A stretch of 35,118 nucleotides of DNA from a virus: the IMG/VR virus record IMGVR_UViG_3300046170_000436, positions 1 to 35,118 of that record; one strand, 5' to 3'. Below, piece after piece: positions 1-35,118 of this stretch. The notes under the pieces are model-generated. The model worked only from the letters and a program-made list of their open reading frames with translations, was not told the origin of the DNA and did not search any database. Position numbers and translations under genes: made by a program. Within the stretch, counting starts at the first letter, position 1; each line of letters opens with the position of its first letter.

Positions 1-51
1 TGATTAGCACAAATTGGCATTCCTTCACACGGATATTATATATGTTTATTT
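1..51 (-). other. Left-edge intergenic DNA, possible gene start at 20
   Basis: Minus-strand reading gives a TATAAT hexamer at 40-35 and then an ATG at 20 that opens a frame (M-P-I-C-A-N) running off the window. There is no good -35 box 16-18 bases upstream, and the AAGGA overlaps the start codon. A downstream gene with its own -10 element is possible but cannot be shown from 20 bases. Confidence 0.25.
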
Positions 52-246
52 TTAGTGTCTTTTTTTGGATGTTTGCTTCTCCTCTAACATATATTCTACT
101 GTATTTGCTACGTCATTCATTGCATCACGAAGTTCTCTCTGACTTCCAGAGTATTGTTCCATTTTTGTGACACCATTCTTAAACTCTTCACATAAAGTCC
201 ATCTCCATACACTTACACCTTTCGAATACCACAAATTAATTTTCAT
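52..246 (-). CDS. Conserved small cyanophage protein, unknown function
   Basis: This gene encodes 64 residues. Its N-terminal half is rich in aromatic residues (LWYSKG, WRW). Its C-terminal half is an acidic-to-basic helix containing RDAMNDVANTVEYMLEE. I recall similar short proteins in other cyanomyoviruses, always as hypothetical. The ATG has a good Shine-Dalgarno (AAGGA, five bases upstream). It lies 19 bases downstream of tRNA-Thr on the same strand and may be cotranscribed with the tRNAs. No catalytic motif is visible. Confidence 0.7.
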   Translation of the reverse strand: MKINLWYSKGVSVWRWTLCEEFKNGVTKMEQYSGSQRELRDAMNDVANTVEYMLEEKQTSKKRH

Positions 247-265
247 AATAATCCTTTTTTAAATA

Positions 266-339
266 AGCCACTTACCCGACTTGAACGGGTGACCTGAGCT
301 TTACAAAAACCCTGCTCTATCCAACTGAGCTAAAGTGGC
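266..339 (-). tRNA. tRNA-Thr (anticodon TGT)
   Basis: The minus strand folds as a full cloverleaf. The acceptor stem is GCCACTT/AAGTGGC, the D stem GCTC/GAGC, the anticodon stem GGGTT/AGCTC (two G-U pairs) with loop TTTGTAA, and the T arm ACCCG/CGGGT with TTCAAGT. The anticodon is TGT, reading ACA. The 3' CCA is not encoded. An A-ending codon reader fits an AT-rich phage using a less AT-rich host. Confidence 0.93.
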
Positions 340-340
340 A

Positions 341-616
341 TCAATCTACAGGCAACAATTCTGGATTTTCAATTTCCAATTCATGTAGCATAGGGTGACA
401 TTCCTCCATCATAAGATAAATGCTAGATTTATACATCTCTTCTGCAGACCACCTTTTGTTTCCATCAGCAGTTTGAACTACTTCTGGAAGATTTCGTGCA
501 ATCTCTGGAAGTTCATCAAAAGTAAAAGGAACATTCTGTATCATATATACGAGAATAACTTTACTTCCTTCCTGAGTATCATACCAAGCATATTCGGTAT
601 CTATGCGGTAATTCAT
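341..616 (-). CDS. Conserved hypothetical protein between two tRNA genes
   Basis: This gene encodes 91 residues starting M-N-Y-R-I-D-T-E-Y-A-W. The frame is open further upstream, but that extension would read through tRNA-Leu, so the internal ATG at 616 is the sensible start. The protein is acidic, with a hydrophobic strand (VILVYMI), the segment TFDELPEIARNLPEVV and a C-terminal acidic helix. No signal peptide or membrane segment is visible. It resembles cyanophage hypotheticals near tRNA clusters. It ends one base before the tRNA-Thr 5' end. Confidence 0.75.
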   Translation of the reverse strand: MNYRIDTEYAWYDTQEGSKVILVYMIQNVPFTFDELPEIARNLPEVVQTADGNKRWSAEEMYKSSIYLMMEECHPMLHELEIENPELLPVD

Positions 617-651
617 TACACTTGCAGTGTACCCATTGTATTTATGGGTAA

Positions 652-736
652 TGCGAGTAGGGAGACTTGAACTCCCACGGGCATTATGCCCAACAGATTT
701 TAAGTCTGGTGCGTCTACCGATTCCGCCATACTCGC
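652..736 (-). tRNA. tRNA-Leu (anticodon TAA)
   Basis: The minus strand gives a class II tRNA. The acceptor stem is GCGAGTA/TACTCGC, the anticodon loop is CTTAAAA (anticodon TAA, codon UUA), and the long variable arm GGGCATAATGCCC is typical of Leu. The T arm is GGGAG TTCAAGT CTCCC. The discriminator is A and CCA is not encoded. UUA is favoured in AT-rich phage genes. Confidence 0.95.
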
Positions 737-742
737 AATAAA

Positions 743-956
743 TCAACCTTCTTCAGATTTCCAAGTTATTGGATGAAGACTACAATATTCGTTAAAAGTG
801 ATTTTCATCTCTTTATCAGTCAGTCCTGCGTTTCTTGCTGCTTTTGGAATATTCCACTTCGCCACGAATAACATTTCCATAGACTGTCGGGTTTCTGGTC
901 TCATAATTGTAGCAAGTCAGGATTTCTTCGTAAATTGAGGGTTTGTAATAAAGCAT
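743..956 (-). CDS. Small conserved cyanophage protein, frame broken once
   Basis: Two overlapping frames join into one 70-residue protein. The first, from ATG 956, reads MLYYKPSIYEEILTCYNY. After one extra base near 904 the second reads RPETRQSMEMLFVAKW and continues to the stop at 743. Removing one base makes 213 bases, exactly 71 codons. The product looks like a small helical cyanophage protein with a region (WNIPKAARNAGLTDKEM) that resembles a helix-turn-helix, but no function is assigned. If the break is real, an ATG at 904 could express the C-terminal 53 residues. The start directly abuts a conserved upstream element. Confidence 0.6.
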
Positions 957-1010
957 GAAAAAGGTAATAGGTCAAAAATTTTGGGGAATTTTTTTACCCC
1001 CTTTTTTGGA
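957..1010 (-). promoter_or_regulatory. Conserved intergenic element, copy 1
   Basis: On the minus strand this reads: G-rich arm, loop with AAAAAAATTCC, then GACCTATTACC, a T run and the ATG at 956. A second copy lies at 27172-27222 before gp59 with the same order and spacing. GGGG and CCCC (1000-983) can pair around the A-rich loop. TATTAC sits about seven bases before the ATG, where a -10 box for a leaderless transcript would be. The shared layout is visible; promoter or terminator function is inference. Confidence 0.5.
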
Positions 1011-1029
1011 ATTAAAAGTTGATTTTCCC

Positions 1030-1212
1030 TCAGACTGGAGACGCATACGCAAGTGTGTCTTCATCAAGCACGGCACGGCATAGTTCCAGAACACTCATGA
1101 ACTGGTCCACGGTTTCACAATCAAGAACCTTCTCGTCACCCTGCTCAGAGTACAGATAGAACTTACGCTTCACGGGGTCCACGACGCAGCGTGTGAGGTA
1201 GTCGTCTTGCAT
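1030..1212 (-). CDS. Small acidic cyanophage protein, GC-rich, strong promoter
   Basis: This gene encodes 60 residues beginning M-Q-D-D-Y-L-T-R-C-V-V-D-P. It is a compact acidic protein with alternating strand-like segments (KFYLYSEQGDEKVLDCE) and a helix (DQFMSVLELCRAVLDE). I recall similar cyanophage hypotheticals but no function. By my count it is about 53% G+C, while flanking structural genes are nearer one third to 40%. Its codons favour C and G at third positions. A perfect sigma70 promoter lies 25 bases upstream. There is no clear Shine-Dalgarno next to the ATG; the nearest purine run (AGGTAA) is about 15 bases upstream. Early, strong expression is likely. Confidence 0.75.
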   Translation of the reverse strand: MQDDYLTRCVVDPVKRKFYLYSEQGDEKVLDCETVDQFMSVLELCRAVLDEDTLAYASPV

Positions 1213-1236
1213 GGGGGGTGTTTTGCTTACCTACGT

Positions 1237-1265
1237 ATTATAGCGCATTCAGGCGTCCTTGTCAA
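1237..1265 (-). promoter_or_regulatory. Consensus sigma70 promoter
   Basis: On the minus strand TTGACA (1265-1260), a spacer of exactly 17 bases and TATAAT (1242-1237) form a perfect host-type promoter. Transcription should start near 1230 and run into the 60-residue gene. The -35 box overlaps the TGA stop of the upstream structural gene. The match is visible; early-gene use is inferred. Confidence 0.9.
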
Positions 1266-2279
1266 CCGTTGTATTCTGAGATTGATGTGGCATTACCAAC
1301 GAGAGCATTGAGACCAGCTTGATAATCTTGAATATTTTTTGTACGGTTTCCTGCCTCGTCATACCACACTGCCAAGTTCGTCTCGGAGTTTAGTTGACCT
1401 TAAGGTATTAATCCCAGAAGGATTATTTACATGTGGTAGTCCAATGCGAGCTCTAAGACTCGCTCTCCTATCATTAATCTCGCTAGTTAAAGCTGTAATT
1501 GAAGTAGCAGAACCTGGTCTCACAACATCAATATCTGAAAAGAAGTAATAATTACCAAGAGGTGTTTGTGATGTAACTACTCCTACTGCACCTGCATAAT
1601 CATTATCACCGGAATGATATATTGTCTGTCCAATACCTAAATTGCTTGCTGAATACTCACCAGATCCAGTGATGGTCCTAGATACTCTAATATAAGTGCC
1701 ATTGGCTAGTGGAAGGTCAGTTTCTCCATGACTTCCATTAGAAAGAGCTGGATAGTGATATGCTGCCAAAATATCTGGAAAAATTTGCCCCGTTAGTCCA
1801 AATATTTCTGTTGCAGGAGTTGTAGTGGTATTAGTTGCATAACTAACTGAACTAATTCCAGCTTGATAAACAATTCCTGTAGTTGGCGCAGTGGCTCCAG
1901 GTAAAATTAATTGTTTATCAGCAGGTGGATTGGATGTAGGTATTGCATCAAATGCCTCCGTCATTATGCCGACAATTTGCTGTTTCTTCGCATTAATTAG
2001 ATCAATATATTCTCTTTCAAGAATATCATCCATTGCCTCACATGTTTTTTTGATGTCTTTAAACTTTTGAAGTTGTTGTCCTTCATAATCTGGTCTCTCT
2101 ACCTGCCTACCATCAACAAATTCCTCAGGTGGATTCTCAACAGGAATTGGTAAAGGAGCACCTGGATTATTCTTTAGAGTTTCGTCATCATATGCTTTAT
2201 CAGATGTCAGTTCATCAAAGGCAGCAAATCCTGCCTTACCACCAGTAGTATCTTGTTTATCCTGAAATGGATTTGCCAT
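1262..2279 (-). CDS. Virion structural protein of the fibre/baseplate cluster
   Basis: This is the last gene of the structural block. One extra base near 1370 shifts the frame just after KLRD; without it the frame continues as NLAVWYDEAG to the stop at 1262, giving 338 residues. The N-terminal part is Pro/Gly-rich and acidic. The middle has a helix (FKDIKKTCEAMDDILEREYIDLINAKKQQI). The C-terminal half is a Ser/Thr/Gly-rich beta region. It overlaps the upstream gene by one base, so the two are translationally coupled. I recognise it only as a cyanophage structural protein; an adhesin or baseplate accessory role is likely but unproved. Confidence 0.65.
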
Positions 2280-2977
2280 TATCTATAACCTCCAATAATA
2301 AAGTCATCATTATTACCTGGATAATCTGCTGGAGATTCTCCATCATAAACAACATGCAGTTTTTCCTCATGATTATCCCGATTTATATAACGAGCAACCC
2401 ACACCTCATAGAAACAATCAATATTTGATGCAGTTCCAGATTTTATTTTAACTACCTTACCCCAATCAATACTTTCTACAATCAAATCCTGAGAAGATCC
2501 AATTTGAGTTAAAGTTACAGTTATAGAATCTGGATCAACCAGACCCTCCCAATAATCTGGAAGATTGATTGTATTTTTACCGGTCAATCTACCACGAACA
2601 TAGATTCCTGCTTCTGGACCTTCAGCACAAACGTGACGAATTCTTTTACCCGGTTGAGTTGCATGAGGAATATCAAAAGATTTGTTACCACTTGCCTTAC
2701 CAGTAACATTACCAATAAGGTTGCCAATAAAGGTTGGAGCAGTGACATTTCCACCATAAACTCCAGTTGCACCTACTTGTAAGTTTGTATCAACCGCAAG
2801 ATTTCCCAGTCGCATATTATAATGCAACCAAGGTTGACATGCTTCTTTTGGATATACTGATGCCTGAGTGATTGCTTTAGTTGGATAATCAAACATCGTA
2901 GAGAATCTACCAAAAGTTGGTTGATCTCCACAATGAGTACTCCAATTTATCTCTGGGGGTAAAAATTCAAATGCCAT
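2279..2977 (-). CDS. Fibre-like structural protein with FDIPH module
   Basis: This gene encodes 232 residues. The N-terminal half is variable (NLIGNVTGKASGNKS, collar-like glycine repeats). From residue about 103 comes a conserved module: FDIPHATQPGKRIRH, EGPEAGIYVRG, NLPDYWEGLVD, ITVTLTQIGSSQ and a C-terminal DYPGNNDDFIIGGY. The module recurs in the gene just upstream (2977-3777), so the two are tandem paralogues with different N-terminal parts. In cyanophages this module ends virion proteins and resembles the region around intramolecular-chaperone fibre tips; that comparison is inference. The ATG overlaps the upstream stop by one base. This copy is intact. Confidence 0.72.
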   Translation of the reverse strand: MAFEFLPPEINWSTHCGDQPTFGRFSTMFDYPTKAITQASVYPKEACQPWLHYNMRLGNLAVDTNLQVGATGVYGGNVTAPTFIGNLIGNVTGKASGNKSFDIPHATQPGKRIRHVCAEGPEAGIYVRGRLTGKNTINLPDYWEGLVDPDSITVTLTQIGSSQDLIVESIDWGKVVKIKSGTASNIDCFYEVWVARYINRDNHEEKLHVVYDGESPADYPGNNDDFIIGGYR

Positions 2978-3777
2978 TATTCTTCTCTCTTGTCGTAGTG
3001 GTATCCTGAAACAGAATATTCGTCATTATTGCCTGGGTAATCTGATGGACTTTCTCCTTCATATTCTGGAATAAGTCTTTCTCCATCAGATCCTTTCACC
3101 ATAGATGTGATAGTAACAGTTGATAGGAATCCCTCCGTTTGACTGAAGATATACTTTATCTTCATCAACTCTTTTCACAATTACATTTTGATGTGCTCCG
3201 ATTGGAGTTAAGTTAACTGTAATTGTAGTCCAATCAACTAGTCCCTTCCAATATGTAGGTAGCAAAATTTCATTTGTATTTCTTCACCTTACCTCTAACA
3301 TATACATCATTAGATGGTCCTTCAGGGCAGGTATGTCTTAATCTATATCCTGGTTTGGTTGGGTGTGGGATATCAAAATTCTTCTTTGCAGCAAGAACAT
3401 GTCCACCATTATTGGACATAATATCACCCTGTGTTATCAGATGGCGACCACCAAATATATCTTCTTTTGTATCAACAATTCCTAAGAATGCACTGGTTCC
3501 GGATACAGCAAGAGAGTATGGACTGTGATTACCTCCTGGCAATAGAAGTCCTGGAGTAATACCGGCAAGGGAAGAAATTGGTGAGTCATCAGAGTTAGCA
3601 TATGCACCAATACAAACTGTTGCATACGGAGTTATAAATTCAGTTGCTCCTCCAAAAACAGCAGGTCCCTCAATATACGAACCTCCATTAACTTTTACAG
3701 CACCCTCTCCGATAGCAGGGACAATACCAACTCCAACTCGGAGTTGTCCTCCTGTAACTACTTCAGTCTAAATTCAT
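2977..3777 (-). CDS. Fibre-like structural protein with FDIPH module, frame broken three times
   Basis: ATG 3777 opens M-N-L-D and is followed by an extra base, after which the frame reads EVVTGGQLRVGVGIVP. Further extra bases occur near 3277 (after VRGKVKKY) and near 3090 (after YHIYGER). Removing three bases gives 798 bases and 265 residues. The C-terminal module is FDIPHPTKPGYRLRH, EGPSNDVYVRG, LPTYWKGLVDW, ITVNLTPIGAHQ and DYPGNNDEYSVSGY, parallel to the downstream gene. It is probably a receptor-binding or baseplate decoration protein. The start was chosen because MNLD...GQLRVG is the usual N-terminus I recall for this family. Confidence 0.65.
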
Positions 3778-3781
3778 TTTT

Positions 3782-4412
3782 TTATGCTAAGGTAAAGTTC
3801 TTTTTGTGATGATAATCATTTCCATACTTATCTGCTTTAACAGAACTGGCATCAGTACATGATCTCATAACTGCTGCAATAAATTTCATCTGTCCATTTG
3901 CGACCAACTCTAAAGTGTTTGGTGTTGCTAATCTAAGAAGATTTTTTGCAGTACAATTAATCTTTTTGGCATCCAAAAGTAATACTTTCGGATGCATTTA
4001 ATTTAATGTTTCCTTGATCACTACTACCCACAGGCAACTAACTCAATGTCATCAGCTACCATTCTTATTTTACCATTACTGGCAATAATGTCAATATCAC
4101 CATTCTCTGCATTAAAGAATATACCATCCTGTTCAGTGTCAAGATCTGCGCCACACTTAATGGCAACAGTACCAGGACTGGTTAATGTTGTGTATCCTGG
4201 TCGTCTGTCCATCATGATCCATGTAGAAACGATGACGACCATCCTTTACCCTGTAACATCACAGAAGATGTCACATCACCTTTTCTATGGAACTTTACCA
4301 AAAGAAATAGATCCATGATCATTACCATACTTCAATAGCAGCTATAGTTACACTTTGATGTTTCAGATCCTTCTTTAGCTCTACTATTATCTGTATTAGT
4401 TCTAGTTGACAT
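3782..4412 (-). CDS. Virion structural protein, about seven frame breaks
   Basis: The translated frames interleave into one protein: MSTRTNTDNSRAKEGSETSK, TIAAIEYGNDHGSISFGKVP, KGDVTSSVMLQGKDG, RHRFYMDHDGQ, RPGYTTLTSPGTVAIKCGAD, GSSDQGNIKLNASESITFG, KKINCTAKNLLRLATPNTL, ending KKNFTLA. Each switch needs one base removed. Seven removals from 631 bases leave 624, exactly 208 codons. The sequence is beta-rich with short repeats like those of fibre or baseplate domains. Its place between the giant fibre-like gene and the FDIPH-module genes supports a tail-tip role. The indel density is far above the rest of the window. Either the assembly is poor here or the gene is decaying; I favour the former. 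Confidence 0.55.
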
Positions 4413-4434
4413 TTTATCTTTTGATAATAACTAT

Positions 4435-7400
4435 TTAAGCAAGATTATTTGGAGTTCCTGGAATATTAAGTCTAGGATTATTACTGTTGACATCAGTACC
4501 AGATCTCTGAATTGCAGAAGGTGTTGTAGTAACTTCAGCATCGATGCTCTCTTGTAGAGTTGCATAGACTTGGATAAGTTTTCCTGCAGTCTCATATCTT
4601 CCAGCAAAAGGAGTTCCATCTTTAAAGAAGACTTCACCATAGTATGCACGACCTTCAATATATCCAGTCTGCTTAAGACCAGCAAGGTCAGTGATTTGGA
4701 TAACAGTATCTTGAGGAACATTAACTGGATCTACAATCAATTTAGTTACGGGAACAAATGGTTTCCTTGGTGGTGGGTAAACAACTATGTTTGGAGTTCT
4801 TGTGATAGGAATACCCTCACTAGGAATACCAACTTTATCAATTGTACCAAATGGTCCTTTTGTGATAGGAACAGTTCCATATCCAACAATTTCAATAGTA
4901 TCACTAGTAATACCAATACCAGTCGTAATATCAGTTATGAGATCAGTTAGTATAACTTGACCAGGAACACCCTCAATTGTTGGGTTATCAGGTGGAGGAT
5001 AGGAATTTCCTTCCTGAACCAACTGAATTTCACTAACGGTATGCCCACCCCCAACAAGTCTCTTACATGGTGGTGAAATAAGAACAGCACTGACTCCTAC
5101 AGGATTAACCAACCAAGATCTTTGATCTCCAATTTCTACGGGTTCCTTACATGTAATTTTACAGTCAACGTATGTTGGATTAGTGTTAAAAGAAGTTCCT
5201 GAAATTTTTAGATTTTGTAATGTAAGTTTAACATTACGTTTTCCAGGTTGTATAGTTGCAGATTCAATTTTTGTTCCTCTTCCTCTTGCAGTTCGTATAG
5301 TTTGATATTTGACATTGTTCTTGGTTGTCATTGAAGCATCACTATCAAGTTCAACTTTATCTGTACTAACTTCAATTATTACTGAATCATCAACTTCTAT
5401 TTCAAATTTATATTCACCGTTAATTGGGAATTTGACATCTTCCCAAATCATTTCCCAAGTTCTGCCTTGAAGATTTTCTCCACTTTCTTTTCTTCCTTTG
5501 GGGAAAAATGGTGAAAGCAATCTTCTAGCACGACCAGTGCGAATATCTGAACCACGTTTGTATGTGGCAAGAGTTGGATTTAAAATTATACTATCAGTAT
5601 TTTCAATGATTCTTGAGTTATTTGTACCACCACCACGGGTAGTTGCGCTCCTATTTACTTCCTTATCTTTAACCTCATAAATTACACCATCAATTTCTGT
5701 TATTGGTTCTAGAACCTCAAATACTGCATCATCAAATCTATATGTAAGATCCCAAGTCCCTCTACGACGCCTTCTTCCATCTTTATTACTATTTGCTTTT
5801 TCAGTTCTATGTTTATTAGATGGGGTAAAGATGCCTGTAGTACATTGAATCATCATATCATTATTATCGTTTTTAGATCTAACGTAATCTGCAAAGACAA
5901 TATTGCTTGGATCTGTTTGACCACCACCTTCTTTCTTGACATCTGCTCTACCAAAACCTTTAGCCATACATCCTTGCTCAAGGATACCATTACCAGTAGT
6001 TGTAACTGTTGCTATTGGTTTAATATCAACTTGTCTTGTTGCATTAAATCTAACAAGTTTAGCGTCTTCACCTTTGGATCCTATTCTATTAAAAGTAACT
6101 CCATTAATTTCAACAGCATCCAAAGCAACTCCAGCAGTGTTTGGATTATCATCTACATCAAGATTAATCGTAACTGTAACATTACCTTTAACCTCAATAC
6201 CTCTACCATCATCGGTAAATTTAGCAGTTCCCCTCCTTCTGGTTCAACATTTTCAATTCTGATTACAGCATTTTGATCACTACCGTCACCATCTTTTAAT
6301 CTAATTGTTTGACCACTCTTTGTAACTTCAATTGGGTTATTACTACTGTTCAAATTCGTATAGGTGAGCGGAAATATTTTTGTGATATTTTCTGAGGTTG
6401 TTCCTGCGGAAGTTGATTTTCCAACTGTTATAGTTTTAGTTATGGCATCTTTTTTATTCTGATGTGATGTCTGTTTCCATGTCTTACCAGCGACTTTAAT
6501 GTTACCAACTGCTTTTCCATTGCTGTTTGGATCATCATTCCATGAGAGTTCTAAAGAAACATCACCATTACCCTTTACAATTAATTCGGATCCATCCCCA
6601 CTAAACTTTGCAGTTACTCCAGGTGATTTTGATACAATATTAAATTCTGCATCATTATCCATTTGATCAGTTGTATCAGTATAGATAATTTTTTCATCTG
6701 TAACTCTGACAATTTTAGCCTTGTTACCTCTACCTTGTGTTCCTGGTGCTGCTACTTCAATTGGATACGCTCTTTCTTTAGTTGTGGTTATTTTTGGTGT
6801 TCCAATAAAAGTAACTTTATAATCTGTATTACGTTTTACTTTTTTGGTTATAGATTCCGTTACTTTACTCTTCTCTACATTATTAATTGTGAAAGTATGA
6901 TCTCCACCTTTTTCTTTAAAGATGGCTTTGATGTCCATATTTTTTTTAGATCCTTGACCATAAACTTTAAATTCAACAGGAACTCTGATGGGTCTATCTT
7001 TTCTACTAGATTTAGTTACCCAATCTTTAGTATGAAATACTTTCTTCGTGACTTGTCTATACTTAATTATTTCACCTTGAGTGACATTAATATCAATTTG
7101 GGGCTTTACCTTTCTCTAAGAAAATTTTATTACTAGTCAACTTAGATTTTTCAGTTCTAAATCCATTAATTTTTTTAATTTCTTGAACAGTTTTGGAGGT
7201 AACCTCACTATTATCTGGTTCTTGAGTGATGGTACATTTAGCAAAATTATCAACAGTTCCTTTGAAGTTATAGAAACCTGTGTATGGAATATTAGCCAAC
7301 CAAGTGTTATCCCAAGACTGTCCACTATATCCACTACCTTTAGCACCGATAGGAAGAACCGGTGACATCGCATAACGATTCATAAATTTACTCCAAGTTT

Positions 7401-10400
7401 TTCTTCCACTAGGAGCACGATGACTACAAGGATGCCACTGCTCTACTTCTGCTTCATGTCTAGTGGTCCAGATTGGATTTGGTGGACAAGGACCATCTTG
7501 AATTAATGGTGGTTCTTGAGGGATTGGTGGTGGAGGTGCATGAATTGTTAAAGCAGCACCAAATGGATTTTGATTCCAAGATCTGCGAATAATAATTTCT
7601 TTTTCAACTTTAACATATGCTGTCTTAATAATAACAGCAAGACCCATTGGATTTCCATCAATAATAGATTTTCCTGGTACTTGTTGTAGGAAAAGCTTTA
7701 ATAGTATACTTTCCTTTCTTAACTTCTAATGGAAGAGTTTGTAATCCATTAGACTTTCCTGGACCTCTAAATCCTTTTATGTCTAATGTTTGTGCCCTGA
7801 ATTTATTGTTAAAAATTTCTAAACGAACATTATCATCAACCTGAACATCAATATTATATGTTCCAGATGCAGGAAATTCGACATTCCTCCATACGATTTC
7901 ATGAGTTCCTGCATATGCCAATGCAGAACCTTCAATACTCTCTAATGATTTTTTAGATGAATTATTTCTACCATTTTTAGGAGGTTTTGCAGGTTTTGAT
8001 TTTGGTGGATTAATGGCTCTTATATAATCAATCTCAAGTCCAGCATTTTTATCCCAACCATTGTTAAAATCGTCATCAAAAACAATTGTATTATCTACTG
8101 TTTTAAATCCAGAAGTTGAAGAACCACCGCTTGCAATAACTTTATAACTTTTTCCTGCAGTAAATTCACCAGAACCTTTAATTTTTTCTTTTTCTTTTCC
8201 AACTAAACGATTTTGCCCTCTCCCTAAGTTTACATTATTAATATTTCTTTTTAAATCAACATTTCCACTATCGCTTTCAATTTTAACATCTCTGACTGCT
8301 AATCCAGAAGTTGTTAAACTATCATCAACTTTTAATTTAAATCCAATTTTAAGCCTTACCATCACCAATAACCTTCATGAAGAGTTCTCCATTGGGTCCA
8401 CCCCTTCTTTCAAATTTTACTTTTGGTTCTTTAAATGTTTGTGGTTTAGGAACAGTAGGAGGAACTGATTTAATTTCTGGATCAATTTCTAATGGATTGA
8501 ATGGTGTAACGGCATTTTTAGCAAAAAAGTCTCCATAAGCACCTACACTAGGTCTTACTCTAAACAAAGGTCTATTTGCTTTGTCAATATATTGTTTAGT
8601 ATTAAAAACTACAGACTTTTCAATGTCAGATTTTTCTAATGACTCTCCTGTTCTATCATCAACAATATTTGCATCCTTAAGTTCTTGCCAAAGTTTACCT
8701 TTTAATCCGTAAGAGGCAACATCAAATACAAATTCAATATCAAATGTATTTCTACCCTTACCACCCTCCTTTAATCCAGGGGTTCTTGCAGCATTGGACG
8801 ATGTAAAGATTCCTCCTTTAACCGTAAAGATTTGCATGTCATCATTATCGTTTGCAGATCCAATGTAATCTGCAAAAATTCTATTAGAACTTCCTCTAGA
8901 TTCTTTATTTTTAGTACCGTTTTCGATGCAACCTTGCTCTAAGTAAGAATCCTTACTCTTAGGAATTTTCTTTCCGAGAGTGATGGTTTCAACTTGGTTT
9001 CCTTTTTTACCTGTCTGCTTAAATGTTTTATCACCAACTTTTAATATTCCAACTGACTTTCCATTACTATTTGGATCATCATTCCATGAAAGTTCTAAAG
9101 AAACATCACCATTGCCTTTTGTAATAATACTAGATCCATCCCTACTAAACTTTGCAGTTACTCCAGGTGATGTTGACACAATCTTAAATTTTGCATCGGT
9201 ATCCATTTGATCAGTTGAATCTGTATATCTAATTTGTTTATTTTCAACTCTGACAATTGCAGGAGATTCACCTCTACCGTTTGTTCCAGGTAGTGTTAAT
9301 TGGATTGGAGTAGTTCTTTCTTTGTTTGCATCAACTATTTCAGCAGTTGCTATGAACTTAACATCATACTTTGCACCAGAAGTTACTCTACGATATACAG
9401 TTCTAACTTTCTTATTTTCTCCATCATTATCAATAGTAAAATTATCGGTGACATCTGCGTTATTTGTGAAGACAGCAGAAATTTTTCTATGCCTACCACT
9501 TCCTGAACCAACAACGTTAAACTTAACAGTTCTTCCTTTACCACTCTGTCCACTATCAGCAGTATACGTTTCTGTAATTATTTTCTTTTGAGCTGCATTA
9601 AGTAAATCAATCCTAATCTCATGATCTCCTTTTAGAACCTCAAGTTTTTTCTTTACTGGATTTTTCTTGAAGGTGTTTGAAATGTTCATAATTGAAACAT
9701 TATCAAAAAAAACTTCTCCTATATTATCTGCTGCTCCTTTAAAAGTATATTTTCCATCATGAGGAAAATATTCTTTATACATTAAAGAATATGGTTTATC
9801 GGCCTTATCTGTACCCTCTCTATCGGATGGGAGTTGAGGTGCAACAGCATACCTATTCATAAAACTATCAGTAATCTCAGTCGTAAAAGTTTTATCTTTT
9901 CTTCTATTGAGACGATAAGTTAAGTCAAAAGTTCCTCTCTGGTATCTATTTTTTTTATTTGCTTCAATTTGCTTAAGTTTTTTCCTTAATTCTTCTTTCT
10001 TTTCGAGTGCTTCTTGCAGTTCTGCAGTGACAGCATGAACTCTGTTGCGAGCAATATCACTTCTTTTCTTTTGAAGGTCTTTAATCAAATCCTGTTTTTT
10101 TGCTTCAAGATTATCAATATTTTTTTTAATTTTTATATTTTTATTTTGAATACCCTCAGTATCAAAACTTATTTTTTTTCTACTTCCTGCTCTAAAACTA
10201 CCAATATTAGACATGACTTGAATGTCATCATTATCATTGGCAGATCCAACTACATCAGCAAATATAATTTTAGACTTGCCCCCACTTCTTTGAAGTTCTC
10301 CTCCTTCTTTTGGTGCTCTACCACCCTCTTCCAATAATCCCTGCTCGACATTGAGCGAATCTGCATTCTTTACTACCTTTCTTACATTTGATGTTACACT

Positions 10401-11615
10401 ATAATTAGTATTTGCTTTAAGAGATACTAACTGCGTTCTTTTCTTTCCACTTCTTTTCTCATTAGTAACACCTCTTACCCTAAATTGATGTGATCCATCC
10501 TCTGCTACAAATTTGAAAGAGATATTTCTATTTTTATATGTTCCCTGACCATAAACTTCAAATTCTACATCAACAAACAAATCATCTCTTAAATTACTTC
10601 CACCCCAAGCCCAATGCTCAACAGGAAAAAGAATTTTACCTAATTTATTTGCAATTTTTTTTGTGCCATTTCCTACAACATTTACAGGAGTTTCATCTCT
10701 AGTAGTCCACCAAGGTTTGTTTGGATCATAACCTTTAAGGAATCTAAGATATTCTTGAAGTTGAGTCTCAAATCCAGAGTTATTTTCTAAACTTAAAATA
10801 TTTCCAGGATTCCATTCTCCAATAACAGTTTGATCCGACATGGAGTAATCCTTTCCCCAATCGAGATTGGAAACATCTACTTCATATTGCCCCAATTTAA
10901 AATCATAAAATTCAAAATCATCTTCATCATCAAAATTTTCTACCCGAAATCCAGATGCTCCCAATTCAGAACGTCCAGAGGCTCCAGATCCTCTTTTATA
11001 TTCATCAAAAATACGAACTTGTGGTGGAAATTTATATCCAAATCCACCATGTACCACACGGGCATGAAGTATTGAACCATCTTTACCAATAATTGGAACT
11101 GCAAGAGCACCAATTCCACCACCACCTTGGAGTTCTATTCTTGTTCTACGTTTACCTTCAGAACCATACTTTCCGTAATTTTTTTTAGTATTATATTCTC
11201 CAAAATCAAGAATATCAACACCAGAATTATTATCTAATGGTGAGATTTCTGGTTCTCCACCACCAGAAGTGTCTGGATCAGTTTTAAATCCTCTAACAGT
11301 ATTACATGGGTCAAATTCACCCGTTTCATCATCTACAAGACCTTTAGGTCGATGTGTGGGTAGAGTATCTTCATTAGTTAATTTATTTACTTCATTAATA
11401 TTAATGTATCTTACTCCATCTCTATTTGCAATAATAAATTGCGTGCCAGGATTTGCTTCGGCATACTTATTTGCAGCATAGACACTAAGTCCGCTTATAT
11501 ATCCTTTTCTAGGGTGAACATATCCAACACGAACTGCATCATTCGCATCTTTATTCTCTGCGAAAATATTATATTTCGAATTAGTTGATATGCCAGAGAT
11601 TCTTGGGGTAGACAT
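4435..11615 (-). CDS. Giant modular tail-fibre-like structural protein, four frame breaks
   Basis: Frames covering 11615-8349, 8368-7658, 7647-7093, 6938-6153 and 6123-4435 join into one protein of about 2,392 residues. It needs extra bases removed near 8350, 7690 and 7107, and one base restored in a G run near 6240 (7,179 bases, 2,393 codons). The N-terminus (STPRISGISTNSKYNIFAEN) is followed by a Gly-rich region and then recurring beta modules: LEQGC...IFADYxxSxNDNDDM (three copies), PGVTAKFSxDG...VKGNGDVSLELSWNDDPNS (two clear copies plus a divergent third), FMNRYA..P.LP (two) and FPxxGxYxFxxxxDD, which recalls PA14-type lectin folds. A coiled coil lies near 10000-10130. Likely a side-fibre or adhesion protein; large cyanophage proteins here are sometimes labelled VrlC, which I cannot confirm. 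Confidence 0.7.
6518..6717. repeat. Intragenic direct repeat, copy A
   Basis: About 200 bases in the giant gene closely match 9057-9258, by eye roughly 85% identical with long perfect runs such as tttggatcatcattccatga. The repeat encodes the SPGVTAKFS...GDVSLELSWNDDPNSNGK module. DNA-level similarity this high between modules 2.5 kb apart suggests recent duplication or gene conversion. Confidence 0.8.
9057..9258. repeat. Intragenic direct repeat, copy B
   Basis: This is the partner of 6518-6717 in the giant structural gene, same orientation and frame. It encodes the same TDQMD...SPGVTAKFS...GDVSLELSWNDDPNS module. Direct repeats of this kind could also mislead read assembly. Confidence 0.8.
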
Positions 11616-11647
11616 ACTATATTATTTCTACTGATGTCATATGGTAT

Positions 11648-11655
11648 TATTTATT
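11648..11655 (-). promoter_or_regulatory. Late-promoter-like box AATAAATA
   Basis: The minus strand reads GAATAAATAATACC, one mismatch from the T4 late box TATAAATA, 32 bases upstream of the giant gene's ATG and just after the gp5 stop. The same GAATAAATA core appears at 31428-31421 and 29217-29210. With gp33 encoded here, late-sigma recognition is plausible. Confidence 0.5.
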
Positions 11656-11660
11656 CATCA

Positions 11661-13621
11661 TTAATACGTGGTTAATGCTGCATTTTTCTCTTCTTCAGTC
11701 ATAGGTTTAGAAAGATCACCAGCATCAAGGTCAAAAGAAACATCTGATTGATTTTTTGCTGGTACTACATACTCAGGTTGTGTAGCGGGAGTTGTAATTC
11801 GTTGGTCTCTTGCTTCACCACTGGTCTGAACAGAATCTGCCACAGAAGTTACACTAGGAAGTTCTCCTGCATCTGCTCCAGCAGCTCCTCCTGTAGCAAG
11901 TTGATAATAATCATTGATTGCTTTTTTAGGCATAAGTTCACCAGGAAACACATTAGCAATAACATTTTGGAAATCTAAAGCAGCACCAAGACCACTTGAA
12001 ATATCTGGTATCATATCTAATGCACCACCCATACTATTAGTCACAACAGCAGCACTATCTCCAAAATCACCAAAAGAATCTCCCAATCCACCACTTATAA
12101 GATCTCGATTAGCAGCAAATGTACTACTGAGACCAGTAAGTTCCCCTTGCTTATCCTCAATATACTTATTCAAACTCTTAACAACATTATCATTTGCCTC
12201 TGTCATTTTTTTCTTATTTTTAGATATTAATGTAGACGCAATACTTTCTGCAAAACACATTGGAACTTTTGGAGTTGTTTCAAATTTACCTCTCCCCCCA
12301 TTAGATGCAGATGCTCCTTGATTATATGCAATTGCTCTTGCTTCATCTTCTCTCTGCGTTGGTTGCAATGCATCTTTTAAAGCAGCACATAATTGGTCTC
12401 CAAGTCCTCCAATCATTTCATTATACAGTCCCAACATCATCTTATTCAGTTCTTCTTTTAAGTCACCAAACTGATTATGAAGGGCATTTGGTAGAGCAGC
12501 AACTACTTTTGACATTACAATATTAAGTTGCTTCAAAACAAATTCCATTATTTTGTCAAACAAAACCTTCATATACTTTGCTGCTTGTTTAGCACCTTTA
12601 CATATCATTTCTTCAAGATCAATCGGTGCGCTTGATACTGCATCAACGTAACTTTGGATAGCATTTAAATACTTATCCATTCTTTGAGTAATATTATCAA
12701 TAATAGTTTGAATTGCCTTCATTGCAGACCCTACAGGATCGTCTGGAATAGGCATTACAACTTTTTCTTCTGCAAAGTCTTGTTCCTTTACATCACCTGC
12801 ACTAATAGCTTGAACATCTGGACTTTCTCTTTGTGGTGATGCTTTCAGAGGAACATCAGGACCAGTATTTTGTGATTCATTTTTGTTTACTAAATCAGAT
12901 ACTGCTTTCATCGCAGCATCTTCTACTTCCTGAAAAGATAAACCATCATTTCTTGCTTTCTCTCTCGCATCCCGTGCTGCCTCTAATGCACCAGGAACTT
13001 GTGTTAAAGGAATATCTGGTCTTAGTCCAAATTGATTTAAAGTTGTGCCTGGTGCTACTTGTGCTGCTGCAGCAGAAGAGTTAGGATGTTCTGATTTTAA
13101 ATCTCCATCAGGTGGAAGTTCTTTTTCACCAGTCTTAGGATCTTTTTCTTTTTGACCTGTTGCATATCCACTGACTGCTAGACTTCCTGGTTGTTTATTC
13201 GTAACTCTATTATCACCAATGGTTGTAGCAGGTTTATTCTGAGAGTTATTTCCTAAAACACCCGTGATAATAGGAACGGACATTGCCGAACCATCCATAA
13301 AGAAACCAAACACCATGTTTCCTCCACGGAGGTTTGGTGTTGTGCCACTATTTGCAAGAAATCCACCAGCAGTTACTGGATAGACTACAGAAGCCCAGGG
13401 TAAGTCCTTAGAAGGTATCTCAGTTTCACCTTGGTCATGAAGACCAAGAATCCTTACTTTATATCTTCTACCCCAACCTACATTCTCAGCCTCACGTTGC
13501 ATGGGGTTTAGGATATAATATTATCTTTCCAGACAGAATCGTCAGCAATTTGACCTATCCACCAGAAATAACTGGATCCTAGTAGACCTGACTCAAATAA
13601 TTCTCCTCCGCCGTTTGCCAT
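11661..13621 (-). CDS. 5: Baseplate hub subunit gp5 (no lysozyme domain seen)
   Basis: ATG 13621 encodes MANGGGELFESGLLGSSYFW and WIGQIADDSVWKDN. A frame break at about 13515 (one base missing or two extra) links it to GWGRRYKVRILGLHDQGETE, LPWASVVYPVTAGG and MVFGFFMDGSAMSVPIITGV. This is the OB-fold N-terminus of gp5/VgrG-type hub proteins. Total length is about 653 residues. The rest is Gln/Ser/Pro-rich linker and long helices, including a stretch around residues 270-400 (MDKYLNAIQSYVDAV, ALPNALHNQFGDLKEELNK). T4 gp5 carries a lysozyme domain; none is visible here, and wall-hydrolase domains occur instead in two upstream genes. The gp5 trimer forms the hub and central spike of the baseplate. 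Confidence 0.85.
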
Positions 13622-13623
13622 AC

Positions 13624-13851
13624 TCAGTCTTCGTAAACTCTACATTCGTCTGCTTCAGGTTCCATTTCACAATAAAGTTCTAGTGCCGTGGGATCATGAT
13701 GATCTCCTGCAGCAATTTCTTTCTTATGATTTTCTGCATATACTTCTAGTTCATGCAGTTCACCTTCAATGTGACGGCGTTGTTGTGGCGATGTAGATGC
13801 ATTATCTAGAATCTTTTTATCAACTTCAATATGCTTTTCGATACTTTCCAT
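13624..13851 (-). CDS. Conserved small acidic protein next to gp5
   Basis: This gene encodes 75 residues, mostly helical and charged: MESIEKHIEVDKKIL, SPQQRRHIEGELHELEVYAEN, then GDHHDPTALELYCEMEPEADECRVYED. The acidic Cys-containing tail and the GDHHDPT segment recur in cyanomyovirus homologues I recall, always beside gp5. No function is known to me. It could be a hub-assembly chaperone, judged only from size and position. The stop and the gp5 ATG are separated by two bases, so the genes are probably coupled. Confidence 0.75.
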   Translation of the reverse strand: MESIEKHIEVDKKILDNASTSPQQRRHIEGELHELEVYAENHKKEIAAGDHHDPTALELYCEMEPEADECRVYED

Positions 13852-13854
13852 TAG

Positions 13855-15193
13855 TTACCTTCTTGTGTGATTTCCTTGTCTTCCAGTAGAATCTCTAATA
13901 AGAGTTAGTTTAGTAAGAGTCCTGTCAGGTGTTATGTAATGACATAAACTTGCTATAATATATAGACCTCCACTTTCCTTGTCAACTTCATCATTCTTTG
14001 TGTCTTCTTCTGGTGAGGGTCCATCAAAGAATATCATATCACCAGCATGTAATTCAAAATCTCCTTGAACTAGGATATGAACTCTTGATGCGAAGACTTG
14101 ATTATATCGCATAATTGACTGACTGTAAACAGAAGCTATGTCAAGATTTTTTTCTTTAGAACCTTCAGTAGTTTCCGAAAACGTACCAGTATTATCAAAG
14201 AGCATACTAGTTCTCCCAAATTCTTTGATTAATTTTGGGTCAAAGTCAACTAAGTTTTTTGCTGCTGTTTTCAATGGTTCTATTTTTTCATCAATATCCT
14301 TCTACAATGTCTTCTATTATGGATAATATAGTTCTTTTAAAACTAAATCCACCATTATCGGGCCCCTGATCAAATGATATTAAGCACGTTGAGAATGCTC
14401 CCAACTTTGACATTTCCAATTTATTTGCAGTTTCTTTGTCGTATGTAAGTGCTTTATAATCATATCCTTCCGGAGTCCCAGACTTATCTGTAGTTGAGTT
14501 AAAGATAATCGATCTTTTTCTAGGATTTTTTTCTTCATCAAACAAACTATCAATAGATTTAAAAATCATCTTGTCAGAAGTTTCAAAGAAAAAATATCCT
14601 GCAGTTTTTCCTTCTCCACCAGCTGGTTGTGCTTGCTTAGAAAAATTATTAAGCATGTAATAAGGTCTTCTATTTAATCCAAATTCTTTAATGGCATTAG
14701 ATGTTTCCTCAATATCCAATTCTTTTTCAGATTCAAGATAATCTGTTATCAAAGTTTTAATATGTTCCGAAATTTTATTCTTAGGAAACATTGCTCTGAC
14801 ATTTTTTGTATCATTGATTGCAAATGCCTTTGATGATAATGGAATAAACATTAATTGTTTAGTATTCTCTTCCGATACAGACGCAGTTTTACCAACTATC
14901 ATCTCAATAGTTAATTCGGTATCATTATTATCCTTGGCAGAGAATTGAAATGTTTCTCCACCGTTCATAGGAAGACCTTGTTGAACCGTTTTCTTATCTA
15001 TTGAATTACCACTATCAGCAAACAGATAAGTTGCCTTTACAGCATCTTGTAAGATGCTTTCATAATATCTAAATTCAACAAAACCGCCAGCAACACTCAC
15101 AGTACGCTCGGCATCAGTCTTATGAACTACAACAGCCTTTTGTACTGCTGAAGATCCTGCATTTGCTCCTGCTGTTTTTTTAGTTTCTGACAT
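13855..15193 (-). CDS. Baseplate hub protein, gp27-like
   Basis: Two frames (15193-14291 and 14274-13855) join if one extra base near 14298 is removed, giving 1,338 bases and 445 residues. The N-terminal part is Ala/Ser-rich, followed by VEFRYYESILQDAVKATYLF, which resembles the first tube-like domain of gp27-type hub proteins. The C-terminal part (FASRVHILVQGDFELHAGDM, GGLYIIASLCHYITPDRTLTK) resembles the second hub domain with a carrier-like strand pattern. It lies between the tape-measure-like genes and gp5, where a gp27 homologue is expected. gp27 trimers connect the gp5 spike to the tail tube. The assignment rests on pattern and position, not on strong motifs. Confidence 0.72.
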
Positions 15194-15215
15194 TTTTATT
15201 TTACTCTACCTCTAT

Positions 15216-16199
15216 TTAACCAAATTTATATAGGATTTCTCTTCCATTAGATCCTGACCCAGAAGATGAGGATGAGAAAGACATATCTCCCATTGAAGAC
15301 TCTTGACCACCACTAGAATAACCAGAATCAGATCCTCCACTGACAGTTGGTGCCATTTGCTGTTCTGGTCTTTCATAATCAGTATATGCCATCAGTACTT
15401 CAACAGCATCTTTACCTTTTGCATGATTTATCGCATCAAATAATCCAGGGTATGCACTTTCAATAGCAGTATAGGAATCATTATCAATAACAAATTCCTC
15501 ACCTTTCTCACCCAACATTGCATGAGTGATTCCTTTAACCAAACCACCAAGTCCATATGCGAGGTGAACATGGTCTCCATGACCACCAGGATCGACCATA
15601 GTTGATCCTGGGAATGAAGCACCAGTAATCATCTCGGCAGGTTGAACACCTTTCTTCTTATTAAACTGATTGATGACATCAACAATCGGTGCTTGTTCAT
15701 TAGTGAACGCACCAACATCAATTGCTCTACCACTATAATGATATGAACCACTCGCGTGACTTCCTCTTACACCACCAAAGTCTGGGTGTTCTATAATTGC
15801 ATTATAATCTCCATATCCATCAGAGGCAACAGCAGCAGAGTCGAGATTTTGTTCAATGAATTTTCCTGCCTCTCCAGATACATTAGATGCTCCGCTATTG
15901 GGGTCAAGGTCTCCGGTTTTAACTGATCCAGATAACTCTGGACTATGAGCTTGTGAAGAAGTAGAAGGATTATTTCCTTCTGCTGCTTTTGCTTTTGCAA
16001 TTTCTTCAGGAGATTTTTGTTTTACATCTTCACCCTTTATCATCGCAACAATAGTTCCAAGATCTGGAAGTTTAGATGCAAATGCATCAATCTGACCCTT
16101 AATACCTCCAAGTCCTACTTTATTGAATATAGCATCTTCACCTGCTTTAATGTCAAATGAATCACCTAGTAGTGCAGGACCCATATCTCTCACAAACAT
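15216..16199 (-). CDS. Tail hub protein, C-terminal part with M15-like peptidase domain
   Basis: This gene encodes 327 residues from the ATG at 16199. It is probably the C-terminal part of the gene upstream: the 40 bases before it read VLSTALDGYMFVRDMG if one G is removed near 16210. A zinc-peptidase signature is visible. H154 and D161 lie in SYHYSGRAIDVGA, and H210 and H212 in GGHGDHVHLAYG, the H(x6)D...HxH pattern of M15/LAS D-Ala-D-Ala peptidases. After it come GEKGEEFVIDNDSYTAIESA, a motif family seen in tape-measure proteins, and a Ser/Gly-rich tail ending NGREILYKFG. It likely cleaves peptidoglycan cross-links during DNA entry. If it really is a separate protein, AGGA upstream of ATG 16199 could serve as its ribosome site. 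Confidence 0.72.
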   Translation of the reverse strand: MFVRDMGPALLGDSFDIKAGEDAIFNKVGLGGIKGQIDAFASKLPDLGTIVAMIKGEDVKQKSPEEIAKAKAAEGNNPSTSSQAHSPELSGSVKTGDLDPNSGASNVSGEAGKFIEQNLDSAAVASDGYGDYNAIIEHPDFGGVRGSHASGSYHYSGRAIDVGAFTNEQAPIVDVINQFNKKKGVQPAEMITGASFPGSTMVDPGGHGDHVHLAYGLGGLVKGITHAMLGEKGEEFVIDNDSYTAIESAYPGLFDAINHAKGKDAVEVLMAYTDYERPEQQMAPTVSGGSDSGYSSGGQESSMGDMSFSSSSSGSGSNGREILYKFG

Positions 16200-16239
16200 A
16201 TAACCATCCTAAAGCTGTTGACAGAACACCCAAAGGTTG

Positions 16240-17946
16240 CTAACCTGGGAAGATACTTGCAATGTCTGCAACACCTGCCATCATTTCAATAAGAGAACCA
16301 AAACTATCACCCTTAGCAAGTCTATCATATCCAAATGCTAGGTTTACAAAACCACCAACAACTGGAAGGACTTTACTCCCAAGTTTCTCAAGTATTTTTG
16401 AACCAAGTTCTTTGAGTCCAACTTTAACACCACCTTTTTTAGCAAATGCCTGTAGAAGTTTTTGAACTATAGGTAATTTTGCAAGGTTTTTAAATATAGA
16501 ATCTGAGAAACCTTGTAACGTTTTTGCTATCGGTTCAATAATTGGTCTGAGTGGTTTAATAAGGTTTTCTACTGCAAGTTTTTTCCCTGCATCAATTAAG
16601 TTACCTAGACCTGATGTTACCGACTTATACTTTTCACTTATTGCCTTACCAGCATTTGAGAATGCTTTTGATGCTACATTACCAGTTAAATTATCAATTG
16701 CCTTAGCACCACTTACAATAGCACCACCAGTTGCTTTTGCAGCACCGACCACTTGCTTACCAAGAAAATCTGTTGCTTGTGTAGTCTTCTTACCAACATC
16801 ATCAAGGAAACCTAAGAACCCGCCTGGTTTTGCTGGTGTTATTGGGGTTACTTTCCTTGCTGTGTTTAGTGCATCAGGTGTTGCTACATTAGCCTGTTTT
16901 GCCTGCGTAAATGCATCAATCTGATTATCTGCGAATCCATATTTCTTTTGGAGATTCTTTTCAACATTAGTCTTAGCACGAATCTTTCCGTCAGGTTCAA
17001 CTATCTCATCTACTTTAATTCTTCTAGTCTTACCGTCAGCATCTACTCCCTCTCCAGGTTTTAGTTTTGGTTTACCAGTTTTGGGATCTATTTCTGTTGG
17101 TTTCCTTCCCTCAACTAAATCTTTTAATCCTTCAAAAGGATTAAAAGCAGCAGAAAGTAATCCAATAATTCCTATTAAATTAAATACCTTATTCAGATTC
17201 GACATGAATCCATTAAAGGTTTCAGCAGCGCCATCACCAAATTTATCTTTTAAGAATCCTTCAGTTGCATCATACATATCCTGACCAACCGCCAGGAATG
17301 TTCCTGCGGCATCAAGAATACCTAATACTAGATCTACTATAAAGGTAACACTGCCACCAATAAATCCAAGAAGACTTTGACCACCTGGCAACTTAATGGT
17401 AGTAAGTTGTATTAAAAATGCACCTAAGAAAATATTCTTAAAGAAATCAAAAATACCAGAGAGTAATCCCTTTCCAGGTACATTAAACTTCTTTCCAGAT
17501 TTCTTATCTTTATTTGGTGTAAGTTTTTCTAGACCAGTTTCTTGTTTTTTTCTTTTCTCTTTTTCAAGTCCAGTTCTTTCGGATTTAGATCTTGCTTTAT
17601 CTGCAGCAAGAGTTCCTTTCAGGATTTTATTAATTTCAATTACTTTTTCTTTTATAATAAGAATAGTATCTTGTTCAGTCTTTTCACTAGAACCAGATGG
17701 AGTTGGTTCTTGTATTGGTGCTGGGACAATTGCACTAGAAGGAATTAGTGTTGTCTTAGGACGAATCGCTAATCCACCCGATTTTACCTCTTCTTGCTTC
17801 TCACCCTTTGCACCCTTCATTGCATCAGGTTTTACTTTAGTTTTTTTACCTTTAATAAAGTTTGTGGCAGCACCTTTGGCAGCACCCTTCACAAGGCCTC
17901 CACCCATCGATTTTAATCCTGCTCCTAGTAGTGCTGGTAATGCCAT
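16240..17946 (-). CDS. Tape-measure-like tail protein, N-terminal part
   Basis: This gene encodes 568 residues from the ATG at 17946, two bases after the upstream stop. It opens with ALPALLGAGLKSMGGGLVKG, then a basic linker, a coiled coil (IIKEKVIEINKILKGTLAADK) and a hydrophobic segment GLLSGIFDFFKNIFLGAFLI. That segment matches GLLGGIFDFIKNILIGAVLI in the preceding gene, so the two are paralogues. More amphipathic and hydrophobic helices follow to SIFPG, where TAG stops it. The same frame then reads QPLGVLSTAL and, one base later, joins the peptidase part. One protein of about 909 residues (15216-17946) with a sequence error at the TAG and one extra base is my preferred reading. It likely lies in the tail lumen or hub. 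Confidence 0.68.
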   Translation of the reverse strand: MALPALLGAGLKSMGGGLVKGAAKGAATNFIKGKKTKVKPDAMKGAKGEKQEEVKSGGLAIRPKTTLIPSSAIVPAPIQEPTPSGSSEKTEQDTILIIKEKVIEINKILKGTLAADKARSKSERTGLEKEKRKKQETGLEKLTPNKDKKSGKKFNVPGKGLLSGIFDFFKNIFLGAFLIQLTTIKLPGGQSLLGFIGGSVTFIVDLVLGILDAAGTFLAVGQDMYDATEGFLKDKFGDGAAETFNGFMSNLNKVFNLIGIIGLLSAAFNPFEGLKDLVEGRKPTEIDPKTGKPKLKPGEGVDADGKTRRIKVDEIVEPDGKIRAKTNVEKNLQKKYGFADNQIDAFTQAKQANVATPDALNTARKVTPITPAKPGGFLGFLDDVGKKTTQATDFLGKQVVGAAKATGGAIVSGAKAIDNLTGNVASKAFSNAGKAISEKYKSVTSGLGNLIDAGKKLAVENLIKPLRPIIEPIAKTLQGFSDSIFKNLAKLPIVQKLLQAFAKKGGVKVGLKELGSKILEKLGSKVLPVVGGFVNLAFGYDRLAKGDSFGSLIEMMAGVADIASIFPG

Positions 17947-17947
17947 G

Positions 17948-20432
17948 TTATGCTACCGTCAATCCAAGGACTTTAATTTTATCTGGTGATATTGCTGCAT
18001 TAGCATCAATATCTGGGAATGTATTTCCGCTTGAAGTCATAGCATTTGAACTATTTCCAGATGACTGCTGACCCCCAGAAGCAGAAGAAGATCCAGTCCC
18101 TCCCCCTGGTCCACCAAATCCAGTTTGCAATGCCTGGAAGGCAGACACTGGCGGGCCAGGAGGAGATCCACCAGCTGGTTTACTCATAGATTTACTAGGT
18201 GATCCACCACTACTTCTAAAGTTTGCAACCAACTCATCATAACTAGCTACTGGTTTAGAACTACCGCCACCAGAACCACCACCAGAACCACCACCAGATT
18301 GTCCAGGAGGTGTATACGATCCCCCACCACCACCGCCACCAAACGCAGTGATAGCACCACCGCCAGATGTCTTATCGTATGCGATTGGTTCTGATCTTGC
18401 TTGCTCAACAATTGCTCTTTCATCAGCAGTTGCCTTATCACTTGGACCAACCCATGGAGAAATACCACGCTCCTTTATTAATTGAAGTGCCATTAGATCC
18501 TGAACAGCAGGAGAGAACTTAGCACTATCTGGTATTCCTGCTCTAGCCGCAACCTCAGGAAGAGTATTACCAATGAACTGATATGCGCCAACAGCATGAA
18601 GTTTTCCTGCCTTTATCCACTGGTAATTATTCATACTGCCATCATCACGTTGGAGTTCTTTTATTTCACCGAGAGTAAAATCTGTCAAAGATCTACCTTC
18701 GTGTTGAGGCATTTTCTTAATATCACCAGAGAATCCCTCAACACCTCTACCACCCTTCGTTCCAATCTGATTAACAGCATCATAACCTGCTGCTCCAGAC
18801 TCATATTTTGCAAGAACCTGAAGTGCTTTCTGTTGAGTTTCACTCAGAGTGCTACTAGATGATTTTTCTTCACTTTCGCCTTCTCTTCCTTTTTCTTTAT
18901 CATCACCGCCGCCACCAAATAAACTCTTAATACCACCAGTAATTCCACTAAGGAAACCACCATCAGTTTCTGGTTCTGGTTTTGATTCTGCTCTTTTCTC
19001 CATCTCATTTTGAACTTTAGCAGATGGTTCTTCTTTCTTATCATCACCATATCCATAACTGGACATATCTCCCATCAGACCACCCCCCACAGCATGAGTG
19101 ACTCCATTCATTCTCTTTGGAAGATTGGTGCCACCACCCGCAGCATTCATTGATGCCATAGTACCTGCACCATATTTACTGACAGCACCTCTACTCATAA
19201 CAAATTCACCAGGTGCCAACATGGCAGGTACAGTATCTTTGTTCGGTCCACTACCAGGAACAATTCCACCACCCTTCGCATTTATCTGATCCTTCAAATC
19301 CAATGCTTTATTCTGCAAGTCAGTTGGATTTTTAGGATCATAATCTTGTCCAGCAACCTGTTTTTTGGTCTCTGGTCCATCCTTTCCATCAGCACCATCC
19401 TTCCCATCAGCGCCATCCTTCCCATCAGCGCCCTTGGTCAAATCTACATCATCTTTACCACCATCAGATAAACTACTCAATAACATTGCAGTGCCACCAA
19501 CAACACTTAAAAGTTTTGCACTCTTACCAATACCAAATCGTTTGACTGCACCAACAAGTGCGGGTATTATAGTTGATATTAATTTGGCAGTAAATCCAAC
19601 AACTGCCTTTATAAGAGTAACAGCAAAACGTCCTATACTATTTCCAAATAATAAGTATGCCGCAAGTAATAATGGCCAAGTATTTTTAAAGAAGTTACCA
19701 AGTGCTTCTATTTTCTTTTCATTGTCTGGATCAGTAAACCAGTCGAGAATTTTAATTAATACAGCACCAATTAAAATATTCTTAATAAAATCAAATATTC
19801 CACCCAATAATCCTTTAACTGGTTTAAGGATTTTACCAACTCCGGATATAAAACTCTTTATACCACCCTTCTCTAGTTTATCTTCTTGACCAGATCTTTT
19901 CTGTTTTTCTGCACGCTTCCTATCTTTCTCTGCTTGTTTTGCAGAGAGTTTTTGCTGATTCTTTAAAATTCCTATTATAGAATTAACGCCCTTTAGAATA
20001 TCCTTTAATGGATCACCACCAGGTAAGAGTTTTGTATCTTTCTCTTCTTTCTTTTTGGGTTCAATATCAGGTGGTTTAACTTGCTTCGATTTTACAATCG
20101 CACCACTACCTACAGTTCCAGGAAGTGCCTTTCTGTCCTGGAACTGGTTTTTCTTGCTCATCGGGTTTCTTTTTATCAAAGAAAGCATCTGGTTTTATTG
20201 TTGTCTTCTTCGCTTTAAACTTTGGGTCTGCTGCCTTTCTAGACTTTCTTACCTTTATTACTTCATCTAAAAGAACTTTTGATTTCTCATCACCAGCACC
20301 TTTTGTCTTGACTAAAATTATTGCAATCGCTTCTTTTAAGGCACTAAGATAATCCTCTTCCTCTGACAAATTGTCAAGGTCAATACCCAACTCAAGGAGG
20401 ATATCAATAGGGTCAGAGGACTTAACCGCCAT
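17948..20432 (-). CDS. Tape-measure-like tail protein with lysozyme-like domain
   Basis: ATG 20432 opens AVKSSDPIDILLELGIDLDN. One extra G near 20132 shifts the frame at GQK|ALPGTVGSG, where the sequence continues, giving 827 residues. Domains in order are an acidic helical N-terminus, basic coiled coils (KQAEKDRKRAEKQK), membrane-like helices (GLLGGIFDFIKNILIGAVLI, PLLLAAYLLFGN), a collagen-like GADGKD triplet repeat, APGEFVMSRGAVSKYGAGTM, a lysozyme-like domain (LAKYESGAAGYDAV with a candidate catalytic Glu, then VGAYQFIGNTL, FSPAVQDLMALQLIKERG) and a Gly/Ser-rich tail. The lysozyme part recalls GH104 (lambda R type). Likely roles are tail-length scaffold and wall penetration. An alternative reading is two overlapping genes, the second starting at 20161, but the conserved join argues against it. 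Confidence 0.72.
19377..19430. repeat. 18-bp tandem repeat, three units
   Basis: Three head-to-tail 18-base units of the form ccatccttcccatcagcg (first unit with two changes) encode GADGKD three times on the minus strand, a collagen-like Gly-X-Y run. It marks a flexible or trimeric linker inside the lysozyme-bearing tail protein. Copy number can change by slippage. Confidence 0.9.
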
Positions 20433-20610
20433 ACTTTCGCTGCCGCTGCTCTTGTTTTTCTTTTTCTTCTTTGAGATGTTGCTTTAGAAGTTCAACATAG
20501 ATGTCTCGTTCCCAAGGCATCATATTTTCAATCTCAGTTAATGAGTATTTATGATACTGTATCAAGGCAAAATTGAGTCTAAAATAAGCCTCAAGATCCA
20601 TATGGATCAT
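20422..20610 (-). CDS. Small tail-assembly-chaperone-like protein
   Basis: This gene encodes 62 residues, or 59 from the ATG at 20601 (MDLEAYFRLNFAL). It is all-helical: YFRLNFALIQYHKYSLTEIE, MMPWERDIYVELLKQHLKEE and a basic tail. The W-E-R-D-I-Y/L-L-Q-H-L pattern and the position just before a tape-measure-like gene resemble the small tail-assembly chaperones that precede tape-measure genes in many phages. Cyanophage annotations sometimes call proteins here gp51; I cannot confirm that. It follows the gp26 stop by two bases and overlaps the next gene by 11. Confidence 0.65.
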   Translation of the reverse strand: MIHMDLEAYFRLNFALIQYHKYSLTEIENMMPWERDIYVELLKQHLKEEKEKQEQRQRKYGG

Positions 20611-20612
20611 GC

Positions 20613-21332
20613 CTAAGCGAAAAAACTTGCTAACCCCTCCAGGAGAACTTCATTTTCCTTCTTGGTATTTGGGTTTTTAAACTTCACTGTATGTGAAAGT
20701 TTAGGCATAGTCTCAAAGAAAGTTTCAATTTCTTTGAATTGAGTGGAGTTCATTTGCTCAAGAAAGTCTTTAATTTCTTTCTTTGTACAATCCGCAGCAG
20801 CCCATACTTCTTCTTCGCTATAAATTTTATCAACACAAGATGCAATCAGATCAAAGGATTGTTCCAATTGATTCTTCTCGTTAAAATCAAAATTATTTGA
20901 AATGAACTGCTCCAGCGAGGGATACTTCATTTCCATCATCAAGTTATCATCTAATTTAATCTGTCGGGTATGATTATCACTTTTCTTTACCTTAATTTCA
21001 TCCAAACCAATGGTAACTTTTACCTCAGTTTGTCCATCATCAGGTGAGATTAAATTAACTTCAACTTCTTCACCTACAGATTTTCCACGAATGTTAAGGA
21101 AGAGATACTCAATATCAAATGTAGGTAGGTTCTCTACTTTAACTCCTTTAGTCTGAATACAATTCTTAAGAACAGATTTGATTGCAGTCGTAATCTGTTT
21201 GGTATCTTCACTCTCCATTGCAAGGACAAGAAGTTTTTCTTCCTTGACTAGAAAAGGTCTATACTGAATTGTTTCTTCTGTCGATGGCAATTCAAGATCA
21301 TACTTGGGTGTAGCAATCTTTGGTAATGGCAT
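20613..21332 (-). CDS. 26: Baseplate hub assembly protein gp26
   Basis: This gene encodes 239 residues, near T4 gp26 (208). The N-terminal motif is typical of the T4 baseplate hub family: LPKIATPKYDLELPSTEETI, YRPFLVKEEKLLVLAMES, then AIKSVLKNCIQTKGVKVENL and FDIEYLFLNIRGKSVGEEVE. The C-terminal half is helical and contains WAAADCTKKEIKDFLEQMNS. gp26 helps build the central hub before wedges join. It lies between the gp54-like gene and the tape-measure-like genes. A TCTAAATA box about 30 bases upstream suggests its own late promoter. Confidence 0.88.
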   Translation of the reverse strand: MPLPKIATPKYDLELPSTEETIQYRPFLVKEEKLLVLAMESEDTKQITTAIKSVLKNCIQTKGVKVENLPTFDIEYLFLNIRGKSVGEEVEVNLISPDDGQTEVKVTIGLDEIKVKKSDNHTRQIKLDDNLMMEMKYPSLEQFISNNFDFNEKNQLEQSFDLIASCVDKIYSEEEVWAAADCTKKEIKDFLEQMNSTQFKEIETFFETMPKLSHTVKFKNPNTKKENEVLLEGLASFFA

Positions 21333-21361
21333 AATAACCTATAGATATGTTTCAGTGTGAT

Positions 21362-21369
21362 TATTTAGA
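21362..21369 (-). promoter_or_regulatory. Late-promoter-like box TCTAAATA
   Basis: The minus strand reads TCTAAATA, one mismatch from TATAAATA, 29 bases upstream of the gp26 ATG in the 46-base gap after the gp54-like gene. Position and sequence fit a T4-type late promoter; activity is inferred. Confidence 0.4.
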
Positions 21370-21378
21370 GGGGTTTTT

Positions 21379-22296
21379 TTATTCTCCGCGAGCAAACGCA
21401 TTAATTTCTGCTGCCAATGCTGGAGAAAGTTTATCACCAACCTTACCTTGCTCTCTAACTTGTTGTTCCGTAGTCAACATAAATGCTCCAGTGGAATCAT
21501 AAAGACCTTCTCCTTCAGGTCCAGTATTCTGAATAACATTTTGTTGAACATCAGATGCGTTCTCTTGAGCGACTGGTGGTTTCTGAGTATTTGATTGATC
21601 AGGTTTTTGTGCAGTTGTAGATACTTTTGGTTGTTGAGTTGCTACCTTTACATCAGTAATAACATATCTTAAGTATGTCATAGACACTGAACACTTTAAA
21701 AGACTGGATGAATCATAACTCACTGGCATAGCAGAAACTGAAATTGGATATGCCCCAACGAATTCATACTCCAAACTATTCCTACGATTTCTTTCAAATT
21801 TTACTATCTTAAGTCCTTCACATCTATATTCTTTCGGATAATTCATTCTATAATGATATCCAGTATTATTTAATTCTATTTCTGATCCATCTGCTCTAGG
21901 TCCAGATTCGCCTGTCACAAATCTCATCCAACCTTCAAAAAATCTAATCGGCAAATATCCATCTGACTCAACATAAAATGTAAAATCTATCCTATCATCA
22001 TACATTCTTCTATGTGCATACCTTTCGGTTACACCAGTAAAATCATTCTTAAGTTCAAAAGTTGCAATAGAAGAACCAGGCAGAGATGCCTCAGAACAAG
22101 ATATGTTTAAGGTCTGTTGTTCTGCCGTTGACGGTGCATATTTCTTTAATATGGCATTAAGATTACCTGCACCCACAGGAATTTTTACTTCATATTGAGA
22201 GGTTAGTGCCGGTTTTAATAGTTTATCTTTTAAACTAACAATTGTAGTTCCATCGGTAGACTTACCGCCATAGACAACTTCTGTTTGATTAGGCAT
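21379..22296 (-). CDS. Tail-tube-like baseplate protein, probable gp54
   Basis: This gene encodes 305 residues. The central part (about residues 30-210) reads like the tail-tube fold of gp19/gp54: YEVKIP, LNISCSEASLPGSSIATFEL, GVTERYAHRRMYDDRIDFTF, YLPIRFFEGWMRFVTGE and VGAYPISVSAMPVSYDSSSL. The C-terminal 90 residues are a Gln/Pro/Thr-rich linker and an Ala-rich tail. gp54 caps the baseplate and starts tube polymerisation, and its length is close to T4 gp54 (about 320). It heads the minus-strand tail block and is divergent from gp4. A tail-tube paralogue other than gp54 is the main alternative. Confidence 0.72.
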   Translation of the reverse strand: MPNQTEVVYGGKSTDGTTIVSLKDKLLKPALTSQYEVKIPVGAGNLNAILKKYAPSTAEQQTLNISCSEASLPGSSIATFELKNDFTGVTERYAHRRMYDDRIDFTFYVESDGYLPIRFFEGWMRFVTGESGPRADGSEIELNNTGYHYRMNYPKEYRCEGLKIVKFERNRRNSLEYEFVGAYPISVSAMPVSYDSSSLLKCSVSMTYLRYVITDVKVATQQPKVSTTAQKPDQSNTQKPPVAQENASDVQQNVIQNTGPEGEGLYDSTGAFMLTTEQQVREQGKVGDKLSPALAAEINAFARGE

Positions 22297-22297
22297 T

Positions 22298-22305
22298 TAT
22301 AAATA
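22298..22305 (+). promoter_or_regulatory. T4-type late promoter TATAAATA
   Basis: A perfect TATAAATA lies on the plus strand 22 bases before the gp4 start, in the 31-base divergent gap. This is the T4 late-promoter consensus, normally used with gp55, gp33 and the sliding clamp. A weaker minus-strand candidate (TATATAAG, about 22322-22315) could serve the divergent gp54-like gene. Confidence 0.75.
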
Positions 22306-22327
22306 GTTTTTACCTTATATATTATGT

Positions 22328-22771
22328 ATGGCAGAAAGTATTAAGAGTAAATACAGACCATCATTTCCCAGAAAATATAAAGGTGACCCTACAAACATTA
22401 TATGTCGAAGTAGTTGGGAGCGCAAGTTCTGTCGTTGGTGTGACATGAACGAGAACATTCTCCAATGGGGTAGTGAAGAATTTCATATCCCATACATCTC
22501 ACCTCTTGACCGTAGGATACATAGATACTTTCCAGACTTTATAATCAAAGTAAAGGAAAGTACGGGTCAAATTAAAACTTATGTGATAGAAGTCAAACCA
22601 AAAAAACAAACTAAACCACCTAAAAAAAGAGAACGAGTTAGTAAATCATACATTTATGAATGCAAGACCTGGGAAGTTAACAAGGCAAAGTGGAAGGCCG
22701 CTGTTGAGTTCTGTGAGGATAGAAGAATTGAATTTAAGATTATCACAGAAGACGAACTAGGTATCAAATGA
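22328..22771 (+). CDS. 4: Head completion protein gp4
   Basis: This gene encodes 147 residues, close to T4 gp4 (150). Diagnostic motifs are YRPSFPRKYKGDPTNIICRS, SWERKFCRWCDMNENILQWG, SEEFHIPYISPLDRRIHRYF, PDFIIKVKE and TYVIEVKPKKQT. The ExxF...PDFxI...VIEVKPK arrangement resembles a TnsA/restriction-endonuclease-like core (D in PDF, E-x-K in IEVK). It completes filled heads before tail joining. It is the first gene of the plus-strand block, overlaps the next gene by four bases (ATGA) and follows a perfect late-promoter box. Confidence 0.93.
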   Translation: MAESIKSKYRPSFPRKYKGDPTNIICRSSWERKFCRWCDMNENILQWGSEEFHIPYISPLDRRIHRYFPDFIIKVKESTGQIKTYVIEVKPKKQTKPPKKRERVSKSYIYECKTWEVNKAKWKAAVEFCEDRRIEFKIITEDELGIK

Positions 22772-23118
22772 ACCGCATAGAACCTAACATTTCAGATATT
22801 AAATCCGAGAAAGACCTTGGAGAAAGAATGGAACTTATAATGTATGCACTAAATGATACTGTGACACCAATACCTGAAGCAGGAACTATATGTACCTTCA
22901 AATATTTTGCAAAGACACCTAAATTAGAATATGATCAACACCCATTAGTTGCAGTAAGTGATATATTTCCATGGGGATTTCGTGGAATTAACTTTCATCT
23001 CAGAGATTATAGACAATATACCTGGCAAGAACTAGGAACTCAGGTTTATATTGTTCAACAAGAAGAACTTGATGACCTTATGTCACTAAACTATAAGAAA
23101 ATGGTGCTAAATAAGTAA
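22768..23118 (+). CDS. Conserved cyanophage protein between gp4 and gp48
   Basis: This gene encodes 116 residues with no catalytic motif. Visible segments are IKSEKDLGERMELIMYALND, PEAGTICTFKYFAKTPKLEY, HPLVAVSDIFPWGFRGINFH and LRDYRQYTWQELGTQVYIVQ. It looks like a small beta-barrel plus helix. Analogous small genes sit between gp4 and gp48 in cyanomyoviruses, so a virion-assembly role is likely, though unnamed. It overlaps gp4 by four bases. Confidence 0.78.
   Translation: MNRIEPNISDIKSEKDLGERMELIMYALNDTVTPIPEAGTICTFKYFAKTPKLEYDQHPLVAVSDIFPWGFRGINFHLRDYRQYTWQELGTQVYIVQQEELDDLMSLNYKKMVLNK
23106..23113 (+). promoter_or_regulatory. Possible late-promoter box before gp48
   Basis: GCTAAATA lies about 20 bases upstream of the gp48 ATG and overlaps the end of the preceding gene. 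It shares the CTAAATA core with the gp26 box but has two mismatches to TATAAATA. Weak evidence. Confidence 0.3.
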
Positions 23119-23132
23119 AAAGATAGTCTGTA

Positions 23133-24540
23133 ATGGCATCAGCAAATAGCAAAGTAGCTAAAGTAAAAACACAAGAAAGTGGTGCCTTTGGTTCCAAAAG
23201 GGATGTAAATAATTTTTATCAAACAGAAGTTACTACTCTTGGTGATGGTAGTATAAAGAGAGAAACTTATAGAGGTGACTCAACTAAAGATGGAAGTTTA
23301 GTAAATAGAGTTTTAATTCAAGAGGCAACAGTTAAGGATGGAAAAGAAACAAGTAAAACAATATCGTCTAATGCATCAGCAGGTGAAAAGGCAGCATTAA
23401 ATAATCCAGACTCGCAATTGAGTGGTTCAATAAAACAGCAAACTAAAAATGCTGGAGATATAGTTCAAAAAAATGAAGCAGATGCTGCTGCAGGTGGACT
23501 TACAGATATTGGTAAAAAAAATCAAGAAGTACTTGGTGGTGGTTCGGGCAATGATGCAGAAAATGATAATGATGCAGCTGCAACCAAATCAGCACCTGGT
23601 TTACCGACTGAAGACTCAGTAGATGGAACTAGAACAAAATTCCCAACCATAGTTCATCCTACAGGTTTAGGTAAATCTAAGCAAGATGTTATTAGGTTTG
23701 ATATGATGGAATATCAACCTCAAGATTTTGCAGCAACAGGTCAATTTGGATTTACCAGTGGTCGCGTTGGTAGTCGCGAAAGGTCAATTGGGTCAGTAAC
23801 TCTTCCAATCCCATCAGGAATTTCCGATCAAAGTTCAGTTGAATGGGGATCAAATTCAATGACTGCTATAGATGCTGCAAAAGCATTGGTAGCAACAACC
23901 GCAATGCGGGCAGCTTTTAAATAAACCCGCAAGCGCAATAACTGAAGCGGCAAAAGGAGTGGGAGATGGCATAGGAAGTCTCATGAAAACAGTCAAAGCT
24001 AATGATCAAGCTGCTGGCACAGCAATTGCCAATAGTTTTGCTGCTGCCGCTGCAGGTGTAGATGGTCAGTCATTATTATCAAGGACAACTGGTCAAGTTT
24101 TGAATCCTAATATGGAACTTTTATTTAAAGGTCCAACACTAAGACCATTTCAATTTACATTCACATTAGCTCCTAGAGATGAAGATGAAGCAAAAAGTGT
24201 AATATCTATAATACGATTTTTTAAACAGGGAATGGCACCAATTAGAAGTCAATCAAACTTATTCTTAAAATCACCACATACTTTTCAACTTCGTTACCTA
24301 CATAGAGGTGAGGAAGGAGATGGTGGAACTGGTTTACATTTTAAACTGAATGCATTTAAAGAGTGTGCTCTTCAAACTGTTGGAGTTAACTATACCCCAA
24401 CAGGAAATTATGCAACATATCAAGATGGTACGATGGTAGCATATGAATTAACTTTAGGATTTAGTGAACTGGAACCAATATATAATGATGATTTTGGTAT
24501 GGGTGGCGGATCAGAACTAGACGACGCAATAGGTTTCTAA
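23133..24540 (+). CDS. 48: Baseplate tail-tube cap gp48, frame broken once
   Basis: The gene reads to a TAA at 23924 (AMRAAFK) and continues in the next frame as NKPASAITEAAKGVGDGIGS to 24540. One extra A in the run at about 23919 explains this; without it the protein has 468 residues. The N-terminal third is low-complexity Asp/Asn/Ala-rich. Then come TIVHPTGLGKSKQDVIRFDM, RVGSRERSIGSVTLPIPSGI and, after the break, LNPNMELLFKGPTLRPFQFT and FTLAPRDEDEAKSVISIIRF. This is characteristic of gp48, the baseplate component under the tube. gp53 follows with a one-base gap. Confidence 0.87.
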
Positions 24541-24541
24541 A

Positions 24542-25207
24542 ATGTCAAATTACTTTAGTCAATTACCGGATTTCGAATATGTCAGCAGACTTCCTGATTC
24601 CAGGATATCTGATTACATTACAGTAAAAAATATTTTCATGAGAGGAAAACTCAGAGAAGATATTTTCCAAAATGCATCAGTTTTTACAAAATATAAAGTT
24701 AAAGGTAATGATAGACCAGATAATGTTGCATTTGAAGTTTATGGGGATGCCAATTTAGATTGGTTAGTGTTGACATGCAATAATATTTTGAATGTATATG
24801 AAGAATGGCCTATGACACAAATTAATTTTGAGAATTATTTACTAGAAAAATATGAAACCTATGATAATATCAATGCAGCACATCATTATGAAACAACCGA
24901 AGTCAAAAATTCTTCAGGTGTTGTAATTGTTCCTGCTGGATTAGAAGTTGATTCAAATTATTCAATATCATTTTACGATAGTGTCACTGAGGGGATGACA
25001 ATAGTATCATCTCCAGTTATAGAAGTAACGAATTATATGTATGAAGAACGACTTCAAGATGATAGAAGAAATATTTTTATCTTAAAACAAAGATTCCTAA
25101 ACGTAGTCAAAGATGACTTAGAAGAAATGATGGAATACAAAAAAGGTTCCACTCAATACATGAATGGAACCCTTAAGCGTGCTGATAATATCAGACTATT
25201 TCAGTAG
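24542..25207 (+). CDS. 53: Baseplate wedge subunit gp53
   Basis: This gene encodes 221 residues, slightly longer than T4 gp53 (196). Recognisable motifs are NYFSQLPDFEYVSRLPDSRI, DYITVKNIFMRGKLREDIFQ, FTKYKVKGNDRPDNVAFEVY, GDANLDWLVLTCNNILNVYE and EWPMTQINFENYLLEKY, then a small beta insert and a C-terminal helical part. gp53 joins neighbouring wedges around the hub. It is the last plus-strand gene and converges on gp32 across a 53-base AT-rich gap with no convincing terminator (only a 5-bp TAACC/GGTTA stem). Confidence 0.93.
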   Translation: MSNYFSQLPDFEYVSRLPDSRISDYITVKNIFMRGKLREDIFQNASVFTKYKVKGNDRPDNVAFEVYGDANLDWLVLTCNNILNVYEEWPMTQINFENYLLEKYETYDNINAAHHYETTEVKNSSGVVIVPAGLEVDSNYSISFYDSVTEGMTIVSSPVIEVTNYMYEERLQDDRRNIFILKQRFLNVVKDDLEEMMEYKKGSTQYMNGTLKRADNIRLFQ

Positions 25208-25260
25208 ATTAATATATGCTGCGATAACCAATAAGGTTAAGCACAACTGATTATATCTCA

Positions 25261-26187
25261 TCACTCTTCAGCAAGTTTCTGGAAGTAGGACAGAGCATCA
25301 TCTTCATCAGAGTCAGCAGACTTTGTTGGAGTGATGTCAGGTGCATTGAAGTCTGCCGCAGGAGCACTCTTTGCTGCCCAGTCAGGAGCAAAGTTACCGC
25401 GAGAGTTGTCTTCGTTGTCAGTCTCTTCATCATAACGAGCAGGTGCAGACTTCTGACCCAGAACCATCTTCAAACGTGTTTGTAGTTGTTCATAGGACTT
25501 GAATTGATCTGCTGCAACAAGTGATGCAAGAGAGTATTGCTTGGTCCACAACGCTTCTAGTGCATCATCATCATCTAGAAGTGGTGAAACTTTATCAAAC
25601 TCAGATGAATCATAGTTCCAGTAACCTGCAACTTTCTTCAGTTTCAGTTTGAAGTTAGCACCCTGCCAGAAGTCAAAGGGATTGATTGGAGTCTCATCCT
25701 CAAACTCAGGTTGCATTGCTTCCATAACCTTATCAAAGATCTTCTTACCAAACTTATACAGGAAGACACGACCTTCATTCTGAGGGTTAGCCTTGTCCTG
25801 CACAACATAAATGTTGGCATAGTAAGAGAGTTTGCGTTTCTGCTTACGGACAGTATCTTTATCTGCTTCGTTACCGCTGTTCCATAGTTCGCGGTTGTAC
25901 TCAGACACAGGGTCTTTACCACCAGTTGTGGTCAAAGAGTTTTCGATGTACCATCCACCAGGACCCTGGAAGGCATGGGAATACATCTTTGCCCATGGGA
26001 GTTCTTCACCATTAGGTGCGGGCAGGAAACGGATGACGGCATAACCATTGCCGGTCTTATCCATTTCGGGTTTCCAGAGACGCTCATCAGCACCACCAGA
26101 AGTATTGTTCATCTTCTCAACTTCCTTAACCAGTTTAGATGTAAGGGAACCAAGAGAAGATTGCTTTTTAAGATTTGCGAAAGACAT
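25261..26187 (-). CDS. 32: Single-stranded DNA-binding protein gp32
   Basis: This gene encodes 308 residues, similar to T4 gp32 (301). The N-terminal basic segment (ANLKKQSSLGSLTSKL) matches the cooperativity domain with its LAST-like motif. The core has GNGYAVIRFLPAPNGEELPW, SHAFQGPGGWYIENSLTT and KLSYYANIYVVQDKANPQN, the OB-fold surface. The last 60 residues are Asp/Glu-rich, the acidic tail that binds replication proteins. There is not a single cysteine, so the zinc finger of T4 gp32 is absent. It has its own sigma70-type promoter (26260-26232). Confidence 0.95.
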   Translation of the reverse strand: MSFANLKKQSSLGSLTSKLVKEVEKMNNTSGGADERLWKPEMDKTGNGYAVIRFLPAPNGEELPWAKMYSHAFQGPGGWYIENSLTTTGGKDPVSEYNRELWNSGNEADKDTVRKQKRKLSYYANIYVVQDKANPQNEGRVFLYKFGKKIFDKVMEAMQPEFEDETPINPFDFWQGANFKLKLKKVAGYWNYDSSEFDKVSPLLDDDDALEALWTKQYSLASLVAADQFKSYEQLQTRLKMVLGQKSAPARYDEETDNEDNSRGNFAPDWAAKSAPAADFNAPDITPTKSADSDEDDALSYFQKLAEE

Positions 26188-26231
26188 AGGATTCTTTAGA
26201 TTTTTTGGATTTGGTCTGTGTGTACTTCGTT

Positions 26232-26260
26232 ATTCTAGACGAGTCAATCGTCTTTGTCAA
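26232..26260 (-). promoter_or_regulatory. Sigma70-type promoter for gp32
   Basis: On the minus strand TTGACA (26260-26255), a 17-base spacer and TAGAAT (26237-26232, one mismatch to TATAAT) lie 45 bases before the gp32 ATG. It overlaps the last codons of the DUF1825 gene. The start of transcription should be near 26225. Confidence 0.78.
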
Positions 26261-26581
26261 TCTGCTTCTTCATAACATCAAGCATTCTACTCATGTTATT
26301 GAAAACAGAATTCATATCAGTGTTGGGAGAAAGTCCCATCATTGCAGCAGAGTCAAGAATGTTCTGCTTCATTTTTTTAGGCCTTCAGGATCGTCAGATA
26401 AACTCAAACGAGTATAAAGAACTTTTTGTTTTTCAATAAGTCTTTCTAGAAGTGCTACATGAAAAAGTTGTTCCTGACTGGTCATCTTAGGAAAATTAAA
26501 AACATTACGATATACATCATCTTGCAACTCACTTATTTCCGTCATTTCTGCACGGACAACATCAGAATCAAAAAAACTCAT
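26244..26581 (-). CDS. DUF1825 family protein, frame break at an A7 run
   Basis: The first 70 residues (MSFFDSDVVRAEMTEISELQ, FPKMTSQEQLFHVALLERLI, EKQKVLYTRLSLSDDPEGLKK) match DUF1825, a short helical family common in cyanobacteria and their phages. They stop at TGA after an A7 run (26372-26378). The next frame supplies the missing end: MKQNILDSAAMMGLSPNTDM, FNNMSRMLDVMKKQIDKDD. Restoring one A gives 112 residues, the normal length. CTA AAA AAA followed by TGA is also a good -1 slippery site, so programmed slippage is possible. Function is unknown. It overlaps the gp59 stop by four bases. Confidence 0.78.
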
Positions 26582-27171
26582 TTTCTTAATACAACCTCTT
26601 TAACAATTTTTTTGTAACGGAATACATCAATATTTAGGAATGGAGAATACTTTTTCATTCGAAGACTTACGGTTTCCCAGACAGGATCTTTTAGATCTTT
26701 ATCCCACTTGGTCCTGAATCCAAGTATCTTATCAAGGATAACCATAGTCTCAATTGATATATTCTCTCTTAGATATTCTTTTAAGATTAGTGGGTGACCT
26801 TTTTGACTTGAGAATGCAGAGTCTATCTTATTTTCAATCAAAATAGATTCTACTTCCTCTTTAAAGATATATGATAATGATTGATTCCTTTTCTTCCATG
26901 CAGTATACCGACCTTCTCCTTCTCGAATCATCTCTCCGATCCAGAGTTTACTTGGGTCAGTGCAAGTAATAAAGTTAGATATAAAGAATTCGATTACTTC
27001 TTTATCGTCCTTGCCTCTAGCAAGTTTCTCAAACCAGAAGCGATCTTTTCGTTTATAAAAAGACTGGACAGTCGCACGACTCTTCCCACAATACTTGTGA
27101 TAGTCATACTTATCTTTCGTAAAGTGATTCTTTAACGAAAGGTATTGCTTATAGGCATCAAAGGGCATCAT
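26578..27171 (-). CDS. 59: Helicase loader gp59
   Basis: This gene encodes 197 residues, against 217 in T4. Alignment by eye to T4 gp59 is good: YKQYLSLKNHFTKDKYDYHK, YKRKDRFWFEKLARGKDDKE, VIEFFISNFITCTD, KLWIGEM and, near the end, TMVILDKILGF and PFLNIDVFRYKKIVKEV. gp59 binds fork DNA and gp32 and loads the gp41 helicase. It lies two genes from gp32, fitting their joint role. It has two adjacent ATGs and no Shine-Dalgarno; the start abuts a T run in a conserved upstream element. Confidence 0.88.
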   Translation of the reverse strand: MMPFDAYKQYLSLKNHFTKDKYDYHKYCGKSRATVQSFYKRKDRFWFEKLARGKDDKEVIEFFISNFITCTDPSKLWIGEMIREGEGRYTAWKKRNQSLSYIFKEEVESILIENKIDSAFSSQKGHPLILKEYLRENISIETMVILDKILGFRTKWDKDLKDPVWETVSLRMKKYSPFLNIDVFRYKKIVKEVVLRK

Positions 27172-27222
27172 GAAAAAAGTAATAGGGTCAAATTTTTGCC
27201 GGAATTTTTTTCAGGCAAAAAT
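27172..27222 (-). promoter_or_regulatory. Conserved intergenic element, copy 2
   Basis: On the minus strand TTTTTGCC (27221-27214 region) and GGCAAAAA (27200-27193) form an 8-bp inverted repeat around a loop with AAAAAAATTCC. TTTGACCCTATTAC, a T run and the gp59 ATG follow. The layout matches 957-1010 almost base for base outside the stem, while the stem sequence differs. Preserved pairing with changed sequence suggests an RNA hairpin. TATTAC lies about eight bases before the ATG. Confidence 0.55.
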
Positions 27223-27226
27223 GAAA

Positions 27227-27484
27227 TTAAATCGGTAGTTTTGCTCTAGAACTTCTCTTCAGGAAATTTAGTTCTTGAGCCTCACATTTAACCTTTTCTT
27301 TTAAAGGTTTAGTAATTAACTTGGGAACAAATTCTACGTCAATACCATTCTTCTCACAGAAATGAATGATAGCATCAATGTATGATATGCTTTTAGTTTC
27401 TTGAACAAGAGTTTCAATCTCTTGCGTGAATCGAGCAGGACAAAAGAATTTACTCTCTAGTGCTTTTTCTAGTTCATTACCCAT
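27227..27484 (-). CDS. 33: Late-transcription co-activator gp33
   Basis: This gene encodes 85 residues from the ATG at 27484 (MGNELEKALESKFFCPARFT). The frame is open nine codons further upstream, but that part lies in the exonuclease gene. The family pattern is clear: FTQEIETLVQETKSISYIDA, IIHFCEKNGIDVEFVPKLIT, KPLKEKVKCEAQELNFLKRS. gp33 bridges RNA polymerase and the sliding clamp to activate late promoters, consistent with the TATAAATA box before gp4. It overlaps the exonuclease stop by eight bases. Confidence 0.85.
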   Translation of the reverse strand: MGNELEKALESKFFCPARFTQEIETLVQETKSISYIDAIIHFCEKNGIDVEFVPKLITKPLKEKVKCEAQELNFLKRSSRAKLPI

Positions 27485-28157
27485 CCTCTGACCCAGTATT
27501 GTGATGTACAAATTCTTTAATGTATCTAACTAATAACTTAATATAATCCCCTTTGTTTCTTTTGTCAAATACCTCAACTTCACCACCTGGTGTAACCATA
27601 ATGGTGATGAGTTTTTTGACGGGGATACCAGTTAGTTCATAATATGCAGCAGCATAAAAAGTTTCTTGAACGAAATAGTTTTCTAACCATTTCTCAGGTT
27701 TAATTTTTTCAGAAGTTTTAAAGTCAATGACTGCAAGTTCTCCTTCATATTCAGCAATGCAGTCAACCCTACCAGCTAAACCAAGATACTCTGAGTACAA
27801 GGTTCTTTCGATAGCGTGTACGTTATTTATCTTATCCAAATATGGTTTAGCATGATGAAACATAAACTTTGTAAGAGGACGAAAGTCATCCCAGTTTATT
27901 TCATTGTTCCGCATGTATACTTCAACTGCTTCATGGAAATCCGTACCACGGGTAGTTGCTCTTTTAGTAATGCGATTTGCTTCTTCAACACCAACTCTCT
28001 TACGCCACTTAACAAAAATTTGTCGGTTATAAAAAGAAGTTACAGACGTAATAGAAGGCACCCAGTCTCCATTAGGTAAGTTATAGAGACGGATGCCAGT
28101 TGTTTCTTTCTTGTTTAGTTCAAGGTCACCGAGATAATTACAATGCTCAAAAATCAT
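27477..28157 (-). CDS. PD-(D/E)XK exonuclease, MGME1/RecB-like
   Basis: This gene encodes 226 residues. The nuclease core is visible: TTRGTDFHEAVEVYMRN (motif I His/Glu region), YLGLAGRVDCIAEYEGELAV (the GxxD of GRVD), IDFKTSEK (the D-x-K core) and YFVQETFYAAAYYELTG (the QxxxY motif). The order G-x-x-D, D-F-K, Q-x-x-x-Y is that of MGME1/RecB-type exonucleases. It probably degrades DNA in recombination or host-genome breakdown. It overlaps phoH by four bases (ATGA) and gp33 by eight, within the replication block. Confidence 0.88.
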   Translation of the reverse strand: MIFEHCNYLGDLELNKKETTGIRLYNLPNGDWVPSITSVTSFYNRQIFVKWRKRVGVEEANRITKRATTRGTDFHEAVEVYMRNNEINWDDFRPLTKFMFHHAKPYLDKINNVHAIERTLYSEYLGLAGRVDCIAEYEGELAVIDFKTSEKIKPEKWLENYFVQETFYAAAYYELTGIPVKKLITIMVTPGGEVEVFDKRNKGDYIKLLVRYIKEFVHHNTGSEDG

Positions 28158-28905
28158 AAATTCAAATCCATTTTTGCAACTAAGTATTCTTTACACAGAC
28201 CAGATCTAACAATATCCTCAACACCAAATTCAATGATATCCATCGATGGCATTGTTCTAAGGATTCTCATGAAATCTGAGATACCATTCTTCTCTGTGGT
28301 TTTAATGAGGTCAGATTGTGTTGCGTCTCCACAGAACATAATCTTACTATTTTCACCAATCCTTGTAATTATACTATCAAGTTCGTGAAAATTCAAGTTC
28401 TGAAATTCATCAACAATGATGATTGCATTATCAAGAGTTGTACCACGAATAAAAGATGTACTCCAAAAACTTACAGTCCCTTGATTCTTAAGATTGCCAT
28501 ACAACATCTCAAAATCATTATCATTTGGCATCTCAAACATATACTTTACCATATTCTTATATGGAATCTGATAAAGAGAAGACTTATCTCATGGTCACCA
28601 GGTAAGAAACCAATCTCTCTGGTTGCTACAAGAGACCTGACAATGTAGATCTTATCATAAGGTGTCCTTGTATCAAGAACATCTCTTAGAGCATTGTAGA
28701 GGGTGATAAACGTCTTACCTGTACCTGCTGCACCATAAGCAACGATATTTTGATCGTTCTTATAGCAACGAAATAGTTCTTGCTGATTTTCTGTTAACGG
28801 TTCGATGGGTTTCATCAAATCCGTATTGATTGGTTTCTTTCTTTTCATCTGTCTGTTAGACATTCCGAATGGAACTGGTGATTGAGACTTTTTCTTTGAG
28901 GTCAT
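28154..28905 (-). CDS. phoH: PhoH-like ATPase, frame broken once
   Basis: The N-terminal frame covers PLTENQQELFRCYKNDQNIV, Walker A GAAGTGKT and REIGFLPGDHE. The C-terminal frame continues as DKSSLYQIPYKNMVKYMFEM, then SFIRGTTLDNAIIIVDEFQN (Walker B DE) and KIMFCGDATQSD. One missing base near 28590 separates them; restoring it gives 250 residues, the usual cyanophage length. PhoH proteins are P-loop ATPases of unclear role, possibly RNA-related or linked to phosphate stress. The gene lies between an FmdB-like small gene and the exonuclease. Confidence 0.88.
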
Positions 28906-28928
28906 ACGCTATAAAAAGATTAGAAGAA

Positions 28929-29189
28929 TTAACCGTAGTATCGGTTTTTACTGACAGTAGCACCTGGTTGCTTTGATGCTTTATGCAAAACATCATTCCA
29001 TCCTGGATGGGATCTTTTAAGTTTATCCTTAAAGTCTCCCACCTCCCCGTGACCGGGAAGGGTAGATGGATCGCTCCAGTCCCTTGTCCAGTCAGGGTTC
29101 TCTTTACACCATTCATTCCATTCATGAATACTCATCTTGACTTCTTTTTGTTCGCCAGACTCTCTATTAATAACGGGATATGTTGCCAT
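28929..29189 (-). CDS. Conserved small cyanophage protein, FmdB-like without zinc ribbon
   Basis: This gene encodes 86 residues. The N-terminus TYPVINRESGEQKEVKMSIH resembles FmdB-type regulators, but the paired CxxC zinc ribbon is missing (one Cys only). It continues EWNEWCKENPDWTRDWSDPS and GHGEVGDFKDKLKRSHPGWN, the latter common at the end of cyanophage FmdB-like proteins. AGGTG lies five bases before the ATG. An AATAAATA box lies about 20 bases upstream. Function unknown. Confidence 0.75.
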   Translation of the reverse strand: MATYPVINRESGEQKEVKMSIHEWNEWCKENPDWTRDWSDPSTLPGHGEVGDFKDKLKRSHPGWNDVLHKASKQPGATVSKNRYYG

Positions 29190-29208
29190 AAATCACCTAT
29201 TCGTATTT

Positions 29209-29858
29209 TTATTTATTCCATTCCATTGCTTCCGCAACGGCAGGGAATTGTTCGCAGAAGATTTCTTTAGCACCTAATGCAAGATCCATATGTTCCTTCT
29301 GTGTACCGTTTGCAGAACGCAAATCGATATAATGGAATCCATGACCGAACTGAGCCCGTCATGTAAATTTTTGTGGGACATGCCAAAGGAAGCACAAAAC
29401 GAGCACACTCCTTTGCAATCGACGCATCAAGCATCTCTTTGTAGAGATTCATTCCCTCTTCAAAATGTTTTTGCATTTTGATTTGGAACTCTTGTCGGGT
29501 AAATGCATCAATATCATCAATAGAATTCTGACGATTCTTGGTGTCTTGTCTGCGTAGTTCAGGTAGAGGGATCTCCTCCGCGAGTAAGGAAGAATCAGCA
29601 TAGCGTTGTGAAAATTCTTGATATGTAAATGAACGATGTCGCAAGCACTTGAGCTGCAATTCCTCTAGTAGTATTCAACTCCAGAGTCATATATGCTTGC
29701 TCAAAGATACTCCAGTGCTGATGCTTCACACAATACTTGAGGAGTCCAGAGAACTTTTCATTCTCCTGGTTGTTGGGGTTCGACACACGGGCACAGTATG
29801 CCATGTGCTTCTCTGCATCAGGAGTTGCGCTGATTAGTTTTACGTTGTTCTCGTTCAT
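29209..29858 (-). CDS. thyX: Flavin-dependent thymidylate synthase ThyX, two frame breaks
   Basis: Three frames join into 215 residues once extra bases near 29645 and 29332 are removed (648 bases). The N-terminus has HMAYCARVSNPNNQENEKFS and HWSIFEQAYMTLELNTTRGI. After the first break comes RHRSFTYQEFSQRY, the ThyX motif (RHRxxSxxxxSxRY type). After the second comes HYIDLRSANGTQKEHMDLAL, the dUMP-site region. ThyX makes dTMP from dUMP with methylene-tetrahydrofolate, FAD and NADPH, supplying thymine for AT-rich phage DNA. The ATG at 29858 is used; the frame overlaps the small upstream gene by 41 bases. Confidence 0.9.
29210..29217 (-). promoter_or_regulatory. Late-promoter-like box AATAAATA
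   Basis: The minus strand reads GGAATAAATAAAAATACG about 20 bases before the ATG at 29189. The box contains the thyX stop codon. It shares GAATAAATA with the boxes at 11655-11648 and 31428-31421. One mismatch to TATAAATA; activity is inferred. Confidence 0.42.
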
Positions 29859-30008
29859 CAAGTGTCTCGTTAATAATGTCTTTTAGTTCTTGTCTTTCTA
29901 AATCAGTAAAGACATTTCGTTTTGGTATCACCAGTGGTGGATAGGATTTCTTTGATTTTGATTTACCACTACTAGGAAACTCATCCCTTGTGTATCTATC
30001 TTATCCAT
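29818..30008 (-). CDS. Small conserved protein before thyX, frame broken once
   Basis: ATG 30008 with GAGG six bases upstream opens MDKIDTQ. A break near 29988 (one base missing or two extra) leads to RDEFPSSGKSKSKKSYPPLV, IPKRNVFTDLERQELKDIIN and ETLDEREQRKTNQRNS. The total is 62-63 residues, basic in the middle and helical at the end. It starts inside the stop region of the previous gene and ends inside thyX, so it is part of the same transcript. Unknown function. Without the correction only an 18-residue frame would be made from an internal ATG. Confidence 0.5.
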
Positions 30009-30177
30009 CGTCGTCCTCAAAAACTTCGTCATAATCTAATATGTAGTTGGAAGCAGGATCATCAAAATTTTCTTGCTTGGTCGTGTATACATCCACATCA
30101 GAGTATACCTCAGACTCTAGAGCATCAACCAGTAGTTTTAGATTCTTTACTATCAGTTTTAGTTTATCTCTTTCCAT
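30001..30177 (-). CDS. Small acidic cyanophage protein
   Basis: This gene encodes 58 residues: a basic N-terminal helix (MERDKLKLIVKNLKLLVDAL), then ESEVYSDVDVYTTKQENFDD and an acidic end (YDEVFEDDDG). I recall similar small proteins in cyanomyoviruses, unnamed. The ATG directly follows the T run of a terminator-like hairpin (30202-30178), and a sigma70-type promoter overlaps that hairpin. There is no Shine-Dalgarno. It heads the thyX transcript and overlaps the next ATG. Confidence 0.72.
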   Translation of the reverse strand: MERDKLKLIVKNLKLLVDALESEVYSDVDVYTTKQENFDDPASNYILDYDEVFEDDDG

Positions 30178-30202
30178 AAAAAATGGGAGGTTTCCCTCCC
30201 AT
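30178..30202 (-). terminator. Rho-independent terminator abutting the next ATG
   Basis: The minus strand reads ATGGGAGG GAAA CCTCCCAT, an 8-bp perfect stem with a tetraloop, followed by a run of T and then the ATG at 30177. It lies 27 bases after the DUF4278 stop. It should end transcripts from the riboswitch-controlled unit. Confidence 0.88.
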
Positions 30203-30229
30203 CATAACACTATTTAATCGGTTTGACAA
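30201..30229 (-). promoter_or_regulatory. Sigma70-type promoter overlapping the terminator
   Basis: TTGTCA (30229-30224), a 17-base spacer and TATGAT (30206-30201) each match the consensus at five of six positions. The predicted start, about seven bases on, falls inside the hairpin loop, so transcripts from here lack half the stem and should escape termination. Confidence 0.62.
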
Positions 30230-30397
30230 TCACTTAGTGTAAGTGCGTCCACGATAGCAGAAAGTCCCGTGAGACTCTTTGCTTTCTACACAACGAGTAG
30301 AATACTCAACACCACGGTATGAGGTGTGAGAGATCTGTGCGTCATGAACAGCAGATGCTTTGTTGATCTGCTTCTTGATGATGTTAAGTGTGTTCAT
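30230..30397 (-). CDS. DUF4278-like small protein
   Basis: This gene encodes 55 residues: MNTLNIIKKQINKASAVHDA, then SYRGVEYSTR, ESHGTFCYRGRTYTK. Two copies of the Y-R-G-x-x-Y motif define DUF4278, a short domain common in cyanobacteria and their phages. AGGAG lies about eight bases before the ATG. It follows the riboswitch-controlled peptide gene by 42 bases and ends 27 bases before a terminator, so both probably share one transcript. Molecular function is unknown; origin from the host is plausible. Confidence 0.8.
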   Translation of the reverse strand: MNTLNIIKKQINKASAVHDAQISHTSYRGVEYSTRCVESKESHGTFCYRGRTYTK

Positions 30398-30439
30398 TGT
30401 AGGTACTCCTAAAGTAGTTGGATTTTTAGGTCCGTTCCT

Positions 30440-30604
30440 TTAGTCGTTTGCGTCCCATGGATAGCAATCAGGTGTTGATTCCTTCATGACCTCAATCAAT
30501 TCCACCTTCATTTCAGGAGGAATATTCTCATTTGTTTTCATCCGAAACATAATTGAATCGGCTTGAGTACATGTGAGTGATGAATAGAATAATAATTCAA
30601 TCAT
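30440..30604 (-). CDS. Short peptide under a glutamine-riboswitch-like leader
   Basis: This gene encodes 54 residues: MIELLFYSSLTCTQADSIMF, RMKTNENIPPEMKVELIEVM, KESTPDCYPWDAND. The N-terminus is hydrophobic and could be a short membrane helix or weak signal. Two cysteines (C12, C47) are present. I recall conserved cyanophage proteins with this LLFYSSLTCTQA start. The ATG at 30604 was chosen because the upstream in-frame codons lie in a structured leader and GGAG sits about 11 bases before it. In cyanobacteria, leaders of this RNA family often precede short ORFs, which matches. Function unknown; a nitrogen-status effector is inference. Confidence 0.8.
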   Translation of the reverse strand: MIELLFYSSLTCTQADSIMFRMKTNENIPPEMKVELIEVMKESTPDCYPWDAND

Positions 30605-30610
30605 GGGATG

Positions 30611-30662
30611 AACGGCTCCGTTCCGCGACTTACTTGCGTCCCACCCAAGAGTGGGATGAACG
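30611..30662 (-). promoter_or_regulatory. Glutamine-riboswitch-like leader (glnA / Downstream-peptide type)
   Basis: RNA reading on the minus strand: CGUUC (30662-30658), AU, a UCCCAC/GUGGGA hairpin (30656-30651 with 30644-30639), then CGCAAGUAAG, then GGAACG (30624-30619). CGUUC pairs with GAACG to form P1. The CG(G/C)AAGUA(A/G)G core is the hallmark of glutamine aptamers. Beyond it GGAG and a second CGUUCAUCCCA (30614-30604) run into the ATG. GAACG can pair with either CGUUC copy; the second pairing puts GGAG in a GAGC loop. Aptamer and expression hairpin are thus mutually exclusive. Ligand and direction of control are inferred from the family. Confidence 0.78.
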
Positions 30663-30671
30663 TCAGGTCTT

Positions 30672-30700
30672 ATTATAGACCTCATATCTTATTTAGTCAA
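30672..30700 (-). promoter_or_regulatory. Sigma70-type promoter of the riboswitch unit
   Basis: TTGACT (30700-30695), a 17-base spacer and a perfect TATAAT (30677-30672) place the transcription start near 30665, three bases before the P1 helix of the riboswitch-like leader. The tight fit between start site and aptamer supports both calls. Confidence 0.88.
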
Positions 30701-30736
30701 GTGTCTTCGTATCAACACGAACATTTATAATTGTGG

Positions 30737-30955
30737 TTATTCAAATAATGCAAAGGTCTCCTTGAGACCACCACGATGTTTGAGTCCGATAGAGATTTGT
30801 GGATACTCTGCATTTCCACCAAACTCTGCATGAAACTGATTCTCTGTAAAATCTTCGTCCAAGAAGTATTCATGGAAATCTTCATGAATACTTTTCAAGA
30901 GCATACCAGCTCGTTCACATTCTTGACTACCGTTACTGTAAATTACTGCTTGCAT
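30737..30955 (-). CDS. Glutaredoxin-like protein with SxxC active site
   Basis: This gene encodes 72 residues with a short thioredoxin fold: first strand MQAVIYSNGS, SQEC at residues 10-13 where glutaredoxins have CPYC, a helix (ERAGMLLKSIHEDFHEYFLD), YPQISIG with the cis-proline strand, and GGLKETFALFE corresponding to the GG glutathione region. The N-terminal cysteine, the usual nucleophile, is a serine. It overlaps the upstream gene by 23 bases. It could be a glutathione or iron-sulfur carrier, or a non-catalytic relative of the true glutaredoxin at 33331. Confidence 0.75.
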   Translation of the reverse strand: MQAVIYSNGSQECERAGMLLKSIHEDFHEYFLDEDFTENQFHAEFGGNAEYPQISIGLKHRGGLKETFALFE

Positions 30956-31091
30956 CTTCGTATACTTCCTCGAATGGGAATAAATTTTTTACTTCTCTTA
31001 CTGGATTGGGAGAAGACTTATGAATATAATGATAGCGTACACACTGGAATTGTCTATCCCATGTTGTGATTGTAACATAATCATTAATCAC
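30933..31091 (-). CDS. Small conserved protein, probable GTG start
   Basis: This gene encodes 52 residues from a GTG at 31091 with GGAG five bases upstream: M-I-N-D-Y-V-T-I-T-T-W-D-R-Q-F, then QCVRYHYIHKSSPNPVREVK and NLFPFEEVYEDASSNLQ. The frame is open further upstream with ATGs (for example at 31106 and 31118), but those lie inside the preceding gene and lack a ribosome site. It is a beta-rich start followed by an acidic tail. Not recognised. It overlaps both neighbours, as do most genes in this run. Confidence 0.6.
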   Translation of the reverse strand: MINDYVTITTWDRQFQCVRYHYIHKSSPNPVREVKNLFPFEEVYEDASSNLQ

Positions 31092-31401
31092 GTTGTCTCC
31101 AGTCATCAGTTTTTTCATGAGAAAACCAGTCTGCAATGTCATCGGCACTACCGAACCCTGATGAATGATTAGATGGATCAGGGTCCCCAAGGTCCATCTG
31201 GTTCATAAAATCATCAAGACCACCTTCCCCCATGTCAGGGTTTCTTGATTGTCTACGTGCTTTCCTTAGTATTGATGATGCACTTTGATTTGACTTTGCT
31301 AATTTATTTGCCCAGATCATGTCAGATAAAGATACTTCTTCGTTAAGAATTATCTTCTCGCAGATTGCTTCAAGTCGCAACCTATATTGGGTAGAAAGCA
31401 T
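31084..31401 (-). CDS. Conserved cyanophage protein, unknown function
   Basis: This gene encodes 105 residues. The first half is helical: MLSTQYRLRLEAICEKIILN, EEVSLSDMIWANKLAKSNQS and ASSILRKARRQSRNPDMGEG. The second half is acidic and disordered-looking, with DDFMNQMDLGDPDPSNHSSG and DDIADWFSHEKTDDW. I recall close homologues in many cyanomyoviruses, always uncharacterised. The basic helix plus acidic tail might suit a nucleic-acid or polymerase-associated role, but that is speculation. A late-promoter-like box lies 20 bases upstream. Confidence 0.75.
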   Translation of the reverse strand: MLSTQYRLRLEAICEKIILNEEVSLSDMIWANKLAKSNQSASSILRKARRQSRNPDMGEGGLDDFMNQMDLGDPDPSNHSSGFGSADDIADWFSHEKTDDWRQRD

Positions 31402-31420
31402 ACGTATTTACCTGCTGGTA

Positions 31421-31428
31421 TATTTATT
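31421..31428 (-). promoter_or_regulatory. Late-promoter-like box AATAAATA
   Basis: The minus strand reads GAATAAATATACC, containing the upstream gene's TAA stop, 20 bases before the ATG at 31401. It is nearly the same string as at 11655-11648 (GAATAAATAATACC). Recurrence before three different genes supports a phage promoter motif. Confidence 0.45.
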
Positions 31429-31612
31429 CAGCACCATACTCATCAACAAGTTTTTCAACTTTTGTTTTTTTGCCATGAAGTTTTTCAATCTCATGCATAG
31501 ATGATTTTGAATACTTTTTTATTTTTTTATAACTTTTGATGAGTTTTTGAATCTCTTCATGAGGCATTTCAACTTCTACATCAAATAGTTTTTTCTCAAA
31601 ACCTTCACTCAT
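31424..31612 (-). CDS. Small charged helical protein
   Basis: This gene encodes 62 residues, highly charged and helical: MSEGFEKKLFDVEVEMPHEE, IQKLIKSYKKIKKYSKSSMH, EIEKLHGKKTKVEKLVDEYG. A coiled coil is likely. Not recognised beyond similarity to unnamed cyanophage proteins. The ATG overlaps the upstream stop (ATGA), so translation is probably coupled. Confidence 0.7.
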   Translation of the reverse strand: MSEGFEKKLFDVEVEMPHEEIQKLIKSYKKIKKYSKSSMHEIEKLHGKKTKVEKLVDEYGAE

Positions 31613-31965
31613 TTTCTTTTCTTCTGTTCTTTTGGTTTAATACCCCAGAGTTTTGGATTGATAGAACCATATCCAAAATCAATTCTTTGAACTGATCCCT
31701 TTCCATATCGATCATAATACATATCAAACATCTTTGATACTTTATTGCATCGAGTAAGATCCATACACTCTACGCCATCAACGATGTACCAGATAAGTCT
31801 TGCATCTGTAGGAAAAGACTTATCATTTGCAATCTCATGGGTTGTTTTCTCTAAGAGAATTTGACAATCATAATCAGATGGATTAATTTTACTTTCCTCT
31901 GACCCATAATTGGCCATTTCTTTCTCCTCCGTTTTACTAGGCATTTCGCCTAATTGATTTGCCAT
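31609..31965 (-). CDS. Conserved cyanophage protein, unknown function
   Basis: This gene encodes 118 residues from the ATG at 31965, which has GGAGGT about nine bases upstream. A second start at 31917 (MANYGSEE) has its own AGGAG and would give 102 residues. Both start with M-A-N, so the N-terminus may be doubled. The conserved part is SDYDCQILLEKTTHEIANDK, FPTDARLIWYIVDGVECMDL, TRCNKVSKMFDMYYDRYGKG and IDFGYGSINPKLWG. I recall cyanomyovirus homologues without a function. The frame continues through GGAGGT to an ATG at 31983, but that would remove the ribosome site. Confidence 0.75.
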   Translation of the reverse strand: MANQLGEMPSKTEEKEMANYGSEESKINPSDYDCQILLEKTTHEIANDKSFPTDARLIWYIVDGVECMDLTRCNKVSKMFDMYYDRYGKGSVQRIDFGYGSINPKLWGIKPKEQKKRK

Positions 31966-32598
31966 CAGGAACGACCTCCCCACTGAATATCAGGATATGC
32001 TTCAGAAACCATATTTTTTGTCAATCTATATTTGTCAGTAAGAAGTCCATCCTTTACCTAGAATAAGAATCTCTGCTTCTTTAGGATGAAGTCCTCTGAG
32101 AATGTTAATAAACATCATCTCTCTACGGGTTTTCGTAAGAGAATCATTGCCACCCTTCACAAAGTTATAGAGATTAACCCATTCTTTGCGGAGAGAAGTT
32201 TTGTTTCTACCATCAAGATCTTGTCCCGTTGCAGATTCACCACCTGACATCTCTCTAGAAATATTTTCTGAGAGAGAACCTGCATATGCAGTTTGTTCAG
32301 TAGGTTCAGCATAAGGAACTTCACCCTCAGGAACCATAGAGATAACACTCTCATCAAAGTTCCAAATCAGAACAGATTTAATTGAATTGTCCTCATACTT
32401 CTTTAAGATTTCTACTCTCTTTGCAGAAGATCTTTGTGCAGAAGCAAGTTCCAGAACTTCAAATACAAAAGGATTGTTTGGAAGTTCAACATTTGCTGTG
32501 ATTTTTGCAGGTGCTGCTTTCTTTGCGGCAGGTGCTTTTACCTTTGGTTTGGTCACCCTAGGTTTTCTAGTTGTTGTCTTCTTCGTCGAGTTCGTCAT
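31965..32598 (-). CDS. DUF6433-like protein with basic N-terminal tail, frame broken once
   Basis: About the first 40 residues are Lys/Ala/Pro/Thr-rich (TTTRKPRVTKPKVKAPAAKK). The DUF6433-like core follows: NPFVFEVLELASAQRSSAKR, VEILKKYEDNSIKSVLIWNF, DESVISMVPEGEVPYAEPTE and LTKTRREMMFINILRGLHPK. One extra G near 32055 diverts the frame to a false stop at 32035; without it the protein continues KDGLLTDKYRLTKNMVSEAY and PDIQWGGRS, 210 residues in all. The stop overlaps the next ATG (TGATG). The family is found in cyanophages and related marine phages and is uncharacterised. Confidence 0.72.
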
Positions 32599-32788
32599 AG
32601 CCATTTTCAAATCGTACTGCTAAAATTTCGTCAGGTAATACATTACCATTCTCATCAAACATCTCTGGATGAGTATAAATTGGTTGATTTACCCAGGTGT
32701 TCTCTCTTGCTAACCATCCTACCACACCTCCTACAAAAAAGAACATGATTGAAACAAGAGTTCCAATCGTAAGTGTTACTGCTAACAT
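32567..32788 (-). CDS. Small single-pass membrane protein
   Basis: This gene encodes 73 residues. One membrane helix (VTLTIGTLVSIMFFFVGGVV) is followed by WLARENTWVNQPIYTHPEMF and DENGNVLPDEILAVRFENGY, the conserved cytoplasmic or periplasmic part, and an acidic end. TGGAG lies about nine bases before the ATG. I recall this YTHPEMFDENG motif from many cyanomyoviruses; function unknown, host-membrane targeting likely. It overlaps the DUF6433 start by over 30 bases. Confidence 0.8.
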   Translation of the reverse strand: MLAVTLTIGTLVSIMFFFVGGVVGWLARENTWVNQPIYTHPEMFDENGNVLPDEILAVRFENGYDELDEEDNN

Positions 32789-32805
32789 TTTTTATACTCC
32801 AGAGA

Positions 32806-33012
32806 TTATTTCTTTCTGATGTCCAGATAGAAGTTTAAGTGAAAAACAATCTCTCTTTTGAAAAGAGCGACCATATTACCAAACTTTATCTGAAAAGTCT
32901 TTGGTGGATCTGGTCTTCCCCTCCTGTTGCGTAATAGCAACTCTACCCCACGATTTATGTGAGGGTCTGATTTATTTAGATTGCTTTTTTCTTCGTCCAG
33001 GTCTTCTGTCAC
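32806..33012 (-). CDS. Small basic cyanophage protein, GTG start
   Basis: This gene encodes 68 residues from a GTG at 33012 with GGAGG seven bases upstream. An in-frame ATG at 33030 lies across that ribosome site and is less likely. Sequence features are TEDLDEEKSNLNKSDPHINR, GVELLLRNRRGRPDPPKTFQ and IKFGNMVALFKREIVFHLNF, ending YLDIRKK. The middle is Arg/Pro-rich and the end amphipathic. Unnamed cyanophage homologues are known to me; no function. It overlaps the upstream gene by about 40 bases. Confidence 0.7.
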   Translation of the reverse strand: MTEDLDEEKSNLNKSDPHINRGVELLLRNRRGRPDPPKTFQIKFGNMVALFKREIVFHLNFYLDIRKK

Positions 33013-33331
33013 GACTATACCTCCATGCATCTTCTAAAATACCATACAAATATGTTTTGATCTTTCTTGCTTGTGGTTTAGGAATGTGTCCATATCCTTC
33101 ACGAAGTTGTTTATGTTCATTATCAGAACCACCAGCAAGATATTCATCAAGGTCCATAGTGAGTTCACTCAGTTCAGCAGCAGTGCTACTTTCAATGAAA
33201 TGATCTATTTCATGTTTCTTAGTTTTATTATCTTTTAGATAATCATAAAACTTTAAATTCATTCTTCCCTCAAAGGCATTGTCAATAGCATGTTCAATAA
33301 GATCATAGATGTCGATGAGGTTTTGTTCCAT
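32972..33331 (-). CDS. Conserved cyanophage protein, unknown function
   Basis: This gene encodes 119 residues from the ATG at 33331 (MEQNLIDIYDLIEHAIDNAF). The ATG overlaps the glutaredoxin stop as TAATG. Conserved-looking segments are MNLKFYDYLKDNKTKKHEID, AELSELTMDLDEYLAGGSDN and LREGYGHIPKPQARKIKTYL, then YGILEDAWRYSRDRRPGRRK. The C-terminus is strongly basic and may bind nucleic acid. The frame is open 15 codons upstream, inside glutaredoxin, and that part is rejected. Unnamed in related phages. Confidence 0.75.
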   Translation of the reverse strand: MEQNLIDIYDLIEHAIDNAFEGRMNLKFYDYLKDNKTKKHEIDHFIESSTAAELSELTMDLDEYLAGGSDNEHKQLREGYGHIPKPQARKIKTYLYGILEDAWRYSRDRRPGRRKKQSK

Positions 33332-33567
33332 TAGACCAGTTTTTGTTCCCTTAGATATTTGACAGTTTCCATACATCCACCAATAAGTTCATCATCTTTG
33401 ACTACTCTTGGGAAGGTAGAACCTTCTCCAAATTTATCATAGAACTCTTCGCGGGTGAAGTCCCTGTTAAGTTTATATATCACATGCTTAATTTCAGCAT
33501 ACCTAAAAACTTCAGAAACTTTATCACAATAAGGACACCCATCCTTTGAATATACTGTAAAAATCAT
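33331..33567 (-). CDS. nrdC: Glutaredoxin
   Basis: This gene encodes 78 residues from the ATG at 33567, with AGGAG well placed upstream; an earlier ATG at 33585 lies in talC and is rejected. It is a classic glutaredoxin: MIFTVYSKDG, active site CPYC (residues 11-14), STFPRVV with cis-proline, and IGGCMETVKYL with the GG motif. It probably supplies electrons to ribonucleotide reductase for phage dNTP synthesis. It is translationally coupled to talC (ATGA overlap), which feeds the pentose phosphate pathway. Confidence 0.93.
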   Translation of the reverse strand: MIFTVYSKDGCPYCDKVSEVFRYAEIKHVIYKLNRDFTREEFYDKFGEGSTFPRVVKDDELIGGCMETVKYLREQKLV

Positions 33568-34209
33568 TTTACAACTCCTTTCCAATCGTTTTCAAAAATT
33601 TCCATACCTTTGTCTGTAAGAATATGATCATACATTTGATCTAAAACTTTAGGTGGCATCGTACAGATCTGTGCTCCATTATACCATGACCTGATAGCAC
33701 GTTGAACATTGCGGATTGATGCAGACAGAACCTGTGTTCTAATTCCTATGAATACGATAGAGCTCAGAGATAGATCTGACAACCTCTAGACCTGCTACTG
33801 ACTGGTCGTCTAAGCGTCCTACAAAGGGAGAAACATATGTTGCCCCCGCCTTTGCTGCCAGAACCGCCTGAGCGGCACAGAAGATAAGTGTGACGTTAAC
33901 CTTGATGCCTTGTTCAGAGAGACGCTTGCATACAATCAAACCTTCGCGTGTGCATGGAACCTTTACGGTACATACACTACCAAACTTTTCATACAAACGA
34001 ATACCTTCATCGTACATATCAAGGTCACTACCCATCACTTCCATACTGATGTCCTGAACACCAATATCTTTAATCTCTTGATATACATCCTCAGGATTAC
34101 GACCACTCTTTAAGATGAGTGATGGGTTGGTTGTGACACCATCAACTAGTCCAGTACTAAAATATTTACGAATAACTTCTGTGTCTGCTGTATCTAAAAA
34201 AATTCTCAT
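33564..34209 (-). CDS. talC: Transaldolase TalC, frame broken once
   Basis: The N-terminal frame has MRIFLDTADTEVIRKYFSTG, GVTTNPSLILKSG, VCTVKVPCT with the Schiff-base lysine, and YVSPFVGRLDD. After one extra base near 33747 the next frame continues GIRTQVLSASIRNVQRAIRS and NGAQICTMPPKVLDQMYDH. Removing it gives 214 residues, the TalC/FSA-type length. Cyanophage TalC pushes host carbon from the Calvin cycle into the pentose phosphate pathway for NADPH and ribose. The ATG lies right after a T run with no Shine-Dalgarno, under a promoter overlapping a terminator. Confidence 0.93.
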
Positions 34210-34233
34210 AAAAAAAGAGGTCCGTAGACCCCT
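34210..34233 (-). terminator. Rho-independent terminator abutting the talC ATG
   Basis: The minus strand reads AGGGGTC TACG GACCTCT followed by a T run and the talC ATG. The 7-bp stem has one G-U pair and a UACG tetraloop. It should stop transcripts from the DoxX-containing unit upstream. Confidence 0.85.
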
Positions 34234-34262
34234 AGTATATCAATCTTTATCTTGTTTGTAAA
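34234..34262 (-). promoter_or_regulatory. Sigma70-type promoter for talC, next to the terminator
   Basis: TTTACA (34262-34257), a 17-base spacer and TATACT (34239-34234) match the consensus at five of six positions each. The expected start lies inside the hairpin just downstream, so talC transcripts would lack the 5' arm of the stem and read through. Confidence 0.65.
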
Positions 34263-34267
34263 GGTCC

Positions 34268-34459
34268 TCAAGTCCGTTCTCTGCTGAGATCAATATACAT
34301 CACTTCTTCACCTGCTTCAGGTGCTTCAGGATGCTTTGGTTTGGGAGGTTTACTCATCTCTATATTAATAGATTGAATGTTACTCCACATCATTGCAAAT
34401 GCAGCGCCACCAATGGCAGCAAAGCATACAAAATAGAAAAAGACTTCAAAGTTATTCAT
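34268..34459 (-). CDS. Small membrane protein
   Basis: This gene encodes 63 residues. One membrane helix (FEVFFYFVCFAAIGGAAFAM) is followed by MWSNIQSINIEMSKPPKPKH, a Pro/Lys linker, and EEVMYIDLSRERT. I recall close relatives in many cyanomyoviruses, uncharacterised. The ATG overlaps the upstream stop (ATGA). It ends just before the talC promoter and terminator. Likely inserted in the host inner or thylakoid membrane. Confidence 0.75.
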   Translation of the reverse strand: MNNFEVFFYFVCFAAIGGAAFAMMWSNIQSINIEMSKPPKPKHPEAPEAGEEVMYIDLSRERT

Positions 34460-34710
34460 ACTTCTCCTTGAGTTTGAATTGTTGCCATTGTGTTATGAAG
34501 TTCTCCAATATCACGGAGACCTTCGACACTGAACCAGGGAGCATTAGCCCAACTGAATCCTTCACCCATTGTACTATCGGGTGCTGTGATGTACCAATGA
34601 CATGCTGTGTCTGGTACATCTACTGAACACTTAGACCAATCGTCACTCCACTGTGGAACTTGAACCCACATTAGAGCAGCAAACATAATACTGTATAGTG
34701 CTTTAATCAT
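34456..34710 (-). CDS. Small exported or membrane-anchored protein
   Basis: This gene encodes 84 residues. A short hydrophobic start (MIKALYSIMFAALMWVQVPQ) looks like a signal peptide or anchor. The rest has two cysteines (C28, C37) in KCSVDVPDTACHWYITAPDS and then GEGFSWANAPWFSVEGLRDI. The cysteines could form a disulfide in the periplasm. Not recognised. It overlaps DoxX by eight bases and the next gene by four, so all three are one transcript. Confidence 0.7.
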   Translation of the reverse strand: MIKALYSIMFAALMWVQVPQWSDDWSKCSVDVPDTACHWYITAPDSTMGEGFSWANAPWFSVEGLRDIGELHNTMATIQTQGEV

Positions 34711-35101
34711 TTGTGAGTCTCCGTTTTATGAGATGATCTAATGAGAAATTACCAGGACCACTGAGGACGATACATGCTGCACCTCCCCAGTAAAGAACTA
34801 AGAGTTCTAACAAGTAGATGTTAAATCCAGATGTAACTAGGGCATGATAAATTGCGAATGATATTGTACCTAAGATTGCCAAGGCACCCAGACGAGTGCC
34901 AAGTCCAAAGATAACCAACCAACTCCCCACAATCTCAGAGAATGCTGCGAAGTATGAGGAGACGATTGGGAATGGAAGATGCAATGGTCTTACAAATGCA
35001 TCCGCAAAGTTTTCAATGTTCTCTAGTTTCTCATATCCATGATGGATAAGCATAGTGCCTATCGCTAAACGAAGTAATAAGAATCCTAGAGATTGAATCA
35101 C
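34703..35101 (-). CDS. DoxX-family membrane protein
   Basis: This gene encodes 132 residues from a GTG at 35101 (AGAGG about nine bases upstream). Four membrane helices are visible: LGFLLLRLAIGTMLIHHGYE, FAAFSEIVGSWLVIFGL, RLGALAILGTISFAIYHAL and YLLELLVLYWGGAACIVL. HHGYEKL and FxEIxG after the first helix are typical of DoxX/SURF4-type proteins. The family is linked to oxidative or sulfur stress in bacteria; a phage role in redox balance is inference. It heads the rightmost visible transcript; its promoter is outside the window. Confidence 0.82.
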   Translation of the reverse strand: MIQSLGFLLLRLAIGTMLIHHGYEKLENIENFADAFVRPLHLPFPIVSSYFAAFSEIVGSWLVIFGLGTRLGALAILGTISFAIYHALVTSGFNIYLLELLVLYWGGAACIVLSGPGNFSLDHLIKRRLTND

Positions 35102-35118
35102 AATGCGTTACCTCTAGG

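Follow-up and report, generated by a model that had tools for sequence, protein, structure and literature searches.

How is a gene expressed when a terminator ends at its start codon and its own promoter lies over that terminator? The question is raised by talC in the DNA studied here (the window), a 35,118-base stretch of viral sequence that resembles marine T4-like cyanophages. We consider it probable that the two signals constitute a single overlapping composite promoter-terminator that insulates the downstream gene.

Signals at the talC junction

All features of the junction lie on the minus strand of the window. The first part of talC, a transaldolase-like gene (PF00923), spans 33739-34209; its frame is broken near 33760, within 33739-33782, and the remainder continues in another frame to 33564. 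Upstream is a small gene of the T4-GC 988 family that, as read in the contig, occupies 34268-34459 and, through an extra G near 34273, stops early compared to L009 and L010. There is also an apparent split phoH gene at 28905-28154. The talC frame break, the extra G and the split phoH could reflect either wrong bases in the contig or genuine frameshifts. DoxX (35101-34703, PF07681), mentioned in the initial annotation, is not the direct neighbour of talC; two small genes separate them.

The predicted promoter consists of a -35 element, TTTACA (34262-34257), a 17-base spacer and a -10 element, TATACT (34239-34234). Its -35 is an imperfect match (five of six bases), and a TG located one base 5' of TATACT creates an extended -10, TG-A-TATACT (34242-34234). 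Immediately downstream, AGGGGTC and GACCTCT form a 7-bp stem closed by a C(UACG)G tetraloop (34233-34216), and a tract of seven T (34216-34210) follows whose last base adjoins the talC ATG (34209-34207). This is the architecture expected of an intrinsic terminator, a G+C-rich stem with a U-run directly after it. The segment 34239-34210 folds with a predicted energy of -10.8 kcal/mol (shuffle p 0.003). The predicted transcription start, 7 nt past the -10, is position 34227, which is the final base of the hairpin's 5' arm, and the nearest A is 34225 in the hairpin loop. The terminator abutting the ATG, the promoter just upstream of it and the predicted start inside the hairpin all agree with the initial annotation. 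The talC AUG itself lies outside the 7-bp stem; it is unpaired in the centroid structure and weakly paired in one longer-range fold.

The initial annotation also pointed to the missing Shine-Dalgarno sequence. None is present at talC, but this is ordinary in these phages and not a special feature of the gene, as matches of at least 4 nt precede only 3/19, 34/121 and 47/144 of the long open reading frames in these genomes. A simple promoter scan of the region yields 59 sites where 55 are expected, which is no excess over shuffled sequences, while terminator-like sites are enriched in the same scan (26 versus 10.6 expected). No Rfam family matches the talC junction, even when the threshold is relaxed. 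A terminator serving the opposite strand was considered and rejected, since on the plus strand the repeat is not followed by a T-run and is not approached by any gene.

Predicted fates of read-through and promoter-born RNA

The proposed mechanism would distinguish RNAs by where they begin. Polymerases arriving from the upstream block of photosynthesis and small genes would transcribe the whole inverted repeat, and the resulting hairpin would halt the read-through RNA at the T-run or, where a T-run is lacking, leave a stem that ends directly at the start codon. Polymerases recruited by the sigma70-type promoter would instead start inside the repeat and make RNA without most of the 5' arm. Such an RNA would form no hairpin, would pass the T-run and would be translated from a leader of 15-21 nt without a Shine-Dalgarno sequence. 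We infer the start site, termination efficiency, promoter strength and the effect of the hairpin on translation from sequence. In folding predictions at 25 C, read-through leaders mostly reach -5 to -17 kcal/mol, with a few decayed ones near zero, whereas the energies of leaders that begin at the predicted +1 lie between 0 and -3 kcal/mol.

The initial annotation suggested comparing the junction across cyanophages, and the comparison gives a divided answer. The TTTACA...TGATATA promoter is found in 49 of 111 distinct talC upstream sequences (51 by a looser rule) and the element is absent from 60 of the 111, about half of those sampled. Among 31 distinct talC cores that have the promoter, about 19, including that of S-SM2, lack the T-run, although the hairpin is often kept. 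Several T-less relatives have a strong stem that ends at the ATG, for example the L014 type, with a 9-bp stem of -13.7 kcal/mol (shuffle p 0.003); in others the stem is weak or decayed. Because so many relatives lack the T-run, termination is not the conserved function at talC. That part of the original proposal is not supported as it was worded, whereas its distinction between hairpinned read-through RNA and promoter-born RNA without the 5' arm is supported by the leader folds and by covariation (see below). The common property at talC is, as far as folding predicts, that read-through RNA carries a hairpin at the start codon and promoter-born RNA does not, and termination is a stronger form of this effect.

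These observations leave a possible, though rather doubtful, alternative in which the start-codon hairpin acts mainly on translation and the T-run is an addition in some lineages. The T-less stems flush with the ATG, such as that of L014, favour this explanation. A review of phage T4 describes equal logic for the genes e, soc, 49 and I-TevI, where a late promoter placed over the 5' strand of a start-codon hairpin leaves early read-through RNA silent (PMC3014915). The cyanophage element resembles these cases in that, judged by sequence and folding, its promoter lies over the 5' arm and RNA initiated locally lacks the hairpin. In addition, lysozyme-like and cell-wall hydrolase genes are found behind cyanophage copies of the element, and T4 guards its lysozyme gene e. 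Against the alternative, strong T-runs are present in the window's own element and in most elements outside talC, so that the hairpin is usually also a predicted terminator, unlike those of T4. T4 hairpins hide a Shine-Dalgarno sequence, and the 3' arm at talC contains none to hide. The T4 promoters are of the late TATAAATA type; this motif does not occur on the minus strand of 34280-34190, and the TTTACA-N17-TATACT promoter of talC is of sigma70 type.

Recurrence, covariation and codon conservation

The overlapping arrangement was sought around 217 hairpin and T-run terminators (216 of them testable) in the window and thirteen complete cyanomyovirus genomes, with promoters defined by at least 10 of 12 matches and scored at each offset from the terminator. 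Eighteen promoters place their -10 at the 5' end of the hairpin (offsets -7 to +6), and none of the 217 terminators has one at offsets +7 to +27. When the 50 nt upstream are shuffled, 0.47 promoters on average abut a hairpin (maximum 4 in 200 shuffles), compared to 12 of 216 in the real sequences. Because this joint geometry exceeds that of the shuffles, the talC arrangement reflects more than chance. A second overlapping form has a -35 TTGACA within the hairpin loop and uses the T-run as its spacer, with peak offsets of 34-41. Composites of this kind, with the -10 right after the T-run, are seen at S-SM2 167141, Bellamy 184218, P-SSM4 40536 and S-T4 61095, among others.

Such a pattern of offsets bears on the simpler idea that an ordinary terminator and an ordinary talC promoter overlap through genome compactness alone. 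Compactness is general among phage genomes, and promoterless terminators end the same upstream gene in some relatives (L102, L153). However, promoters cluster at the hairpin edge, or have their -35 in the loop, and hardly any occur elsewhere; those far enough upstream to be terminated themselves are rare. We therefore regard this explanation as unlikely.

Counted as independent lineages, the recurrent sites number about four or five. One is located behind the GC 988 gene and another behind psbD (S-PM2, S-RSM4, Syn9 at 168349, and S-SCSM1). A third, in SynMITS9220M01 and S-SCSM1, follows a gene whose C-terminus we take to be PstS-like. Another lies between an upstream gene and one that encodes a lysozyme in S-SM2 (PF18013) and a cell-wall hydrolase in Bellamy (PF07486), and a further one precedes a gene encoding a 58-residue protein that begins MERDKLK (the window, S-SM2 and Bellamy). 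In the window, this second copy (30182-30229, minus strand) comprises TTGTCA-N17-TATGAT, a hairpin at 30203-30182 and a T-run, followed by the ATG at 30177. At most recurrent sites the ATG lies 3-7 nt past the stem. In S-ShM2, Syn9 and S-PM2, the ATG that follows the T-run is also the annotated start. The arrangement is not specific to talC, since genes for lysozyme, a cell-wall hydrolase, glutaredoxin and an oxygenase, as well as purC, are also preceded by it. Elements directly 5' of lysozyme-like or cell-wall hydrolase genes are located at S-SM2 168134 and at about 171836 in SynMITS9220M01 and 185088 in Bellamy.

Comparison of talC relatives supports covariation in the hairpin. Across 28 alignable relatives, the six inner stem pairs are kept in 147 of 168 cells, whereas 2000 trials with shuffled partners average 133 and never exceed 146, a control that ignores the relatedness of the sequences. 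Exchanges between GC and AT, GC and TA, and AT and TA pairs all occur, and the stems of the window, L042 and L223 retain pairing with quite different sequences. It is very improbable, in view of these data, that the palindrome is instead a DNA operator at which a repressor or activator covers the -10 and start site. An inverted repeat between the -10 and the start is in the usual operator position, and one talC group conserves a GTA loop. However, the stem sequence is wholly different between lineages while pairing is kept, and 16 of the 147 paired cells are G-U, which pair only in RNA.

Evidence for the promoter comes from codon usage. In relatives, the upstream gene ends with the TGA of the extended -10 as its stop codon, and the -35 falls within the 3' end of this gene, so that a coding constraint is conceivable. 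The codons that contain TTTACA, CTT-TAC (Leu-Tyr), are present in 46 of 46 distinct GC 988 copies with a -10 behind them and in one of eight without (Fisher p 4.5e-8), a comparison that leaves out loci fetched by the promoter pattern. Three residues upstream in the same gene, a control leucine uses five different codons. Because CTT-TAC is fixed only when the -10 follows, coding constraint is rejected, and this synonymous conservation of the -35 supports a real talC promoter. A chance promoter match with its -35 conserved as Leu-Tyr coding, which the regional scan and the position of TTTACA inside the upstream gene might seem to favour, is barely credible, being contradicted by the codon data and opposed by several 12/12 promoters at the equivalent position in other genomes.

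Gene exchange and related phage elements

The putative composite promoter-terminator recurs at gene-swap junctions. Similarity of about 80-84% to ACG-2014a and S-MbCM100 runs through the block of DoxX, the small genes and the GC 988 gene as far as the element; past it lies purC in those two genomes and talC in the window. S-ShM2 has an almost identical element followed by a 2OG-Fe(II) oxygenase gene, and in SynMITS9220M01 the GC 988 gene and element precede a gene for a product of 92 aa. Four different genes follow psbD and the same arrangement. Since the upstream block is conserved to the element and the downstream genes differ, the element stays with the upstream gene, a pattern that suggests recombination at the element. 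Its location at the 3' end of the upstream gene is such that downstream genes could be exchanged behind it, each keeping control of its own.

A broader suggestion, which we make more tentatively, is that a compact start-site-selective gate serves cyanomyoviruses as their standard socket following psbD, pstS and further cargo genes, with T-less gates acting on translation. The socket would accommodate two geometries, one with the -10 at the 5' arm and one with the -35 in the loop. If this is true, new metabolic or lysis genes would plug in already insulated from strong upstream transcription. The composite element proposed for talC would provide a concrete rule for how swapped metabolic genes such as talC are controlled separately from the heavily transcribed photosynthesis block, as well as a searchable signature for cyanophage gene-exchange points. 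It would also offer a testable bridge between two T4-type devices, the start-codon hairpins and the PeSL (promoter early stem-loop) cassettes.

PeSL cassettes of T4-type phages were reportedly described by Arbiol et al. in 2010 and Comeau et al. in 2014. The talC element resembles a PeSL in that one small intergenic cassette contains both a strong sigma70-type promoter and a terminator stem-loop, and in marking junctions behind which genes are swapped (talC, purC, the oxygenase and 92-residue genes, and the four behind psbD). The two differ in geometry. In RB49 the promoter comes after the terminator without overlap; its -10 ends 65-69 nt past the hairpin start at 9 of 40 terminators, and the overlapping form occurs at one of 40. 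In the present element, the -10 directly adjoins the 5' arm, the predicted start is in the hairpin and the hairpin touches the ATG. The same scan of T4 finds none of the overlapping form. Thus, the talC element would work like both PeSLs and T4 e-type hairpins, and it matches the tested geometry of neither.

Passages in two earlier papers cite PeSLs as composite promoter-terminators linked to modular exchange in T4-type phages (PMC4503421, PMC5931544), and one of them judges PeSLs to be sparse in the S-PM2 region studied (PMC4503421). BPROM and TransTerm predictions have been reported near host-like genes of cyanophages, pstS among them, where the relevant passages treat promoters and terminators as separate signals and describe no overlapping composite (PMC3037559). 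Our literature search for papers on cyanophage transcription start sites found none.

At S-PM2 136627 (plus strand), a promoter and terminator occur ten bases past the psbA stop codon, ahead of the gene for the homing endonuclease F-CphI; they lie within the stretch assigned to the annotated antisense RNA 'Cyanophage Functional RNA 1'. On the minus strand of the window, a sub-threshold match to the Glutamine-II riboswitch is present at 30665-30611 (24.7 bits compared to a gathering score of 33; E 0.0064). A strong predicted promoter, TTGACT-N17-TATAAT (30700-30672), lies directly 5' of this match, and its -10 is contained in the loop of an inverted repeat, AGGTCT-ATAATA-AGACCT (30683-30665).
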